From Planotetraspora mira (GTDB lineage Bacteria; Actinomycetota; Actinomycetes; Streptosporangiales; Streptosporangiaceae), in the NCBI RefSeq assembly GCF_016863275.1, contig NZ_BOOO01000016.1, positions 1-64,000 on the forward strand: a DNA stretch of 64,000 nucleotides, read 5' to 3'. Positions within the stretch are counted from its first letter, which is position 1. Each line of letters begins with the position of its first letter. The notes under the pieces are model-generated. The model saw only the letters and a list, made by a program, of their open reading frames with translations, made no database searches and was not told where the DNA came from. Shown one piece after another: positions 1-64,000 of this stretch. The translations under genes were made by a program, and so were the position numbers.

Positions 1-473
1 CGACAAGATTAGCAGCCCTTGAGACCACCTTGATCCGAAAGGCGAGCACCCATCCGCATTGCCGTGCCGTCCCCGAACCGGCCCGAAGCCGGCCGCGATC
101 ACTCGGGCGTCGCCCCCGCGACCGGCGAGCACGCGTCACGGGTGCCGCGGCCCCCCTTCGGGGCCGTCCCGGAATGTCCTTTCAAAGACGCGAGCGTCCG
201 GGGACAACCGGATCGTTCTTTCAAGCATCTAAGTAGCGCGACGGCGAGCACGCCGGCGACGCGCAACGGGTCGGGGAGAGGGACGGGCATGAGGGGTGAG
301 GTGTCCTCAGCAGCGGTTTCGCTTGACAGGACGGCGTCCCGAATCGAAGTCACAGCCCCCGCGCAACCGGATGTCAAGTCGCCCGCAATCGCCTCACGTT
401 ACGAACATGATGCGGGAGTCTTCACTCGGCGGCAGCCAAGCCGCCTCTGCTCCCGCCGGTGGAGGTGGCCATC
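1..473. other. Non-coding left edge of window
   Basis: No convincing gene is visible. The open frames here are arginine/proline-rich with no codon-position bias and no ribosome binding site. A 7-bp hairpin at 148-166 (CGGCCCC, 5-base loop, GGGGCCG) could terminate a transcript entering from outside the window, but no T-tract follows it. Confidence 0.5.
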
Positions 474-878
474 ATGACGCGGTCGGAGTTCGACGACATT
501 CGCGCACACATCGCGGCCGAGGACCCCCGGTCGGGCGGTCTACTCGACATCGCCCGGGAGTTGCTCGACGACCTCGAGCAGGCCCGCATGCGCGAGTCGA
601 TCCTGCGCACCTACTACTTGGGGTTGCTCACCGCCGCCCGCGCGACCGTCGCCGCGGACATGGCCGGCGACGCGTCGCCGATGACGTTCCTGGAGCACGA
701 GCTCGGCAAGCACGGGCAGATGCCGTCGGGCGAGCAGATCGAGCGCATCCTGTCCGACGCGCGCACCGCACAGACGCTGCTGGCCCACCTGGGCGAGCCG
801 GCGCCGGCGCCCCGGCGCTCGGTCCCGATCCGCTTCGGCGGTCGCTGCGTGGGCACCCCCCGCAGGCTCCGCGGCTGA
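474..878 (+). CDS. Hypothetical protein, 134 aa
   Basis: I do not recognise the family. ATG 474 is chosen because GGAGGTGG lies at 461-468, about 5 nt upstream; a GTG at 459 in the same frame falls inside that site. The first ~110 residues are predicted helical and acidic (DDIRAHIAAEDP, ELLDDLEQARMRES) with no signal peptide or membrane segment. The C-terminal tail is proline/arginine-rich. It stands alone, convergent with the binding-protein gene that follows. Codon use looks like that of its neighbours, so I believe it is real, but no function can be inferred. Confidence 0.6.
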   Translation: MTRSEFDDIRAHIAAEDPRSGGLLDIARELLDDLEQARMRESILRTYYLGLLTAARATVAADMAGDASPMTFLEHELGKHGQMPSGEQIERILSDARTAQTLLAHLGEPAPAPRRSVPIRFGGRCVGTPRRLRG

Positions 879-909
879 CGAAGCCCGCAGAGCCGCGACG
901 GAAGACGAC

Positions 910-926
910 GGGGCCGATCCGGCCCC
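910..926. terminator. Short hairpin between convergent genes
   Basis: GGGGCCG, three bases, CGGCCCC forms a 7-bp stem between the stop of the hypothetical gene and the stop of the minus-strand lipoprotein gene. The position suits a bidirectional terminator, but there is no T-tract, so support is limited. Confidence 0.35.
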
Positions 927-948
927 GCGCACACGGGGATACGCCGGA

Positions 949-2544
949 TCATCCGCCAGGGATGAGGTCGTGCACGAACACCACGTTGGGATACGCGGGG
1001 TTGTCCGTGTATCCCTGGACGTTGCCGAGATACGCGCGCTGGTAGTTCGACACCCAGGGGACCGCGACGACCGCGTCCTCATCGATGAGCGTCCGCTGGA
1101 GATTGAGATACGCCTTCTCCGCGGCGGAGCGGTCCGTGGCCACGAGTGACGGCAGCTTGTCGATCTGGCTGTCCAGAGCCTTGCTCTTCATGTAGGTGAG
1201 GTTGAAGGACACCGGGTCGCCGCTGTGGAAGACGTTGAGGAACCACGAATAGGCGTCCGCGTAGTCCGGCCACCAGTACATGACGAAGATGTCCTGGCGC
1301 TTGGTGAGATCCTTCGACTTGCCCTGGTCCCACTGCGCGTTCCACTGCATCGCCAAGGCGTTCACCTTCACGTTGAGCTGACTCAGCGTCCCGGTGAGCT
1401 GATTGACGAGCACCTGCTCGTCGTCGTCGCCCTCGGCGTAGGTGAGCGTCAACTCGAGTTGCTTGCCGCCGGGGCCGTACCCCGCCTGCTGGAGCAGCGT
1501 GGTCGCTCCGGGGATGTCCTGCTTCGGAGCGACCTTGCTCGAGTGGCCGAGCAGTCCCTCGGGCACCAGTCCGTTCGCCTTGGCCCCCGCACCCTTGAGC
1601 GCCTTGATCAGACCGTCGTAGTCGATGACCTTCTGCATCGCTTGGCGGAGCCGTATGTCCTTCAGGGGACCCGACGCGGAGTTGAACAGAACGAGCATGT
1701 TCTGGAACGAGGGGACCTGCAGCGTACGCACCCCGGCCGTCATGTCGGCCTGGCGGTAGAGGGCGGGGTTGAGCCGCTGCACGTAGCTCACCTCGCCGCG
1801 GAGCAACTGCTGCCACGCCGTGTTGAGGTTGGGCGTCACACGGAACTCGACGTTCTTATAGTGCGCGCCGTCCCAGCCGCCCCAGTACCCCTCGTAGGCG
1901 CGCAACGTGAGCTCCGTGCGCTGGCCCTTCTTCCAGGCCCCGACCGTGTACGGCCCCGAGCCGGCGTCCTTGCCCTGCTGGAACCACTTCGTGAGGTCGC
2001 CCGAGCCGGCGGCCGCGGTGTCGTAGATGTAGGCGGAGTAGTCGGCCGAGGCGATCAGGTCCAGCGGAGCCGGGTACTTGAGCGTGAACTCGACCGTGAG
2101 CGGGTCCTTGACCGTGATGTTCTGGACGCAGTCCCAGATGTAGGCCGCAGGACCAGCGAGCCGCTTGGTCCTCTCGATCGACGCCTTCACCGAGGTGGCG
2201 TCCAGTGGCCTGCCGCTGTGGAACTTCACGCCGTCGCGCAGCGTGAACGTCCAGGTCTTGCCGTCCGACGACGACGTCCACTTGGTCGCGAGACGCGCTC
2301 CCGCGCGCTTCGTCACCGGGTTGTAGACCGTCAGCGAGTCGTAGATGTTCTGCATCGCGATCACCTCGTTGGAGTACGAGGTCGCGGGATCCCAGTCGGT
2401 GATGACGTCCAGGTTCGATACGTAGACGAAGTTCGAGTCCTTGGGACTGGTGGTGGTTCCGGCGGTGGTCTCGGCCACCGAACCCCCACCGCAGCCGGTC
2501 AGGGCCAGGGCGGCCACGAGACCTAGGACGAGCAGACGGCGCAT
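949..2544 (-). CDS. Peptide/nickel-type ABC transporter substrate-binding lipoprotein (orphan copy)
   Basis: Extracytoplasmic solute-binding protein of the SBP_bac_5 (DppA/OppA) family, 531 aa. A type II signal peptide (MRRLLVLGLVAALALTGCGG) has the lipobox LTGC, so it should be membrane-anchored outside the cell. Family features include FTLRDGVKFHSGRPLDA, AYIYDTAA and WWPDYADAYSWFLN. ATG 2544 has AAAGGA about 10 nt upstream; an ATG at 2568 has no such site. It is clearly paralogous along its whole length to the binding protein at 13962-15578, but has no permease or ATPase beside it. It is divergent from the sensor gene at 2728, which suggests ligand capture for the importer encoded at 10-14 kb or for signalling (inference). 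Confidence 0.9.
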   Translation of the reverse strand: MRRLLVLGLVAALALTGCGGGSVAETTAGTTTSPKDSNFVYVSNLDVITDWDPATSYSNEVIAMQNIYDSLTVYNPVTKRAGARLATKWTSSSDGKTWTFTLRDGVKFHSGRPLDATSVKASIERTKRLAGPAAYIWDCVQNITVKDPLTVEFTLKYPAPLDLIASADYSAYIYDTAAAGSGDLTKWFQQGKDAGSGPYTVGAWKKGQRTELTLRAYEGYWGGWDGAHYKNVEFRVTPNLNTAWQQLLRGEVSYVQRLNPALYRQADMTAGVRTLQVPSFQNMLVLFNSASGPLKDIRLRQAMQKVIDYDGLIKALKGAGAKANGLVPEGLLGHSSKVAPKQDIPGATTLLQQAGYGPGGKQLELTLTYAEGDDDEQVLVNQLTGTLSQLNVKVNALAMQWNAQWDQGKSKDLTKRQDIFVMYWWPDYADAYSWFLNVFHSGDPVSFNLTYMKSKALDSQIDKLPSLVATDRSAAEKAYLNLQRTLIDEDAVVAVPWVSNYQRAYLGNVQGYTDNPAYPNVVFVHDLIPGG

Positions 2545-2727
2545 GCGGCGTGAGGTCCTTTCCACCATGAGCTACCATGATCGAAACTACCGCATGATCA
2601 CGATTCAAAATGATATTTCGCGATATCTCAACGCAGAACTCTCATTTGAAACATAGCGCTGCTAACCTCTCTCCCTGTCTCACAAGAGTTCAGCGGAAGC
2701 TCATCATCCCCATCGGGACGAGGTGCC
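2545..2727. promoter_or_regulatory. AT-rich divergent promoter region
   Basis: This 183-bp spacer between the divergent lipoprotein and sensor genes is much richer in A+T than its surroundings. It contains GATATTTCGCGATATC-like symmetry near 2612-2630. GCATGATCACG at 2592-2602 is the exact reverse complement of the core of the 53-nt repeat found near 41.9 and 52.3 kb. I cannot place -35/-10 elements with confidence. Confidence 0.45.
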
Positions 2728-4737
2728 ATGAGTCCCCGTAGGCGTGACCGGTCGATCAAGTTCAGGCTTATCGGCCTGCTCGTGGTGCCGCTCCTCTCGC
2801 TGGTAGCCCTGTGGGCGGTCACGGCCGGTGTGACCATCGGCGACAGTCTCCGCTTGAGGACCTACAACACCCTGTGGTCCACGCTCCGTCAGCCCGCCGA
2901 CAAGCTGATCGTCGAGCTTCAGCGGGAGCGTCTCGACTCCGCGCGCTACCTCGGGTCGGCGAGCCGCTCGGGCCGCTCCGAGATGGAGGCGCAGCGGCTG
3001 CGCACCAACACCGCCCGCGACTCCGTCCGGCGACTGGCGCTCTCCGACTCCTCACGCTCCGCGACCACACCGGCCATGCGCTCCCAGGTGGACGAGATGC
3101 TGGACGGCCTGGGCCAGCTGGACGAGATCCGGGCGGAGATCGACGAGGGCCTGTCGGACCGCCTGCGCGCGATCGAGACCTACAACCTCGTCTCCGACTC
3201 GATCTACCGGATGCACTACAGCCTGGCGCTGATCGACGACATCCCGATCTACCAGCAGTCCCGCGTGGTCATCTCCCTCGGCTACGCCAAGGAACTGCTG
3301 ACCCGCGAGCAGGCGATCGCCTCCGCGGCCTCGGCCTCCGGCACGATGACCGTCGAGGAGCGCAAGCTCTTCACACAGCTCGTCGGCAACCGGCGGTTCC
3401 TCATCGACCAGGCGCTCCCCGAGCTGGACGAGGGTCTGCGCCAGATGAACGTCAACCTGATCACGACTCCGCTCTACCAGCGGCTCCGGCTGCAGGAAGA
3501 GAAGATCATCTCCGGAGGTGCGCTCACCGCCCGGACGGAACAGGTCTGGCAGTCCACCTCCGACGACATCGCCGCGTCGTTCCAGCAGGCCCAGACGGAC
3601 GCCGGCACCAAGCTGACCGAGCGTGCGGCGCCCATCGCCGACTCGATCCTCACCCGGGCCGTCATCGCCGGTGGCGCAGGACTGCTCGCGGTGCTCGCCT
3701 CGATCCTCATCTCGCTGCGCTTCGGCTCCCGCATCGCGCGTGAGCTGGCCACCCTGAGGCAGGCCGCGCTCGACCTCGCCAACGTGCGGCTGCCCCGCGT
3801 GCTGGACAAGCTCAAGAAGGGCGACGAGGTCGACATCGCCACCGAGGCTCCGCCGATGCCGGCCATCGGCCAGACCGCGGAGATCCAGGACGTCGGCCGC
3901 GCCTTCTCGACCGTGCAGCAGACCGCCGTCGAGGCCGCGGTCGGTCAGGCCAAGCTCCAAAGGGGCGTCGGTCAGGTCTTCCTCAACCTGGCCAGGCGCA
4001 GCCAGACCCTGCTGCACCGGCAGCGCACGCAACTCGACGGCATGCAGCGCCGTACGACCGAGCCGGAGACCCTCGAGGACCTGTTCCGCCTCGACCACCT
4101 GACGACTCGAATGCGCCGCCACGCCGAAGGCCTGATCATCCTCTCCGGCTCGGTGCCGGGCCGGGCCTGGCGCAAGCCGGTCCCCCTGTACGACGTCGTA
4201 CGCGGCGCGGCCGCCGAGGTCGAGGACTACGCACGGGTGACCGTGTTCCCGATGGAGGAGCACCGGCTGGACGGCACGGCCGTCGCCGACGCCATCCACC
4301 TCATCGCCGAGCTGATCGAGAACGCGACGATCTTCTCGCCGCCGCACACGTCGGTCTCGGTGCGCGGAGAACTCGTGGGCAACGGCTTCGTGGTCGAGAT
4401 CGAGGATCGCGGCCTGGGCATGACCCCCGAGCGGCTGGACGAGCTCAACGAGCGCCTGGCCAACCCGCCGGAGTTCGATCTCGCCGACACCGACCGGATG
4501 GGCCTGTTCGTGGTCTCCAGACTCGCCGCACGTCGCGAGATCTCCGTGACACTCCGGCCCTCGCCGTACGGCGGGACGACCGCGATCGTGCTCCTCCCCA
4601 CGGCGCTCATCGACTCTCCGAAGGATCCCGACCTCGCGCGCCTCGCGACGGACGAGGTCACGCCGGAGGACATCATTCTTGCCTCGCTCAGCCGGGGAAC
4701 CCAAGACAACCAGGAGCCCGGCGAGGAGAGGTCATGA
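2728..4737 (+). CDS. CvnA-like sensor protein with nitrate/nitrite-sensing domain and HATPase
   Basis: Membrane sensor of the conservon (Cvn) type, 669 aa. Segment 13-37 is a transmembrane helix. It is followed by a long helical extracytoplasmic region resembling the NIT sensing domain, a second helix near 310-330, a HAMP-like linker, and an ATPase domain with N box (LIAELIENATIFSPP, ~525-540), G1 (EDRGLGM, ~560) and G2 (RMGLFVVSRLAAR, ~590-600). No classical phospho-acceptor His motif is obvious, as is usual for CvnA proteins. GAGGTG precedes ATG 2728. Its stop overlaps the next start as ATGA. The usual roadblock and GTPase partners are missing. Confidence 0.85.
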   Translation: MSPRRRDRSIKFRLIGLLVVPLLSLVALWAVTAGVTIGDSLRLRTYNTLWSTLRQPADKLIVELQRERLDSARYLGSASRSGRSEMEAQRLRTNTARDSVRRLALSDSSRSATTPAMRSQVDEMLDGLGQLDEIRAEIDEGLSDRLRAIETYNLVSDSIYRMHYSLALIDDIPIYQQSRVVISLGYAKELLTREQAIASAASASGTMTVEERKLFTQLVGNRRFLIDQALPELDEGLRQMNVNLITTPLYQRLRLQEEKIISGGALTARTEQVWQSTSDDIAASFQQAQTDAGTKLTERAAPIADSILTRAVIAGGAGLLAVLASILISLRFGSRIARELATLRQAALDLANVRLPRVLDKLKKGDEVDIATEAPPMPAIGQTAEIQDVGRAFSTVQQTAVEAAVGQAKLQRGVGQVFLNLARRSQTLLHRQRTQLDGMQRRTTEPETLEDLFRLDHLTTRMRRHAEGLIILSGSVPGRAWRKPVPLYDVVRGAAAEVEDYARVTVFPMEEHRLDGTAVADAIHLIAELIENATIFSPPHTSVSVRGELVGNGFVVEIEDRGLGMTPERLDELNERLANPPEFDLADTDRMGLFVVSRLAARREISVTLRPSPYGGTTAIVLLPTALIDSPKDPDLARLATDEVTPEDIILASLSRGTQDNQEPGEERS

Positions 4738-5105
4738 CCGAGCGCACCCACGACCAGTGGCTGGACGAGGAGGCAGGGCCGGTCGTCCCGGCCTACGCGC
4801 TGACCCGCGGGCGGGTGCTGCCCGCGAACAAGGCGATCGACCTGGTGGCCATCGTGACCGCCACAGGCGGGCCCACCCCGGTCAGCCTCAACCCGGAACA
4901 GTGGATGATCCTCAGCCTCTGCGCGCGGGCGACTCCCTTGGCGGACATCGCCGCGGCGATCGACCTTCCGCTGGGCGTCGTGCGCGTGCTGGTGGGCGAC
5001 CTCCACGAGCAGGGACTGGTGCAGGTGCGCCCGCCCGCGAGCGTGTCCCAGTTGCCGAGCGCGAGCATCCTGACCGAGGTGATCAGCGGGCTGCGCGCCC
5101 TCTGA
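4734..5105 (+). CDS. DUF742 protein (CvnC-like)
   Basis: 123-aa DUF742 protein, the third component of actinobacterial conservons. The family core PAYALTRGR, LNPEQWMILSLC and a winged-helix-like segment (ADIAAAIDLPLGVVRVLVGDL) are visible, and it ends in a short leucine-rich tail. Its ATG lies in a 4-nt overlap with the sensor's stop, so the two should be co-translated. In standard conservons CvnB (roadblock/LC7) sits between these genes and CvnD (GTPase) follows. Here neither is present: the next gene, 53 nt on, is on the other strand. Confidence 0.85.
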   Translation: MTERTHDQWLDEEAGPVVPAYALTRGRVLPANKAIDLVAIVTATGGPTPVSLNPEQWMILSLCARATPLADIAAAIDLPLGVVRVLVGDLHEQGLVQVRPPASVSQLPSASILTEVISGLRAL

Positions 5106-5158
5106 TCCAGTCTGAGTCTCCAGTCTGAGCCAGATGGCCGCGCAGCCCCTGAAGGCGT

Positions 5159-6877
5159 CTAGAACGCGTGGGGGTAGTGCCGCCTCGCGTGCCCGGCGGT
5201 GATGTACCCCTCCCGCAGATCGGCCTGGACGGCCTTGGGGTCGCGTTCGGACGGCGGGCCGTACCCGCCACCCGATCCGGTGCGCAGGTGGACGACCGCG
5301 TCCTTGGGCAGGAAGATCCGCGTCTTCAGCGAGAACTCCTCCTCGCGCCCGTCGGGGTATTCGACCGTGAGCCGGTTGGGCCGCCCGGCCAGACCGCCGG
5401 ACAGGCCCCAGGGCTCCAGAGCGGTCCTGGCCAGGCCGGCGGTGAGGTACTGGTCCTCAAGCACGCGGAAGGAAAGGTCGAGCCCGAGCCCGCCCCGGTA
5501 CGTTCCGGCGCCGCCCGAGTCCTCGGCCAGGGCGAGGCGCTCGATGCGCCAGGGGTTGCGGGCCTCCCAGATCTCGGCGGGCGTCAGGCGGGTGGCCGAC
5601 TCGGAGATGTACATCAGCGCGCTGGCGCCGTCCGCGGCGGGAGACGCGCCCTGCCCGACCGGGTGCGGCGCTCCGTCGGCCCAGGGCTCGCCGGTCGCCT
5701 CCCTGTTCCCCCACCACACCAGGGCGTTGATGTCGCCCCCGCTCGCCGCCGGCACCGAATCGGGCACGGCCTCGGCCAGCGCGCGGATGATGAGCTCGAT
5801 GGCGTGGTCGGACGGGATCCCGTACATGAAGCAGGGGGCCGGCCGTACGGGATGGAAGAGCGACCCGCGCCTGGTGATCAGCTCGAGCGGCCGGAAGTGC
5901 CCCTCGTTGGGCTGCTCGCCCGAACCCGCGAGGAAGGCCACGGCGATCCGGACGGCCGCCACCGTCGAGGGGAGCGGGCAGTTGACCGGGCCGCCCACCT
6001 GGTCGGGGCAGTTCGTGAGGTCGACGGTCACCGACGACCCGCTGATCGCGACCTCGACGCCGAAGCGGATCGGCAGGCCGTTCACGCCGTCGGAGTCGAT
6101 CACGCTCTCGGCCGTGTAGACGCCGTCGGGCAGCTGATCGAACCAGCCGCGCACCAGTGCCTCGCCGTGGGCGTACATGCGGGCCACGGAGCGGCGGAAG
6201 GTGTCCAGACCGTAGCGGCGCACCAGCGCGCCGAGCGCCTCGGCTCCCGTCCTGGCCCCCGCGACCATGGCGTTGATGTCCCCGATGACCATCTCCGGCA
6301 TCCTGCTGTTGGCCAGGATCATCCGGTAGACGTCGCTCACCAGCCGGCCCGCGTCGTAGAGCTTGACCCCGGGGAAGATGGTGCCTTCCTGGTGCACGTC
6401 GACCGTGTCGGTGCAGTAGGGGTCCTTGCCGCCGATGTCGAGCCAGTGCGCCTTGATCACGGCGTAGCCGACGAGGACGTCCCCCTCGCCGGTGAAGATC
6501 GGCACGACCATCGCGGCGTCCTGCGGGTGCGAGCCGGTCCCGTAGGGGTCGTTGTAGAGGATCACGTCACCGGGGCACAGGGCGCATGCACCGCCGACGG
6601 CCTCCACCGCCTCCTGCACGCAGAACCCCAGCGTGCCCATGAACGCGGGCAGTGTGGGCGCCTGGGCGAGCATGCACAGGTCGACGTCGTAGAACGCGAC
6701 GGCGAAGTCCAGCGCCTCGTAGATGATCGGTGAGAACGCGGTGCGGATCAGTGACTGCTTCATCTGCTCGGCGGCGGCGTTGAGCCCCTGGCGGATGATC
6801 TCCGTGGTGACCGGGTCGGCTCCGTCGCCGAGCCCGGGGTTCGCCTCGGTGTAGCGGGTGCGGACGATGCTCGTCAT
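5159..6877 (-). CDS. hyuB: Hydantoinase B/oxoprolinase family protein
   Basis: Beta-type subunit of the ATP-dependent hydantoinase/5-oxoprolinase/acetone-carboxylase-like family, 572 aa. Characteristic stretches are DPVTTEIIRQGLNAAAEQM at the N-terminus, YNDPYGTGSHPQDAAMV, HWLDIGGKDPY, and the C-terminal GGAGTYRGGLGLDLSFRVL and SGGLAGRPNRLTVEYP. ATG 6877 overlaps the TGA of the preceding hyuA as ATGA, so the pair is translationally coupled and probably forms a complex. A longer frame to 7060 is rejected because it runs far into hyuA. It is the last gene of the operon. The substrate (hydantoin, 5-oxoproline or another cyclic amide) cannot be read from the sequence. Confidence 0.9.
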   Translation of the reverse strand: MTSIVRTRYTEANPGLGDGADPVTTEIIRQGLNAAAEQMKQSLIRTAFSPIIYEALDFAVAFYDVDLCMLAQAPTLPAFMGTLGFCVQEAVEAVGGACALCPGDVILYNDPYGTGSHPQDAAMVVPIFTGEGDVLVGYAVIKAHWLDIGGKDPYCTDTVDVHQEGTIFPGVKLYDAGRLVSDVYRMILANSRMPEMVIGDINAMVAGARTGAEALGALVRRYGLDTFRRSVARMYAHGEALVRGWFDQLPDGVYTAESVIDSDGVNGLPIRFGVEVAISGSSVTVDLTNCPDQVGGPVNCPLPSTVAAVRIAVAFLAGSGEQPNEGHFRPLELITRRGSLFHPVRPAPCFMYGIPSDHAIELIIRALAEAVPDSVPAASGGDINALVWWGNREATGEPWADGAPHPVGQGASPAADGASALMYISESATRLTPAEIWEARNPWRIERLALAEDSGGAGTYRGGLGLDLSFRVLEDQYLTAGLARTALEPWGLSGGLAGRPNRLTVEYPDGREEEFSLKTRIFLPKDAVVHLRTGSGGGYGPPSERDPKAVQADLREGYITAGHARRHYPHAF

Positions 6878-8877
6878 CGGTCGCCGTCCTTCCGTGTGAT
6901 CAGCAGACAGCCGCTGGGATGCGCCTCCGCGGTGAAGCCCGCGTCCACGTACGTCGTCGCGGTCGGCTCCACCACCAGGAGCGGTCCCTCCGCGGGCCCG
7001 GAGAATCCCTCTCTCGGCACGACCTGGGCGTCGGCCCAGGCGCGCCTGCCGAACGACCACAGGCGGGTCGTCCCTCCCGCGGACGCGCCAGACGGCGGCG
7101 CGGGCACCAGCGGGCGCGCCGCGTCGAGCACGATCCGCGTCGTCGCCCTGACCGTGACCACTTCCAGCGGGTCGGGCAACTGGTGACCGAAGGTCCGGTG
7201 GTAGGCCTTGGAGAACCGGTCCGCGACCGCCGCGACGTCGTCCTCACCCAGTCGCAGGGGGACCGTCAGCGTGTGCTCCTGGCCGCGATGGCGCAGGTCG
7301 AGGTCGACCTCCCGTACGGCTCCCGCCGTGGACAATCGCTCGAACAGCGCGCCGGCCATCGCCTCGATCGCCGGCAGCGCCTCCTCGTCGAGGGGCCGGA
7401 CCATCGTCCGGGCAGCCGAGCGCACGACGTCGGCCTGGACGAGCCCGACGGCGGAGAAGTTGCCCGCGTTCGGCGGGACCACGACCGTGTCGACGTCGAG
7501 TTCGGCCGCGAGGAGACAGCCGAACAGCGGGCCCGCCCCTCCGAACGCGACGATGGCCGCGCCGCGCGGATCGACTCCCCGCTCGACCGTCACCCCGCGC
7601 ACCGCCTGGGCCATGTTGGCCGCAGCGATCCTGATGACCCCCTCGGCCACGGCGTCGGTGCCGGCGATCCCGGTCGGCTCCGCGAGGGGCGACAGCACCT
7701 CGGCGGCCTTCTCCGGGGAGAGGGATATCCCGCCCGACATATGGCCTGCGGGGATCATGCCGAGATGCAGGGCGGCGTCGGTGACCGTGGGCTCGGTGCC
7801 GCCCCGCAGGTACGACGCGGGACCGGGCACGGCGCCCGCGCTGCGCGGGCCGACGCGGAGCAGGCCTCCCGCGTCGGCGTGGGCGACGGACCCGCCGCCC
7901 GCCCCCACCGATCGCACGTCGACCCAGGGGCTCTGCAGCGGGAGGCCGACGACCTCCCCATGGAACATCAGGGGAAGCCTGCCGTCCTCGATCAGGGCCG
8001 TGTCGAAGCTGGTGCCGCCGACGTCGGCGGCGACGGCCGTGCGGAGCCCGAGGGTCTCCGCGAGCCTGGCGGTGGCAACGGCCCCGGCGACCGGCCCCGA
8101 GAGGATGGTCTCGAACGGCCGCGCGGCCGCCTCCGCGAGTGTGAGCGCGCCGCCGCCCGAGCGGGTCACGAGGAGCTCGCCGGCGAATCCGCGCTCCCGC
8201 AGCTCCCGCTCGAGGTTGTGCAGGTAGGGGCCCATCCGATGGCGGACGAAGGCGTCCACGACCGTGGTGCAGGTCCGCTCGTACTCCCGGTACTCCCCCG
8301 ACACGTCGTGGGACAGCGAGATGGGCCCGTCGAACCCGGCCGCGCGGAGCAACTCGCCGGCCAGCACTTCGTGACGGGGATTCGCGTAGGAGTTCATCAG
8401 GACGATCGCGACGGCGTCGACTCCCTCGGCCGCGAACAGCCGGGCCGCCTGCCGTACGCTCTCGGGGTCGAGCTCCCGGACCACCGTGCCGTCCGCGGCG
8501 ACCCGCTCGGCGGCCTCGGCCCGCAGCCGGCGCGGCACGAGCGGCGGCGGCGGCGTCCAGAAGAGGTCATAGGGATCGTCGCGGTCGCCGCGCCGGATCT
8601 CGAGCACGTCGCGGAACCCGGCCGTGGTGATCAGCCCCACCGTGGCGCCGCGGCGTTCGAGCAGCGCGTTCAGGCCGACGGTCGTGCCGTGGACGAAGTG
8701 GCCGCTGCGGGCCAGCAGTTCAGGGGGCACCGCCGCGTCCACCGCGGCCAGTACGCCGAGCTCGGGCGCGGACGGTGTGGTGGGCTGCTTGGCCACCCTG
8801 ATCTCGCCTGTCGCCGCGTCGTGGAGCACGAGGTCCGTGAAGGTTCCGCCGACGTCCACTCCGATGACCGTTGCCAT
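6874..8877 (-). CDS. hyuA: Hydantoinase A/oxoprolinase family protein (long form)
   Basis: ATP-binding alpha subunit, 667 aa. The N-terminus has the ASKHA phosphate loop IGVDVGGTFTDLVLHD, and the Hydantoinase_A core has HGTTVGLNALLERRGA, DVGGTSFDTALI, GPASYLRGG and VAFGGAGPLFGC. A C-terminal domain of ~150 residues (DLDLRHRGQEHTLTVPL) is present, as in full-length HyuA/acetone-carboxylase-like proteins. Translation should start at ATG 8877; the in-frame TTG 9 nt earlier is less likely. No strong Shine-Dalgarno is seen. It lies 43 nt downstream of the PucR gene, consistent with the same transcript. Together with HyuB it should hydrolyse a cyclic amide using ATP. Confidence 0.9.
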   Translation of the reverse strand: MATVIGVDVGGTFTDLVLHDAATGEIRVAKQPTTPSAPELGVLAAVDAAVPPELLARSGHFVHGTTVGLNALLERRGATVGLITTAGFRDVLEIRRGDRDDPYDLFWTPPPPLVPRRLRAEAAERVAADGTVVRELDPESVRQAARLFAAEGVDAVAIVLMNSYANPRHEVLAGELLRAAGFDGPISLSHDVSGEYREYERTCTTVVDAFVRHRMGPYLHNLERELRERGFAGELLVTRSGGGALTLAEAAARPFETILSGPVAGAVATARLAETLGLRTAVAADVGGTSFDTALIEDGRLPLMFHGEVVGLPLQSPWVDVRSVGAGGGSVAHADAGGLLRVGPRSAGAVPGPASYLRGGTEPTVTDAALHLGMIPAGHMSGGISLSPEKAAEVLSPLAEPTGIAGTDAVAEGVIRIAAANMAQAVRGVTVERGVDPRGAAIVAFGGAGPLFGCLLAAELDVDTVVVPPNAGNFSAVGLVQADVVRSAARTMVRPLDEEALPAIEAMAGALFERLSTAGAVREVDLDLRHRGQEHTLTVPLRLGEDDVAAVADRFSKAYHRTFGHQLPDPLEVVTVRATTRIVLDAARPLVPAPPSGASAGGTTRLWSFGRRAWADAQVVPREGFSGPAEGPLLVVEPTATTYVDAGFTAEAHPSGCLLITRKDGDR

Positions 8878-8920
8878 GACTGGCAACGTAGGACCACGGT
8901 GAGGTGGCGTCGATGTGGCC

Positions 8921-10339
8921 TCACAACGACGAGACGGCGTCCGTTGTGCCGGGGAGACATTCCCGATCGAGAACGACGTGACAGGCCACGTGGAGGGCGA
9001 ACCGGGTCTGCGGATCCGACAGGTCGGCGCCGAGCGCCTCGCTGATGCGCCTGATCCGGTGGGCCACCGCGTTCGGGTGCAGATTGAGCAGCTCGGCGGC
9101 CCTGGTCCGCGACCCCCAGCTGTCCAGATACGCCTTGAGCGTGGGCACGGCGTGGTCCGCCAGCACGCCCAGGCCGTCCAGAGGGGCCAGCATGTCCCGG
9201 GCGGCGACCAGCGCGCTGTCGCTGCCGCCCAGTTCGGCGAGGATCGCGTAGGCCCCCAGCCGGTCGAACCGCGCCACCTCGCCCGCGACCGCCCGGCCGG
9301 CCGCCGCCCTCGCCTGCGACGCCGTACGGCGCAGCCCGTCGGGGCCGGGCTGGCAGGTGCCGATCCCGGCGGTCAGTCGCGGCCACGCGTCGTTCGGAAG
9401 GTCGGCGACGGCGCGCTCGTCCGTCGTGAACAGGACGAGGATGCCGTCCTGCCAGCGGGTGACGACCGGAGACCCGGCGAGGTCCTCACCCCAGGGAGCC
9501 GTGGCGACCGCTTTGCGCACCCGCCGGGTCGTGACCTCGGCCGGACCGGCGGGAGAGTCGGGATCGCGCAGGAAGACGGCGACGTGCCAGCCCTCCACCG
9601 GCACGCCCTCGTGCCGTGCGCGGCGGGCCGCGGTCCTGACCTCCTTCACCCCCACACGCAGCAGGGCGAGCACCGCCTGCTCGCGGGCGCCCTCGGCGGC
9701 GCGGGCCGACGCGCGCACGCGGCCCAGGGTGGTGGCGACGACGCCCGCGACGATGGCGGCGGCGGGATCCTCTCCGTCCCAGCACACGTAGCCGTCGGGA
9801 CGGCCGTCGACCCGGATCACGGCCGAGTTGGCGGATGGTCCCGCCACCTCGGCCACGCCGTAATCGACGCCGATCGCGCCCGAGGCCGCCCGGAGGATGT
9901 CGTCCTCCCCCGCGCCCTCGATCGCACCGAGTCCCTCGATCGCGTCACGGGTCCTTCGCAGAAGCAGGCTGGGGTCGGCTCGCAACACCGCGCTGAGACC
10001 GAGGACCGTCTCGGAGAGCGGCTGGTCGGAGGCGCCTGCGAGCAGCGCGACTCCTGCCCTGCGCGCCGTGCCGACGATGTCCGGCGAGGTGCCTGAGGGG
10101 CCGGGCACCACGATCGCGGCCAGTTCCCTGCGGCCCGCGACCGTCAGCGCCTCGAGCACGCCCGCTCCGTGCATGGCGTGGCGGGACAGGATGGCGAGCG
10201 CTCCCCGCCCCGCCGACTCCAGTTCGCGCATCTCGTCGACCAGGATGACGCTCTCGACCGGCCGGGCGTCCCAGGGGCCCGCGACGAGCGTCAGCCGTCT
10301 GCCCGCAGGCGTCCGAAGCAGGTCACTTACGTGGTGCAT
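8921..10339 (-). CDS. PucR-family transcriptional regulator
   Basis: 472-aa regulator with an N-terminal purine-catabolism-type sensing domain (SDLLRTPAGRRLTLVAG, EMRELESAG), a central degenerate GGDEF-like region, and a C-terminal helix-turn-helix (TRAAELLNLHPNAVAHRIRR) typical of PucR/CdaR proteins. ATG 10339 has GAGG ~7 nt upstream, and the gene overlaps the preceding ATPase gene by 17 nt. Being embedded between the importer and the second hyuAB pair, it is the obvious candidate to regulate the operon, probably responding to the imported amide or its product (inference). PucR proteins usually activate nitrogen-compound catabolism. Confidence 0.88.
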   Translation of the reverse strand: MHHVSDLLRTPAGRRLTLVAGPWDARPVESVILVDEMRELESAGRGALAILSRHAMHGAGVLEALTVAGRRELAAIVVPGPSGTSPDIVGTARRAGVALLAGASDQPLSETVLGLSAVLRADPSLLLRRTRDAIEGLGAIEGAGEDDILRAASGAIGVDYGVAEVAGPSANSAVIRVDGRPDGYVCWDGEDPAAAIVAGVVATTLGRVRASARAAEGAREQAVLALLRVGVKEVRTAARRARHEGVPVEGWHVAVFLRDPDSPAGPAEVTTRRVRKAVATAPWGEDLAGSPVVTRWQDGILVLFTTDERAVADLPNDAWPRLTAGIGTCQPGPDGLRRTASQARAAAGRAVAGEVARFDRLGAYAILAELGGSDSALVAARDMLAPLDGLGVLADHAVPTLKAYLDSWGSRTRAAELLNLHPNAVAHRIRRISEALGADLSDPQTRFALHVACHVVLDRECLPGTTDAVSSL

Positions 10340-11285
10340 GGGGGACCTCACCTTCGGCCAGCACGTCCTCGGCGCGATGACATGCCACCATACGCCCTTG
10401 TACGTCCCTGACCTGGGGTGCCTCCTCCCCACAGACGTCCACGGCGAACGGGCACCGCAACCGGAACGGGCAGCCCGACTCCGCCGGCTTCGCCTCGGTC
10501 CGCCCGCCGGGGCGGGGCGGCTCCCCGCCCAGCCGCGGCACCGCGTCGCGCAACGCCAGCGTGTACGGGTGGGCGGGACGCGTGAGCAGGTCCGTCGTCG
10601 GGCCCGACTCCACCACGCGGCCGGCGAACAACACGTGCGACGTACGGCAGAGCCGGTCGACGACGCCGAGGTTGTGCGTGATGAGCAGATACCCGAGGCC
10701 GTGCTCGGCGGCCAGCCCCTCCAGCAGGTCGAGGATCCTCGCCTGCACGGTGACGTCGAGCGCGCTCGTCGGCTCGTCCAGCACGAGCAGGCGGGGCTCC
10801 ACGGCCAGAGCGCGGGCGATCGCGACCCGCTGCCGCTGACCGCCCGACATCTGGTGCGGCCTGCGCGCGGTCAGGGCGGAGTCGAGGCCCACGTCGGCCA
10901 GGAGTTCCGCCACCCTCGCGCGGCGGTCGGCCTTCGCCATCCGGTGGTGCGTGGTCAGCGCCTCGCTTATCGACGCCTCCACGGTCATGCGGGGGTCGAG
11001 CGCCTCACTGCCGTCCTGGAAGACGGGCTGCACGTCGCTGCGGAACCGGGCGCGCTCCTTGCGATCGAGCGACGCCAGGTCGCGGGAGCCGTACGTGATC
11101 GTGCCGGAGCGCGGGCGCAGCAGCCCCAGCAGGGCGCGGGCGAGCGTGGTCTTGCCCGAGCCGCTCTCGCCGATGAGGCCGATCCCGCCCTCGCCGACCG
11201 ACAGGCTGACGTCGTGGACGACGGCCGTGTGCCCGTAGGCCAGGGTGACCGTCTCCGCGCCCAGCACGGCGGGCCGCTCGCTCAT
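10323..11285 (-). CDS. Peptide-type ABC transporter ATP-binding protein (OppF/DppF-like)
   Basis: 320-aa ATPase with Walker A GESGSGKT (39-46), ABC signature MSGGQRQRVAIARAL, Walker B LLVLDEPTSALD and the switch His in LLITHNLG. The C-terminal cysteine-rich OppF/DppF tail (CPFRLRCPFAVDVC) confirms the peptide/nickel subfamily. ATGA overlaps join it to the second ATPase. It powers import with the permeases at 12.1-14.0 kb. Confidence 0.92.
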   Translation of the reverse strand: MSERPAVLGAETVTLAYGHTAVVHDVSLSVGEGGIGLIGESGSGKTTLARALLGLLRPRSGTITYGSRDLASLDRKERARFRSDVQPVFQDGSEALDPRMTVEASISEALTTHHRMAKADRRARVAELLADVGLDSALTARRPHQMSGGQRQRVAIARALAVEPRLLVLDEPTSALDVTVQARILDLLEGLAAEHGLGYLLITHNLGVVDRLCRTSHVLFAGRVVESGPTTDLLTRPAHPYTLALRDAVPRLGGEPPRPGGRTEAKPAESGCPFRLRCPFAVDVCGEEAPQVRDVQGRMVACHRAEDVLAEGEVPHAPRK

Positions 11286-12070
11286 GTCTCCTCCTCGCCC
11301 GGCCGCTCACCGGAGTGGCCGGGGAGCCGGGGAACCGCGGCGATCAGCTCGCGGGTGTAGGCGTCACTCGGCCGGGTGAAGACGGCGTCGGCCCGGCCGC
11401 ACTCCACCACGGCGCCCTCCTTCATGACCACGACCCGGTCGGCGATCGTGGAGACGAGGGCCAGGTCATGGGAGACGAACAACACGGCGAGGCCGCGCTC
11501 GTCGCGCAGGCGACGCAGCACGGCGACGACCTCGGCCTGCACGGTCACATCGAGCGCGCTCGTCGGCTCGTCGGCCAGGATCACTTCCGCGCCGAGCGCC
11601 AGCGCGAGCGCGATGGCGAACCGCTGCGCCTGCCCGCCGGACACCTGGTGCGGATAGCGCCGCAGGATGGCGGGATCGAGCAGCACCGCCGCGACCGCCT
11701 CGTCGGCCCGGCTGCGCGCCTCGCCGCCCTTGACTCCGTGCCGGGCGAGCGCACGGCGCATCAGCGTGCCGAGCCGCATTGTGGGGTTGAGCGCGGCCTG
11801 CGGGCTCTGCATGACCAGAGCGGCCCGGGAGCCGCGGATCCGCAGCAGGTCGGCGGGGGCCGCCGTGAGCACGTCGACGTCGCCGACGCGGATCTCCCCG
11901 GAGACGGCGGCGCCCTCGACGAGGCCGAGCGTGGCGAGCAGCGTCGTCGTCTTGCCCGACCCGCTCTCGCCCACGATGGCCACGCACTCCCCGGCGGCCA
12001 CATCCAGCTCGGGGACGGAGGCGATCAGCCGGTCGCCGATCCTCACGGCGAGGTTCCTGATCCTGATCAT
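11282..12070 (-). CDS. Peptide-type ABC transporter ATP-binding protein (OppD/DppD-like)
   Basis: 262-aa ATPase with Walker A VGESGSGKTTT (~33-43), signature VSGGQAQRFAIALAL and Walker B VILADEPTSALD. It lacks the long C-terminal CxxRCP extension of full-length OppD, so it is a compact version. ATG 12070 overlaps the permease stop by 4 nt. Longer upstream frames (to 12442) lie inside the permease gene and are rejected. Confidence 0.92.
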   Translation of the reverse strand: MIRIRNLAVRIGDRLIASVPELDVAAGECVAIVGESGSGKTTTLLATLGLVEGAAVSGEIRVGDVDVLTAAPADLLRIRGSRAALVMQSPQAALNPTMRLGTLMRRALARHGVKGGEARSRADEAVAAVLLDPAILRRYPHQVSGGQAQRFAIALALALGAEVILADEPTSALDVTVQAEVVAVLRRLRDERGLAVLFVSHDLALVSTIADRVVVMKEGAVVECGRADAVFTRPSDAYTRELIAAVPRLPGHSGERPGEEET

Positions 12071-12945
12071 CGAGCCAGCCTCGCCCTCAGTCCCTCGCCC
12101 AGCACGTTGAAGGCGAAGGCCGTGATGAGGATGGCCACGCCGGGGCAGGTCACCACCCACCAGTCGGTGGTGAACAGCGACTGGCCCTGCTGGACCATGA
12201 GGCCCCATTCGGAGGTCGGCTCGTGGGCCCCGAGACCCAGATAGGACAGGGCGGCCGCGGTGAGGATGACGCCGCCGCCGTCGAGCGAGAGCTGCACGAG
12301 AACCGGCGTCAGGGAGTTCGGCAGGACGTGCCGGAAGACGATGACCGGCGCCGGCACCCCCAGGCAGCGGGCGGAGTCGACGAACCCCCGTGTGGACACC
12401 GACGCCGCCACCGACGCGGTGAGCCTGGCGTACCACGGCCACCAGGTGACCGCGATGGCCACGATCACGGTCGTCACGCTGGGCTGGAGCACCACGGCGA
12501 GGGCGAGCGAGAGCAGCAGCGCCGGGAAGGCGAGGAAGACGTCGGTGACCCGCATGATCACGTCACGGACCCAGCCCCCGGCGTACCCCGCCACGACGCC
12601 GAGGACGACCCCGACGACTCCGGCGATCACCAGCACGGCCACGGCGATCAGCAGCGACGTCCGCGCGCCGTAAAGGACCCGGCTGAGCACGTCGCGGCCG
12701 ACCTGGTCGGTCCCGAACCAGTGGGCTCCGCTGGGCGGCAGCAGCGCCTCGAGTGGATGGGTGGCCGAACCGCCGTCGTCCGGGTACGGCGCGATCAGCG
12801 GGGCCAGCAGCGCGGCGAGCACGATCAGCGCGAGCAGCACCGCCCCCACGGTGGCCAGCCGGTCCATCCCCGCGAGCCCGCGCAGTGCCGTACGGCGAAG
12901 CTGTGGCTGGAGCGTGGGAGCCCCGGCCGGTCCTGAGACGGTCAT
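12067..12945 (-). CDS. Peptide-type ABC transporter permease (DppC-like)
   Basis: 292-aa inner-membrane permease with about six transmembrane segments. The N-terminal helix is AVLLALIVLAALLAPLIA, then the subfamily motif HWFGTDQVGRDVLSRVLYGA and the EAA cytoplasmic loop (CLGVPAPVIVFRHVLPN) that contacts the ATPases. It is linked by 4-nt overlaps on both sides. It forms the translocation pore with the DppB-like permease. Confidence 0.93.
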   Translation of the reverse strand: MTVSGPAGAPTLQPQLRRTALRGLAGMDRLATVGAVLLALIVLAALLAPLIAPYPDDGGSATHPLEALLPPSGAHWFGTDQVGRDVLSRVLYGARTSLLIAVAVLVIAGVVGVVLGVVAGYAGGWVRDVIMRVTDVFLAFPALLLSLALAVVLQPSVTTVIVAIAVTWWPWYARLTASVAASVSTRGFVDSARCLGVPAPVIVFRHVLPNSLTPVLVQLSLDGGGVILTAAALSYLGLGAHEPTSEWGLMVQQGQSLFTTDWWVVTCPGVAILITAFAFNVLGEGLRARLAR

Positions 12946-13958
12946 CGCGACCTCACCCTCGGGTCGATCACGCCTTGGACCAGGTCCACGGCCAGGTTGG
13001 CGACGACGTACAGGATCGCGACGAGCAGGGTGACCCCGGCGATCGCCGGAGTGTCCAGCGAGCGGATGGAGTCGGCGGCGTATCGGCCGAGTCCCGGCCA
13101 GTTGAACACGGCCTCGACGAGGAAGCCGTTCACGATCGAGTACGCGAAGACGAGCGCGATGAGCGACAACACCGGGTTGAGCGCCGGTCGGAGGGCGAAC
13201 CGGGTGAGCACCGCCGTCTCGCCGAAGCCGAGGGCCCGTTCCAGCCGGGCGTGGTCACGGGACGACTCCTCGATCAGGGCGGCACGAGTCATCTGGGCGA
13301 TCACACCGGCCGGGTAGGCCGCGATCACGAGAGCCGGCAGCACGAGGTGCGCCAGCGTGCTGCCCAGGATCGGCCAGTTGCCGGTGAACAGCGCGTCCAC
13401 GGCGGTGATGTTGGTGTAGACGTGCAGCGGGCTCGTCGCGTCGAGGTTCGCGTCGTACTCCCCCGCGACGGGGAACCAGCCGAGGCCGCTGGCGAAGAGC
13501 GTCTGCAGGGCCAGAGCGAGCCAGAACACGGGGACGGACACGGCCAGCATCGAGGAGATCCGAATCGACAGATCCGGTAATTTCCCCTTGTAGCGGGCGG
13601 CAGCGATCCCCAGAGGAATCCCCACCACGATCGCGACGACCAGGGCGGCGCCGACCAGTTCCAGGGACGCGGGGAACGCCTGGAACAGGTCGTCGCGGAC
13701 CGGCCGGCGGGTGTGCAGGCTCGTGCCCCAGTCCCCGCCGAGCAGGTCACGCACGTAGCTCCAGAGCTGGACCGGCAGCGAGTCGTTCAGCCCGAACCGA
13801 GCACGCGCCGCGGCGAGCTCCGCCGGCGACGCCCTCGGCCCCGCGTACGCCACGGCGGGATCCCCGGGGACCAGCCGCATGATGACGAACGTGAGGATGA
13901 CCACGCCGGCCACGACCAGGACAGCCTGGCCGAGCCGGCGGGTCAGATAGCGGAGCAT
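12942..13958 (-). CDS. Peptide-type ABC transporter permease (DppB-like)
   Basis: 338-aa permease beginning MLRYLTRRLGQAVLVVAGVV, with the typical PGDPAVAYAGPRAS and DLLGGDWGTSL periplasmic segment and a C-terminal EAA-like loop (GFGETAVLTRFALRPALNPV). Six transmembrane helices are apparent. It starts 3 nt after the stop of the binding-protein gene, so it is tightly coupled. Confidence 0.93.
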   Translation of the reverse strand: MLRYLTRRLGQAVLVVAGVVILTFVIMRLVPGDPAVAYAGPRASPAELAAARARFGLNDSLPVQLWSYVRDLLGGDWGTSLHTRRPVRDDLFQAFPASLELVGAALVVAIVVGIPLGIAAARYKGKLPDLSIRISSMLAVSVPVFWLALALQTLFASGLGWFPVAGEYDANLDATSPLHVYTNITAVDALFTGNWPILGSTLAHLVLPALVIAAYPAGVIAQMTRAALIEESSRDHARLERALGFGETAVLTRFALRPALNPVLSLIALVFAYSIVNGFLVEAVFNWPGLGRYAADSIRSLDTPAIAGVTLLVAILYVVANLAVDLVQGVIDPRVRSR

Positions 13959-13961
13959 GCC

Positions 13962-15578
13962 TCAGGCACCGGGCTTGAGGTCGTAGACGAACACCACGTT
14001 GGGGTAGGCGGGGTTGTCCACGTACCCCTGAACCGACTTGGCGAAGGCCCGCTGGTAGTTCTGCACGTACGGCACCGCGACGGCGGCCTCCTGGCCGATG
14101 ATCTTCGACTGCAGGTCGGCGTACGCCGCCTCCGCCCCCGCCTTGTCGATCGCGGTGAGCTCGGGCAGCTTGTCGATCTCCTTGTCGATCCCGTCGTTCT
14201 TCATGTAGGAGAGGTTGAAGGAGATGGGGTCCGCGCTGCGGAAGACGTTCACGAACCACGAGTAGGCGTCGGCGTAGTCCGGATACCAGTACATGATGAA
14301 GATGTCCTGGCGCTTGGACGTGTCCTTCGACTTGCCCTGGTCCCACTGGGTGGTCCACTGCAGCGGCTTGGCCGTCAGCTTGACGTTGAGCTTGTCGAGC
14401 GCCGACGTCAGCAGGGTGACAAGCACCTCCTGGTCGCTGTCGCCCTGGGCGTAGGTCAGGGTGAGGTCGAGCGGCTTGCCGCCCGGCCCGTAACCGGCCT
14501 CCTTCAGCAGCGCCTCGGCGCCCGGGAGGTCCTGCTTGGGCGCCTGCCCCGGCGTGAAGCCGAGCAGGCCGTCGGGCACCAGACCACTGGCCTGCACGCC
14601 GGCGCCCTTCAGCGCGGCGACGAGACCGTCGTAGTCGATGGCCTTCTGCACCGCCTGGCGCAGCTTGACGTCCTTGAGCGGGCCGCTCTCGGTGTTGAAC
14701 AGCGCCAGCAGGTTCTGGAACGAGGGCGTCTGCGAGGTCTGGACGTTCGCGGTGCCGCTCGCCTGCTGGAACAGCTGCGAGTTCAGTCGCTGGACGAAGC
14801 TCACCTCACCGCGCTGCAGCAACTGCCACGCGGTCGTGAGCTCCGGGGTCACCCTGTAGGAGATCTTGGAGTAGTGGGCGCCGCTCCAGCCGCCCCAGTA
14901 GCCGTCGAACTTCTTCAGCGTGAGCTCGGTCTCCTGGCCCTTCTGCCACGAGTCGATCGTGTACGGGCCCGAGCCGGCGTCGTGTCCCTCGTTGAACCAC
15001 TTCGCCAGGTCACCCGTGGCGGCGGTGGTGTCGTAGATGTACGAGGCGTATCCGGCGGAGGCGACCAGGTCGAGCGCCGTCGGGTACTTGAGCGTGAACA
15101 CCAGGGTGGTGGCGTCCTTGGCCTCGATCTTGTCGACCGCGCCCCAGATGTAGGCGGCGCCCTGCCCGACCTTCATGGTGCGCTCGATGGAGGCCTTCGC
15201 CGCGGCGGCGTCGAGCGGCTTGCCGGTGTGGAACGTCACCCCCGGCCGCAGGGTGAAGGTCCACTGCTTGCCGTCCGGCGTGCTGGTCCAGGACGTCGCG
15301 AGCCGCGGCTCCGCCTTCTTGGTCTGCGGGTTGTACCTGGTCAGCGACTCATAGACGTTCTCCATCGCGATGATCTCGTTGGAGTACGAGCTCGCGGGGT
15401 CCCAGTCCGTGACGACGTCGAGGTTCGGGACATATACGAAGGTGGCGTCAGCCGCGCTCTGAGACGTGCCCGGCTGCGGGGAGTCTTCGGTGCCGCGGAC
15501 CTTGCCACCCCCGCACGCGGAGGTGAAGGCCACGACGGCCACGGCTCCCGCCGCGAGCAGACGCTTGTGCCAGCGCAT
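13962..15578 (-). CDS. Peptide-type ABC transporter substrate-binding lipoprotein (operon copy)
   Basis: 538-aa SBP_bac_5 lipoprotein. Its signal peptide (MRWHKRLLAAGAVAVVAF) ends in the lipobox TSAC, followed by GGG and a flexible linker. AAAGGAA lies ~10 nt before ATG 15578; the long upstream extension of the frame is shadow sequence. It is the dedicated binding protein of the adjacent importer and a close paralogue of the orphan at 949-2544 (shared DWDPA-SYSNE, GAGSGPYT-like and PDYADAYSWF segments). Its position between hyuA and the permeases indicates that the transporter feeds the hydantoinase-type enzymes. Confidence 0.93.
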   Translation of the reverse strand: MRWHKRLLAAGAVAVVAFTSACGGGKVRGTEDSPQPGTSQSAADATFVYVPNLDVVTDWDPASSYSNEIIAMENVYESLTRYNPQTKKAEPRLATSWTSTPDGKQWTFTLRPGVTFHTGKPLDAAAAKASIERTMKVGQGAAYIWGAVDKIEAKDATTLVFTLKYPTALDLVASAGYASYIYDTTAATGDLAKWFNEGHDAGSGPYTIDSWQKGQETELTLKKFDGYWGGWSGAHYSKISYRVTPELTTAWQLLQRGEVSFVQRLNSQLFQQASGTANVQTSQTPSFQNLLALFNTESGPLKDVKLRQAVQKAIDYDGLVAALKGAGVQASGLVPDGLLGFTPGQAPKQDLPGAEALLKEAGYGPGGKPLDLTLTYAQGDSDQEVLVTLLTSALDKLNVKLTAKPLQWTTQWDQGKSKDTSKRQDIFIMYWYPDYADAYSWFVNVFRSADPISFNLSYMKNDGIDKEIDKLPELTAIDKAGAEAAYADLQSKIIGQEAAVAVPYVQNYQRAFAKSVQGYVDNPAYPNVVFVYDLKPGA

Positions 15579-15607
15579 TTGTGGGGGTTCCTTTCGTTTC
15601 CACCGGC

Positions 15608-17158
15608 CTACCGGCTGAGTGGACCGGCAGCCTTTACCTGCAGGCGCACAGCGGGCTCCGGCAGGTAGCTGAGGGGGATCTCGCTGAGCTCCACAATCTG
15701 GACCGACGCCGGATCGGCCCCGGCGGCGACGGCCCTCGCGGCCGCCTCCTCCTTGGCTTTCTCGATCAAGGCAGCCCGGGCGTTTCCGTTTCCGGTCGGC
15801 ACGATCGTTTCGAGCCGGCCACTCGCGAGCGCGATCGCCGCGCCGACCGCGTTGGCGACCTCCGCGTGGCGCGGCCGGATCACCTCGCTCGCCCCCGGAA
15901 TGCGTCCCGCCAGCAACAACGCGCCCCCGCCCACCGCGATGAGCGGCCGGTCGGCCTTCCCCAGCGCCACGCGGTCGACCGCGTCCGCGACCAGTTCGTC
16001 GGCCCGCGCCACGGCCTCCGCCAGCCGGACCCGCCACTGGTCGGGAACGCCGTGCGTGCCGACGGTCCCCCTGCCCGCGGCCACCGCGGCGTCGGTCATC
16101 GTGGGCGTCGGCCCTCCGAAGACCAGTGCCTCCCGGCCGATCCGGTAGCCCACCGAGCGGGGCTCCGCGCCGACCATCGTGCCCCCGCCGAGGGCGATCG
16201 ACAGGATGTCGGGCATCCGGAAGTTGGTCGTGACGCCGCCGATCTCCACGGCCGCGGCGGACTCCCGGGGGAACCCGCCCACGAGGACACCGAGATCCGT
16301 CGAGGTGCCGCCGACGTCGGCGACGATCGCGTCCTCCACGCCGGACAGGTAGGCCGCTCCCCGCAGGGAGTTGGCCGGCCCCGAGCCGATGGTCAGAACG
16401 GGATAGCGGGCCGCGTAGTCGACGGCCATCAGCGTGCCGTCGTTCTGCGCGAAGAACGTCTCCACCTTCAGCCCGCGCGAGTCCAGCGCGTCCTGGAGCG
16501 CGGTGGTGACGTCACGCGCGACGCCGTACAGGGCGGCGTTGAGCACCGTGGCGTTCTCACGCTCGAGCAGCCCCAGCGAGCCGATCTCGTGGCTCAGACT
16601 GACCGCGACGTCACCGAGCTCGGCCCGGATTATCTCGGCGACCTGGTTCTCCTGGTCCGCGCTGCCCGGGCTGAAGACCCCCGCGACGGCGACGGCGTCG
16701 GCCTCGCTCCCCACGTCGGCGAGGAAGCGCTTGACCGCGTCCGTGTCGAGCGGGGCGATCGGCCGCCCGTCGACGAAGTGGCCGCCGCGCACGATCGCCG
16801 CGCCCGCCGCCACCACGTCCCGCAGATCGGCGGGCCAGTCGCTCAGCGGAGGCACGGACGTCGTCGCCGGAAGACCGAGCCGCAGCACGGCGACCCGCCC
16901 GAGCGACCGGCGCTCCAGGATGGCGTTGGTGGCGTGGGTGGTGCCCAGCATGACGCGGGTCACCAGCGAGGGGTCGTCGAGCTCGGCGAGGACGGCGTCA
17001 AGCGCGGCGCGCAGGCCCTCGGTCACATCGGGACTGGTCGGCCGCTTGGCGGTCGCCACGACACTGTCGGTCTCGTCGAGCACCACGGCGTCGGTGTTCG
17101 TGCCGCCCACGTCGATCCCGACGCGGAGGCGACGGCGCTGGTCAGGTCGCTCGCTCAT
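15608..17158 (-). CDS. Hydantoinase/oxoprolinase family protein (short form)
   Basis: 516-aa HyuA-related protein with phosphate loop RVGIDVGGTNTDAVVLDE, LGTTHATNAILERR, DVGGTSTDLGVLVGG and IALGGGTMVGAEPRS. It is ~150 residues shorter than the copy at 6874-8877 because it lacks the C-terminal domain, as is normal for HyuA-like proteins paired with DUF917. ATG 17158 overlaps the DUF917 stop as ATGA. The two HyuA-type proteins in one operon may act on successive or alternative substrates (inference). Confidence 0.88.
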   Translation of the reverse strand: MSERPDQRRRLRVGIDVGGTNTDAVVLDETDSVVATAKRPTSPDVTEGLRAALDAVLAELDDPSLVTRVMLGTTHATNAILERRSLGRVAVLRLGLPATTSVPPLSDWPADLRDVVAAGAAIVRGGHFVDGRPIAPLDTDAVKRFLADVGSEADAVAVAGVFSPGSADQENQVAEIIRAELGDVAVSLSHEIGSLGLLERENATVLNAALYGVARDVTTALQDALDSRGLKVETFFAQNDGTLMAVDYAARYPVLTIGSGPANSLRGAAYLSGVEDAIVADVGGTSTDLGVLVGGFPRESAAAVEIGGVTTNFRMPDILSIALGGGTMVGAEPRSVGYRIGREALVFGGPTPTMTDAAVAAGRGTVGTHGVPDQWRVRLAEAVARADELVADAVDRVALGKADRPLIAVGGGALLLAGRIPGASEVIRPRHAEVANAVGAAIALASGRLETIVPTGNGNARAALIEKAKEEAAARAVAAGADPASVQIVELSEIPLSYLPEPAVRLQVKAAGPLSR

Positions 17159-18225
17159 GGCGCGATCTTCTCGACGGGAAGGTAGTCGAGGTCGTAGCCG
17201 AAGGCCCGCGGACCGGCCGTCTCCAGGCCCTTGGGCGTGCGCCACAGCGGGTCACAGGGCCACGCGAGCACGGTCACCCGCTGACCATAGCGGAGCCCTT
17301 CCGTCTGGACGGCGGTCGCCGCCTGAGTATCCACAACTGTGATCAAATCGGGCACCATCGCTCTCACCCGGCCGTCCTCGACGGCGACGAGGTTCTCGTT
17401 CTGGATCTCCAGGCCGAGCGTCCTGCCGCGGTCGTCACCGGTCCCCTCAATCGTCACCGTGCCCCGGACGAAGCCTCCGGTGGTCCGCCGGTCCAGGTCG
17501 GTGAGCTTGCCCGTGATGAGCCGTACGGCGCCGAGCTCGTCCTGCAGGGCGGCCAGCGGATCCTGCGCGCCTTCCGTCGCCCGGCCGATCGCGATGGCCC
17601 GGCTCACGGTCCCCTCGATCACCGCGCCGCGGCACTCGCGGGCCGTCAGGACGTAGTCGGCCATCAGCGCGCTGGAGCCCGAGGCCACGCACACCGCGCG
17701 GGCGATCTGCTCCGACCACAGACCGTCGACCGGACGGATCGTCACGACGTTGCCGACCACATCGGACATGATCACGATGTTCGCCGGAACGCCGGCGACG
17801 TACATCGACACCATCTGGACCTCGGGGAACGCGCGTCCCATGGCGTCGGCGTCCAGCAGCGGCAGGCCGAGCCTGGCCGCCCACGCCACCGGGGCCACCC
17901 CGTTGCCGCCGCCGATCTCCGACGACATCACGGCCGCCGGGGGCCGGCCGAAGATGCGTTCGACCTCGTCGCGGATCCGGACGGGCTCGTCCTCGGCGTG
18001 GATCATCTCGTGGCTCACGGTCGGCGCGCCGATGCCGGAGAGCGGGAGGATCAGGGCGTCTTCCGGAAGTTCGTCGAGCCGGACGAGCGGGACCTCCCCG
18101 TACTCGAGGATGGCCCGGCGTGCGGCCAACCCTCCGGCGCGGACGTCACCGCCGCCCCCCGTCCCGAGCACTGCGCAGCCACGGGCCAGGGCGGGCACGT
18201 CGTCAGTTGAAATGCGGGCCTGCAT
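17155..18225 (-). CDS. DUF917 family protein
   Basis: 356-aa DUF917 protein, a family of unknown biochemical role that recurs next to HyuA-like genes. Recognisable features are ALARGCAVLGTGGGGD near the N-terminus, SSEIGGGNGVAPVAWAARLG, LLDADAMGRAFPEVQM and the C-terminal VTVLAWPCDPLW. ATG 18225 has GAAGG ~8 nt upstream; in-frame GTGs at 18243 and 18240 are alternatives. It is the first gene of the operon, so the promoter should lie just upstream, next to the inverted repeats at 18287-18308. Confidence 0.87.
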   Translation of the reverse strand: MQARISTDDVPALARGCAVLGTGGGGDVRAGGLAARRAILEYGEVPLVRLDELPEDALILPLSGIGAPTVSHEMIHAEDEPVRIRDEVERIFGRPPAAVMSSEIGGGNGVAPVAWAARLGLPLLDADAMGRAFPEVQMVSMYVAGVPANIVIMSDVVGNVVTIRPVDGLWSEQIARAVCVASGSSALMADYVLTARECRGAVIEGTVSRAIAIGRATEGAQDPLAALQDELGAVRLITGKLTDLDRRTTGGFVRGTVTIEGTGDDRGRTLGLEIQNENLVAVEDGRVRAMVPDLITVVDTQAATAVQTEGLRYGQRVTVLAWPCDPLWRTPKGLETAGPRAFGYDLDYLPVEKIAP

Positions 18226-18286
18226 GGCGGGAGCCTTCACCACTCACCGGTCCGGACTCAATGTCACCCTTCGACACCACTCCGAC

Positions 18287-18308
18287 ATACGTTGTCGTAT
18301 CACGACAA
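18287..18308 (-). promoter_or_regulatory. Overlapping inverted repeats upstream of the amide-import operon
   Basis: Two perfect dyads overlap: ATACG-TTGT-CGTAT (18287-18300) and TTGTCGT-ATC-ACGACAA (18292-18308). They lie 62-83 nt before the DUF917 start, in an AT-rich patch. This is a good candidate operator for the PucR-type regulator encoded in the operon. Which protein binds here is inference. Confidence 0.5.
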
Positions 18309-18333
18309 AAGGCATATCGACCGGCGGAAACGC

Positions 18334-18365
18334 AGAAGGCCCGGAGGAGATCCTCCGGGCCTTCT
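18334..18365 (-). terminator. Rho-independent terminator after tRNA-fMet copy 1
   Basis: A 15-bp perfect stem (AGAAGGCCCGGAGGA and its complement) with a 2-base loop sits 9 nt past the tRNA 3' end. On the minus strand it is followed by GCGTTTCC, a weak T-tract. It also insulates the tRNA from the operon downstream. Confidence 0.75.
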
Positions 18366-18373
18366 GACCTTTG

Positions 18374-18447
18374 TAGCGGGGACAGGATTTGAACCTGCGA
18401 CCTCTGGGTTATGAGCCCAGCGAGCTACCGAGCTGCTCCACCCCGCG
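18374..18447 (-). tRNA. tRNA-fMet (CAT), copy 1
   Basis: Initiator tRNA, 74 nt without encoded CCA. On the minus strand it begins CGCGGGGTGGAGCAG, has anticodon stem CTGGG/CCCAG with loop CTCATAA (anticodon CAT), and T-arm GGTTCAAATCC. The unpaired first base pair (C1 against T72) and the three G:C pairs of the anticodon stem are initiator hallmarks. Confidence 0.95.
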
Positions 18448-18604
18448 TCGGTATGCCTTAACCATAGCGCTCCCATGGAACCGCGGCAAATCAATGGAGG
18501 GCTCCGCTGGAATCGACGGCCCTCAGGACCCCGAGGCGCTCAAGGGGATCGTGGATGGGAACCGCACGCAGACGAGGTGGTCGGGAAAAAGTGGTGCGGC
18601 ATGA

Positions 18605-18642
18605 CGAAGGCCCCCGAACCTAACCCGGTTCGGAGGCCTTCG
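18605..18642 (-). terminator. Terminator after tRNA-fMet copy 2
   Basis: CGAAGGCC-C-CCGAACC pairs with GGTTCGG-A-GGCCTTCG (one mismatch, 6-base loop), starting 9 nt past the 3' end of the second tRNA. It can terminate the tRNA transcript; no clear T-tract follows. Confidence 0.65.
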
Positions 18643-18651
18643 TTTCTTTCG

Positions 18652-18725
18652 TAGCGGGGACAGGATTTGAACCTGCGACCTCTGGGTTATGAGCCCAGCG
18701 AGCTACCGAGCTGCTCCACCCCGCG
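18652..18725 (-). tRNA. tRNA-fMet (CAT), copy 2
   Basis: Base-for-base identical to copy 1 over all 74 nt. Its spacer, promoter and terminator differ, so the copies are independent transcription units 278 nt apart. Confidence 0.95.
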
Positions 18726-18738
18726 TCGGTAATGCAAG

Positions 18739-18744
18739 ATTATC
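18739..18744 (-). promoter_or_regulatory. Putative -10 of tRNA-fMet copy 2
   Basis: GATAAT on the minus strand lies 13 nt before the mature 5' end, in the right place and close to the consensus TATAAT. No obvious -35 match was found. Confidence 0.45.
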
Positions 18745-18774
18745 CGGCGCGGGGAGAAGTAGCAAATCGGGGGC

Positions 18775-21729
18775 TCAACCACTCGGTGAGGCGCTCGGAC
18801 TCGCCGGCGGCGAGGCCGGGGGCGTGGACGTAGGCGTGGCTGTGGGCGTCGCAGACGGCGTGGCCGTCCCCTGCTGACTCTGGATCTTGTTCAGGTCGTC
18901 CAGGGCCTGCCTCAGCTGGTCCTGGGCCGTACCGTAGGCCGTCCAGTCGGGCGGGTTCGCGGACAGCGCCTTCTGCGCGTCCTCGTACGCCTTCTGCGCC
19001 TGCGCGATGACCGACGTCAGCGTGCTGAGGTTGGTCGGATTCTGCTGTGGCGGGGACTCCGGATTGGCGGGTGCCTGCGCACCGGTGCCGAAGACCTGAT
19101 CCAGGGCGTCCTTGAGCGTGTCCGCCGAGCCGACCTTGTCGCCGAACATGACCAGGACGCGCCTGAGGATCGGATAGGGCTCCTGCCCCGCCCCCTCGGC
19201 CGTCTGGACATAGACCGGTTCGACGTACACCAGCCCCCCGGCGAACGGCAGGGTGAGCAGGTTGCCGTACAGGATCTGGGCCTTGCCCAGCCCCAGGATG
19301 TTGAGCTCGCCGGAGAACCGGTTGGTGAAGGTGTTCTGCACCTGCCCCGGACCGGAGATCGTCGTGTTGGCCGGCATCCGCAGGATCTGCAACTGGCCGT
19401 AGCCGGGCCCGGGGTTGGCGTCCACCGCCATGAACGCCGCCAGGTTCGGTCCCTGACGGGGCACGAACGTGGTGGTCAGCGAGAACGACGACTGGGCGCC
19501 GGGCATCTTGACCGACAGGAAGTACGGCGGCTGCTTGATGTTCTTCTCACCGGACGACGGGTCGTCGGGGACGTTCCAGAAGTCCTGTCCGCTGTAGAAG
19601 GCCGGCGCGTCGGTGATGTGGTAGCGCGACAGGACGTCACGCTGCACCTTGAACAGGTCCTCCGGGTAGCGCAGGTGCTCCTTGAGCTGCGGGCTCATAG
19701 CCGTCTGCGGCTGGATGACCCCGGGGAACGCCTTCTCCCAGGACTTCAGCACCGGGTCCTGCGAGTCCCACTCGTAGAGCTTCACGGTGCCGTCGTAGGC
19801 GTCCACCGTGGCCTTGACCGAGTTGCGGATGTAGTTGATCTGGTCGCGCGGCTGGGGCGCGATCGCCCGCGGGTCGGTCGCGGTGTCCCTGATCATGTCG
19901 GAGAAGCTCTTGCTCTCCGAGTACGGGAACTCGTTCGCCGTCGTGTACGCGTCGATGATCCACACGATCCTGCCGTCGACGACCGCCGGGTAGGGGTCGG
20001 AGTCGAGGTTGAGGAACGGCGCCACCTTGGCGACCCGCTGGGCGGGGTCCCGGTCGTACAGGATGCGGGACTGGGAGTTGATGTCGCCCGACAGCAGCAG
20101 GTTCTTCTCGCCGTACTTGACGGCGTAGAGCAGCCGGTTGAAGAACGAGCCGAGCGGCACGCCTCCCGAGCCCGTGTAGGTGTTGTTCGACTGGCCGGTC
20201 CCGCCGCTCTCGGGGAAGTCGAGTTCCTGCGGCTTGTTCGGCGAGCCGCCGACGACGACGTAGTCGGTGCCGCGCTCCCCGAAGTAGACGCGGGGCTCCT
20301 TGAGACCGGTGTCCGTGACGAGCGACCCCGATGCCGGCATGTCCTTGGCGTCGAAGTCGGGAAGCCCCTCGGAGTCGACCTCGTTGCCGGGGGCGGCGAC
20401 GAACCCGTAACCGTGGGTGTAGACCAGGTGCCGGTTGATCCAGTTGTCCTGCTCCGCGGGCGGGCCCGTGAGCTCGCGGACCGCCACCACATGGTCGCGG
20501 ACGCTGCCGTCCGCCTCCTTGTAACGATCGACGTCCAGCGGGTCGGCGAAGTCGTAGAACCCGCGGATCCGCTGCTTCTGCTGGAAGGTCTTGGCCACCA
20601 GCACCGGGTCGAGGAGCCGGACACCGGACACGGTCTCGTCGGTGGTGGCCTGGCCCGCCTCCGGCGTTCCCTTCGCCTGGTACGGCACCACCTTGACGTT
20701 CTTCACTCCGTACGCTTCGCGGGTCTCGTCGATGTTCCGCTTGATGTACGGCTCTTCCTTGCTCTGCTGGGTCGGCTTGACCTGGAACTGCTCGACCAGG
20801 ACCGGGTAGACCGTGCCGATGAGGATCGCCGACAACACCAGGAGCCCGAACGCGACCCCGGGCCACATGCCACCGGGCCGGACCACCCCGGCGAAGAAGA
20901 TCAGTGCGCAGATCAGCGCGATCCCGGCCAGGATTCCCTTGGCCGGGAGCACCGCGTTGATGTCGGTGTAGGAGGCCCCGTAGACGAAGCCCCGGTTGGA
21001 GAAGACCAGTTCGTAGCGGTCGAGCCAGTACGCCAAGGCCTTCAGCAGGACGAAGACGCCCAGCAGCACCGACAGATGGCTACGGGCCGCCCGGGAGGCG
21101 CTGACTCCGCCCGGCGACTGCACCCGGAACCCGCCATAGAGGTAGTGCACGATCGCCGCGAGGATGATCGACAGGATGACGGCCGTGAACAGGAAGGTCA
21201 GCACCATCCGCAGGAACGGGAAGGTGAACATGAAGAACGACACGTCGACGTGGAACTGCGGGTCCTTGTGGCCGAACGGCGTGCCGTTGACGAACAGCAG
21301 CCAGGTCTTCCACTGCCCCGCGATCGACGACCCGGTGAACAGTGCCAGGACGCCCATGCCGACCAGGAAGACCAGTCGCCGATGCGGGTCGACCGACAGC
21401 CGGTAACGATCGGCTCCCTGCGGCGTCCCGAACATCCCCGGCCCGAACATCGGGCGCATGCGGTGGGCGAGCACCATGTTGCCGCCCACGATGCCCACCA
21501 TCAGCGCGGCGCCGACGATGAAAAGCAGAATCTGGGTGAGCAACATCGTCGAGAAGACCGACGAGAAGTTCACCGAATCGAACCACAGGAAGTCTGTGTA
21601 GATCCCGTCGAAGATCAGAAGTAACACCACGATGGCTACGAGCGCGATCGTGACGGGAATGAGAAGTCTCGGCCGACGGGGCAAGCGCATCGCCCGTCCG
21701 GCTCCGGGGCTCCGGAAGCTCAACGCCAT
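18775..21729 (-). CDS. UPF0182 family membrane protein
   Basis: 984-aa protein of the UPF0182/COG1615 family (M. tuberculosis Rv3193c). The N-terminal ~330 residues carry seven transmembrane helices, starting LLIPVTIALVAIVVLLLIF. A large extracytoplasmic domain follows, with RNIDETREAYG, HLVYTHGYGFVAAPGNEVD and GLGKAQILYGNLLTLPF. The C-terminus is a low-complexity Thr/Pro/Ser/Ala tail. The function is unknown. ATG 21729 is kept although AAGGGG abuts it; ATG 21690 is an alternative. It lies 91 nt downstream of the PDZ protease gene, the same order as in mycobacteria. Confidence 0.92.
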   Translation of the reverse strand: MALSFRSPGAGRAMRLPRRPRLLIPVTIALVAIVVLLLIFDGIYTDFLWFDSVNFSSVFSTMLLTQILLFIVGAALMVGIVGGNMVLAHRMRPMFGPGMFGTPQGADRYRLSVDPHRRLVFLVGMGVLALFTGSSIAGQWKTWLLFVNGTPFGHKDPQFHVDVSFFMFTFPFLRMVLTFLFTAVILSIILAAIVHYLYGGFRVQSPGGVSASRAARSHLSVLLGVFVLLKALAYWLDRYELVFSNRGFVYGASYTDINAVLPAKGILAGIALICALIFFAGVVRPGGMWPGVAFGLLVLSAILIGTVYPVLVEQFQVKPTQQSKEEPYIKRNIDETREAYGVKNVKVVPYQAKGTPEAGQATTDETVSGVRLLDPVLVAKTFQQKQRIRGFYDFADPLDVDRYKEADGSVRDHVVAVRELTGPPAEQDNWINRHLVYTHGYGFVAAPGNEVDSEGLPDFDAKDMPASGSLVTDTGLKEPRVYFGERGTDYVVVGGSPNKPQELDFPESGGTGQSNNTYTGSGGVPLGSFFNRLLYAVKYGEKNLLLSGDINSQSRILYDRDPAQRVAKVAPFLNLDSDPYPAVVDGRIVWIIDAYTTANEFPYSESKSFSDMIRDTATDPRAIAPQPRDQINYIRNSVKATVDAYDGTVKLYEWDSQDPVLKSWEKAFPGVIQPQTAMSPQLKEHLRYPEDLFKVQRDVLSRYHITDAPAFYSGQDFWNVPDDPSSGEKNIKQPPYFLSVKMPGAQSSFSLTTTFVPRQGPNLAAFMAVDANPGPGYGQLQILRMPANTTISGPGQVQNTFTNRFSGELNILGLGKAQILYGNLLTLPFAGGLVYVEPVYVQTAEGAGQEPYPILRRVLVMFGDKVGSADTLKDALDQVFGTGAQAPANPESPPQQNPTNLSTLTSVIAQAQKAYEDAQKALSANPPDWTAYGTAQDQLRQALDDLNKIQSQQGTATPSATPTATPTSTPPASPPASPSASPSG

Positions 21730-21820
21730 CCCCTTGTCTCAGAGAGCAACGGTCCGTGCCTGGAAACCTACACCGCGAAATCTGAGGGTGGGTGATCCAG
21801 GAAGCCGGGTGTCAACCAGG

Positions 21821-22867
21821 CTAGCCCGCGGTGCAGGCGGGTACGTCGCCGGAACCCGTGCGAAGCGTGTCCAGTGCCTTGATCGCGCCCGAGAGAGTCT
21901 CGACCTTGACGAGCCTGAGGCCTTGGGGAACGGCCTTCACGGCGTCTCCGCAGTTGTCCGCGGGCGTGAGGAAGACCGTGGCTCCCGCGGCCTTAGCGCC
22001 GACCATCTTCTGCTCGATCCCGCCGATGGGCCCGACGTTCCCCGCGGGGTCGATCGTCCCCGTGCCGGCCACCGACTTCCCTCCGGTGATCGAACCCGGG
22101 GTCAGCTTGTCGTAGATGCCGAGCGAGAACATGAGCCCCGCGCTGGGGCCCCCCACGTCGCCCACGCTGATGTCGACCTTGAACGGGAACTTGTACGACG
22201 TCTGCATCCGGACGCCCACCACGGTCCTGCCGTCGTCCGCCTTGCCCGCGGTGAGCGTGACGTCGGTCGAAGATCCCCCGCGCCGTACGGTGAATTTGAC
22301 CGGGTCGCCCGCCTTGTGCTTCTGCACGGCCGTCGCCACCGACTCGAGCGCCGTGACCGGGGTGCCGTCGACGGCGATGATCACGTCGCCCGGCTTGAGC
22401 TTCCCGTCGGCGGGCGCGCCCTTGTCGGTCTGCGCCACGGAGACGGACTCCTCGATCGGGACCTTCAGCGCGTTGAGCGCCGCCGCGGTCGCCCACTGCT
22501 GGGAGTCGGACATCTCCTGGGTGTTCTCCTGCTCGACCTGCTCCAGCGACGAGGTCCGGGGGAAGATCGCCTCCTCCGGCACCACGGCGATCGACGGGTT
22601 GGCCCAGCCGCGAAGCGCGGTGAGAAGGTCGAGCCGGTTGTCGGGGCCGCCCTGATAGGCGACGGTGACCAGGCTGAGCTTGCCGTCGGTGGGGTAGGTC
22701 TGGTGGCCGTCGATGGTGATCACCGGCTTGCCGTTGGCGTCCCCGATCGTGTTCTCCGTGGGGCCGGGGCTCAGCGCGACGTACGGCACGGGCAGCATGG
22801 CGCCGAACAGCGCGAGCACGACCGTCAGGAACCCTGCCACCATCAGGGCCAAAGCGCGTCGGGACAT
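21821..22867 (-). CDS. PDZ-domain Lon-like serine protease (YlbL-type)
   Basis: 348-aa membrane-anchored protease. A single N-terminal helix (~5-27) is followed by a PDZ domain (~125-205, LKPGDVIIAVDGTPV) and a Lon-type S16 catalytic domain. Catalytic Ser242 lies in DVGGPSAGLMFSLG and the catalytic Lys is at 287 in GGIEQKMVGAK, so the Ser-Lys dyad is intact. There is no ATPase domain, as in the YlbL/Rv3194c group. The protease domain should face the outside. Gene order MoaE-protease-UPF0182 on one strand suggests co-transcription. Confidence 0.9.
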   Translation of the reverse strand: MSRRALALMVAGFLTVVLALFGAMLPVPYVALSPGPTENTIGDANGKPVITIDGHQTYPTDGKLSLVTVAYQGGPDNRLDLLTALRGWANPSIAVVPEEAIFPRTSSLEQVEQENTQEMSDSQQWATAAALNALKVPIEESVSVAQTDKGAPADGKLKPGDVIIAVDGTPVTALESVATAVQKHKAGDPVKFTVRRGGSSTDVTLTAGKADDGRTVVGVRMQTSYKFPFKVDISVGDVGGPSAGLMFSLGIYDKLTPGSITGGKSVAGTGTIDPAGNVGPIGGIEQKMVGAKAAGATVFLTPADNCGDAVKAVPQGLRLVKVETLSGAIKALDTLRTGSGDVPACTAG

Positions 22868-22895
22868 GGACGAACTCTATGCGTTCGCCCGGGCG

Positions 22896-23321
22896 CTAAT
22901 CACAGGCCCCGACCCACTCGGCGTCTCCGTCGGTGAACTCCTGGTGCTTCCAGATCGGGACCTCCTGCTTGAGGTCGTCGATCAGTCGGCGGCAGGCCTC
23001 GAACGCCTCCCCCCGGTGAGGGCAGGCCACCGCGACGATCACCGCGATGTCACCCAGCCGGAGGTCGCCCACGCGGTGCACCGCGGCCAGGGCCGTGACC
23101 GGGTAGTCGGCGGCCACCTTCTCCGCCACGCGCCGGAACACCTCGGCCGCCGACGGGTGGGCGGAGTAGGACAGCAGCCGAACCGGCCTGCCGTGATCTT
23201 GCTCACGTACCGTCCCGACGAAGAGCGACGTTCCTCCCGCCGCGTGATCGCCGACGGCGCCCAGCACCTCGTCGACGGACAACGGGGTGTCACGAATCCC
23301 CAGCAACCGGATGACGTCCAC
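22896..23321 (-). CDS. moaE: Molybdopterin synthase catalytic subunit MoaE
   Basis: 141-aa MoaE. With MoaD it inserts two sulfurs into cyclic pyranopterin monophosphate in molybdenum-cofactor synthesis. Family motifs: SLFVGTVREQDHGRPV, LSYSAHPSAAEVF, HRVGDLRLGDIAVIVAV, RRLIDDLKQEVPIWKHQEF with the catalytic Lys in PIWK, and the DG-x-W end. Start GTG 23321 has no ribosome site, so the message may be leaderless. No other Mo-cofactor genes are adjacent, although MoeZ is 35 kb away. Confidence 0.93.
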   Translation of the reverse strand: MDVIRLLGIRDTPLSVDEVLGAVGDHAAGGTSLFVGTVREQDHGRPVRLLSYSAHPSAAEVFRRVAEKVAADYPVTALAAVHRVGDLRLGDIAVIVAVACPHRGEAFEACRRLIDDLKQEVPIWKHQEFTDGDAEWVGACD

Positions 23322-23481
23322 CCCATGAGGTTAGTACGGCTCAGCGCCTCAGGCCGAGGACGGCGTGATCAAACCCGCGAGTGGAACGCGAGGGCCGCGC
23401 CCGTGCCCGCTTCCCAGCGACCCACACCAAGCCCGAGTCGAACCCGCGGGCCGCTGCGATCAGGAGCCCGAGCCTCACCAC

Positions 23482-23650
23482 TGACGCGAGGGGCGCGGCC
23501 GTGTCTGGACTGAGGAGTGAGCGGGGAGCGAGGAACGAGCGACCCCGAACGACGAAGGAAGACGCGGCCTCTAAGGCGCCCCGAGCCTGCCTCGCCGGAG
23601 GCGAGGCAGGCGAACGCTACCCCCGAGCCCGCCTCGCCGCAGGCGAGGCA
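23482..23650. repeat. Dispersed intergenic repeat, copy 1
   Basis: Shares with 52415-52563 the blocks GGGGCGCGGCCGTGTCTGGA, CTGAGGAGTGAG, AGCGAGGAACGA, CGACCCCGAACGACGA, GGCCTCTAAGGCGCCCCGAG and the hairpin CCTCGCCGGAGGCGAGG. This copy has a second hairpin version (CCTCGCCGCAGGCGAGG) and stops 1 nt before the TAA of the minus-strand SDR gene. It is rich in GAGCGA-type motifs and breaks the codon pattern of its neighbours. Short frames across it are not real genes. Confidence 0.8.
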
Positions 23651-23651
23651 T

Positions 23652-24722
23652 TTATATGCGCCGCTTTCTGCGGGCGGCGCGGACGATCGCGGCGGTGCCG
23701 ATGACGGCCACCGTCGCACCCGCGGCGGTGATCGTGGCGTCCTTGCCGGACAGGCGCCGGCCCACGACGGCGTGCCGTCCCTCCCGAAGCTCCAGCAACT
23801 CCTGGAGTGCCGCGTCGTTCGTCCAGGCGGGTTTCCAGCCGGCCTCACGGAGCGTGGCGGCGTCGACCACCCAGGGGTAGACGACGTAGTGCAGGTCGGT
23901 GGCGGGGGCCGGGGTGATCCCCAGCCGGTGCAGCCGCTGCGCCGTGCCGAAGGTCAGCCCCGCGGGCAGTTCCAGGCGGCGCAATCCGGAGATCTCCTCC
24001 ACCTGGTCGGTCTCCAGCCAGCCGTCGGAGCCGACCGCGACCACACCGCTCACCTGGCCGAGAGCGGCGACCTCCAGCGCGGACACCAGGTCGTCGACGT
24101 GGCAGAACTGCCAGTGGGGCAGGCAGCCCTTGACCACCAGAAGCCGGGGAGCCTCGAAGTGCCGGGTGACGACGGTGTCGATCCCCTGCCCGACGAGCGC
24201 CGCCGGCCGGAGGACGGTCACCTCCAGGCCCGGGTGGGAGCGCGACGAGCGCCGGACCAGCGACTCGATCTCCAGGAAGTCGCCGACCAGCCCGGTGTCG
24301 GGCTCGGCCGCGACGGGGGCGTCCTCGGGCAGCGGCACCTCGTTGTCGGCGGCCGCGCCGTACACCATGGCGCTGGTGACCAGCACCACCCGGCGTACCC
24401 GGGCCGCCGCGCAGGCGGTGAGGACGGTCTGGGCGGCCCTGACGTTGTAGCGGCGGCGCTCGGCGGCGTCGGAATCCAGCGACATGTCCGTGCCCAGATG
24501 GACCAGGACGTCCACGTCTGAGATGCGGTTCGCCAAGAGCGGATCCCGGATGTCGAGCACCCTCCAGGTGACGTCGGGCACGTCGCCACGATGGTCGTCG
24601 ATGGCCACGACGCGGCGGAAATCCGCAGACGAGGCCACTTTTGAGAGGAACGCCCTGCCTATACCGGAGGCGCCGCCGGTGACGGCGACGACGGGCGGAC
24701 GGAGGCGTTTCGAGGTAGGCAC
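23652..24722 (-). CDS. NAD(P)-dependent epimerase/dehydratase-like SDR protein
   Basis: 356-aa extended short-chain dehydrogenase. The N-terminal Rossmann motif is VAVTGGASGIGRAFLSKV, followed by DIRD, LVHLGTDMS and LVTSAMVYGAA; the usual catalytic YxxxK is not clear (VGDFLEIES occupies that place), so catalysis is uncertain. The last ~25 residues are hydrophobic then RRKRRI, suggesting membrane attachment. GTG 24722 is preceded by GAGGA at 5-nt spacing. It is divergent from the metalloprotease gene. Conserved in actinobacteria; substrate unknown. Confidence 0.82.
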   Translation of the reverse strand: MPTSKRLRPPVVAVTGGASGIGRAFLSKVASSADFRRVVAIDDHRGDVPDVTWRVLDIRDPLLANRISDVDVLVHLGTDMSLDSDAAERRRYNVRAAQTVLTACAAARVRRVVLVTSAMVYGAAADNEVPLPEDAPVAAEPDTGLVGDFLEIESLVRRSSRSHPGLEVTVLRPAALVGQGIDTVVTRHFEAPRLLVVKGCLPHWQFCHVDDLVSALEVAALGQVSGVVAVGSDGWLETDQVEEISGLRRLELPAGLTFGTAQRLHRLGITPAPATDLHYVVYPWVVDAATLREAGWKPAWTNDAALQELLELREGRHAVVGRRLSGKDATITAAGATVAVIGTAAIVRAARRKRRI

Positions 24723-24804
24723 GAGGTCCTCACTTTGCACTGATCCGCCCCGCGGCGGATAACGTGGCGGATGTGGACTACTCCATCCTGCACGAGGTGG
24801 CGCG

Positions 24805-26103
24805 GTGACTGACCTGCCAGGTCGCGAAAACGACCCCAACGAGAACCCGTTCGCCATGTTCGGCAGTCCGGAGCAGGTCGCCGCTGCCATGCGGCAGTTC
24901 GCGGACATGTTGTCCGCCTCGCCGGACGCCGGACCGGTCAACTGGGACATGGCGAAGAACATCGCCCGGCATGTCGTGGCCGCTGAAGGTGACCCGAGCG
25001 TAATGGAGGGCGAGCGCCGCCAGATCGTCGACTCGCTCAATCTGGCCGATCTGTGGCTGAACGAGGTGACGACCCTTCCGAGCGGAGTGGTGAACCCTCA
25101 GGCCTGGAGCCGGTCGGAGTGGATCGAGAAGACGGTGCCGGTCTGGAAGCAGCTGTGCGACCCGGTCGCCGCCCGCATGGTCGAGACCATGGGCGGCACG
25201 CTGGGAGCCGCCGGGCTGCCGCCCGAGGCGCAGGCCATGGCGGGGCCGCTCATGGGCATGCTCAAGCAGATGGGCGGCATGATGGTCGGCCAGCAGATCG
25301 GGCAGGCCCTCGGGACGCTCGCGCGCGAGGTCGTGGGGTCGTCCGACATCGGCCTGCCGCTCTCGGACACGGCCGCGCTGCTGCCTGGCGGGATCGCCTC
25401 GTTCAGCGCGGGGCTGGAGACGCCGTCGGAGGAGATCCGGCTCTACCTCTCCCTGCGCGAGGCCGCACACCACCGGCTGTTCCAGCATGTCCCGTGGCTC
25501 CGGGCGCATCTGCTCGGGGCGGTCGAGGAGTACGCCCGGGGCATCACCGTGGACGTCTCCGCCCTGGAGGAGAAGCTTCAGGGGCTCGACCTGAGCAACC
25601 CGGAGCGGATCCAGGAGGTCCTGGGCGGCGGCGAGCTGCTCAAGCCCGAGGAGACCGAACGGCAGAAGGCCGCGCTCGTCCGGCTGGAGACCGCACTCGC
25701 CCTGGTCGAGGGCTGGGTCGCCACCGTCGTCGACGCGGCAGCCGAGGGCAAGCTGCCGTCCGCCGCGGCCCTGGCCGAGACGGTACGGCGCCGCCGCGCC
25801 ACCGGCGGGCCCGCGGAGCGGACCTTCGCGACCCTGGTCGGCCTGGAGTTGCGCCCGCGGAGGCTGCGCGAGGCGGCGGCCCTGTGGAAGACGCTGGGCG
25901 ACGAGCGGGGGATCGACGGCAGGGACGCCGTGTGGGGTCACCCCGACCTGATGCCGACGGCAGGCGACCTGGACGATCCGGAGAGCTTCGTCAAGGGTGA
26001 GGCCGAGCTCGACATGTCCCTGTTCGAGGAGGACGGGAAGCGCCCGGACGCGGACGGCACGGACGAGACCGGCGGCAGGGACGGCTCCGGCTCCTCGGAG
26101 TGA
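24805..26103 (+). CDS. DUF2342 zinc-dependent metalloprotease-like protein
   Basis: 432-aa member of the DUF2342 family (M. tuberculosis Rv3195), often named zinc-dependent metalloprotease. The family signature LREAAHHRLFQHVPWL is near residues 212-227. It reads REAAHH rather than HExxH, so I do not claim a proven active site. A methionine/glycine-rich helix (LMGMLKQMGGMMVGQQIGQ) precedes it, and the C-terminal tail is acidic. GTG 24805 has GAGGTGG just upstream. It is divergent from the SDR gene. Confidence 0.85.
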   Translation: MTDLPGRENDPNENPFAMFGSPEQVAAAMRQFADMLSASPDAGPVNWDMAKNIARHVVAAEGDPSVMEGERRQIVDSLNLADLWLNEVTTLPSGVVNPQAWSRSEWIEKTVPVWKQLCDPVAARMVETMGGTLGAAGLPPEAQAMAGPLMGMLKQMGGMMVGQQIGQALGTLAREVVGSSDIGLPLSDTAALLPGGIASFSAGLETPSEEIRLYLSLREAAHHRLFQHVPWLRAHLLGAVEEYARGITVDVSALEEKLQGLDLSNPERIQEVLGGGELLKPEETERQKAALVRLETALALVEGWVATVVDAAAEGKLPSAAALAETVRRRRATGGPAERTFATLVGLELRPRRLREAAALWKTLGDERGIDGRDAVWGHPDLMPTAGDLDDPESFVKGEAELDMSLFEEDGKRPDADGTDETGGRDGSGSSE

Positions 26104-26234
26104 CATGCCCTCGCAGTGACATCCCCTCAGAGTGACGCCATCTTGGAGACGACCCCCTTCGGAGACTCTTCGGAGACGGCTATTCGGAGCGTCGGACGGC
26201 GAAGGCCGTGACGTGCCGCCGGTAGGCTGCCGCG

Positions 26235-26780
26235 GTGAGTCTCCATGGTGACGCCCGAGCCGTACTGGAGGGGTGGACGGCCCCCTCCGCCGATGAGGAA
26301 CTGCTGCGCAAGGAGTTCCTCGAGCACCTGCGAGCTCACGATGACGCGATGTGGCGCGAATGCGTCCGCGGCCATCTGACGGCGACGACCGCGGTGTTGT
26401 CGCACGACGGCACGCGGGTGCTGCTCACCCTGCACCCCAAGGCGGGGATGTGGCTCCCCATGGGCGGGCACTGTGAGAGATCGGACACATCACTCGGCCA
26501 GGTCGCCCTGCGCGAGGCGGTGGAGGAGTCCGGCATCACCGGGCTGGTTCCGCTGGACGGCCCGCTCGCCCTGGACAGGCACAAGGTCTGGTGTCACCCG
26601 CCGCACAGCTGGCACCTCGACGTGGAGTACGGCGCCGTCGCCCCGCCCGAGGCCGAGGCCGTGATCAGCGACGAGTCACTCGACCTGCGCTGGTTCCCGA
26701 TCGAGGAGATCCCCGAGTTGAGCGACGAGGCGACCCGGCGTCTGGCTCGCAGGGCCCGCGCGAGGCTTGCCACCGCTTGA
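26235..26780 (+). CDS. Nudix hydrolase
   Basis: 181-aa Nudix protein. The box-like segment is GGHCERSDTSLGQVALREAV followed by EESGI. The REAVEESG core is intact and binds the metal. There is one extra residue ahead of it, as in other actinobacterial relatives beginning with this GGHxE pattern. The substrate is a nucleoside diphosphate derivative that cannot be specified. GTG 26235 has no good ribosome site. It sits 131 nt after the metalloprotease gene, and the spacer has short stop-associated direct repeats. Confidence 0.85.
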   Translation: MSLHGDARAVLEGWTAPSADEELLRKEFLEHLRAHDDAMWRECVRGHLTATTAVLSHDGTRVLLTLHPKAGMWLPMGGHCERSDTSLGQVALREAVEESGITGLVPLDGPLALDRHKVWCHPPHSWHLDVEYGAVAPPEAEAVISDESLDLRWFPIEEIPELSDEATRRLARRARARLATA

Positions 26781-26850
26781 TGATGTTTCGCACGCAATCC
26801 TCAGGTCCGGCTTACGCGTGGTTTCACCTTCGCTCGTTAGGGTCGGCAGC

Positions 26851-27831
26851 ATGACCAAGGCGTACGCAGGCGGCGTGATCGCGTCACCTCCGCGACGCCA
26901 GTGGCGAGTGTCTCCCGCCTTCGCGTGGGTCGCGGTGGCCCCGTTCATTCTCTGGACGGCCGGGCGGCTGACCGGCGTCGACCAACGGCCGGTGATCGTC
27001 GAGTTCATCACGCTGACGCCGTATGTGGCGGCCGCGTCGCTGGGAGCGGTGCTGATCGCGCTGGCCTCCCGCAGCCGGGCCGTCATCGCCGTGTCGGCGG
27101 CCACGTCCACGCTTCTGGCGGCGATGGTGCTGCCCCGGGCCCTCCCCTCGGCGCCCACGGCCACCGGGCCGACGTTGAAGATCCTCACCAGCAACATGTT
27201 CTTCGGCAGCGCCGATCCGAAGACCATCGTCGATCTGGTGCGGCGGCTCAAGCCCGACATCCTCAGCACCCAGGAGCTCACCCCCGCCGCCGTCGAGGCC
27301 CTGGACGCCGCGGGCCTGGAGGAGTCGCTGCCGTACACGCTCAACCAGGCGGCGTTCGGCGCCTACGGCAGCGGAATCTGGTCGCGATACCCCCTCACCC
27401 CGATGCCGGACTTCGCCCTCCAGGGCAGCCGCAACATGCCCCGGGCCCGGGTCGCGGTGCCAGGCGGACCGCCCGTGGAGATCGTCGACGTGCACACCAT
27501 CTCCCCGGTGGGCCGGGACGTCTACGAGTGGCGGGCGGACATGGCGTCGCTGCCGGCGCCGTCCTCCGATGTGATCAGAATCCTCGCCGGCGACTTCAAC
27601 GCGAGCCTCGACCACTCACCGCTGCGGGACGTCCTCGCCCGGGGCTACGCGGACGCGGGCGACGCGACCGGGACGGGGCTGCACCCCACCTGGCCCGCCG
27701 ACTGGCGCATCCCGCCCATGATCACCATCGATCACGTCCTGTACGACAAGCGGGCCTCCGCGGTCACCACCAGCGTGCACACCGTCCCCGGCACCGACCA
27801 CCGGGCGCTGTTCGCCGAGCTCCGCCTGTGA
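26851..27831 (+). CDS. Membrane-anchored endonuclease/exonuclease/phosphatase family protein
   Basis: 326-aa protein. Three hydrophobic helices occupy residues ~24-100. The EEP catalytic domain follows, with LKILTSNMFF, DILSTQELT (metal-binding Glu), VDVHTISPVG, ILAGDFNAS (Asp-x-Asn), ITIDHVLY and TDHRALFAEL (catalytic Asp-His). The full active-site set is present. The catalytic domain is probably extracytoplasmic, and phosphodiesters of lipids or nucleic acids are possible substrates. ATG 26851 is taken because the frame extension to 26767 overlaps the Nudix gene. Confidence 0.87.
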   Translation: MTKAYAGGVIASPPRRQWRVSPAFAWVAVAPFILWTAGRLTGVDQRPVIVEFITLTPYVAAASLGAVLIALASRSRAVIAVSAATSTLLAAMVLPRALPSAPTATGPTLKILTSNMFFGSADPKTIVDLVRRLKPDILSTQELTPAAVEALDAAGLEESLPYTLNQAAFGAYGSGIWSRYPLTPMPDFALQGSRNMPRARVAVPGGPPVEIVDVHTISPVGRDVYEWRADMASLPAPSSDVIRILAGDFNASLDHSPLRDVLARGYADAGDATGTGLHPTWPADWRIPPMITIDHVLYDKRASAVTTSVHTVPGTDHRALFAELRL

Positions 27832-28410
27832 TCAGGTGAGGAGGGCGCGGGTGTTGTCCCACCCTTCGAGGCCGGGATCGAGTCGTGCGATGTCCGTGGG
27901 CTTCCTGAGGCGATGCCAGCCGGGACCGGTCGCGACCATGCGGCGTCCGGGGGCCTGACCGCGGAGCGTCGCGACCACGTCGGGCTCGTCGAAGTCGGGG
28001 ACGGCCCAGTCCGGCAGCGGCAGGCGGGAGGCGATGGCCACCGCTCCCCCGCCCTCGGCCGGGCAGACGGCGATCGGGGCGCGTCCCAGCTCCCGGAAGA
28101 GCTTTCCCACCAGGAGCGGCGGCAGATCGGGGGCGTCGGCGCTGATCACCACGGCCTCGGTGCCGTACGGCAGAGCCGCGAACGCCTCCGAGGGGGAGCC
28201 GACGGGGATCACGGGCGTGCCCGGCCAGGCGATGGCGTCCAGATCGGGGACTCCGGCTGAAAGGATCACCGGCTCGACGAGTTCGAGGCCGGCGACCATC
28301 TCGTAGGTGTCCTCCGCCATGGCGAGCAGGAACTCCTCCGGGTCGACGCCCGGGGGCGAGGCGTCCGTCATCCCCGCCGTGACGAGGACCGCCACGATCC
28401 GGGTCAACAC
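27832..28410 (-). CDS. DUF2064-like nucleotidyl/glycosyltransferase-fold protein
   Basis: 192-aa protein with a GT-A-like fold pattern: IVAVLVTAGMTDASPP, GTPVIPVGSPSEAF, and AVVISADAPDLPPLLVGKLF, where the DAPDLP segment resembles the metal-binding loop of DUF2064/CofC-type transferases. No substrate can be assigned. GTG 28410 overlaps the stop of the upstream metallopeptidase gene within GTGTTGA; TTG 28407 (4 nt after GGAGGA) is an equally plausible start. It is convergent with the EEP gene, the stops being adjacent. Confidence 0.65.
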   Translation of the reverse strand: MLTRIVAVLVTAGMTDASPPGVDPEEFLLAMAEDTYEMVAGLELVEPVILSAGVPDLDAIAWPGTPVIPVGSPSEAFAALPYGTEAVVISADAPDLPPLLVGKLFRELGRAPIAVCPAEGGGAVAIASRLPLPDWAVPDFDEPDVVATLRGQAPGRRMVATGPGWHRLRKPTDIARLDPGLEGWDNTRALLT

Positions 28411-28919
28411 TCCTCCGCTGAGCCGCTGGCCCCCATGGAGAACCCCTCGAGGAACCCTCTGGCGCGTTCCGCCCGTGGATACCGCTCGACCAGTTCCCAG
28501 AAGGCGGGGCCGTGGCTGGGGACGAGCAGGTGGACCAGCTCATGCATGATCACGTAGTCGACGACCCAGGCAGGCATCCCCTGGAGCCGGGTGGACAGCC
28601 GGATCGTCCCGTGGTCGGGAGTGCAGGAGCCCCACCGGTGGCGCTGGTTCTCGACCCACCTGACGCTGGTGGGAGTGGCCTTGTCGTCCAGATAACGGGT
28701 CGCCAGGTCCGCCGCTCGCTCGAGCAGATCGTCGTCGCTCGGCCGTCGCCGTTGCTCTTTGGCGGCGAGCCGGTCGAGCATGCGGCGTACCCATTGCTCC
28801 TCGTCGGTCAGGCTCAGACCTGCCGGGAGCAGCACGATGGTTTTGTCTCCATCGCGGTATGCGGAAACGGTTCGCCGCCGACGTGTGCTCCGACGAACCT
28901 CGACTGTCTCGGGGGGCAC
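28404..28919 (-). CDS. YgjP-like (DUF45) metallopeptidase-domain protein
   Basis: 171-aa protein with the zinc motif MHELVHLLVPSHGPAFW (HExxH plus downstream His) and the family stretch RHRWGSCTPDHGTIRLSTRL. Together these mark the YgjP/DUF45 M48-like group. It is cytoplasmic with no signal peptide. The likely start is GTG 28919; the longer frame runs antisense through the ThiF-like gene and is rejected. It is coupled to the next gene by overlap. Confidence 0.85.
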   Translation of the reverse strand: MPPETVEVRRSTRRRRTVSAYRDGDKTIVLLPAGLSLTDEEQWVRRMLDRLAAKEQRRRPSDDDLLERAADLATRYLDDKATPTSVRWVENQRHRWGSCTPDHGTIRLSTRLQGMPAWVVDYVIMHELVHLLVPSHGPAFWELVERYPRAERARGFLEGFSMGASGSAEEC

Positions 28920-29118
28920 ATATGAAAGGTAGCCGACACGCGCGGATTTCCACAGGGGGGGAGTTATGTTCCCCCTGGTCAATCGAGCGAACGTGACCTT
29001 GCGAGCGCGAAAACGACCGCCCTCGCGTAGTTCACCCGCCACATTCACCCCGGTAATTATCCACAACCCCGAAGATTCCGGCCTCACCAGGGGCGGCGTG
29101 TGGCAAGGTCTGGCGACT
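28920..29118. promoter_or_regulatory. Divergent promoter region
   Basis: A 199-bp spacer between the minus-strand metallopeptidase gene and the ThiF-like gene. It includes a perfect DnaA-box sequence TTATCCACA at 29057-29065 and a GGGGGGAG...CCCCCTGG dyad at 28955-28979. No clear -10/-35 pair could be assigned. Confidence 0.35.
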
Positions 29119-30183
29119 ATGAGGCCCCGTCTGAAGCCCGTTCTGCGCCGTGTAGACCGCGACGAGCACACCCTCCAGCTCGGCGTCCATCCCCACCGGG
29201 CCGTCGTCCTGACCGGCGTCGAGCCCGCCGTGCGCCGCCTGATCGACAGCCTGGACGGCACCCGGACCCTCACCCAGGCGGTGGCCGAGAGCGATCTCGA
29301 CGACTCCTCGGCCCGCGAGGTGATCGCCCTGCTGACGGCTCGCGGCGTGATCGACGACGCGGCCGTGCGTCCCGAACCCCTGGCAGACCTGACCAGGGCC
29401 GAGCGTGATCGGCTCCGTCCCGACATCGACGTCCTGTCGCTCACGTCGCCGGACGGAGGGATGGGCGCGGTCGAGCGCCGGAGATCGGCGCGGATCCGCG
29501 TGCACGGCGCGGGGCGGGTGGGCGCCCAGATCGCCGTCCTGCTGGCCGCCTCGGGCATCGGCCACCTCTGCGTCGTCGATCCCGGTACGGCACGGCGGGA
29601 GGACGTCGTCCCCGGCGGACTGGGCTGGTCGCAGGTCGGGACGGCCAGGGAGGAGGGAGCGGTGGCCCTCGCCCGCGAGATCGCGCCCGGTGTCAACGCC
29701 TGGAGCGGCCGATCGGCGTCGCAACTGAGTGATCACGGCTCCCGTCCCGATCTCGTGATCCTCGCGCCCGTCGGACCGCTCGACCCCGTGCTGGTCCGCG
29801 AGCTCGGTGCCGAGGAGATCCCGCATCTTCTCGCCACGGCCTTCGAGGGCTGCGGCCTGGTGGGACCGCTGGTGATCCCGGGAGTGACGCCCTGCCTCGA
29901 CTGTCTCGACCTGACCCGGCGCGACCGCGACCCGTCCTGGCCGGCCGTCAGGGCACGACTCGGCGGCTATCCCGCCGGTGAATCCGCCTGTGACACGACC
30001 CTGTCGTCGCTGGTAGCGGCGCAGGCCGCGGGGCACGCGATCGCCTTCGTGGACGGGGCGGACACGCCGGCCGGGAGCCTCGACATCCTCCCCGATCGGC
30101 GATGGCGGCACCGGTCGTGGGAGCGTCATTCACAATGTCAATGTGGTCGAAACGACCCAAATTCGCTAACAATGGTCGCGTGA
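29119..30183 (+). CDS. ThiF/E1-like protein (TOMM cyclodehydratase leader-binding type)
   Basis: 354-aa protein. An N-terminal winged-helix segment (residues ~15-85) is followed by a ThiF-like Rossmann domain (RIRVHGAGRVGAQIAVLLAA, then GHLCVVDPG). Zinc-type cysteines are in TPCLDCLDL (CxxC) and a terminal CQCG. The canonical adenylation Arg/SNLxRQ segment of MoeB/ThiF is replaced by REDVVPGGLGWSQVG, so adenylating activity is doubtful. ATG 29119 is preceded by AAGG. The stop overlaps the kinase start as GTGA. It is conserved next to the ABC1 kinase in actinobacteria; its role is unknown. Confidence 0.75.
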   Translation: MRPRLKPVLRRVDRDEHTLQLGVHPHRAVVLTGVEPAVRRLIDSLDGTRTLTQAVAESDLDDSSAREVIALLTARGVIDDAAVRPEPLADLTRAERDRLRPDIDVLSLTSPDGGMGAVERRRSARIRVHGAGRVGAQIAVLLAASGIGHLCVVDPGTARREDVVPGGLGWSQVGTAREEGAVALAREIAPGVNAWSGRSASQLSDHGSRPDLVILAPVGPLDPVLVRELGAEEIPHLLATAFEGCGLVGPLVIPGVTPCLDCLDLTRRDRDPSWPAVRARLGGYPAGESACDTTLSSLVAAQAAGHAIAFVDGADTPAGSLDILPDRRWRHRSWERHSQCQCGRNDPNSLTMVA

Positions 30184-31523
30184 CCGACCTTCCCCATCGC
30201 GCTGTGACTCGTTCAGCCAAGCTTGCCTCGCTCCCCCTCGGGTTCGCCGGCAGGACCGCGATCGGGCTCGGCAGACGGCTCGGCGGCGCATCCGCGGAGA
30301 TCGTCACCAGGGAGATCCAGCAGCGGACGGCGGACCAGATCTTCAAGGTGCTCGGCGAGCTCAAGGGCGGGGCGATGAAGCTCGGCCAGGCCCTGTCCAT
30401 CTTCGAGGCGGCACTGCCACCCGAGTTCACCGAGCCGTATCGGGCGACGCTGACCAGGCTGCAGGACGCCGCTCCCCCGTTGCCCGCGGCCAGCGTCCAC
30501 CGGGTCCTCGCGGAGCAACTCGGCGACGACTGGCGGGACAACTTCGTCGAGTTCGACGACCACCCGACCGCCGCCGCCTCCATCGGCCAGGTGCACCGGG
30601 CCGTCTGGCACGACGGGCGCACCGTCGCCGTGAAGATCCAGTATCCGGGGGCGGGCAAGGCCCTGCTCTCCGACTTCAACCAGCTCGCACGGCTCGGCAA
30701 GCTCTTCAGCGTGATCCTCCCCGGCCTGGACATCAAACCGCTCCTCAACGAGCTCAAGGAGCGGGTGGCCGAGGAGCTCGACTATCTGAACGAGGCCGAG
30801 GCCCAGCACGCGTTCGCCCAGGAGTTCATGGGCGATCCGGACTTCGTGGTGCCCGACGTCATCGCGGCGAACGAACAGATCCTGGTCACCGAGTGGATGG
30901 ACGGCACCCCCCTCTCCAAGATCATCACTGATGGCTCGCAGGAGGACCGGGACCGGGCGGGCCTGCAACTGGTCCGATTCCTCTTCTGCTCTCCGGCGAG
31001 GGTCGGCCTGCTGCACGCGGATCCGCATCCGGGCAACTTCCGGGTGCTGGAGGACGGCCGCCTGGGGGTGCTCGACTTCGGAGCGGTCAACCGCCTGCCC
31101 GAGGGTTACCCCCCGATGTTCGGCAAACTCACGAGGATCTTCAACCAGGGCGACATGGAGTCGGTGGTCCGCGGTCTGCGGGATGAGGGCTTCATCCGGG
31201 AGCACATCGAGGTCGACGTCGACGCTCTGCGCTCGTTCCTCGCCCCCTACGTCGAGCCCACCCAGGTGGAGGAGTTCACCTTCACCCGGGAGTGGCTGCG
31301 GCACCAGGCGGTGGCCGTCGCCGACCTGCGCCCGACCAACGTGGTGCGTCAGCTCAACCTGCCGCCCTCGTACGTGCTGATCCACCGGGTGCATGCCGCC
31401 GGGGTGGGCGTGTTGTGCCAACTCGGCGCGACCGCCCGGTTCCGCGACGAGGCCATCCGGTGGGTTCCCGGCTTCGCCGACGACCCCGGTGAGCCGGAGG
31501 ACACCGCACTCGCCGCATCCTGA
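30180..31523 (+). CDS. ABC1/UbiB-family atypical kinase
   Basis: 447-aa protein of the AarF/ABC1/UbiB family (M. tuberculosis Rv3197). It has the KxGQ-type motif GGAMKLGQALSIFEA, invariant AxAxASIGQVH equivalent (TAAASIGQVHRA), VAVKIQYPG, LLHADPHPGNFRV and LGVLDFGAVNRL (DFG). All ATP-binding and catalytic residues are present. GTG 30180 is chosen because of the 4-nt overlap with the ThiF-like gene and the fit with the family N-terminus (DLPHRAVTRSAKLASLPLG). In mycobacteria this gene is linked to whiB7, as here. Confidence 0.9.
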   Translation: MTDLPHRAVTRSAKLASLPLGFAGRTAIGLGRRLGGASAEIVTREIQQRTADQIFKVLGELKGGAMKLGQALSIFEAALPPEFTEPYRATLTRLQDAAPPLPAASVHRVLAEQLGDDWRDNFVEFDDHPTAAASIGQVHRAVWHDGRTVAVKIQYPGAGKALLSDFNQLARLGKLFSVILPGLDIKPLLNELKERVAEELDYLNEAEAQHAFAQEFMGDPDFVVPDVIAANEQILVTEWMDGTPLSKIITDGSQEDRDRAGLQLVRFLFCSPARVGLLHADPHPGNFRVLEDGRLGVLDFGAVNRLPEGYPPMFGKLTRIFNQGDMESVVRGLRDEGFIREHIEVDVDALRSFLAPYVEPTQVEEFTFTREWLRHQAVAVADLRPTNVVRQLNLPPSYVLIHRVHAAGVGVLCQLGATARFRDEAIRWVPGFADDPGEPEDTALAAS

Positions 31524-31564
31524 GCTCGCGCCTCCTGAGCTCTCGCCTTCTGAGCTCGCCCGGA
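31520..31564 (+). repeat. 15-nt tandem repeat at kinase stop
   Basis: Three units beginning CTGAGCTC at 31520, 31535 and 31550. The first includes the TGA stop of the kinase gene. Probably slippage products. Confidence 0.6.
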
Positions 31565-31582
31565 CCGCGGCGTCCGATATGG

Positions 31583-32380
31583 CTAGGCGAATGTGGTGAG
31601 CACGACGCGCCGGCCGGGTTCCGTGGGCGCGGTCCAGGCGTGTTCGACCTGGGAAAGCGGGAGCGGCAGCGCGGCGGCGGTGAGGGCACCCGTCGAGAGT
31701 TCTTCGATCAAGGACGGCAGCTCGGCGACGATGCCGGCGGCGGTGAGCGATCCCTGTCCGCTTCCCATGATCCGCAGGTTGGCCGCGCGGAGAACGAAGG
31801 AGGGCAGGGTGATGTCCGGCCCGGCCGTCGACCCGATCTGAATCCAGTCCAGGGGGGCGCTGCGTTCGGTGCGGCGGGTGAGCAGGGCGGGGACGGCCAG
31901 CTCGGTGGGGATGCCCCAGGTATAGTCGATCACGACGTCGACGTCCGCGGCGGCCTCGCCGAGCCGGTCGGCGGCCTCGGCCGGGTCTCCTGCCAGGGAG
32001 ACCACACGGGTGGCGCCGAGATCGGTGAGCAGGTCCAGACGTTGTGGGTCGCGCCCGGCGGCGACGATGTGGGCCGCGCCGAGACGGCGGGCGATCTGCA
32101 CGGCCATCTGGCCCGCGTTGCCGGTGGCGCCGAGCACCAGCACGCTCTGCCCGGCCTGGAAGGCGACCCTGCGGCGCAGTGCCACCCATGAGGACATGGC
32201 GGGGTTCATCGCTGCCGCGATGATCACCGGGTCGGCGTTCTCCGGCAGCGGGACGGCGCGGCGTGGATCGAGGAGTGCCTGCTCGGCCATCGTGCCGGGT
32301 GCGTCATCCTCTGCCACGAAGTACACGCGACGCCCATCGGGCAACCGTCCCACACCGTCGACGCCGGGGATCAGGGGCAG
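31583..32380 (-). pseudogene. 5'-truncated zinc-type/quinone oxidoreductase (MDR) remnant
   Basis: About 265 codons of a medium-chain dehydrogenase/reductase remain, from PLIPGVDGVGRLPDG through the NADP-binding VLVLGATGNAGQMAVQIARR to the C-terminal GRRVVLTTFA. The N-terminal ~80-90 residues of the family are absent. Upstream of 32380 the frame continues as arginine-rich non-homologous sequence with no start site or ribosome site. I read this as a gene that has lost its 5' end, not as a short intact enzyme. Confidence 0.75.
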
Positions 32381-32487
32381 GCGCCACGACGATCTGACGC
32401 GCCGGCCCCCTCCTCGACACCGTCGAGTCCTACGACGTGACCGGCGGCAACGCGGTTGCCGTACAGACCTGGGGGCGAAAAGGGGAA

Positions 32488-32514
32488 GGCCCCGGTCCAC
32501 ATCGGACCGGGGCC
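32488..32514 (-). terminator. Terminator of the whiB7 operon
   Basis: An 11-bp perfect stem GGCCCCGGTCC/GGACCGGGGCC with a 5-base loop, followed on the minus strand by TTCCCCTTTTCG. It lies 25 nt past the stop of the 60-codon gene. Confidence 0.8.
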
Positions 32515-32539
32515 GTCGCGTCTTCAGGCACGTCTGCCG

Positions 32540-32722
32540 TCACACACGCGATAACGCGTCACTGAGGCGGCGGGAGGCGCGCTCCATCCGCCGACGAGCC
32601 TTGCGCACGCTGTTGACCCGGCTGGCGAGCCGCTCCTCCTCCGCCTCAAGGTGGAGGGTTCGTATTCGCTCGTGAACCAGTTCTTGATTCAGATACAACG
32701 ACGCGCTCGGGGAGAGGTTCAT
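32540..32722 (-). CDS. Small basic helical protein downstream of whiB7, 60 aa
   Basis: A 60-aa protein, almost entirely predicted helix with strong charge: ELVHERIRTLHLEAEEERL, then RKARRRMERASRRL. No signal peptide, cysteines or known domain. ATG 32722 has AAAGGAA ~9 nt upstream. It follows whiB7 on the same strand at 50 nt and precedes a strong terminator, so it should share the antibiotic-inducible transcript. A coiled-coil, ribosome- or RNA-associated role is possible but only a guess. Confidence 0.75.
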   Translation of the reverse strand: MNLSPSASLYLNQELVHERIRTLHLEAEEERLASRVNSVRKARRRMERASRRLSDALSRV

Positions 32723-32772
32723 TCGAGTGGTTCCTTTCGGATTGCTACTGCTTTTTACTGGCGAAATTGCGG

Positions 32773-33036
32773 TCAGGCCGCTACGGGGGCCTTCCTGGGA
32801 CGCCCCCTCGGGCGCTTGCGGGGTACGACTACCCCCCGCAGGATCAGTTCGCCGCCCCAGACGCCCCACGGCTCCTCGCGCTCCAGCGCGCGGGCCAGGC
32901 AGGCCTTCTGGATCGGGCATCCCCCGCAGAGCGCCTTGGCGAACTCGACGTCCTCGGGAGACTCGGCGAACCACAGGTCGGGCTCGGTACGACAGGGGAT
33001 TTCGGCTTCGATCAGGTCCATGACCGGGGCCGCCAT
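32773..33036 (-). CDS. whiB7: WhiB7/WblC redox-sensing transcription factor
   Basis: 87-aa Fe-S transcription factor that activates intrinsic antibiotic-resistance genes with the primary sigma factor. The four cluster-binding cysteines are at 15, 37, 40 and 46 (CxxC in LCGGCPIQKAC). The WhiB G(V/I)WGG turn is EPWGVWGGE. The WhiB7-specific AT-hook RGRPRK lies near the C-terminus. ATG 33036 has AGAGG at 8 nt; GTG 33045 would leave no room for it. It is preceded by a long leader with an upstream ORF and terminator, matching known whiB7 attenuation. Confidence 0.95.
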   Translation of the reverse strand: MAAPVMDLIEAEIPCRTEPDLWFAESPEDVEFAKALCGGCPIQKACLARALEREEPWGVWGGELILRGVVVPRKRPRGRPRKAPVAA

Positions 33037-33110
33037 CTGCGTCACCTCTTCGTTCGTTTCTGGTCTGGTTGTCCTCGTGGGTGGGCGGGAACGTGGCCGG
33101 ACAATAAGAA

Positions 33111-33141
33111 AGGCCGCGGATCCTTTGCGGATCCGCGGCCT
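33111..33141 (-). terminator. Attenuator hairpin in the whiB7 leader
   Basis: A 13-bp perfect stem (AGGCCGCGGATCC with its complement, 5-base loop). On the minus strand it is followed by TTTCTTATT, so it has all parts of an intrinsic terminator. It begins 17 nt after the stop of the upstream ORF and 75 nt before the whiB7 start. A ribosome held at the end of that ORF would cover or disturb its 5' arm, which fits whiB7 antitermination (inference). Confidence 0.8.
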
Positions 33142-33157
33142 GGAGAGAGGAGACCGG

Positions 33158-33448
33158 TCAGGTTATGACTGGTTCTCTCCAGGCGTATTGCGGACCCTGC
33201 GCCCCACCATTGGCGGTGCGGTCGGTCTGCTCATCGCTCATCGGTCGGACCACAGGGATCCGGACATAAGCGGGGGTGCCGTGGCTGGCCACGCCGGCGA
33301 GGTCGCCGAAGGCTGACGTCCCACGCTCTCTGGCGATCGGAGCCTGGGCGCGAACGGCCTTGCCACCCGACAGTTCGATCTGCGCGATGACGGCGGCCAG
33401 GCATGCGAAAGCGAGCCACGTGGCCAGGAACACGGTCATGTTCTCCAC
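33158..33448 (-). CDS. 96-codon upstream ORF in the whiB7 leader, small membrane-type protein
   Basis: GTG 33448 has an excellent GGAGGTGAG at 6 nt. The peptide begins MENMTVFLATWLAFACLAAV, one hydrophobic helix, followed by a polar tail ending REPVIT. It lies between the putative WhiB7-type promoter (33534-33574) and the attenuator, so it is translated from the whiB7 leader. Known mycobacterial whiB7 uORFs are much shorter, so this may be either a genuine small membrane protein or an unusually long regulatory ORF. No family recognised. Confidence 0.65.
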   Translation of the reverse strand: MENMTVFLATWLAFACLAAVIAQIELSGGKAVRAQAPIARERGTSAFGDLAGVASHGTPAYVRIPVVRPMSDEQTDRTANGGAQGPQYAWREPVIT

Positions 33449-33476
33449 GGGACTCACCTCCACTCGAATGCGATCG

Positions 33477-33533
33477 GCCGGACGGACCGTCCGGCGGTTT
33501 CCTGCGACCTCATGACTGCTGAGATCAGTCATG
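33477..33533 (-). promoter_or_regulatory. Dyads at the 5' end of the whiB7 leader
   Basis: GCCGGACGG-A-CCGTCCGGC (33477-33495) and CATGACTG-7-CAGTCATG (33511-33533) are perfect inverted repeats between the promoter and the upstream ORF. They could form leader RNA structure or serve as a protein site near the transcription start. Confidence 0.45.
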
Positions 33534-33574
33534 ACCCTAAACGCGAACCGCAGGGGTGGGCAACCTATTTTCTA
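33534..33574 (-). promoter_or_regulatory. WhiB7-type promoter
   Basis: On the minus strand: TAGAAAATA (33574-33566), then 2 nt, TTGCCC as -35 (33563-33558), 18-bp spacer, and TAGGGT as -10 (33539-33534). An A/T-rich tract immediately upstream of the -35 is the published signature of WhiB7/sigma-A promoters, so autoregulation is likely. Confidence 0.65.
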
Positions 33575-33584
33575 CCTGCGATTT

Positions 33585-34469
33585 TCACGACTTCATGACA
33601 TCTTCGCTGACCCTGATCATGCACTCCTGAACCACCGACACCGCCAGGTCACCCGAGGGCGTGAACATCTCCCCGCGGGCGAGGCCTCGCGCGCCTCCTG
33701 ACCAGGGCGACTCCTGGGCGTAAAGCAGCCAGTCGTCGGCGCGGAACGGCCGGTGGAACCACATCGCGTGGTCGAGCGACGCCCCCCGGACATTCGAGGA
33801 GCCCCAGGCCAGGCCGTGCGCGAGCAGCACGGTGTCCACGAGCGTGAAGTCGGAGGCGTAGGCGGCGAGCACCACGTGCAGCAGCGGATCGTCGGGCAGG
33901 TCGGCGTCGTAGCGGAACCACACGTGGTTCTCCGCGCTGATCAGGCTCGGGTCCTTCTGCGCCTCCCAGGTCAGCGCGTTCACGTAGCGTGCGTCGACCG
34001 GGCGCGGCCTCGACAGGTAGTCGCGCCACGCCGGATCGTCGCCGACGACGTTGACCATGCGCTCCTGGAAGGTGGGCAGCGTCTCGGGGTCGGGCACCCG
34101 CGGCATCGTCACCGCCTGGTGAGAAACCCCTTCCTCGTGGATGTGGAAGGACACCGACATCGTGAAGATCGCTTTACCGTGCTGGACCGCCACCACGCGC
34201 CGCGTCGTGAACGAGCGGCCGTCCCGGATCCGCTCGACGTTGTAGACGATCGGGATGGCGGGATCGCCGGGCCGGATGAAGTAGGCGTGCAGGGAATGAA
34301 CCATGCGGTCGGAGGGGACCGTGCGACCGGCCGCCACGAGCGCCTGCGCGGCGACCTGACCGCCGAAGACCCGCTGAATGCGCTCCTCTGGGCTGCGCCC
34401 CCGGAAAATGTCCAGCTCGATCTGCTCGAGGTCGAGCAGACCCAGCAACTCCTTGAGCGCCGAGTTCAC
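33585..34469 (-). CDS. tesB: Acyl-CoA thioesterase II (TesB-like)
   Basis: 294-aa double hot-dog thioesterase that hydrolyses acyl-CoA to free acid and CoA. It has RVFGGQVAAQALVAAGRTV and HSLHAYFIRPGDPAIPIVY in the first half, and LDHAMWFHRPFRADDWLLY and GLARGEMFTPSGDLAVSVVQ in the second; the second-half Asp/Thr-Gln active-site pattern is recognisable. GTG 34469 has GGAGG at 5 nt. It lies just upstream of the whiB7 promoter on the same strand, 26 nt after uvrD2. Confidence 0.92.
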   Translation of the reverse strand: MNSALKELLGLLDLEQIELDIFRGRSPEERIQRVFGGQVAAQALVAAGRTVPSDRMVHSLHAYFIRPGDPAIPIVYNVERIRDGRSFTTRRVVAVQHGKAIFTMSVSFHIHEEGVSHQAVTMPRVPDPETLPTFQERMVNVVGDDPAWRDYLSRPRPVDARYVNALTWEAQKDPSLISAENHVWFRYDADLPDDPLLHVVLAAYASDFTLVDTVLLAHGLAWGSSNVRGASLDHAMWFHRPFRADDWLLYAQESPWSGGARGLARGEMFTPSGDLAVSVVQECMIRVSEDVMKS

Positions 34470-34495
34470 GGGGCCTCCATCACGCGGGGGATTTA

Positions 34496-36556
34496 TTACT
34501 CATCAGTAACACTAGTGGCGGCGCGGCACAGATCCAGAACGGCTTCGCCGTACCGGTCAAGTTTGACGCGTCCGATCCCCGCGATCGCGAGCAGGCCCTC
34601 CTCCGATGTCGGAACCCGCTCCGCTATGGCCTGCAGCGTCACATCGGTGAACACGACGTAGGCGGGGACCTTCGTCTCCTTGGCCACTGCCGACCGCCAG
34701 GACCTGAGGCTTTCCAGCAGAGCCTCATCGTAGTCGGCGGGGCAGGTCGCGCAGCGGCCCAGCTTCTGCTCGGCCGCCACGGACAGGGTCTTGCCGCAGA
34801 TCCGGCAGTGCAGCGGCGCCGCCGTCTTCTTGGCGCCGCCGGAGGGCCGCTCCACACGGCTCACGACGGGGGTACGCGGCGACAGGCCGTCGAGGAAGCG
34901 TGAGGGGCGGCGGGAGCGGCGGCCGCCGGGCGAGCGGGCCAGCGCCCACGACAGGTGCAGGTGCTCGCGGGCGCGGGTGACCCCCACGTACAGCAGGCGC
35001 CGCTCCTCCTCGACCTGCTCGGGGGTCTCCGCGTAGATGATCGGCAACATGCCCTCGGTGAGGCCGATGAGGAAGACCGCGTCCCACTCCAGGCCCTTGG
35101 CCGCGTGGAGCGAGGCGAGCGTCACCCCCTCGACCGGCGGCGCGTGCTGCTCGGCCGCCCTGCGCTCGAGTTCGGCGACGAAGGCGGCCAGGTTGGCGCC
35201 CTCCGCCGCGAGGTCCTCCGCGAGATCGGCGAGGGCCTTCAGCGACTCCCACTTCTCCCTGGCCTTGCCGCCACTGGGCGGCTCGGCGGTCAGTCCGATC
35301 CCGGACAGGATCGCGTGCACTCCGGGGGCCAGCGGCTCCTCGTCGTTGGCCGACCGGGCGGCGCCCCTCAGCAGCACGACCGCCTGCCGTACCTCGGGGC
35401 GCTCGAAGAACCGCTCGGCGCCACGCAGCAGGTACGGCACGCCCGCCTCGGTGAACGCCTGCTCGTAGGCCTCGGACTGGGCGTTGATCCGGAACAGCAC
35501 CGCGATCTCGCGGGTGGGCACACCGTCGGCGATCAGCTTCTTGACCGTCAGCGCCACTCCGAGGGCCTCGGCCGGCTCGTCGTCGTACTCGGTGAAGACG
35601 GGCTCCGGCCCCTCCGGCCGCTGCGCGACCAGTTCCATCCGGTGCACCGACCGCGCGATCACCCGGTTGGCCAGCGTGACGACCTGCGGCGTCGACCGAT
35701 AGTCGCGGATCAGCCTGATCACGCTGGCGGAGGGATGCTCGACGGCGAAGTTGGTGAGGTAGTGCGGGGTCGCCCCGGTGAAGGAGTAGATCGTCTGGTT
35801 CGGGTCGCCCACGACGCACAGGTCGTCGCGCCCGCCGAGCCAGGTGTCCAGCAGGAGCTTCTGGAGTGGGTTGACGTCCTGGAACTCGTCCACGACGAAG
35901 TAGCGGTACTGCTGCCGGATCTGGGCGGCGACCTCGCGGTGCTCGGTCATGACGGCCGCGGTGAGCTCGAGGATCGTCTCGAAGTCGATCAGGTTGCGCT
36001 GGCGGCGCAGGGTCTCGTAGCCCTCGTAGAGCCGGGAGACCTCCTCGGGCGCGACGGGAGGAGTGCGCCGGGCCTTCACCGCTGCGGCAGGGTAGTCCTC
36101 TGGGGCGACCTGGGTGACCTTCGCCCACTCGATCTCGCTGGCGACGTCCCTCAGCTCACCGCGGTCGGGATTCTTCCGCAGGCGCCGGCAGGCCTCGATC
36201 AGCAGCGGCAACTTCGACTCGACCACCTGGGGCGGATCCCCGCCGATGACCCGCGGCCAGAAGTAGCTCAGCTGGCGCAGTGCCGCGGCGTGGAAGGTCC
36301 GCGCCTGGACGCCGGGGGCGCCGAGTTGGCGCAGCCGCTGCTTGAGCTCGGCGGCCGCCCGGGTGGTGAAGGTGACCGCGAGAACGCCCTGCGGATCCAC
36401 GATCCCGCTCTGCACGGCGTAGGCGATGCGGTGGGTGATGGCGCGCGTCTTGCCCGTGCCCGCACCCGCGAGCACGCACACCGGGCCGCGCACCGCCTCA
36501 ACGACCTCGCGCTGTTCGGGATCAAGGCCCTCGAGGACGTCCAAATGGGCTCCCAA
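34496..36556 (-). CDS. uvrD2: ATP-dependent DNA helicase UvrD2 with HRDC domain
   Basis: 686-aa SF1A helicase with Walker A VLAGAGTGKTRAITHRIA, motif Ic/II FVVDEFQDVNPLQ, VVGDPNQTIYSFTGA (III), LASLHAAKGLEWDAV (V) and LYVGVTRARE (VI). A four-cysteine segment (CRICG...CATC, ~590-615) and a C-terminal HRDC domain (LAIAGIGRVKLDRYGEAVLD) are the UvrD2 arrangement described in mycobacteria. The start is uncertain: TTG 36556 fits the family N-terminus (DVLEGLDPEQREVV), but no strong ribosome site is visible. It is divergent from a hydrolase gene. Confidence 0.93.
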   Translation of the reverse strand: MGAHLDVLEGLDPEQREVVEAVRGPVCVLAGAGTGKTRAITHRIAYAVQSGIVDPQGVLAVTFTTRAAAELKQRLRQLGAPGVQARTFHAAALRQLSYFWPRVIGGDPPQVVESKLPLLIEACRRLRKNPDRGELRDVASEIEWAKVTQVAPEDYPAAAVKARRTPPVAPEEVSRLYEGYETLRRQRNLIDFETILELTAAVMTEHREVAAQIRQQYRYFVVDEFQDVNPLQKLLLDTWLGGRDDLCVVGDPNQTIYSFTGATPHYLTNFAVEHPSASVIRLIRDYRSTPQVVTLANRVIARSVHRMELVAQRPEGPEPVFTEYDDEPAEALGVALTVKKLIADGVPTREIAVLFRINAQSEAYEQAFTEAGVPYLLRGAERFFERPEVRQAVVLLRGAARSANDEEPLAPGVHAILSGIGLTAEPPSGGKAREKWESLKALADLAEDLAAEGANLAAFVAELERRAAEQHAPPVEGVTLASLHAAKGLEWDAVFLIGLTEGMLPIIYAETPEQVEEERRLLYVGVTRAREHLHLSWALARSPGGRRSRRPSRFLDGLSPRTPVVSRVERPSGGAKKTAAPLHCRICGKTLSVAAEQKLGRCATCPADYDEALLESLRSWRSAVAKETKVPAYVVFTDVTLQAIAERVPTSEEGLLAIAGIGRVKLDRYGEAVLDLCRAATSVTDE

Positions 36557-36659
36557 TATGCGATGCGGACGGATGTACTGGCATCATCCTTCCAGCAGCC
36601 GCCCTGGCGTGTCCTGAGACCGGGTCGGCACACGGTACCAGCGGGGAGGGAACCAGCCC

Positions 36660-37631
36660 GTGCGGAAAGCCGTGGGCGCGGCGATCGGGGTCGGAGCGCT
36701 CGCCCTCACCGCGATCCTGTTCGTCTTCGCCGGACAGAGAGCGGTGCCCGAGGCGGTGAAGTCCCCGGCGGCGGTGACGAAGCCCACTCCGGTCTCGTCG
36801 CCCAAGCCGTCTCACAAGCCGACGCCCACCACCCGGACGCTCGCCTCCGCGACCGACATCAAGGTCCGCACGGTGGCGTACGGCAGCGGCCCCCGGCGGC
36901 GGATGGACGTCTGGTGGCACACGAAGGGGCCGCGCCGCCCGGCGGTGTTCGTCATACACGGCGGATGGTGGTCGGGCGGCGACAAGAAGACCATGACCAC
37001 CGTCAGCAGGACCTACGCCCGCCTGGGCTACACCGTGGTCAATCTCGACTACCGGCTCTCGGGGGACGCGCGCTGGCCGGCCCAGCGAACCGACACGATC
37101 GCCGCGATCGCCGCCGCGCGCGCTCAAGCCGCCCGGTACAACACCGACCCCGACCGCTATGTCCTCATCGGCTTCTCCGCGGGCGGTCACATCGCGGCCG
37201 CGGTCGGCACCTACGGGAACGGCCTTCCGGGCCTGCGCGGGGTCGTCGGCGTCTCCCCCGTGATCTCACCGCTGACGTCCTACGCCGACGGGGGCGAGGG
37301 CGGGAGCCACGACCAGCGCAAGCTCCGCAAGACCGCCACGGCGCTCGCCGGGGGATGCGCCCCCTCCGAGTGTCCCGACGTCTGGGCGAGCATGGAGGTC
37401 TCCGACCACGCCTCGGCCGGCGACGCCCCGATGCTCGACGTGCACTCGCAGGACGAGTTCGTCCCGCCGTACCAGAGCGAGTTGCTCCAGCAGGCGCTGA
37501 AGACGTACGGCGTGCCGATGTCCATCAAGGTCATGCCGGGCACCCAGCACAGCGCGCCGCTCTACCGCGAAAAGGGCGTGGCCAAGACCGTCGAGGACTG
37601 GATAGCGGCACGACTCGAGTCCGACAGGTGA
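36660..37631 (+). CDS. Secreted/anchored alpha/beta hydrolase (esterase-like)
   Basis: 323-aa protein. The N-terminal hydrophobic helix (~4-25) is followed by a Pro/Lys/Thr-rich linker, suggesting membrane anchoring with an external domain. The hydrolase core has oxyanion motif FVIHGGWWSGG, nucleophile elbow IGFSAGGH, a candidate acid Asp in VHSQDEFVPP and His in PGTQHSAPLY. It resembles hormone-sensitive-lipase or BD-FAE-type esterases. GTG 36660 has GGAGGGAA upstream. Substrate unknown. Confidence 0.83.
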   Translation: MRKAVGAAIGVGALALTAILFVFAGQRAVPEAVKSPAAVTKPTPVSSPKPSHKPTPTTRTLASATDIKVRTVAYGSGPRRRMDVWWHTKGPRRPAVFVIHGGWWSGGDKKTMTTVSRTYARLGYTVVNLDYRLSGDARWPAQRTDTIAAIAAARAQAARYNTDPDRYVLIGFSAGGHIAAAVGTYGNGLPGLRGVVGVSPVISPLTSYADGGEGGSHDQRKLRKTATALAGGCAPSECPDVWASMEVSDHASAGDAPMLDVHSQDEFVPPYQSELLQQALKTYGVPMSIKVMPGTQHSAPLYREKGVAKTVEDWIAARLESDR

Positions 37632-37665
37632 TCACCGAACATGGTTCGGGAAAAGGGCCGGAACT

Positions 37666-37692
37666 GGGAACACGACGCGGATCCGCCGTGTT
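37666..37692 (+). promoter_or_regulatory. Sigma-R/SigH-type promoter of the mycoredoxin gene
   Basis: GGGAAC (37666-37671), an 18-nt spacer and GTT (37690-37692) match the sigma-R/SigH consensus GGGAAY-N18-GTT, located 38 nt before the ATG. Mycoredoxin is a known member of this thiol-stress regulon. Confidence 0.7.
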
Positions 37693-37730
37693 GACGGTGA
37701 TTACTCGGCTCTGCGCACGGAAGGACGATC

Positions 37731-37970
37731 ATGTCGCTCACGGTCTACACAACCAGTTGGTGCGGCCCCTGTAAGCGGCTCAAGAGCCAGCTGACCCGGG
37801 AGGGCATCGCCTACAGCGAGGTCGACATCGAGCGGCATCCCGACGCGGCCGAGTTCGTGATGAGCGTGAACAACGGCAACCAGGTCGTCCCCACGGTCGT
37901 GACCGACTGCCACACGATGACCAACCCGTCGGTCGCCGAGGTGAAGCGCCACCTTCAGGGCGCGTGCTGA
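37731..37970 (+). CDS. mrx1: Mycoredoxin (glutaredoxin-like, mycothiol-dependent)
   Basis: 79-aa thioredoxin-fold protein with active site SWCGPCKRLK (residues 9-18, CxxC), cis-Pro loop VVPTVV and acidic helix EVKRHL. Mycoredoxin-1 (Rv3198A in M. tuberculosis) reduces mycothiol mixed disulfides; the mycobacterial site is usually CGYC, here CGPC. GGAAGGA precedes ATG 37731. It sits between uvrD2 and nudC as in mycobacteria, and has a sigma-R-like promoter. Confidence 0.92.
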   Translation: MSLTVYTTSWCGPCKRLKSQLTREGIAYSEVDIERHPDAAEFVMSVNNGNQVVPTVVTDCHTMTNPSVAEVKRHLQGAC

Positions 37971-37985
37971 GCGCGGCTCAGCCCG

Positions 37986-38888
37986 TCACCAATCGCCGGG
38001 GATCGGCTTGCCGTACCAGGTCTCGATGAGCCTGCGGGCGATCGAGACCTGGCCGGGCAGGCGAAGTCTTCCGGACTCGACCTGGGCGGCCAGTTCGTCC
38101 CGCGACAACCACTGGGCCTCGGCGATCTCGACGGGGTCCATGACGATCTCGGTCGTGGTCGCGCGGGCGACGAAGCCGAGCATCAGACTCCGCGGGAACG
38201 GCCATGGCTGGCTCCCCATGTAACGAGGAGCGGTGACCGTGATGCCGACCTCCTCCAGCACCTCGCGCATCACGGCGTGCTCCAGCGACTCGCCGGGCTC
38301 GACGAACCCCGCCAGGACGGACATGCGCCCCTCGGGCCACTCGGGGCCGCGGGCGAGCAGCACGCGGTCCTCGTCGTCGTGGATCAGCATGATCACCGCG
38401 GGGTCGACCCGGGGGAAGTGCTGGCTCCCGTCCTTCGGGCAGACCCGCATGTGGCCGGAGGATGTGATCGTCGTACGGCTCCCGCACCGCGGGCAGAACT
38501 CGTGAGTCGTGTGCCACGCCTCCAGGGCGACGGCGTACACGACGAGTCCCGCGTCGCGATCGTCGAGCAGGGCGCCCGTCTGCCTCAGCCCCGCGGCCTC
38601 GCCGGGCGGGAGCGGAGCCTGGACCGCGAAGTAGGCCACGCCGTCCGGGTCGACGCCGAGGAGGTAGCGGGGACCCTCCGGCGCGTCCAGCGGAGACAGG
38701 AACACCACGGCGGCGCCGTCGGTGAACCTGCGGATGACGGTCTGGCCGTCGTGGACGACCAGGACCCGCGTCTTCTCGTCGGCCCACACGCGGGCCAGCC
38801 ACTCCTCGTCACCCCGGAGCGCGGCCGACCGGTCGATCGCGTTCCGTGCCAGCAGCAGCGGGCCGAGCAGGCCTTCCGAGATCTCCAC
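37986..38888 (-). CDS. nudC: NAD(H) pyrophosphatase NudC
   Basis: 300-aa NudC: hydrolyses NADH/NAD+ to NMN(H) and AMP and can decap NAD-capped RNA. It has the zinc ribbon FCPRCGSRT...CPKDG, Nudix box GFVEPGESLEHAVMREVLEE followed by VGI, and the NudC-specific SQPWPFPRSLMLGF. GTG 38888 has GGAAGGA at 7 nt; an upstream ATG (38921) lacks a site. It is convergent with mrx1 (15-nt gap) and divergent from the siderophore locus. Confidence 0.95.
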   Translation of the reverse strand: MEISEGLLGPLLLARNAIDRSAALRGDEEWLARVWADEKTRVLVVHDGQTVIRRFTDGAAVVFLSPLDAPEGPRYLLGVDPDGVAYFAVQAPLPPGEAAGLRQTGALLDDRDAGLVVYAVALEAWHTTHEFCPRCGSRTTITSSGHMRVCPKDGSQHFPRVDPAVIMLIHDDEDRVLLARGPEWPEGRMSVLAGFVEPGESLEHAVMREVLEEVGITVTAPRYMGSQPWPFPRSLMLGFVARATTTEIVMDPVEIAEAQWLSRDELAAQVESGRLRLPGQVSIARRLIETWYGKPIPGDW

Positions 38889-38981
38889 GGCGTCATCCTT
38901 CCACGGGTGCCTCCACAACACGCTGCCGCCGGTGGCGATTCCCGGCGCGAACCGATCTGACCGTGGCTAGGATGCGACGGG

Positions 38982-39000
38982 TTAGGTTAGGCTTACCTAC
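38982..39000 (+). promoter_or_regulatory. Iron box (DmdR/IdeR operator) of the siderophore locus
   Basis: TTAGGTTAGGCTTACCTAC is nearly identical to the actinobacterial DmdR/IdeR/DtxR consensus TTAGGTTAGGCTAACCTAA. It ends directly at the ribosome binding site GGAGG, 11 nt before the GTG, so iron-loaded repressor should block transcription and the locus should be induced by iron starvation. Confidence 0.92.
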
Positions 39001-39011
39001 GGAGGATCTGC

Positions 39012-40193
39012 GTGCGGCTCTACCTCACGGCGCTCAACCCGACCGACTCCGTGATGGACGGTTTCCTGCCCGCCGCCGCCGCGCTGGGGTGGGACGTCAC
39101 CGTCCTGACCGACCAGCCGGGCGGATATCCGGACCATGAGGCCATCGAGACCGACGTGCGCGACCCCCGCGCGGTGATCGACGTCATCGCCGGTCACCAT
39201 CGGCCCGACGTCGTCTTCTCCAACTCCGACCACCTCCAGGCGGAGACCGCGCTGGCCGCCGGTTACTTCGGCCTGCCGGGCAAGGACTGGCGCGCCTGCG
39301 TCACCGCCAAGAACAAGGCGCTCACGCGCCGCCGTCTCACGCCGGTGGAGACCGTCCGGTCCGTACGGCTCCCGCCGGGGGGCGACCTGCCGCCGGCCCT
39401 GCCGTACCCGGTCGTCGTGAAACCGGCGATGGGCGTGGCCAGCGAGGACGTCGTGCTCGCCGCAGACGTCCACGAACTGGCCGCGGCCGTCTCCGAGATC
39501 AGGAAGCGGCGGCCCGACGACGTCCTGGTCGCGGAGGAGTTCCTCGACGGCCGCCTCCACACGCTGGAGACGCTGGGCGACGGGCGGACCCTCCGCGTCC
39601 TGGGCGGCTTCAGGACCACACTCGGCCCGTTGCCGCACTTCGTCGAGGAGCGCCTGGACTGGCACCCCGATCCGGGCGGCGAGCACGTGACGCACGTGAC
39701 CGCCGCGCTGGACGCGATCGGCGCCGGCTTCGGGGTGTGTCACACGGAGTACGTGGTCACGGAGGACGGGCCGCGCATCGTCGAGGTCAACTACCGGCTG
39801 ATCGGCGACAACTGCGACTTCCTGCTCGGCGACCTCGTCGGCGGGCCACTGCACGAATGGGTCCTGCGCGTCCACGCGGGCGAGCCTCTGGACGCGCTCG
39901 GCGGCCGGGAAGGCCCGCGGGACGACCTGTTCGGCACGGCGGTCAGCCTGATCGCCGACCGGTCGGGCGTCGTCACGGCGGCGCCGTCGGCCGTGTCTCC
40001 GGACGAGCCGTCCGGCGACACGGCCGGGGTCCGGCTCTGGCACCGCCCGCTGCGCGCGATCGGCGACCGGGTGGAGGTGACCCACACGAACAGGGACTAC
40101 CTCGGCATCGTCCGGGCGATCGGCCCCGACCAGGTCACCGTGGACGCCGCCGTCGACTCCTTCCGCGCACTCCGGCCCTGGACGATCGCGTGA
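39012..40193 (+). CDS. ATP-grasp ligase of the siderophore locus (PvsA-like)
   Basis: 393-aa ATP-grasp carboxylate-amine ligase. The ATP-binding core is VVVKPAMGVASEDVV, VLVAEEFLDGRL, and the metal-binding GPRIVEVNYRLIGDN. GTG 39012 has GGAGG at 6 nt, directly after the iron box. The stop overlaps the next start as GTGA. In vibrioferrin clusters an ATP-grasp protein (PvsA) accompanies two IucA/IucC synthetases and a decarboxylase, the same set as here. The precise acid and amine substrates are not predictable. Confidence 0.87.
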   Translation: MRLYLTALNPTDSVMDGFLPAAAALGWDVTVLTDQPGGYPDHEAIETDVRDPRAVIDVIAGHHRPDVVFSNSDHLQAETALAAGYFGLPGKDWRACVTAKNKALTRRRLTPVETVRSVRLPPGGDLPPALPYPVVVKPAMGVASEDVVLAADVHELAAAVSEIRKRRPDDVLVAEEFLDGRLHTLETLGDGRTLRVLGGFRTTLGPLPHFVEERLDWHPDPGGEHVTHVTAALDAIGAGFGVCHTEYVVTEDGPRIVEVNYRLIGDNCDFLLGDLVGGPLHEWVLRVHAGEPLDALGGREGPRDDLFGTAVSLIADRSGVVTAAPSAVSPDEPSGDTAGVRLWHRPLRAIGDRVEVTHTNRDYLGIVRAIGPDQVTVDAAVDSFRALRPWTIA

Positions 40194-41845
40194 CCGAGGT
40201 GCGCGGCAGGGAGACGTACCTGGGGGCCCGCGTCCTGGACACCCTGCTCCGGGAGGACTACGCGAGCATCGCGTCCCGCCTGACGAGCGACAAGGACGGC
40301 GTCGCCGTCGTCCTGGCCTCCGGCAGGCGGGTGCGGCTGGCCGTCGGCTCTCCGTTCCAGGACTTCGCCGTCGCCGAGGGGAGGGCAGGCCAGAACGGAG
40401 GACCGACCCTCGCGGAGGTGCTGCACACCCTCGCCGTGATCGCCGACCCCGCCGACGCAGCCGGGGTCGCGGCCTTCACCAGGGAGTGCCACGAGGCGCT
40501 GGCCGCGCTGGTGCTCCATGACCGCCACCGCGCGGAGGTCGCGGCCCGGCTCCGCGGCCGGGAGCGCACACTCCTCTTCTACGAGGCGCTGGCCGCGACC
40601 GTCGACCATCCGATCTATCCGACGGCCCGGTGCCGTCTCGGCGTCTCGGAGGCGGACCTTCTCGCCCACGCGCCCGAGTTCGCCCCCTCCTTCGAACTTG
40701 CCTGGGCGGCGGTCCCGAGAGAGCGCGTCACACTGTCCGGCGCCGGACTGCCGGACTGGTGGCCGGGGGCGGGCGACATCGGGCTGCCGGACTGGTGGCC
40801 GAGGGTGGGCGACATCGGCCTCCCCGAGCGGTTCGCCGCGACCCATGTGCCGTTCCCCGTCCATCCGCTGACCGCGCCGGTGACCGAGGGCCTTCCCGGC
40901 GTCGTCATGGGAACCAAACCGCATCTGACGGTCCGCCCGACCCTCTCCATGCGCACGGTCGAGGTCGACGAGCGGACCCACCTCAAGCTGCCGCTGGCGA
41001 CGAGCACCCTGGGTCTGCTCAACCGGCGGTCGATCAAGCCGGGCACGCTCGGGGACGGGGCGCTCGCCGAGGCGCTCCTGCGCGAGGTGCTCGCCCGGGA
41101 GCCCGCCGCGCGGGTCTCGCCGGCCGGCGAGCAGACCTACGGCCACGCCGGCCACGAGTACCTCGGCTGGCTGATCCGGGACCTTCCCGAGGGCGAGATC
41201 GTGCCCGTGGCGGCCCTCCTCGCCCCCTGGCCGGACGGCGACGGGAGGCGACTCGTGCTCCACGACCTCGCCGACCGCCACTACGGCGGGGACGTGCGCG
41301 CGCTGCTGCGCGACTACCTGTCGGTGCTCCTGTCCTGGAACACCCGCCTGTTCGTCCGGTACGGCATGGCGCTCGAGGCCCACCAGCAGAACCTGGCGCT
41401 CGTCTTCGGCGGCGGGCGAATGCGACTGCTGGTGAAGGACAACGACGGCCTGCTCGTGTCCCCCGGTCTCCTGGGCGCGGCCGGGATCGAGACGCCCGCC
41501 TTCTCCGACCGGCGCATGCTCACCGACGACCCGCATGCGCTCGCCGACGTCTTCGTGACCATCACGCTGCACCTGGCCGCCGCCGCGATCGTGTTCCCGG
41601 CACTGGGCGCGGCCGGCCCGGACTCCTCGGCGTCCGCGCTGATCAGGGACGAGTTGTCGGCGGCGCTGGAGCCCTACGGCGACGACCCGATGGCGCGGCT
41701 GCTGCGGGCCAGGACCCTCGACTCGGCCCGGCTGATCGGCAAGTCGATGGTCGTCGCCGGAACCCTCGTGGACAAGCGGAGGTCGGGAGCCGCCGACATC
41801 AACAAGTTCTACGGCGTGACCGGCCCCAACTACCTCCGCCCATGA
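40190..41845 (+). CDS. IucA/IucC-family NIS siderophore synthetase 1
   Basis: 551-aa NRPS-independent siderophore synthetase, which adenylates a carboxylate such as citrate and couples it to an amine or alcohol. Visible motifs: HPIYPTARCRLG, HLKLPLATSTLGLLNRRSI, EAHQQNLALVF and LLVKDNDG in the metal/ATP-binding FhuF-like C-terminal part. Residues ~183-204 contain an internal duplication, GLPDWWPGAGDI repeated as GLPDWWPRVGDI. It starts at GTG 40190 in a 4-nt overlap with the ATP-grasp gene. Confidence 0.92.
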   Translation: MTEVRGRETYLGARVLDTLLREDYASIASRLTSDKDGVAVVLASGRRVRLAVGSPFQDFAVAEGRAGQNGGPTLAEVLHTLAVIADPADAAGVAAFTRECHEALAALVLHDRHRAEVAARLRGRERTLLFYEALAATVDHPIYPTARCRLGVSEADLLAHAPEFAPSFELAWAAVPRERVTLSGAGLPDWWPGAGDIGLPDWWPRVGDIGLPERFAATHVPFPVHPLTAPVTEGLPGVVMGTKPHLTVRPTLSMRTVEVDERTHLKLPLATSTLGLLNRRSIKPGTLGDGALAEALLREVLAREPAARVSPAGEQTYGHAGHEYLGWLIRDLPEGEIVPVAALLAPWPDGDGRRLVLHDLADRHYGGDVRALLRDYLSVLLSWNTRLFVRYGMALEAHQQNLALVFGGGRMRLLVKDNDGLLVSPGLLGAAGIETPAFSDRRMLTDDPHALADVFVTITLHLAAAAIVFPALGAAGPDSSASALIRDELSAALEPYGDDPMARLLRARTLDSARLIGKSMVVAGTLVDKRRSGAADINKFYGVTGPNYLRP

Positions 41846-41868
41846 CCCCCCACCACCACCCCCTTGGC

Positions 41869-42038
41869 CGTGATCATGCGCACTCTCGCAATCATGCCCG
41901 CCCACCTGCGACAACCCCGACCGTGATCATGCGCACTCTCGCAATCATGCCCGCCGGCCTGCGGCGACTCCGGTCGTGATCATGCGCGAATTCGGCGGCT
42001 TGCCGCCCGACCTGGCCTTCCCTGATCCGTGACCATGC
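41869..42038 (+). repeat. 53-nt tandem repeat array, locus A
   Basis: Units start with CGTGATCATGCGC at 41869, 41922 and 41975, plus a partial unit CGTGACCATGC at 42028, so the spacing is exactly 53 each time. Units 1 and 2 are nearly identical through ATCATGCCCGCC; unit 3 has diverged after the first 13 nt. The same family with the same period occurs at 52279-52410. The last unit runs into the start region of the next gene. Confidence 0.85.
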
Positions 42039-42055
42039 AAAGGGGCACATCACCC

Positions 42056-43720
42056 ATGGACCGCCTCCTGCTCGACCCGCACGTCTCCAGGGCCGAGGAG
42101 GTCACGCTGGGCGCGCTGCTGCGATGTTGCGCCCGGGAACTCAGCGGCCCGCGCGGCCACGTGTGGCCGGCCGAGCCGTACCTGCTGCTGGAGGTCGCGG
42201 GGACCCTGATCCGCGTGCGCGCGCACGGCGGCATCGCGCTGCGCTTCGAGGGCCGGGCCGAGTGGCTGTCGGACGGGTCGTGGCTGCCCCTGACCTCCGA
42301 CCTGCTCGTCGAACTCGCCGAGCGCGAGTTGGAGGAGGCCGGCGCGGTCGACCACGCGGTCGGCCGCACATCCGCACACGGAAACGGCCGCGGGAGCGGG
42401 CACGGGGGCAACGACGAGTTCGCCGCGCAGGTCGCCGCCAGCCGCGACGCCATCGCGACACTGCTCACCGCTCGTGCGCGGACCCGCCCGCCGTCGGACC
42501 CGTGGCTGACGTCCGAGCAGTCGCTCGTCGACGGCCATCCCTTCCACCCTTCACCGAAGGCACACACCGGTTCAGGACTGACCCGGTACGCCCCGGAGGC
42601 GCGCGCCGAGTTCCCCTTGCGCCTGCTCGGGGTCCGCGCCGATCTCGTGGCGGAGCAGGGGGACACCACGCCGCTCGACAGGCTCGGCGCCGCCCCCGTC
42701 GGGTACACGCTCCTGCCGGCACATCCCTGGCAACTCGAGCTCGTCGCCGACGACCTGCGGGACCCGCTCGCCGACGGACGGCTCATCGATCTGGGGTACG
42801 GCTCGCGCCCGGTGACCCCCACATCGTCGGTGCGCACGGTGTACGACGCCGTCACGGAGAACTGCCTGAAGTTCAGCCTCGACGTGCGGATCACCAATTG
42901 CGTCCGCAAGAACGCCTGGTACGAGCTCATCGGAGCCGTCGAGCTCACCGAGCGGCTCCGCCCGATCTTCGGCCTCCTCGCCGCCGACTTCCCGGGCACG
43001 CGCTGGCTCCCCGAGCCCGGCTACCGTTCGGCGGCGCTCGGGACCCGGCTGTTCGAGGCGCTCGGGGTGATCATCCGTTCCGGCCCGTGGCGGGAGTGCG
43101 GTCCCGGCGTGACCCCGATCCTCGCCGGGGCGCTCGCGACCGCCGGGGACGACCTGCCCGAGGCCGTACGAGCCCGCCGGTGGGAGGACCCACTCGGCTG
43201 GTGGAGGGCCTACGCGGAGCGGGTGGCGCCGCCGGTGCTCGACGCGTACTTCACGCATGGGGTCGTCCTCGAACCTCATCTCCAGAACGTCCTCATCGGC
43301 GTCGGCGCCGACGGCCTCCCCTCGGAGGCGGTCTTCCGCGATCTGGAGGGGACGAAGCTGGTGTCCGGCCGCCACGACCTGACCGGCCTGCCGGACCGGG
43401 TGGCCGAGGCGGTGACCTACGAGGCCGGACAAGGCTGGAACCGGGTCGTCTACTGCCTCGTGGTCAACCATCTCGCGGAGGTGGCGGCCACGGTCGCCGG
43501 GACGGACCGGCTGCTGGACGACTTGTGGCACGTCGCCCACGAGATCCTGGAGGACTACGCCGGGCGGCGCGGACGGCCCGCACCGCTGGCGGAGCTGCTC
43601 GGGGGCGCGCCGCTGCCGGCCAAGGCCAATCTGGGCGTCCGCTGGACCCGCTCGGCCGACCGGGCGGCCGGGTACACCACCGTGGCCAACCCGCTGGTCG
43701 CCTACTCGCCCCGGAGGTAG
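42056..43720 (+). CDS. IucA/IucC-family NIS siderophore synthetase 2
   Basis: 554-aa NIS synthetase with a full set of family motifs: GHPFHPSPKAHTGSGLTRY (ATP phosphate binding), LLPAHPWQLEL, TPTSSVRTVYD, CLKFSLDVRITNCVRKN, EPHLQNVLIG and VFRDLEGTKL. ATG 42056 is preferred, with AGGGG ~10 nt upstream. ATG 42035 and GTG 42029 lie in the last repeat unit and lack a site. A His/Gly-rich insert (TSAHGNGRGSGHGGN) is unusual. Its 3' end overlaps the convergent decarboxylase gene by 19 nt. Confidence 0.92.
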   Translation: MDRLLLDPHVSRAEEVTLGALLRCCARELSGPRGHVWPAEPYLLLEVAGTLIRVRAHGGIALRFEGRAEWLSDGSWLPLTSDLLVELAERELEEAGAVDHAVGRTSAHGNGRGSGHGGNDEFAAQVAASRDAIATLLTARARTRPPSDPWLTSEQSLVDGHPFHPSPKAHTGSGLTRYAPEARAEFPLRLLGVRADLVAEQGDTTPLDRLGAAPVGYTLLPAHPWQLELVADDLRDPLADGRLIDLGYGSRPVTPTSSVRTVYDAVTENCLKFSLDVRITNCVRKNAWYELIGAVELTERLRPIFGLLAADFPGTRWLPEPGYRSAALGTRLFEALGVIIRSGPWRECGPGVTPILAGALATAGDDLPEAVRARRWEDPLGWWRAYAERVAPPVLDAYFTHGVVLEPHLQNVLIGVGADGLPSEAVFRDLEGTKLVSGRHDLTGLPDRVAEAVTYEAGQGWNRVVYCLVVNHLAEVAATVAGTDRLLDDLWHVAHEILEDYAGRRGRPAPLAELLGGAPLPAKANLGVRWTRSADRAAGYTTVANPLVAYSPRR

Positions 43721-44757
43721 TGGAAGGCGGGCTTGGGGTGCATCAGGAAGTCGTGGTGGGAGATGTTCCACGCGTAAGCCCCGGCCATGGCGAACTCGAC
43801 GACGTCGCCCACCTCCAGCCGCACCGGCACTCTGCGGGCGAGCACGTCCTTCGGTGTGCAGAGCTGCCCGACGATCGTGACGGGCTCGCCGGGCTCCCCC
43901 GTCGCCAGCGGCTGGTCGTGGCCCTTGGTGGCCGGGGTCCGCAGGTGGTGTGTGCCTCCCGCCACGACGGCGAACAGCTCGCCGTGCACCCGCTTGACGT
44001 CGATCACCCGGGTCACGTAGCGGCCGCAGTAGACGGTCAGGGCCCGGCCCGGCTCGACCCGCAGCACCTCTCCCGGACGGCGCATCCCCGCGAGGCCCTT
44101 GCCGTACGAGTGCCAGTCGAACAGCGCGCCCGGGTCACGGTAGGACACCGCCATGCCACCACCGAGATTGATCTCGGTGAGGCCGAGGTCTCGCGCGTAG
44201 TCGAGCACTCCGGCGGCCAGCTCCAGCAACCCCGCGGCGTCGAGCCCACTCGCCAGATGGGCGTGGAGCCCGCGAAGACGGACGGTGTCCTGCCTGTCCA
44301 GCAGGTCGACGCACTCGGCGACGCCCGCCGGATCCATGCCGAACGGCGTCGCCCCTCCCCCCATGACCAGCGAGGCCCCCTGGACCGGGAGGTCGAGGTT
44401 GGCCCGCAGGAGCACATCGGCCGGACGGCCGGACGCGAGCAGCCGGCGCAGCTCACCGGGGCTCTCGACGTGCAGACGGGTGACCTCGGCGGACAGCTCC
44501 ACGTCGGTCTTGCCGGGGCCGCCCAGCGCGACCTGCGCGGCGGGGAACAGCCCGCGGACGTGTGCGAGCTCACCGCCTGAGGAGACCTCGAATCCGTCGA
44601 CGTGCGGGGCGAGCACGCGCAGGAGTTCGGGATCGGGGTTGGCCTTCACCGCGTAGTAGAGCTCGACCCCTTCCAGCGCGGCTCGTACGGCTCCCGCATG
44701 GGCGTCCAGGCCTGCCAGGTCGTACACATAGGCGGGCAGTTCCCGACTGTCTGTCAC
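43702..44757 (-). CDS. PLP-dependent decarboxylase, fold type III (PvsE-like)
   Basis: 351-aa decarboxylase of the Orn/DAP/Arg group 2 family. PLP-lysine in YYAVKANPDPELL (~38), GFEVSSGGELAHV, NLGGGMAVSY, VEPGRALTVYCG and the catalytic-cysteine segment QLCTPKDVL are present. GTG 44757 has GGAGG at 8 nt. It is on the opposite strand, tail to tail with the synthetase genes. In vibrioferrin synthesis PvsE decarboxylates a serine-derived intermediate, and a comparable role is inferred here. I see no iron box in its own 5' region. Confidence 0.88.
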   Translation of the reverse strand: MTDSRELPAYVYDLAGLDAHAGAVRAALEGVELYYAVKANPDPELLRVLAPHVDGFEVSSGGELAHVRGLFPAAQVALGGPGKTDVELSAEVTRLHVESPGELRRLLASGRPADVLLRANLDLPVQGASLVMGGGATPFGMDPAGVAECVDLLDRQDTVRLRGLHAHLASGLDAAGLLELAAGVLDYARDLGLTEINLGGGMAVSYRDPGALFDWHSYGKGLAGMRRPGEVLRVEPGRALTVYCGRYVTRVIDVKRVHGELFAVVAGGTHHLRTPATKGHDQPLATGEPGEPVTIVGQLCTPKDVLARRVPVRLEVGDVVEFAMAGAYAWNISHHDFLMHPKPAFHYLRGE

Positions 44758-44932
44758 GTGGGCGCCTCCGATCGCTACGAGGGTTGCCGATACGAGTGAG
44801 AACTCTCCACCGCGATGGGGATTTCCTCCACCCCGTCCTCTCGATCACCTTCCGGCGTGGCTACGTTCCGTCACACTCCAGCGACGACACGTACCATCAG
44901 ACGCATAAGGAGTCCGAGAGGATGGCGACGAC
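44758..44932. promoter_or_regulatory. Divergent spacer between decarboxylase and Uma2 genes
   Basis: 175 bp that must hold the promoters of both divergent genes. I see no iron box, tandem repeat or clear -10/-35 pair. Confidence 0.3.
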
Positions 44933-45628
44933 ATGGCGCTCACCAGGCCCACCCGGCACGGGCGGAACGACCACGTTCCCGCTGAGCGACAGCCTGACAC
45001 CGAGCCTGAGCAACCTGACGCCGAACTCGATCGGGCCGATCCCGGACCTGAGGACCTCGACGACGAGACCGCGACCGTGGCGCTCTGTCAGGAGCTCAAC
45101 GACGCGGGCTACACCGCGGAGATCTCCTGGGGCCGAGTCGTCGTGAGCCCGTGGCAGAGCAAGCAGAGTTCCCACATCGTGGACGAGCTGGCGGACCTGT
45201 TGATCCCGCTCAAGCTCGCGAACGGCTGGCGTTTCCACCACAATCTCGCCGTCCACATCCCGCCGTTCCTCGATCACCGGCTTCCGGACCTGATGGTCGC
45301 GCCACGAGACGCCGAACATGTCGACGATCTGCGGATCAAAGGCGACAGCACCCTGCTCGTCGTCGAGGTGTGCTCTCCGGGAACACGCCAGATCGACTGG
45401 GACGAGAAGCCGTTCGACTACGCGCGGGCCGGAGTGCCGTTGCTGCTCGTCGTCGATCCGCTCGCGGACCCGAAGACGGTCACTCTGATGAGCGAGCCGC
45501 TGAAGGATCTCGCGCAGGACGACATGCGAGAGCCGTACAAGCAGGTCGTCACGGTCGAAGCAGGGGAAGCGCTGGCGCTGCCCGAGCCGTTCGGGATCAA
45601 GCTTGAGACCGAGAAGCTATTCGAGTGA
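44933..45628 (+). CDS. Uma2/DUF820 PD-(D/E)xK-fold protein
   Basis: 231-aa Uma2-family protein, a PD-(D/E)xK nuclease-like fold abundant in actinobacteria and cyanobacteria. The motif core is RLPDLMVAPRD (Asp) and LLVVEVCSPGTRQIDWDEKP (ExC variant of E-x-K), then the conserved FDYARAGVPLLLVVD. The usual catalytic Lys after Glu is replaced (EVCS), as in many members, with the later DEK likely substituting. The N-terminal ~45 residues are acidic and proline-rich. AGAGG lies upstream. Function unproven. Confidence 0.82.
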   Translation: MALTRPTRHGRNDHVPAERQPDTEPEQPDAELDRADPGPEDLDDETATVALCQELNDAGYTAEISWGRVVVSPWQSKQSSHIVDELADLLIPLKLANGWRFHHNLAVHIPPFLDHRLPDLMVAPRDAEHVDDLRIKGDSTLLVVEVCSPGTRQIDWDEKPFDYARAGVPLLLVVDPLADPKTVTLMSEPLKDLAQDDMREPYKQVVTVEAGEALALPEPFGIKLETEKLFE

Positions 45629-45657
45629 CGGGCCGAAGGCGCGGGCGGCCGCCTGAG

Positions 45658-48600
45658 CTATTCCGCTGACGGGATCCGGTCGATCAGAGCGGTGAGTCCG
45701 TCGGCCCCGAGGAGGTCGACCGGGCGCACCGTCTCGTTCGACCGGACGTAGTGGAAGGCCGCCCCGACCTTCTCCAGCGGCACGCCCGTGAGGGAGGCCC
45801 AGGCCAGACGGTACGCCGCCAACTGGACCGAAGCGGTCTCCGCCGCCTTGCCGTGGAGCCGCTCCCCGGTCTTCCAGTCGACGACCACGTAGCCGTCGCC
45901 CTCCCGGAAGACCGCGTCCATGCGGCCGCGCAGCAGGCGATCGGCGATGACGGTCTCGAACGGCACCTCCAGATCCAGCGGCTCCCGCCCGGCCCACTCG
46001 CTGTCCTCGAACCGTTCCTGCAGCTCGGACAGGTGGATCTCGGCCTCCGACGGCTCGTCGGAGGCTCCCGGCAGGTCGAAGTCGTCGAGCAGCCGCTGTT
46101 GTCCCCAGCGCGTTTCCAGCCATCGGTGGAAGGTCGTGCCGCGGCGGGCGAGCGGCGCGGGTTTGCGCGGCACGGGACGCCGCACCTGGCGTGCGAACGC
46201 CGAGGGATCCGAGGCCAGCGTGACCAGTGACGACACCGTCAGCCGCGTGGGCAGTTCCACGGCTCCGCCGCCCCGCCGCCGGTTGGCCTCACGTTCCCGG
46301 ATGAGCAGGTCGGTGTCCCGCGCCCAGGCCCGGGCCCGTTCCCGGTCACGATCCCTGATGTCGGCCGCGTCCGTGACCTCCGTACGGCCTTCGCCTGCCA
46401 GCGCCTCCTCCACCAGACGTGCGCCGTCCAGCACCGACTCGCGCACGGACACGAGCGGCCAGACGGCCTCGGCGGGCTCGGCGAGCAGGGGGTTCTCCTC
46501 ACTGGTGTCCTCGGTCCAGCCCATGACCTGCGCGCCGGCCTCGCGGATCTCCAGGAGGAAGTCGGACGGCTCCAGGGCCTTGGTCGAGCCGCCCCACCGG
46601 TACCCGGAGGCGATCAGCAGGTGGTGCGCCCGGGTCACGGCGACGTACGCGAGCCGCCGCTCCTCCATCAGGTCCCGGTCGCGGCACCGCTCGTCGAAGT
46701 CCGCCAGCGCCTCCTTGTCCAGGCCCGCGAGAACCGGCAGATCCGCCTTGTCGCCGCGCAGGGGGTACGGCAGCTTGCGCGGGTTCTCCGTCCACCGGGA
46801 GTTCGTCACCGGTGTGGCGGGGAACACGCTGCCCCTGGCCAGCCCGCCCTTCTGCGTGGTGAGCTGCGACAGGCCGGGGACGACGACCACCGGCCACTCC
46901 AGGCCCTTGGACGCGTGGACGGTCATGAGCTTGACGCTGTTGGTGTCGCCGACGCGTCCGGCCTCCAGTCCGAACTCCTCGGTCTCCGCGGCCTTGAGGT
47001 AGGCGAGGAAGGCCCCGAGAGTGGGGTCCTCGGCGTCGCCCGCGAACCGCGAGGCGGCGTCGAGGAACGCGTCCAGGTCGGCACGCGCGGCCAGCGGGCT
47101 CCCGCCGCGTGCCGCCACCTCGATGTCGAGCCCCAGACGTCGCTCGACCTCGCTGATGAGGTCGGGGAGCGGCTGTCCCGTATGGGATCTCAGGTGGCGC
47201 AGTTCGAGGGCGAGCGCGGGCAATCGCACGCGGGCGGGCGCCGAGAACACCTCCAGCCACTCGGGCCGGTCGGGCAGTTCGTCGAGAGCGTCGACCAGGC
47301 TGCCGCGCTCCTCCGCCATGTCCGTGACGACCTGTTCGAGCGGGTCGTCGGGCCGTGGCCCGCCGTGGAACTCGCGGTTCAGCTCACGGGCGAGGTCGCC
47401 CAGGGCCTTCATGTCGGCGGGCCCGATCCGCCAGCGCGGCCCGGCGAGCAGCCGCACCAGCGCGTCTCCGGCCGTCGGGTCGTAGAGCATCCGGAGAGTC
47501 GCCACGATGTCGGCCACCTCCGGCACCGTGAGCAGGCCGCCGAGGCCGACCACCTCGACCGGGATGTCCCGTGCCTCGAGCGCCCGGCGCAGGGCGGGGA
47601 ACTGTGACCGCTTGCGGGCGAGGATCGCGACGTCCTGCGGCTGTACGGCGGCGCCGCGCCTGGGGCGCTCTCCCTCCCCCCAGGGCAGCCCGTCGGGCGC
47701 CCCTTCGAGTCCGAGTGTCCTGGCCACGCCTTCCGCGACCCATTCGGCCTCGGCCTCCGCGGTCTCGTGGAACGCGCACACCACCCGTCCCCGACCGGCC
47801 CTGTTCGCGCCGGGGACGAGCACGGGCACCTGCCCGGCCTCCTGCCGGAGCGGCGCCTGCAGCGCGGCGGCGACGCCGAGCACCCGCTCGCCGTTGCGGA
47901 AGCTGACCGACAACTGGCGCACGGGCGCCGGGTCCCCCGACGAGGTGGGGAAGTCCTGCGGGAACCGGGACAGGTTGCCCGACGACGCCCCGCGCCACCC
48001 GTAGATCGACTGGCAGGGGTCGCCCACGGCCGTGACCGGATGGCCCCCGCTGTACAGCGCCCGGAGCAGGACGAGCTGGGCATGGCTCGTGTCCTGGTAC
48101 TCGTCGAGCAGCACGACGGAGAAGCGGGAGCGCTCCGACACCCCCACCTCGGGATGCCGTGACGCGATCAGCGCGGCGAGCGCCATCTGGTCGCCGTAGT
48201 CGATGACCTCGCGGCGGCGTTTCAACCGTTCGTACGCTTCGACGAGCGGCAGCAACTGCTCCCGGACGGCCTGGGTCCTGACCGGGCGCTGCTGAGCCAG
48301 GATCGTCTTACCCGGCAGGGCCGCGAGGTGGTCGCGGAGCCAGTCGCCGACCTCACGCACCTCTCCCGAGGTCCGCAGATGCTCGGCCATCTCACCGGCC
48401 AACTCCAGCACGGCGGCGGTGACGCTCGGCGGACCGAGGTCCACCTTGTCCATCGGGCCGTCGTACTGCCCCACGACCCGCGCGGCCATCTGCCAGGAAA
48501 CGGCCGGAGTGACCAGCCGCATGGTGGGCTCGAGCCCCTCGCGGAGCGCGTGATCGGTGACCAGCCGGGCGGCGTAGGCGTGGTAGGTCGAGATGGCCGG

Positions 48601-48903
48601 CTCCGCGTCGAGCAGTTCCGGCTCGACCAGCCCGGCCGCCGCCAGCCCGTTCAGCCGCTTGCGCACGCGCTCGGCCAGCTCCGCGGCGGCCTTCCTGGTG
48701 AAGGTGAGCCCCAGGATCTGCTCGGGCCGCGCCAGGCCGTTGGCCACCAGCCACACCACGCGCCCGGCCATGGTCTCGCTCTTGCCCGAGCCCGCACCCG
48801 CCACGACAACCGCCGGCTCCAGGGGCGCGTCGATGACGGCGGCCTGCTCCGGGGTGGGGGGAAGGACGCCGAGCTTGGCGGCGAGGTCCGCGGGGCTCAG
48901 CAT
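45658..48903 (-). CDS. adnB: AdnB-like helicase-nuclease subunit
   Basis: 1081-aa SF1 helicase with a C-terminal RecB-family nuclease, one half of the AdnAB double-strand-break resection motor. It has Walker A VVVAGAGSGKSETMAGRV, DEYQDTSHAQ (II), VGDPCQSIYGWRGA (III), LMTVHASKGLEWPVVVVPG (V), LAYVAVTRAHHLL (VI) and nuclease GRMDAVFREGDGYVVVDWKT near residue 1000. Start ATG 48903 is 19 nt after the adnA stop. M. tuberculosis Rv3201c is the equivalent second gene. Confidence 0.93.
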   Translation of the reverse strand: MLSPADLAAKLGVLPPTPEQAAVIDAPLEPAVVVAGAGSGKSETMAGRVVWLVANGLARPEQILGLTFTRKAAAELAERVRKRLNGLAAAGLVEPELLDAEPAISTYHAYAARLVTDHALREGLEPTMRLVTPAVSWQMAARVVGQYDGPMDKVDLGPPSVTAAVLELAGEMAEHLRTSGEVREVGDWLRDHLAALPGKTILAQQRPVRTQAVREQLLPLVEAYERLKRRREVIDYGDQMALAALIASRHPEVGVSERSRFSVVLLDEYQDTSHAQLVLLRALYSGGHPVTAVGDPCQSIYGWRGASSGNLSRFPQDFPTSSGDPAPVRQLSVSFRNGERVLGVAAALQAPLRQEAGQVPVLVPGANRAGRGRVVCAFHETAEAEAEWVAEGVARTLGLEGAPDGLPWGEGERPRRGAAVQPQDVAILARKRSQFPALRRALEARDIPVEVVGLGGLLTVPEVADIVATLRMLYDPTAGDALVRLLAGPRWRIGPADMKALGDLARELNREFHGGPRPDDPLEQVVTDMAEERGSLVDALDELPDRPEWLEVFSAPARVRLPALALELRHLRSHTGQPLPDLISEVERRLGLDIEVAARGGSPLAARADLDAFLDAASRFAGDAEDPTLGAFLAYLKAAETEEFGLEAGRVGDTNSVKLMTVHASKGLEWPVVVVPGLSQLTTQKGGLARGSVFPATPVTNSRWTENPRKLPYPLRGDKADLPVLAGLDKEALADFDERCRDRDLMEERRLAYVAVTRAHHLLIASGYRWGGSTKALEPSDFLLEIREAGAQVMGWTEDTSEENPLLAEPAEAVWPLVSVRESVLDGARLVEEALAGEGRTEVTDAADIRDRDRERARAWARDTDLLIREREANRRRGGGAVELPTRLTVSSLVTLASDPSAFARQVRRPVPRKPAPLARRGTTFHRWLETRWGQQRLLDDFDLPGASDEPSEAEIHLSELQERFEDSEWAGREPLDLEVPFETVIADRLLRGRMDAVFREGDGYVVVDWKTGERLHGKAAETASVQLAAYRLAWASLTGVPLEKVGAAFHYVRSNETVRPVDLLGADGLTALIDRIPSAE

Positions 48904-48922
48904 CAGGCCATCGTACGGAGAC

Positions 48923-51900
48923 TCAGCACACCTGGCCCCCGTTGTCGTTGACCGGGCAGGCGACCCTGGCGGCGCACGTCCGGCAGCCGTCGTTCACCTT
49001 CGCCACGAACACGTTCCTCGCCATCCCCGCCGCGACGGTCTCGACCAGTTCCTCGGCCCATTTCGGCTCGGGATCGTCCCGCAGCGCGCCCTGCGCCTGT
49101 TCCTTGGCCGCGCCCGTCACACCGGCCGCCTTGCCGACCTGGACGAGCGAGGCGCCCCCCGGCTCGACGAGGCCGTGCCGCTTGAACGCCCCGAGCAGCG
49201 TGGCGAGCTGGTACACCCCGAGCTGCGGATGCCGGTCGAGCTCGTCGTCCTTCGGTTTGGAGGCGCCGGTCTTGATGTCGATGATGACGGCGCGGCCGTC
49301 GCCGTCGCGTTCCACCCGGTCGACGCGGCCCCTGATGTGCACGCCCTCGGCGACCACCGCCGTGAACGCCTCCTCCTGGGCGACGAGCTCGCGCGGGTTC
49401 TCCTCGTGCCACCGTACGAACCGCTCGACCATCTGCTCGGCGACCTTGCGCTGCTTGCGGTTGAACCAGACGCCGCCGAAGTCGAACTGCTCCCAGACGT
49501 CGTCGAGCCGCGCGACCAGGTCCACGCCGTCCTCAGCCGCCAGCACGGCTATCGCGTGGATGACCGACCCGAGGCTCTGAGTCACGCTGGAGTTGCCCGC
49601 GCCCACCGCGGTCTCCAGCACCCACCGCAGCCCGCACTTGGTGAAGTTCTCCACGGCCGAGGGCGAGATGCGCACGATGTCGTCGGGCCAGCCCAGAGGC
49701 CGGTCGTCGGAGAGCGGCGTCATCGCATACCACTCCCGCGGGCTCGCGCCGGGCACCCCCGCACGCGCCAGCCGGGCGAGGTGCCCGGCCGCGTCGCGGC
49801 GGAGCGATTCCGGCTTGGTCGCGTCGCACACGGCCGCCCGCAGGTCCGCCACCAGAGCGGACATGTTCAGCCAGCGGGCGCGGTCGTCGACGGTCGCCTC
49901 CTCGACCCCTCCGGGCAGCAGCTCGGTGAGGAATCGCGACGGGCGCTCGTCGGTGTCCTCGCCGCCCACGGCGGTGACCACCAGCTTGCGCCGCGCCCGG
50001 GTCGTCGCGACGTAGAACAGCCGCCGCTCCTCGGCCAGCAGCTTGGAGGACAGGGCGGCCGCCGTCGCCTGGGTGCTGTCGAGGGCGATCCCGGCCGACA
50101 ACTCGACGAGCTCCTCGGCGCCGAGGAGCGACCCCCTCAACCTCAGGTCGGGCCAGACCCCCTCCTGCACGCCGGCGATCACCACCACGTCCCATTCCAG
50201 GCCCTTGGACCGGTGCGCCGTGAGGATCCGTACGGCGTCGCCCTCCGGGGCCTGCTCGGCGAGGGAGTCGCCGGCGATCTCCTGGGAGGTCAGGTCGTCG
50301 AGGAACACCTCGATGCCGGCCTTGGGCAGCCGGTCGGTGAAGCGGGCCGCGTGGTCGAACAGGGCGACGACGCCGTCGAGGTCCCGGTCCGCCTGAACGC
50401 CCCTCGACCCTCCGGACAGGCTGGTCTCGGTCCACCGCTCCGCGAGGCCGCTGGCCTGCCAGACGTCCCAGAGCACGTCCTCCGCGCCGTGGCCGTGCCG
50501 TACGGCGTCGCGGGCGATCTTCAGGAGCTTCGCGACCCGTTCGGCGGGCGCGCCCACATGCGGCTCGACATTGACGAGCTCGCGGGCGTCCCTGAGCGCG
50601 GCGACGAGCATCTCGTCGGACGACCTGGCCGTGAACGGCAGGGCCGGCTGCCCCTCCTCGGCGGCCGCCTCCGACGCGGACGCGGCCTCGTGCTCGGCGA
50701 CCCGCAGGGCCCGGCGCAACCGGCGGACACCGATCATGTCGGTGCCGCCCAGCGCCCCGGTCAGCAGCTCCTCCGCGGTCGCGACGTCGAGGGACGACGA
50801 GTGCACGGCGACCTTCAGCAACGTGATCAGCGGTCGCACTCCCGGCTCCTGGACCAGCGGCAGCTCGTCACCGGCCACGATGACGGGCACGCCCGCCGTG
50901 ATGAGCGCCCGCCGCAGCAGAGGAAGCTGCCGGGCGGCGCTGCGGACGAGGACGGCCATCGAGGACCACGGCACGCCGTCGAGGAGATGGGCCCGGCGGA
51001 GGGTGTCGGCCACCACGGCGGCCTCCTGGCTGTCGCTGTCGGCGAGCAGCACCGAGACCTCGCCCGGCTCGGCGTCGGCGAGCGGCGCGAGCGCACGGTG
51101 GCGGCCCGCGGGCAGGCGGGAGGCGACGCGGCGGGACGCCTCCAGCAACTCGGGGCCGCTCCTGCGGCAGACGCCGAGCGCGATGACCGGGGCCTCGCCG
51201 CCGCCCGCCGTGCGGAACCTCTCCGGGAATCGCAGGATCCCCTGCACGTCGGCGCCGCGGAAGCCGTAGATCGACTGGTCGGGGTCCCCCACCGCGATCA
51301 GGTCGCGCCCGTCCCCGGCGAGTTGCTGGAGCAGGAACTCCTGTGCCGGATCGGTGTCCTGGTATTCGTCCACGAGCACGACGTCGTAGGCGTCCCGCTC
51401 GCGTCTCCTGACCTCGCCGTCGGTCAGCAGCCCCGCGGCCTCGCGGATCAGCTCCGCGTAGTCCATCGACGGCACGGGATCGAGGTCGAAGCGGTCCTGG
51501 TAGCGGTAGGAGAACCGGCCCGCCGCCTCCCAGTCGGCCCTGCCGTGCGCGCGCCCGAGGTCGATCAGCGCGTCGCCGTCCAGCCCGCGCTCGGCCGCCC
51601 GGGACAGGAAGTCACGCAGTTCCTCGGCGAACCCCCGGGTCTTGAGAAGCTCTCGCATCCGGTCCGGCCAGCGCTCGGCTCCGTCCTCCAGCTCACCGTG
51701 GAGGAGTCTGCGGATCTCCAGGAGCTGTTCCGGTCCGGTCAGCAGGCGCGGAGGCGGCTCGCCGGCGAGCACGGCCTCACGGCGCAGCAGAGCGTAGGCG
51801 TAGCTGTGGAAGGTCAGGGCGAGCGGGGTCCTCGTGGTCCTGCGCATCCGTCCGGTGATGCGCTCGCGCAGCTCACCGGCGGCCTTGCGGCTGAAGGTGA

Positions 51901-52111
51901 GGACCAGGACCCGTTCCGGATCCACGCCGCGCCGCTCGATGCGGTCGACGACGGTCTCCACGATGGTGGTGGTCTTGCCGGTGCCCGGTCCGGCCAGCAC
52001 GAGCAGGGGGCCGCTCTCGTGCTCGACGACGGCCCTCTGGTGCTCGTCCAGGACGGGGGCGGAACGGCTCACCCCGCCCCGGCGCACCAAACGGTATTTC
52101 TGACCACTCAC
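48923..52111 (-). CDS. adnA: AdnA-like helicase-nuclease subunit
   Basis: 1062-aa partner of AdnB. It has Walker A VLAGPGTGKTTTIVETVV, VLVDEYQDTDPAQEFLLQQL (II), VGDPDQSIYGFRGADV (III), LTAHRSKGLEWDVVVIAG (V), and RecB-like nuclease GRVDRVERDGDGRAVIIDIK. C-terminal cysteines (CRTCAARVACPV and a terminal C) together with an upstream Cys in the nuclease region suggest an iron-sulfur staple (inference). GTG 52111 is the start; the ribosome site is weak. The upstream spacer holds the 53-nt repeats. Confidence 0.93.
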   Translation of the reverse strand: MSGQKYRLVRRGGVSRSAPVLDEHQRAVVEHESGPLLVLAGPGTGKTTTIVETVVDRIERRGVDPERVLVLTFSRKAAGELRERITGRMRRTTRTPLALTFHSYAYALLRREAVLAGEPPPRLLTGPEQLLEIRRLLHGELEDGAERWPDRMRELLKTRGFAEELRDFLSRAAERGLDGDALIDLGRAHGRADWEAAGRFSYRYQDRFDLDPVPSMDYAELIREAAGLLTDGEVRRRERDAYDVVLVDEYQDTDPAQEFLLQQLAGDGRDLIAVGDPDQSIYGFRGADVQGILRFPERFRTAGGGEAPVIALGVCRRSGPELLEASRRVASRLPAGRHRALAPLADAEPGEVSVLLADSDSQEAAVVADTLRRAHLLDGVPWSSMAVLVRSAARQLPLLRRALITAGVPVIVAGDELPLVQEPGVRPLITLLKVAVHSSSLDVATAEELLTGALGGTDMIGVRRLRRALRVAEHEAASASEAAAEEGQPALPFTARSSDEMLVAALRDARELVNVEPHVGAPAERVAKLLKIARDAVRHGHGAEDVLWDVWQASGLAERWTETSLSGGSRGVQADRDLDGVVALFDHAARFTDRLPKAGIEVFLDDLTSQEIAGDSLAEQAPEGDAVRILTAHRSKGLEWDVVVIAGVQEGVWPDLRLRGSLLGAEELVELSAGIALDSTQATAAALSSKLLAEERRLFYVATTRARRKLVVTAVGGEDTDERPSRFLTELLPGGVEEATVDDRARWLNMSALVADLRAAVCDATKPESLRRDAAGHLARLARAGVPGASPREWYAMTPLSDDRPLGWPDDIVRISPSAVENFTKCGLRWVLETAVGAGNSSVTQSLGSVIHAIAVLAAEDGVDLVARLDDVWEQFDFGGVWFNRKQRKVAEQMVERFVRWHEENPRELVAQEEAFTAVVAEGVHIRGRVDRVERDGDGRAVIIDIKTGASKPKDDELDRHPQLGVYQLATLLGAFKRHGLVEPGGASLVQVGKAAGVTGAAKEQAQGALRDDPEPKWAEELVETVAAGMARNVFVAKVNDGCRTCAARVACPVNDNGGQVC

Positions 52112-52278
52112 AGCTCAGAATTCCATCAGAACACTGGGATAGATCGTGCCCGCTTGACCAGTACAGCGCGACGTGGTCGCGATCAGCCGCACGACACGCC
52201 GGACATGACCGGCGGATATGGGACATCCCAGGCGGCCCACGTGAGCCTCACCACTCTCACGCAAGCCACACCCTTTGG

Positions 52279-52410
52279 CGTGATCATGCACAGGTTCGAA
52301 ATCATGCCCCGTGACCTGCCCAAACCCTCCACGTGATCATGCACACATTCGTTTATGCACGCCATGACCAGCGGAAACGCCATCCGTGATCATGCACAAA
52401 GCCCAGCCGT
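52279..52410 (+). repeat. 53-nt tandem repeat array, locus B
   Basis: Units begin CGTGATCATGCAC at 52279, 52332 and 52385, again exactly 53 nt apart. Unit 1 shares with locus A the internal TCG-AATCATGCCC and ACCTGC segments. The third unit is cut off where the dispersed repeat starts at 52415. It sits 168 nt upstream of adnA. Confidence 0.85.
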
Positions 52411-52414
52411 CACG

Positions 52415-52563
52415 AGAGGGGCGCGGCCGTGTCTGGACTGAGGAGTGAGTGGGAAGCGAGGAACGATCGACCCCGAACGACGAGGGCTGTGTTCATGGCG
52501 CGCCTCCGGCACGACCGACGGCCTCTAAGGCGCCCCGAGTCCGCCTCGCCGGAGGCGAGGCAG
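52415..52563. repeat. Dispersed intergenic repeat, copy 2
   Basis: Second copy of the element at 23482-23650, with the same order of blocks and the terminal hairpin CCTCGCCGGAGGCGAGG. It abuts the TGA (52566-52564) of the minus-strand alkyltransferase-like gene, just as copy 1 abuts the stop of the SDR gene. An insertion of ~30 nt (around 52485-52515) relative to copy 1 is present. Confidence 0.8.
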
Positions 52564-52881
52564 TCAAACACCGTCCCAGCGAGCTCTGCGCATGTCCGCC
52601 CGGGTACCTCTGAGGGGGGTGCCCTCCTCGCGCCACCGGGCGAGGCACTCGCTCTCCAGGCCGGGCGCGGCCGAACCGTCGGCTCTGATCACACGCCACC
52701 AGGGAACGGCACCGCCCCAGGTCGACATGACCCGGCCCACCTGCCGCGGCCCGCCCTCACCGAGGTATTCCGCCACGTCCCCATAGGACATGACCCGGCC
52801 TTTCGGGATGCGTTCGACCAGGTCGAGCACTCTCTCGGCGTACGGCGGGGGCTCACCGCGCCGTCGGCTCAGGTGCTCCAT
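52564..52881 (-). CDS. Alkyltransferase-like protein (ATL), MGMT-related DNA-binding protein
   Basis: 105-aa protein of the O6-alkylguanine methyltransferase DNA-binding-domain family. RIPKGRVMSYGDVAEYLG (recognition helix region) and GRVMSTWGG are conserved, but the methyl-acceptor motif PCHR is PWWRV here. It therefore cannot accept alkyl groups; it should flip alkylated bases and recruit nucleotide-excision repair, as ATLs do. M. tuberculosis Rv3204 occupies the equivalent position. ATG 52881 overlaps the upstream gene by 13 nt. Confidence 0.88.
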   Translation of the reverse strand: MEHLSRRRGEPPPYAERVLDLVERIPKGRVMSYGDVAEYLGEGGPRQVGRVMSTWGGAVPWWRVIRADGSAAPGLESECLARWREEGTPLRGTRADMRRARWDGV

Positions 52882-53240
52882 TCGGTGGGCCCGGCGGCGA
52901 CGATCTCCTCGAGCTTCCCGAACTCGTACGTCGCGGAGCCGTTGACCTGCTCGACGACGCCGTTCCTGAGCCCGTAGGTCTCGCCGTCCTCGCCGACGAG
53001 CCATCCGCCGAGCATGTCGGCGACGCGGGCCAGCTGGGCCACCTGCCAGTCCGATCCCGGCCTACCGGCCAGCCGTCCCGACCAGGTCGCGATGTGATGC
53101 GCGGAGTCACCGTGCCACGCGACCAGCTCGCCGGCCTCCGGTGTCCCGCGCAGCTCGAATCCGGCGCCGGCCGAGATCACGCTCGCGAGTTCGGCGTAGG
53201 CGAGCGGTGCTGCACGCTCCACGCGCAACTCGTACCCCAT
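52869..53240 (-). CDS. Hypothetical protein, 123 aa
   Basis: No family recognised. A soluble, mixed alpha/beta-looking protein with GYELRVERAAPLAYAELAS, AWHGDSAHHIATWSG and MLGGWLVGEDGETYGLRNG. No signal peptide or cysteine pair. ATG 53240 (MGYELRVE) is used; there is no strong ribosome site. It overlaps the alkyltransferase-like gene by 13 nt on the same strand, so they are probably co-expressed. Confidence 0.7.
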   Translation of the reverse strand: MGYELRVERAAPLAYAELASVISAGAGFELRGTPEAGELVAWHGDSAHHIATWSGRLAGRPGSDWQVAQLARVADMLGGWLVGEDGETYGLRNGVVEQVNGSATYEFGKLEEIVAAGPTEWST

Positions 53241-53319
53241 GAGGCATGGACCTTAGCGAAACTTGACGTCGCCCTGTCGTCGAAATCCGAAACGCCGCCA
53301 AATGGCGGCCAACATGTGA

Positions 53320-54489
53320 TCACCTGCGGCTGAGGACGACGATCGCGCCGCAGAACCCGCCCAGGCCGACGAGGGCGGCGATTGCGTAGATCCAGAGCCT
53401 AACCGGATCGGGCCCCGGGCGCATGGGCGCTTCGGACAACGGTCCCTTCCCGAAGTGGAGATCGTCCCGCACGGGGGCCGCCTGGGCGTATCCCGCCAGT
53501 TCGGCCGCCTTGGCCACGGCCGCTCCCGCGTCGACCTCACCGAATCCCACTTTGTCGTCATAGCCGGCGCTCGGACTGGGGTGCGAGGTCGAGCTGAGCG
53601 CCCGCGACACGAGTTCGGGCGCCATATTCGGATATTTCGCCTTTATCAGCGCGGCTGTCCCCGCCACCAGCGCGCTCGACGCGCCGGTCCCCGACACCGT
53701 GCCGTGCTTGCCCCCGGTCAGGACCGCGGGCACGTCGGCCCCCGGAGCGGAGACGAGGACCGACAGGTTGTCGCTGCTGGAGGTGGTCTTGCGGCCCTGC
53801 CTGTCGACTCCCGCAACGCCGATGACACCGGGATAGCCCGCGGGGAACCGCCAGTAGGAGGTGCCCGTCTGCTGGGTGTACGCCGACTGGCCCCCGTCCC
53901 CCGCCGCCGCGACCAGGACGATCCCGCGCGACAGCGCGTAGGAGACCGCCTCGCGGTCCGCCCGGTCGATGCCGTAGCCCGCGATCGGGATGCAGATGAC
54001 CGTGGCCCCGTGGTTGGCGGCGTACCGGATGCCGCGCGCCAGGGGGCTGTCCTGAGCCCCGCCGACCCCGGCCTGAGGATCGGCCGCGACCAGCTCAGGC
54101 TCGCCGGTCGCGACCCTGATGGACAGGATCCGCGCCTCCGGCGCCACACCGGACAGGCCGCCGCTTCCGGCGATCAGCGACGCCGCGGCGGTGACGTCAC
54201 CCGTGGACGTGTCCGGGGAGTCGTCGAAGAGCTCCCCCGACAGATCGGGCCCCTGCGTGATCCTTCCCTGGAGTTCGGACACCTCGGCGTCCACCTGCTC
54301 GTCGCCCAGCAGGGCCACGGTCACACCGGCGCCCTTGGTGACCTTCCACGCCTCCTCGGCGTTGATCGCGTCCAGCGCCCAGCGCTCCTCACCCGCCCCC
54401 GGCCTCGACTCGGCGTGCGCCGCATGGGACGGCCCCGCGGCCAGCAGAGCGCCCGCGACGGCGGCGCACAGCGCGATCGGCTTCAGCAC
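53320..54489 (-). CDS. Inactive mycosin-like subtilase (pseudoprotease)
   Basis: 389-aa S8-fold protein with a signal peptide (~1-26), subtilase domain and a C-terminal transmembrane helix (IYAIAALVGLGGFCGAIVVL), the mycosin layout. Compared with the adjacent paralogue, Asp is displaced (ALLGDEQVD), His98 is Asp (STGDVTAAASLIAG), the oxyanion Asn is Asp (AAAGDGG) and Ser269 is Gly (SGTGASSALVAG). Catalysis is therefore not expected, though the fold is preserved and there is no frameshift. GTG 54489 overlaps the previous stop as GTGCTGA, matching the ATGCTGA overlap of the other pair. Confidence 0.88.
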   Translation of the reverse strand: MLKPIALCAAVAGALLAAGPSHAAHAESRPGAGEERWALDAINAEEAWKVTKGAGVTVALLGDEQVDAEVSELQGRITQGPDLSGELFDDSPDTSTGDVTAAASLIAGSGGLSGVAPEARILSIRVATGEPELVAADPQAGVGGAQDSPLARGIRYAANHGATVICIPIAGYGIDRADREAVSYALSRGIVLVAAAGDGGQSAYTQQTGTSYWRFPAGYPGVIGVAGVDRQGRKTTSSSDNLSVLVSAPGADVPAVLTGGKHGTVSGTGASSALVAGTAALIKAKYPNMAPELVSRALSSTSHPSPSAGYDDKVGFGEVDAGAAVAKAAELAGYAQAAPVRDDLHFGKGPLSEAPMRPGPDPVRLWIYAIAALVGLGGFCGAIVVLSRR

Positions 54490-55358
54490 ACGTTCCCCTG
54501 GGTGCATCGCGGGACGTCGGGCGGCTCGCCCAGGGATCGCGCGATGCGTCCGGCGATCGACTCGGCCGTCGGCCACATCTCGCTGTTCAACTGCTCCTCC
54601 ATGGGGACGGAGTCGCGGGTCCTGCCATCGGTGTACCCGACGGCGGAGAAGACGATGTACGGCCCCGCCCCCACCCATCCGGTCCGCTGCCGCTGGGCGG
54701 CGCCGAACATGTCGGTCACCGTCCCGGGGAAGGCCACGGGCCGGATGCCCACCCGGTCGTCCACGGGCAGCTTGGTGGCGGCGTCCAGCCGGGCGTCCTC
54801 GTCCTTCAGGACGGCGACGCCCACGGTGATGGCGAACGTCGACGTCTGGTCGACGTAGGTGGCCCGCAGCATCGTCCGGCAGCCCTGCTCGCGCAGGACC
54901 GAGGCGACGGGCGAGTCGACCGTCGTGGCGCAGACCTCCTCGGGGGCCACGCCGACTCGGTGGGCGTACTGCTGGGCCCGGCCGAGACCGTTGTACGGAA
55001 GCTCCTCGGGGAAGACCATCCCGACCGGCCAGGCGTGCCACCGCCTGGCGACGTCCTGCGCGGCGTACTGGGCCCGTTCCTCGTCGGTGAGGGGACGCGA
55101 GCGCGTCTCCTGGATCAGCCCGACCGAGCCCAGCAGGATGTCGAGGGCTCCGACGGCGAGCACCACGCCCATCAACGTCAGGAAGAGGGAGCGGAACCTG
55201 AGGCCCCGCTTGAGCTCCGCCTGTTCCCTCGCGGCCTGGGCCGCCATCGCCCGTCTCCCTGACGCGGGCCAGCGACGCGCTCGTGCCCGGCCGGCGGACG
55301 AGCCCAGGGGCAGTCCACGCCGACCACCGGGCGGTGTCCTGGGCTCCTCGGGCGGCAT
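54483..55358 (-). CDS. Membrane-anchored protein paired with the inactive mycosin
   Basis: 291 aa, family not recognised. An Arg/Pro-rich N-terminus is followed by one helix (LFLTLMGVVLAVGALDILLG) and an extracytoplasmic domain with RWHAWPVGMVFPEEL, two cysteines around MLRATYVDQ, FPGTVTDMF, GPYIVFSAVGYTDGR, and a terminal CTQGNVC pair. The same landmarks occur in the gene at 56612-57331. ATG 55358 has no ribosome site; ATG 55247 with AGGGAGA upstream is a good alternative, giving 254 aa. It starts 9 nt after the intact protease gene, so all four genes form one operon. Confidence 0.75.
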   Translation of the reverse strand: MPPEEPRTPPGGRRGLPLGSSAGRARARRWPASGRRAMAAQAAREQAELKRGLRFRSLFLTLMGVVLAVGALDILLGSVGLIQETRSRPLTDEERAQYAAQDVARRWHAWPVGMVFPEELPYNGLGRAQQYAHRVGVAPEEVCATTVDSPVASVLREQGCRTMLRATYVDQTSTFAITVGVAVLKDEDARLDAATKLPVDDRVGIRPVAFPGTVTDMFGAAQRQRTGWVGAGPYIVFSAVGYTDGRTRDSVPMEEQLNSEMWPTAESIAGRIARSLGEPPDVPRCTQGNVC

Positions 55359-55367
55359 GATTCGATG

Positions 55368-56618
55368 CTACGTCGGAAGACCCGGGGGCTGAGGAGGCGA
55401 CATGGCGAGATCGTCGTGTTCCTCCCGTCGTGCCCGACGGAGGAGGAGGATCAGCACGATCAGGCTGGCGGCCGCGCTGACCAGCCCCGCGAGGGCGATG
55501 CCGCCGGAGATGGCGATCGTCCGCTGGTCGCGGCGCACCTTCACGGCGGCGGGCGTGTCGTGGGCGCCCTTCCCGACGGCGCGGGCCGGATCCTGCACTC
55601 CGGGGCCCGACGCGGTGGCCCGGTGGCGGGCCAGGGTGTTCGCGACGGTCAGGGCGCGATAGGCGTCGACGACGCCGAAGCCGGTTCCCGTGTTGTAGGC
55701 CGACTTCCTGGCCGGCGACGAACTCAGCGCCTGGGCCACGAGAGCGGGGGACATCGCCGGGTGGCGCGACTTGATCAGCGCCGCCACTCCCGAGACCAGC
55801 GCGGTGGCCTGCGAGGTGCCCCGGCCCACCCAGTACTCGTCGCCGGGGCCCGCGCCCAGGACGTCGACGCCGGGCGCCGCCACGAGCACGGAGGAGTTCC
55901 GGTTGGAGAACGAGGCGCGGATCAGGGCCGGCGTCACGGCGGCCACCGAGATCACGCCGGGGATCGCGGCCGGGTAGGAGTACGGCGCGGTCCGCTTGCC
56001 CGTGCCGTCGTTGCCCGCCGCCGCGACCAGGACGACGCCCTTGGAGATCGCGTAGCGGATGGCCTCCCGCTCGGCCTCCGTGGGCCGGTCCTTGGAGATC
56101 GACAGGTTGATCACGTCCGCCCCGTGGTCCACGGCGTACCGGATCCCCTTGGCGACCACTCCCGCGTACCGCGGGTCGGAGTTGAACTTCCGGAAGCCCG
56201 CCTCCTCGTCCTCAAGGATCACCCGGACGGAGAGGATCTTCGCCTGCGGCGCGACCCCCATGACGCCGTCGGCCGCTCCCGGGCCGTGCCCGTGGCCCGC
56301 GATCAGTGAGGCCATGTAGGTGCCGTGCAGGCGCACCTCCGCGGTTCCGCGCGGGGTCGCGCCGGCGGTGAAGTCCTTGCCGGTGATCACCGATCCGGCC
56401 AGGTCGTGATGCCGGGCGTCCACGCCGGAGTCGAGCACAGCGACCGTGACCCCCCGCCCCTTGGTGACCTTCCACGCGTGCTCGACGTCGAGCGTCCGCA
56501 ACACCGACTGCTGGCTCGTACGGACCGTGTCCGCGAGAGCCGTACCGGTCGTTCCGGGGAGCAGCAGCGCCGCGGCCGTGAGGGTCGTGACGACTCCGAG
56601 CGCCAGGCGTCTCAGCAT
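55368..56618 (-). CDS. Mycosin-like S8 serine protease (intact)
   Basis: 416-aa membrane-anchored subtilase. Signal peptide ends near ALAD (30). The catalytic triad is Asp63 (VAVLDSGVD), His98 (LHGTYMASLIAG) and Ser269 (RGTSQATALVSG), with oxyanion Asn203 (AAAGNDG). A C-terminal helix (~375-397) is followed by a basic tail. Mycosins process or stabilise ESX/type VII secretion systems, but no ESX component is in this window, so the substrate is unknown. ATG 56618, with AAGGAGG at a good distance, overlaps the partner's stop by 7 nt. Confidence 0.9.
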   Translation of the reverse strand: MLRRLALGVVTTLTAAALLLPGTTGTALADTVRTSQQSVLRTLDVEHAWKVTKGRGVTVAVLDSGVDARHHDLAGSVITGKDFTAGATPRGTAEVRLHGTYMASLIAGHGHGPGAADGVMGVAPQAKILSVRVILEDEEAGFRKFNSDPRYAGVVAKGIRYAVDHGADVINLSISKDRPTEAEREAIRYAISKGVVLVAAAGNDGTGKRTAPYSYPAAIPGVISVAAVTPALIRASFSNRNSSVLVAAPGVDVLGAGPGDEYWVGRGTSQATALVSGVAALIKSRHPAMSPALVAQALSSSPARKSAYNTGTGFGVVDAYRALTVANTLARHRATASGPGVQDPARAVGKGAHDTPAAVKVRRDQRTIAISGGIALAGLVSAAASLIVLILLLRRARREEHDDLAMSPPQPPGLPT

Positions 56619-57331
56619 GGCGCCTCCTTGCCCCCGCATTCGAGAGGTGACGGGACGGTGAGAGCGTCGGCGACGCCCTCGGAGAGGTCGTCCGTGAACG
56701 AGAACATCGCCGGACGCTGCTTGCCCAGCGCGCGGGCGGGACGCCCGTCCACCTGGCCCACCGTGGTCAGGACGATGTACGGCCCGGCCTGCCGCAGAGT
56801 GGCCGCCTGGCGGGCGGCGGCGGTGAACCGGTCGGTCACGGTGCCGTCGAAGGCCAGGGCGCGCAGGCCCGGGGACGGTTTCTCCTGCTGGGGCAGCGCC
56901 GCCTCGGCGGCGTCCGCCGACCGGGCGTCGGGAAAGGCCGCGACGCCGATCGTGACGACCATGCCCTGGAGGGCGTCCAGATACGTCGCCCGCAGGATCG
57001 CCTTGCATCCCGCGGTCCGGACGGGCGCCTGGAGCGCGGCGTCGACGGCGCCCTTGCAGTCGGTCTTCGACGAGATGCCGACCCGGCTGGCCTTCTCCTC
57101 GCCGCCCTGTTCGCCCGTGTAGGTGAGGGTCGGGGGGAAGATCCGGCCGGCGGGCCACGTCTGCCAGCGGTCGGCGACCTCGGTCGCCGCGGCCTGCCGC
57201 ACCTCGGCCGCGCTGGGACCCCGGGTGAGTTCGGCGGCCGCCGAACTGGCCGCGACACCGGCGACGACCGCGCAGACCAGGGTGAGCACGGAGGCGACCA
57301 CGAGAGCCGGCCAGGTCCGCCACTCACTCAC
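56612..57331 (-). CDS. Secreted/anchored protein paired with the intact mycosin
   Basis: 239-aa protein with an N-terminal hydrophobic helix (LVVASVLTLVCAVVAGVAAS). The external domain is paralogous to the product of 54483-55358: RWQTWPAGRIFPPTL, SKTDC...AGCKAILRATYLDA, FDGTVTDRF, GPYIVLTTVGQVDGR and a terminal C-x6-C. Being translationally coupled to the protease, it is likely its partner, substrate or inhibitor (inference). GTG 57331 has GGAG ~8 nt upstream. First gene of the four-gene operon. Confidence 0.78.
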   Translation of the reverse strand: MSEWRTWPALVVASVLTLVCAVVAGVAASSAAAELTRGPSAAEVRQAAATEVADRWQTWPAGRIFPPTLTYTGEQGGEEKASRVGISSKTDCKGAVDAALQAPVRTAGCKAILRATYLDALQGMVVTIGVAAFPDARSADAAEAALPQQEKPSPGLRALAFDGTVTDRFTAAARQAATLRQAGPYIVLTTVGQVDGRPARALGKQRPAMFSFTDDLSEGVADALTVPSPLECGGKEAPC

Positions 57332-57409
57332 CGGGGTCTCCGCTCCCTCGCTGCGGGTTTACCAAGCGACCTTAGCCCCACCAAGGGCGTCTATCTCCCC
57401 AAATACCCC

Positions 57410-57449
57410 GGAAAGTACTTGACGCTATGGAAAGCGGAAAGTACTTTCC
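57410..57449 (+). promoter_or_regulatory. Promoter with palindromic operator for the wHTH pair
   Basis: -35 TTGACG (57419-57424), 17-bp spacer, -10 TACTTT (57442-57447). The perfect 14-bp palindrome GGAAAGTACTTTCC (57436-57449) covers the -10, and a half copy GGAAAGTACTT (57410-57420) covers the -35, 26 bp away. Further GGAAAG motifs lie at 57429 and 57455. Classic layout for autorepression. Confidence 0.75.
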
Positions 57450-57489
57450 ATGATGGAAAGGTAATGATGTGACGTCTCGAGGAGCCCCC

Positions 57490-57957
57490 GTGAACGCCGA
57501 CGAAGCCGCACGGAGTCTCGCGACGATCCGGGACACGCAGACCAGGGCCGTGAGATCACAGCCCTGGTTCCCGACGTGGTACGCGATCGGCGTCTCGCTG
57601 TTCGTGACCGGCATGCAGATCGTGACCGAACCCGGCGTCCCCGGCCCGCTGACCGGCGGCGTGGCCGTCCTGCTCTGCGCGGCGCTCGGCGCCATGGTCG
57701 CCGTGCTCGTCAAGACCCGCCGGATGACCGCCCACCGCAGCCTGCTGCCGCGCGGCGGGTTCGCCGTGCTCGGGGCGTGGCTCGCCGCCTGCTTCGCCCT
57801 CTGCCTCATCCTGGCCCTGCGCTGGCACGCCGACGAGATCGCCTACGCTCGGACGTACGCCGCGCTCGTCATGACGGCATTCGTGGCGGCGACCGGCCCC
57901 CTGGTGTCGCGGGGGATCTCCCGGATGATCGCTCGCAAGATCGAGAAAGGGGCGTGA
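57490..57957 (+). CDS. Four-helix membrane protein co-expressed with wHTH regulator
   Basis: 155-aa integral membrane protein with four helices: WYAIGVSLFVTGMQIV, TGGVAVLLCAALGAMVAVLV, VLGAWLAACFALCLILAL and YAALVMTAFVAATGPLV. The first ~35 residues are hydrophilic. GTG 57490 has GAGGAG at 6 nt and is preferred to GTG 57469. The stop overlaps the regulator's start (TGATG). Function unknown; membrane/regulator pairs like this may act as sensor and effector. Confidence 0.75.
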   Translation: MNADEAARSLATIRDTQTRAVRSQPWFPTWYAIGVSLFVTGMQIVTEPGVPGPLTGGVAVLLCAALGAMVAVLVKTRRMTAHRSLLPRGGFAVLGAWLAACFALCLILALRWHADEIAYARTYAALVMTAFVAATGPLVSRGISRMIARKIEKGA

Positions 57958-58259
57958 TGGAGCTCGATCCCGTGATCCACGCCCCCACCCGGCTGCAGAT
58001 CGTGTCGGTGCTGGCGGCGGCCGAGGAGGCCGAGTTCGGTTTCGTGCGGGACACGCTCGGCATCAGCGACTCGGTGCTCTCCAAGCACGCGAGCGCCCTG
58101 GAGACCGCCGGATATGTGCGCATCCGCAAGGGATACGTCGGCAAGCGGCCCAAGACCTGGTTCAGCCTCACCGAGCAGGGCCGCTCGGCGTTCGCCGACT
58201 ACGTGCGGAACCTGCAGAAGATCGTCTCACCGAGCGGGCTGACGGTCCTGCCCGGCTGA
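57957..58259 (+). CDS. Winged-helix transcriptional regulator
   Basis: 100-aa single-domain winged helix-turn-helix: DPVIHAPTRLQIVSVLAA, then FVRDTLGISDSVLSKHASAL (recognition helix) and RKGYVGKRPKTWFSLTEQGR (wing). It belongs to the MarR/HTH_27-like group that binds as a dimer to short palindromes. Coupled to the membrane gene by a 1-nt overlap. The likely target is GGAAAGTACTTTCC in its own promoter (inference). Confidence 0.87.
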   Translation: MELDPVIHAPTRLQIVSVLAAAEEAEFGFVRDTLGISDSVLSKHASALETAGYVRIRKGYVGKRPKTWFSLTEQGRSAFADYVRNLQKIVSPSGLTVLPG

Positions 58260-58293
58260 CCGCCCACGATCACGGCGATGTCCGGGAACACCC

Positions 58294-58333
58294 GTACGGC
58301 CGCCGCCCCGCTCAGCGAGGGCGACGGCCGTAC
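58294..58333. terminator. Hairpin between convergent wHTH and moeZ genes
   Basis: GTACGGCCGCCGCC pairs with GGCGACGGCCGTAC (one mismatch, 12-base loop) between two convergent stops. No T-tract, so a bidirectional terminator is likely but not certain. Confidence 0.5.
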
Positions 58334-58356
58334 GTCAGCCGATCAGCGAATGCCCG

Positions 58357-59535
58357 TCAGTAGGTCGGCAGGCTGGGGTCGATGGTCTTGATCCAGCTCA
58401 GGACGCCGCCGCCGACGTGGACGGCGTCGGAGAAGCCGGCGCTCTTGAGGACCGCCAGGACCTCCGCGGAACGGCCACCCGACTTGCAGTGCACGACGAT
58501 CTTCTTGTCCTGCGGCAGGCCCTCCAGCGCGGATCCGTTCAGGAACTCGCCCTTGGGGATCAGCACGGCGCCGGGGATGTTGACGATCTCGTACTCGTTC
58601 TGCTCCCGGACGTCGATCAGGTAGATGTCGTCGCCCCGGTCCTGCATGTCCTTGAGCTCCGCCGCCGTGATGGTCGAGCCCGCGGCGGCCTGCTGCGCCT
58701 CGTCGGAGACCGTGCCGCAGAACGCCTCGTAGTCGATCAGCTCGGTGATCGAGGGGTTCTTGCCGCACAGCGGGCACTCCGGGTCCTTGCGGACCTTGAC
58801 GTCGCGGTACTTCATCTCCAGCGCGTCATAGATCATCAGGCGGCCGACGAGAGGGTCGCCGATGCCGGTGATGAGCTTGATGGCCTCGTTGACCTGGATG
58901 GAGCCGATCGAGGCGCACAGCACCCCGAGGACGCCGCCCTCGGCGCAGCTCGGCACCATGCCGGGAGGCGGGGGCTCCGGGTAGAGGCAGCGGTAGCAGG
59001 GGCCGTGCTCGGACCAGAACACGCTCGCCTGGCCGTCGAAGCGGTAGATCGAGCCCCAGACGTACGGCTTGTTGAGGAGGACGGCCGCGTCGTTCACCAT
59101 GTAGCGGGTGGCGAAGTTGTCCGTCCCGTCCACGATCAGGTCGTAGCCCGAGAAGATGTCCATCACGTTGTCCGTCGTGAGGGCCACGTTGTGGATCACC
59201 ACGTTGACGTTCGGGTTGACCTCGCGGACGCTGGCCGCGGCCGACTCCGCCTTGAGGCGGCCGACGTCGGACTGGCCATGGATGATCTGGCGCTGCAGGT
59301 TCGACTCGTCCACGATGTCGAAGTCGACGATGCCGAGGGTTCCCACCCCGGCCGCGGCGAGGTACAGCAGGGCGGGTGAGCCCAGACCGCCCGCGCCCAC
59401 ACACAGGACCTTGGCGTTCTTGAGCCGCTTCTGCCCCGCCATGCCCACGTCAGGGATGATCAGGTGGCGTGAGTAGCGGCGCACCTCGTCGACGGTCAGC
59501 TCAGCTGCCGGCTCTACCAGCGGTGGCAACGACAC
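58357..59535 (-). CDS. moeZ: MoeZ/MoeB adenylyltransferase-sulfurtransferase
   Basis: 392-aa fusion of an E1-like adenylation domain and a C-terminal rhodanese domain. It activates and thiolates ubiquitin-like sulfur carriers (MoaD, ThiS, CysO). Features: VLCVGAGGLGSPALLYLAAA, DESNLQRQIIHG, zinc cysteines CYRCLYP and CPLCG, and rhodanese active-site loop VHCKSGGRSAEVL with catalytic Cys. GTG 59535 has GGGAG at 8 nt. Equivalent to M. tuberculosis Rv3206c at the end of the conserved block; it may serve the MoaE encoded at 22.9 kb. Confidence 0.95.
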   Translation of the reverse strand: MSLPPLVEPAAELTVDEVRRYSRHLIIPDVGMAGQKRLKNAKVLCVGAGGLGSPALLYLAAAGVGTLGIVDFDIVDESNLQRQIIHGQSDVGRLKAESAAASVREVNPNVNVVIHNVALTTDNVMDIFSGYDLIVDGTDNFATRYMVNDAAVLLNKPYVWGSIYRFDGQASVFWSEHGPCYRCLYPEPPPPGMVPSCAEGGVLGVLCASIGSIQVNEAIKLITGIGDPLVGRLMIYDALEMKYRDVKVRKDPECPLCGKNPSITELIDYEAFCGTVSDEAQQAAAGSTITAAELKDMQDRGDDIYLIDVREQNEYEIVNIPGAVLIPKGEFLNGSALEGLPQDKKIVVHCKSGGRSAEVLAVLKSAGFSDAVHVGGGVLSWIKTIDPSLPTY

Positions 59536-59633
59536 AGTTCCACTCCCGTTTTCGCGCCAATGGTCGCGCTCGGCTCCATGGGCCCATCACAAGCTCTTCT
59601 CACAACCTAACCGGGGTATCCCGCATTCCCCAA

Positions 59634-60554
59634 TCACGCTGATCGCGCGGCGGACATCCGTGGAGTGGCCGTCTCGGCGATGAGCCGGCGCGCCTCCCTG
59701 GCGACGGCTTCGGGGAACTCCATCTGGGCGACGTGCGCCGCGTTCGCGAGCGTGACGAGCCGGACGTCCGGGAACACACGGCCCGCGCGCAGGGCCATCC
59801 TGGCGTCGACGAGCCGGTCTCGGCGGCCGTAGATGACGAGCGTGGGGGCCGTGACCTGGGCGGCCTGCCGCCACAGGTTGCCTGGCCCGACGCGGAAGTA
59901 CTCGTTCACGATCGCCCGGGCGCAGCCGACCATGGCCGCCGCCGCGTACGGCAGGCCGTCGCGGCGGCGCAACTCCTCCTCCGCCTCACGGAGACGCTGG
60001 GGATGGACCCGGCTCCCGTCGGCGTAACACCAGCTGAGGGTCGCTCGGACGCGCCGGTCGGCGGGGACGCCGTTGAGCTTCCTGATCGCGATCTCGCCCA
60101 GGCGCGGTGCGGCCGACATGGCCACGCGGGCCGGGCCGAACCGGGGCAGCAGGTCGGGCAGGGCCGGAGAGATCAGCGTCAGCGACCTGACGAGGTCGGG
60201 CCGCGTCGCGGCCACCCGGACGGAGACCGCCCCGCCCATGGAGTTGCCGAACAGGTGGACCGGCCTGCCGACGTGCTCGATCACCTTCGCCACCACGCTC
60301 GCGTGGCCGTCCACCGAGTAGTCGCCGTCCGGGGGCTCGGGCGAATAGCCGGCTCCCGGCAGGTCGAGGGCGTGTCCCCTGACGTCGCCCGCGAGTTCGC
60401 CCATGAGATCGGTCCAGTTGGTGGCCGAGCCGGCCAGGCCGTGCACGAACACCGCGGCCTCTCCGGGGCCCTCGGGTGTGGATCTCACGTGGACCCGCGT
60501 ATCGCCCATCTCGATGAGCTCTCCCGGCCACGACGGAATCGGCTCGACACCCAC
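59634..60554 (-). CDS. Alpha/beta hydrolase
   Basis: 306-aa hydrolase: oxyanion motif VFVHGLAGSATNW, ALDLPGAGYS, nucleophile elbow LFGNSMGGAV (Ser in GNSMGG), acid YGRRDRLVD and His in ANAAHVAQMEFP. It resembles esterases or C-C hydrolases of the MhpC/BphD fold. GTG 60554 has GGGGAGG at ~4 nt, so the longer frame to 60668 is rejected. Soluble. Specificity not predictable. Confidence 0.87.
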   Translation of the reverse strand: MGVEPIPSWPGELIEMGDTRVHVRSTPEGPGEAAVFVHGLAGSATNWTDLMGELAGDVRGHALDLPGAGYSPEPPDGDYSVDGHASVVAKVIEHVGRPVHLFGNSMGGAVSVRVAATRPDLVRSLTLISPALPDLLPRFGPARVAMSAAPRLGEIAIRKLNGVPADRRVRATLSWCYADGSRVHPQRLREAEEELRRRDGLPYAAAAMVGCARAIVNEYFRVGPGNLWRQAAQVTAPTLVIYGRRDRLVDARMALRAGRVFPDVRLVTLANAAHVAQMEFPEAVAREARRLIAETATPRMSAARSA

Positions 60555-60691
60555 GCGTCCTCCCCTGTTCGCCTTCTGTTTCGACGATAGCCCCCTGCCG
60601 TACGGCCTTGCCATGGGTCGCGCCCACGCTCGGACGGCCCGCGGCCCGCCGTCATTAACCGGGAACAAAGCCGTGAATATCGCTCATATTG

Positions 60692-60929
60692 GGACATTCT
60701 AAATCCGACATAAATGACATTTCCGATGAAAATGATCAGAAATAGTTCAACGTCGTCAATAAAGAGATAAGCAGATGGCAAAAGCCGCCGATCGCCGTTT
60801 GTCGCTCCGCTGACGCGGAAAACAAGACAATGCAGGGAAGACCCACTAAGGGTCGCCAGAAGAACATTTTCCAAGCTATTTGGACAATGTCAGCGCATAG
60901 GACGTAAGTCCTTTCAAGGGGGAAACGAA
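60692..60929 (+). promoter_or_regulatory. Promoter and structured-looking leader of secreted protein gene 1
   Basis: Strongly A+T-rich compared with the window. The GACAT motif is at 60693, 60707 and 60716, the last two 9 nt apart (TCCGACATAAATGACAT). A ~210-nt leader follows and ends TCCTTTCAAGGGGGA, 6 nt before the ATG. From 60781 onward it aligns column for column with 63181-63329 (offset exactly 2400): shared CGTTTGT, GGAAA, AGACA, GCAGG, AGGG, CAG, ACATT. No known riboswitch class recognised. Confidence 0.65.
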
Positions 60930-61340
60930 ATGCCCAACTTCAAGAGCCTCGTGGGAGTTCTCGCCATCAGCACCGCGCTGACCGGCGGGGCTGTCGCCCT
61001 CGGTACCGCTGTCACCGCCGGCACCGCGAACGCCACCACCGTCATGGGCTGCGGCGGCGGCTGCGGCGGCGGCGGCTGGGGCCGTGGCCACCGGAACCAC
61101 AACCGCAACTGGAACCGGAACCACCAGTGGCAGCACGAGCGTCAGCACCAGCACCAGCGCCAGTACCTGCTGCGCGACTTCACCCTGGTCGTGACGCCCT
61201 TCCAGAAGAGCGACAACGACGCCACCCCGTGGCAGAAGCAGGACACCGACTCCAAGTCGGAGGCTGAGGCCGAGAACGAGAAGAAGTACTACGGCCCGGG
61301 CACGGGCACGGCCGCTCCGGTCGCGCCCTCCATCGGCTAG
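60930..61340 (+). CDS. Secreted His/Asn/Arg/Gln-rich protein 1
   Basis: 136-aa secreted protein. Signal peptide (MPNFKSLVGVLAISTALTGG onward) with cleavage expected after ATANA (~35). The mature part is a Cys/Gly-rich patch (GCGGGCGGGG), then HRNHNRNWNRN and a Gln/His run, then RQYLLRDFTLVVTPFQKSD, PWQKQDTDS and an acidic SEAEAE segment. No known domain. Paralogous to the next two genes. GGGGGA ribosome site. Metal binding or a cell-surface structural role is conceivable from His/Cys content (speculative). Confidence 0.85.
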   Translation: MPNFKSLVGVLAISTALTGGAVALGTAVTAGTANATTVMGCGGGCGGGGWGRGHRNHNRNWNRNHQWQHERQHQHQRQYLLRDFTLVVTPFQKSDNDATPWQKQDTDSKSEAEAENEKKYYGPGTGTAAPVAPSIG

Positions 61341-61640
61341 TACGTCGCCGATTCGCGCGGACGTCCTGACCGGATGGTCACGGACGTGAGCATCGAATGA
61401 AAACCATGCCCGTGCTCGCCGGCCGTACGGCTCACCCGTCCGGGGGACGCCATGCCGACGGGCACGGGCATCTTCGGAAAACTCGCGATCGTCACGCGGA
61501 TTTCCTCGGCGCACATTCACCGGCGGCCGTCCGCGATTCGGCGCCCGCATTCCACTTCCTGTTCTCCCTCGCCGAGGCGATTTCACAACGACGTGGAGCC
61601 GCCTTCGTGTGGGAAACGCATAAATCAAAGGGAAAAGCAC
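61341..61640. other. Intergenic region between secreted protein genes 1 and 2
   Basis: 300 bp without a gene. ATGCCCGTGC at 61406-61415 is inverted as GCACGGGCAT at 61462-61471, a possible long-loop terminator. The frame that runs from 61452 into gene 2 has no ribosome site until 61641. Confidence 0.4.
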
Positions 61641-62021
61641 ATGTCCAAGCTCAGCAACATCATGGGCGTTCTCGCCGCCGGCGTCGCGCTGTCGGGCGGG
61701 GCACTCGCCCTCGGCGCCACCTCCGCGAGCGCGTCCGTCGTCATGGGCGGCGTTCCCGCTCCGGCCCCGGCTCCGGTTTCGGTCTCGCGGCCCGTCTGCC
61801 ACAAGTCGGTGTGCGTCCGCGAGGGAAGTCACCACAACCGCAACCACAACTGGAACCACAACCGTCAGCGTCAGCACGCGCGTCAGTTCGAGTTCCAGCG
61901 CCAGTACCTCATGCGCGACTTCTCGCTGATCGTGACGCCGTTCCAGTCGTCCGAGAACGAGGCCACGCCCTGGCAGAAGTCGGACACCGACTCGCACTCC
62001 GAGGCTGAGGCCGAGGACTGA
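61641..62021 (+). CDS. Secreted His/Asn/Arg/Gln-rich protein 2
   Basis: 126-aa paralogue of protein 1. Signal peptide (MSKLSNIMGVLAAGVALSGG...) cleaved after SASA. It has a Pro/Val stretch instead of the Gly/Cys patch, but two cysteines in VCHKSVCVRE. Then come HHNRNHNWNHNRQRQ, FQRQYLMRDFSLIVTPFQSS, ATPWQKSDTDS and the end SEAEAED. AAAGGGA lies 8 nt before ATG 61641. Confidence 0.85.
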   Translation: MSKLSNIMGVLAAGVALSGGALALGATSASASVVMGGVPAPAPAPVSVSRPVCHKSVCVREGSHHNRNHNWNHNRQRQHARQFEFQRQYLMRDFSLIVTPFQSSENEATPWQKSDTDSHSEAEAED

Positions 62022-62248
62022 TACAGGCCCATCGCGTCCTGATCCAGGTCTGAGAGGTGCGGGTGCGTGCTCGCCACGGCTTCATCCGGGGCGGGAGTCG
62101 CTCAGCCGAGAATGCCGTGCTCGCTGACATCGCGGTTCCAGGAATCACGGTCACTGAGCGAGCACAGGCATCTCCCTGACGTCCGCGCACCATGACGCCC
62201 CTCGGGGCGCAGCAATGGGTCAGGCAATCACACGAAAGGGAAAGAGAT
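62022..62248. other. Intergenic region between secreted protein genes 2 and 3
   Basis: 227 bp, no gene. A GACGCCCC/GGGGCG hairpin lies near 62191-62208. It lacks the GACAT promoter repeats seen before genes 1 and 4. Confidence 0.35.
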
Positions 62249-62653
62249 ATGTCCAAGATCGCCAACCTCGTCGGGATCCTCGCCGTCAGCACCGCGCTGA
62301 CCGGTGGGGCCGTCGCGCTCGGCACCGCTGTCACCAGCACGTCCGCGAGCGCCACCACCATCACGGGCTGCGGCGGCGGCGGCTGCGGCGGCTCCGGCTG
62401 GGGCCGCGGGCACCGCAACCACAACCGCAACTGGAACAAGAACCGCGAGTGGCAGCACGCGCGTGAGCACCAGCACCAGCGTCAGCACCTGCTGCGTGAC
62501 TTCTCGCTGATCATCACCCCTTTCCAGAAGTCGGACAACCAGGCCATCCCGCAGCAGAAGCAGGACACCGACTCCAAGTCCAAGGCGGAGGCGGAGGGGT
62601 ACGGCAGGACGCCCGCTCCGGTCGTCACCGTGACGGTCACCGCCACTCCGTAA
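62249..62653 (+). CDS. Secreted His/Asn/Arg/Gln-rich protein 3
   Basis: 134-aa paralogue, closest to protein 1. Signal peptide (MSKIANLVGILAVSTALTGG...) cleaved after SASA. Mature GCGGGGCGGSGWGRG, HRNHNRNWNKN, a Gln/His run, RQHLLRDFSLIITPFQKSD, QKQDTDSKS and a Thr/Val/Pro C-terminus. GAAAGGGAAAGAG precedes ATG 62249, very like gene 2. Four mature-region motifs are conserved across the three proteins while the C-terminal tails differ. Confidence 0.85.
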   Translation: MSKIANLVGILAVSTALTGGAVALGTAVTSTSASATTITGCGGGGCGGSGWGRGHRNHNRNWNKNREWQHAREHQHQRQHLLRDFSLIITPFQKSDNQAIPQQKQDTDSKSKAEAEGYGRTPAPVVTVTVTATP

Positions 62654-62888
62654 CCCGTTTGTCCGACGCACATCCAGTAGTCAGTCAGTCCCGCGCCGGC
62701 GGGGACATCGCGGTTCTGCTGAACCTCGGCCGGCCGGTGAAAACGAAAACCAGGAGAGGACACGACGGCCGGCACGGCCGTACGTGACCGCATGGATCTG
62801 GAACCGCAATCCAGGTGCCTTCTGTCCGCAACGCCTTCCTGGCCGTGTCATACGGCCCAGGGAGTGCATTCCATATCCGACACCGAGC

Positions 62889-62920
62889 GAGGGCTCCGCG
62901 GCATCGTCCGCGGAGCCCTC
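62889..62920 (+). terminator. Hairpin downstream of secreted protein gene 3
   Basis: 13-bp perfect stem GAGGGCTCCGCGG/CCGCGGAGCCCTC with a 6-base loop, followed by CTCCATTTCTCC. It is 235 nt from the stop of gene 3. The outer stem GAGGGCTCCG is shared with the terminator at 63742-63786. Confidence 0.65.
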
Positions 62921-62926
62921 CTCCAT

Positions 62927-63060
62927 TTCTCCGCCGCGCCCGTTCCCCCGGCCCTCATCTTCTCCGCCGCGCCCGTTCCCCCGGCCCTAATCTTCTCCGC
63001 CGCGACCGTCCCCCGGCCCTCATCTTCTCCGTCGCACCCGCTCGCGCGGGCCTCGCCTTC
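62927..63060 (+). repeat. 33-nt tandem repeat array
   Basis: Units of TTCTCCGCCGCGCCCGTTCC plus CCCGGCCCTCATC start at 62927, 62960, 62993 and 63025 (one unit is 32 nt), then degenerate. 33 nt allows an 11-residue repeating peptide in some frames, but no frame has a ribosome site, so I treat it as non-coding. Confidence 0.8.
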
Positions 63061-63108
63061 TTCCCCTGCGCCCGCTCCGTCGGCCCCCATCCCACCTGTC
63101 ATCGCGAT

Positions 63109-63329
63109 CCGAATCGGACATATAAGACATATCCACCGCTATTAGTCTAAGACCGTTCACAGCTAGCCAATAAGCACTTAAAAGCACCAGAACGTCGTTT
63201 GTAGGGTGCCAATGCTGGAAATCTAGACAGCGCAGGACGATAGCCTCTTAGGGGGCTGTCAGCGACATTCATTCTCGTTTCAGAAATTGTCGCGATTAGG
63301 GCAACCGATCCTTTCAAGGGGGACACCCA
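63109..63329 (+). promoter_or_regulatory. Promoter and leader of secreted protein gene 4
   Basis: CCGAATCGGACATATAAGAC, with GACAT at 63117 and 63126 (9 nt apart as in gene 1), starts an A+T-rich ~205-nt leader. It is homologous to 60716-60929 and ends in the same TCCTTTCAAGGGGGA. Conservation of an untranslated leader over this length suggests RNA structure or a regulatory site. Confidence 0.65.
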
Positions 63330-63557
63330 ATGCCCAAGCTCAAGAACGTCATGGCCGGTCTTGCCATCAGCACGGCGCTCGCCGGCGGTGCCATCGCTAT
63401 GGGCGCCACCTCCGCGAGCGCCGCCACCACCGGCTGGGACCACGAGAACCGCTTCCAGGACGAGGACTGCACCAACTTCACCGTCGGTGCCAACAACGCC
63501 TTCGTCCACTTCTCGGAGTTCGACAAGGACTGCAAGCGGTTCCACTGGGGTCGCTAG
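63330..63557 (+). CDS. Small secreted protein 4, two-cysteine
   Basis: 75-aa protein whose signal peptide (MPKLKNVMAGLAISTALAGG...) matches the other three and is cleaved after SASA. The mature ~44 residues are different: WDHENRFQDEDCTNF, an alternating NNAFVHFSEFD and KDCKRFHWGR. Two cysteines could form a disulfide. Its promoter, leader and ribosome site (GGGGGA) are those of gene 1, so only the mature part has been replaced or has diverged. Confidence 0.82.
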   Translation: MPKLKNVMAGLAISTALAGGAIAMGATSASAATTGWDHENRFQDEDCTNFTVGANNAFVHFSEFDKDCKRFHWGR

Positions 63558-63741
63558 ACCGAGCGCGTTTCGGAGCGGGCTTCGGCGACGGGACTGACGA
63601 GCCGGTGAGCGGCACACCCCTGTTCGCCCGGATAATTTGATATCCACTCATGTATAGCGGTGAAACGACGGCCTCACTGACGCGGCCTCGCGGAACGGCT
63701 TTCAATCGAATATCCGAGCTCGATCTCAGGCACACACAGAG

Positions 63742-63786
63742 GCGAGGGCTCCGGTGGATGACCAATCCATCGGAGCCCTCGCTTTT
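63742..63786 (+). terminator. Rho-independent terminator of secreted protein gene 4
   Basis: 18-bp arms (GCGAGGGCTCCGGTGGAT against ATCCATCGGAGCCCTCGC, one mismatch), 5-base loop, followed by TTTT. Strong intrinsic terminator. Confidence 0.85.
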
Positions 63787-63986
63787 CGCGCGTCCGGCTC
63801 CTCCGGAAAGCCCGCCCGCCGCTCAGGACGGGCCAGGCGGACAGAGAAGCCGCTCAGGTCCTGGAATGCCATGAGAGCTGCACCGATGCCCCAGCGAGCC
63901 ACTCAGGCCCGCGCACCGTTTCACCTGTCTCCCACCTCCACGCACCCAGGGGGACGGTACAGGCGGAGCCCATTCAGCCGGCTTCG

Positions 63987-64000
63987 CCGAATCGGACATA
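63987..64000 (+). promoter_or_regulatory. Start of a third GACAT-type promoter, cut by the window edge
   Basis: The last 14 bases, CCGAATCGGACATA, are identical to 63109-63122, the start of the gene 4 promoter. A further family member probably begins ~210 nt beyond the window. Confidence 0.55.

Follow-up and report, generated by a model that had tools for sequence, protein, structure and literature searches.

A tandem family of predicted secreted proteins in Planotetraspora mira with a conserved RDF-TPFQ module and a structured leader RNA

What could be the role of three small, predicted secreted proteins that are encoded one after the other and resemble each other closely in the arrangement of their motifs? 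The question is raised by a stretch of 64,000 nucleotides from Planotetraspora mira (contig NZ_BOOO01000016.1, positions 1 to 64,000; hereafter the window), which carries the three genes near its end (genes 1-3, Table 1). An initial annotation made from the letters alone had described a tandem family with a characteristic order of motifs, and the three open reading frames do lie where it placed them, with the motifs in the order described. Our tentative answer, which we hold as the leading one and still short of probable, is that genes 1-3 belong to a family-wide set of leader-headed proteins that assemble outside hyphae or spores. Secretion, a coat function and switching by the leader are all features that we infer from sequence; the conserved module, the structure of the leader RNA and the divergence of the proteins behind it are observations, and they are taken up in turn. 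The initial annotation had recorded neither the structured leader nor the joining of the module to other domains, and these two carry the most weight here.

A conserved module in a tandem gene family

Gene 2 is 61% and gene 3 68% identical to gene 1, and the three genes would form one transcript, read from the leader that stands before gene 1. Gene 4, further downstream and not noted in the initial annotation, encodes the same signal peptide with another mature part, and a fifth gene begins just beyond the window end. The two intergenic inverted repeats of the tandem group resemble each other (ATGCC..GTGCTCG). The perfect hairpin downstream of gene 3 is a possible terminator; it carries no T run and is not among the terminator-like sites of a terminator scan. 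The gap between genes 3 and 4 also holds four imperfect direct copies spaced by 32-33 nt (62911-63066). Far upstream in the window, two tRNA genes with equal scores lie 278 nt apart on the minus strand (18374-18447 and 18652-18725), and AT skew passes from 0.244 to -0.160 between adjacent 2-kb intervals (12001-16000).

Table 1. Features of the locus in window coordinates. Start codons of genes 1-3 (60930, 61641, 62249) are our judgement, and their signal peptides were assigned by sequence inspection.
Feature	Position	Strand	Basis or description
moeZ, locus landmark	58357..59535	-	NCBIfam PRK07878, E 1.6e-220
alpha/beta hydrolase, locus landmark	59634..60668	-	Pfam Abhydrolase_1, E 1.9e-29
Conserved DNA 5' of leader	60701..60756	+	putatively promoter-like, by position
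Leader of gene 1 (P1, P2, P4, P5, P6)	60757..60931	+	covariance models R1 and R2 (in the training sets of both); covariation; fold z -2.08
Gene 1	60930..61340	+	136 aa, predicted secreted, RDF-TPFQ core
Core module of gene 1, 49 residues	61101..61247	+	profile search E 4.2e-29 (itself a row of the searching profile)
Intergenic inverted repeat, gap gene 1/gene 2	61406..61471	+	18-nt arms
Gene 2	61641..62021	+	126 aa, Pro/Val patch with two Cys, RDF-TPFQ core
Core module of gene 2, 49 residues	61842..61988	+	profile search E 3.1e-27
Intergenic inverted repeat, gap gene 2/gene 3	62108..62174	+	18-nt arms
Gene 3	62249..62653	+	134 aa, RDF-TPFQ core
Core module of gene 3, 49 residues	62423..62569	+	profile search E 7.1e-26
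Perfect 13-bp hairpin 3' of gene 3	62889..62920	+	inverted-repeat scan
Leader of gene 4	63157..63331	+	R1 29.6 bits (63160-63331), R2 70.0 bits (outside the training sets of both)
Gene 4	63330..63557	+	75 aa, signal peptide of genes 1-3, other mature part (FTNFTVGANNAFVHFSEFDKDC)

Genes 1-3 have in common a block of 49 residues, N-x-N-x-N...QHLLRDFTLVVTPFQ, whose internal spacing is fixed and which can be excised from 59 of the 62 family proteins examined; the other three have only the signal peptide in common. Residues 1-21 of this core alternate, N or Q occupying 500 of 649 odd versus 24 of 590 even positions. The alternation persists among eight representatives less than 70% identical (63/88 odd versus 5/80 even positions), where none of 20000 shuffles reached the observed value. 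The segment is followed by LLRDFTLVVTPFQ and then by a P-x-QK-x-DTDS stretch. Across five species, dN/dS of the N/Q segment is 0.24, 0.22 and 0.38 in genes 1, 2 and 3, and outside these segments it ranges from 0.30 to 0.72; the single exception is the Gly/Cys linker of gene 1 (1.48), so that 14 of the 15 segments of genes 1-3 lie below 1.

The initial annotation knew of no domain like the RDF-TPFQ region, and the searches bear it out. On genes 1-4, Pfam and NCBIfam gave nothing above cut-off, matches to Syntaxin_2, FeFe hydrogenase and EccA falling short of theirs and being taken as composition artefacts, and a profile of 21 members matched no solved structure among PDB sequences (best E 0.69). 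We file the proteins as fitting no known family. The structure prediction suggested earlier was run with AlphaFold and gave a model, though no confident fold (mean pLDDT 51.3, pTM 0.16). The two-residue N/Q period suggests an extended strand; AlphaFold places a low-confidence helix there (residues 58-87), which counts against assembly into a coat. Likewise, in a comparison with functional amyloids (cross-beta fibres), the N/Q period speaks for the likeness and the low-confidence helix against it.

The core is repeated well beyond the window. Paralogues with diverged tails, noted earlier for the tandem group, are numerous, with 13 core copies in the genome of P. mira and 16, 12, 11 and 7 in four other Planotetraspora genomes; such numbers argue that the block is not due to chance. 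At a threshold of E 0.01 or better, a profile search finds the core in 25 of the 341 genomes of the GTDB family Streptosporangiaceae, representing 6 of its 68 genera, one of which is weakly matched (E 0.006), and homologues in related genomes, whose absence would have undone the proposed family, are therefore present. Among named records the core occurs in Microbispora oryzae, and a diverged relative (22.8 bits) lies in a Microtetraspora niveoalba locus. No relatives were found in plasmids, phages or IMG/VR, and a mobile-element reading was dropped on that account.

What stands behind the core varies. Most Planotetraspora copies stop soon after it, and others extend into collagen-like repeats, into a repeat-rich part or into tails rich in Thr and Asn. 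Outside the genus, the core lies near the N-terminus of longer secreted ORFs. Among ten core proteins compared with Pfam (three from Planotetraspora, seven from other genera), two carry a Beta-lactamase domain (E 3.1e-61 and 7.2e-64), one Exo_endo_phos (1.6e-14), one Collagen above and another below the cut-off, four have no family and one has a disordered repeat only, below cut-off. Conserved and separate, the RDF-TPFQ module is nearly on its own in most Planotetraspora copies and lies ahead of collagen-like, beta-lactamase-fold, nuclease or low-complexity parts in others. Because it precedes beta-lactamase-fold, nuclease and collagen-like parts, we read it as an attachment or assembly tag, which would anchor the protein and any cargo behind it. 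A divergent subgroup (HDINVxLTPSQ; L037, L066, L056 and L074) combines tails rich in Thr and Asn with a hydrophobic C-terminus resembling LALALRLRLALGLGL.

A structured leader RNA outside Rfam

Gene 1 and gene 4 are each preceded by a leader of about 175 nt, which in gene 1 ends at the Shine-Dalgarno stretch and start codon. A sequence profile of the upstream stretches of core genes and their signal-peptide relatives found a region of about 180 nt common to 68 of 92; among the 24 stretches that do not have it, 20 belong to second or third genes of tandem groups, like genes 2 and 3, and one of the four that remain, L097, was recovered afterwards by a covariance model. Two such models were built, R1 from 20 leaders and R2 from 64. 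R1 gave 96 matches in 69 sources, or 94 places once two duplicates between the window and L029 were removed. An ORF passing a loose secreted-protein test follows all 94, and the core follows 55 of them by a motif test and three more by inspection. In the genome of P. mira, R1 and R2 each find 12 leaders, all 12 of which precede family genes. Across the family, R2 detects the leader in at least 120 of 338 genomes, spread over 16 of 68 genera; these are minimum counts, since scoring was limited to eight candidates per genome. The nine leader-positive genomes in a class-wide sample of 394 are all Streptosporangiaceae. Most loci of the secreted set would be headed by one kind of structured leader RNA.

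The evidence for structure is uneven. The helices were drawn manually, with RNAalifold results on subsets and the fold of the gene 1 leader as guides, and their choice is partly our own. RNAalifold returned no pairs on a MAFFT alignment of 53 leaders, which counts against the structure, and a pairwise covariation scan of 20 leaders was abandoned, swamped by clade structure and misalignment. When 95 leaders are aligned by fitting to the model, 79.1% of cells in the 30 model pairs are standard and double changes reach 330 versus 127.9 in shuffled and 61-96 in slid controls. In an alignment of 20 leaders made from sequence only, double changes are again in excess (22 versus 10.1 shuffled) and further pair types are not (23 versus 24.2). 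Covariation is carried by P4, P5 and P6; in P1 the variation is chiefly one-sided, and P2 is paired in 61.7% of cells, and both points count against the leading reading. Folding stability, which needs no alignment, gives a mean z of -2.29 for the 55 best-scoring of the 94 leaders, with 33 of these below -2 and one above 0; for the gene 1 leader (z -2.08), 7 of 200 shuffles are equally stable. The leader is not a coding extension, as an in-frame stop occurs in 120 of the 129 leaders that have a start codon at the usual place. No Rfam 15 family matches positions 60300-63400 at E 2 or better, and five loci of other genera gave seven weak matches, none on a leader. The leader is a structured RNA with covarying helices, outside Rfam, and with conserved secondary structure in the 5' untranslated region it takes its place among structured leader RNAs.

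How the leader might act is suggested by a UCCU ahead of the Shine-Dalgarno site, which has the option of pairing upstream, in P6, or with AGGGG of the ribosome site. Because either pairing is available, we infer translational control by the leader, which could thereby set the expression of coat or display proteins. The UCCU/AGG pattern is present in 104 of 144 leaders (a raw count, with no shuffle control); the 40 leaders that do not have it count against switching.

Could the leader simply be a strong promoter followed by a stable 5' untranslated region, copied together with its gene? The hairpins would then shield the message or hold the start site accessible, and would answer no signal, and the proteins could still be surface proteins. 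This is a serious alternative, possible if on balance doubtful. Some 55 nt of DNA 5' of the leader are also conserved, as first judged by eye, so that part of the conservation may belong to a promoter: of 143 upstream stretches, 104 carry GACAT at -100 to -35 relative to the leader, versus about 7 expected from single-base shuffles. That the conservation continues into promoter-like DNA is what a plain leader would predict, as is the apparent duplication of leader and gene together. However, the covariation of P4, P5 and P6 across genera and the nearly invariant unpaired stretches are both more than a stable hairpin needs.

Divergent mature parts behind a nearly constant leader and signal peptide

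In 20 regions from seven other genera, selected by leader match alone, each of the 46 leaders stands before a small ORF for a predicted secreted protein whose signal peptide is similar, and six earlier loci gave such an ORF behind 7 of 9 leaders. Taken over 144 leaders, 142 have a small secreted ORF, 128 of these with the ATG at one fixed place. The signal peptide is nearly one, and the mature parts are very different, rich in Gly, Cys, His and Asn, with VINNIRV, IRIVIINRNHNHN, NVNINNNNVN and N/W-rich AIGFQDKT types among them. No family scores above its cut-off on gene 4 or on seven leader-borne representatives. Leader and signal peptide are nearly constant and the mature parts diverge. As moeZ is present in 15 of the 20 leader-chosen regions as well as in the window, the arrangement suggests a single ancient locus and additional copies at other sites; among the matches listed, relatives of the alpha/beta hydrolase also adjoin leaders in other genera. 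The N/W-rich family around AIGFQDKT is leader-borne in L092, L093, L094, L095, L078, L110 and L166. Its alignment with gene 4 is confined to the 34-residue signal peptide, and we therefore claim no common mature part. Tandem arrays of leader plus small secreted gene occur at L080:1663-8871 (Microtetraspora niveoalba, eight leaders), L157 (eight) and L158 (six), mostly with the VINNIRV-type end in place of RDF-TPFQ.

The composition of these proteins could also be read as extracellular metal binding by His/Cys-rich mature parts, the leader sensing a metal or a related signal. The mature parts of 53 leader-borne proteins outside the RDF, VINN and N/W groups contain on average 11.8% His and 3.9% Cys, linkers such as GGCGGGCGGG are of this kind, and many leader-borne proteins are so rich in His and Cys that a metal role would suit them equally well. 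Nevertheless, we consider it improbable: in the nine proteins of the N/W-rich group Cys stands at 0.9% and His at 3.6%, the leader is matched by no metal riboswitch of Rfam, and the beta-lactamase-fold and collagen-like cargo do not suggest metal storage. That the genes encode secreted competition factors, with a constant signal peptide and fast-changing active parts, would suit the diversity of the mature parts and the tandem arrays, which reach eight leaders at a single locus (L080, L157), yet it is very unlikely given low-complexity mature parts joined to enzymes and collagen-like stalks and no phage, plasmid or IMG/VR relatives.

We return to proteins that assemble outside hyphae or spores, for which the Gly/Cys linker and the alternating Asn/Gln segment could provide a self-associating or wall-bound layer. 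A bolder version, which we rate as rather unlikely in its entirety, would have a hypervariable coat of the Streptosporangiaceae under a single unrecognised RNA switch: (i), leader and export signal would act as a cassette for new mature parts; (ii), RDF-TPFQ would be a self-assembling display tag, keeping enzymes and collagen-like stalks attached to the surface of spores or hyphae. Whichever reading prevails, the leader RNA shows measurable covariation, has been tallied across genomes, is absent from Rfam and is tied to one class of genes, which makes the regulatory question open to ordinary probing and reporter assays. The module and its gene set offer an entry to the spore and hyphal covering of sporangium-forming actinomycetes outside Streptomyces, and a constant leader and export signal shared, at a single syntenic position, by divergent mature proteins would give a clear example of fast diversification of surface proteins.

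Comparison with known systems

Literature searches, largely of titles and abstract openings, found nothing on this protein family. The leader is like known cis-regulatory RNAs in that it ends at the Shine-Dalgarno site and has nearly invariant unpaired stretches; unlike those of Rfam 15, it is matched by no family.

Chaplins and rodlins of Streptomyces are small secreted proteins of multi-gene families, proposed to form the surface layer of aerial hyphae and spores (PMC3079736, PMC5314377). The present proteins share with them small size, predicted secretion, multi-gene families and a proposed place in such a layer (the rodlins being compared by description). Neither PF03777 (chaplin) nor the curlin repeat of Pfam matches genes 1-4 up to E 1. 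Chaplin domains, which mark a known coat protein, are present in 296 of 338 family genomes; this counts against a coat role and rules out a simple replacement of chaplins. In the genus these domains are gathered in a single ORF of about 630-695 aa, which gives 6-8 matches in each genome, and are not spread over several small genes (G000:C24:27921-29297, with equivalents in G001-G004).

SspA of Actinoplanes missouriensis, another sporangium-forming actinomycete, is described as a putatively disordered spore-surface protein (PMC13293333) that is sortase-dependent (PMC13251363). By description, it resembles our proteins as a disordered secreted protein of such an organism; unlike SspA, genes 1-3 have no sortase motif that we noticed. 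Finally, in the BclA-type exosporium proteins of Bacillus, a short N-terminal domain attaches a collagen-like stalk to the spore surface (PMC10470788). The actinomycete module differs in following a predicted Sec-type signal peptide, and it resembles BclA, by arrangement only, in standing ahead of a collagen-like part.
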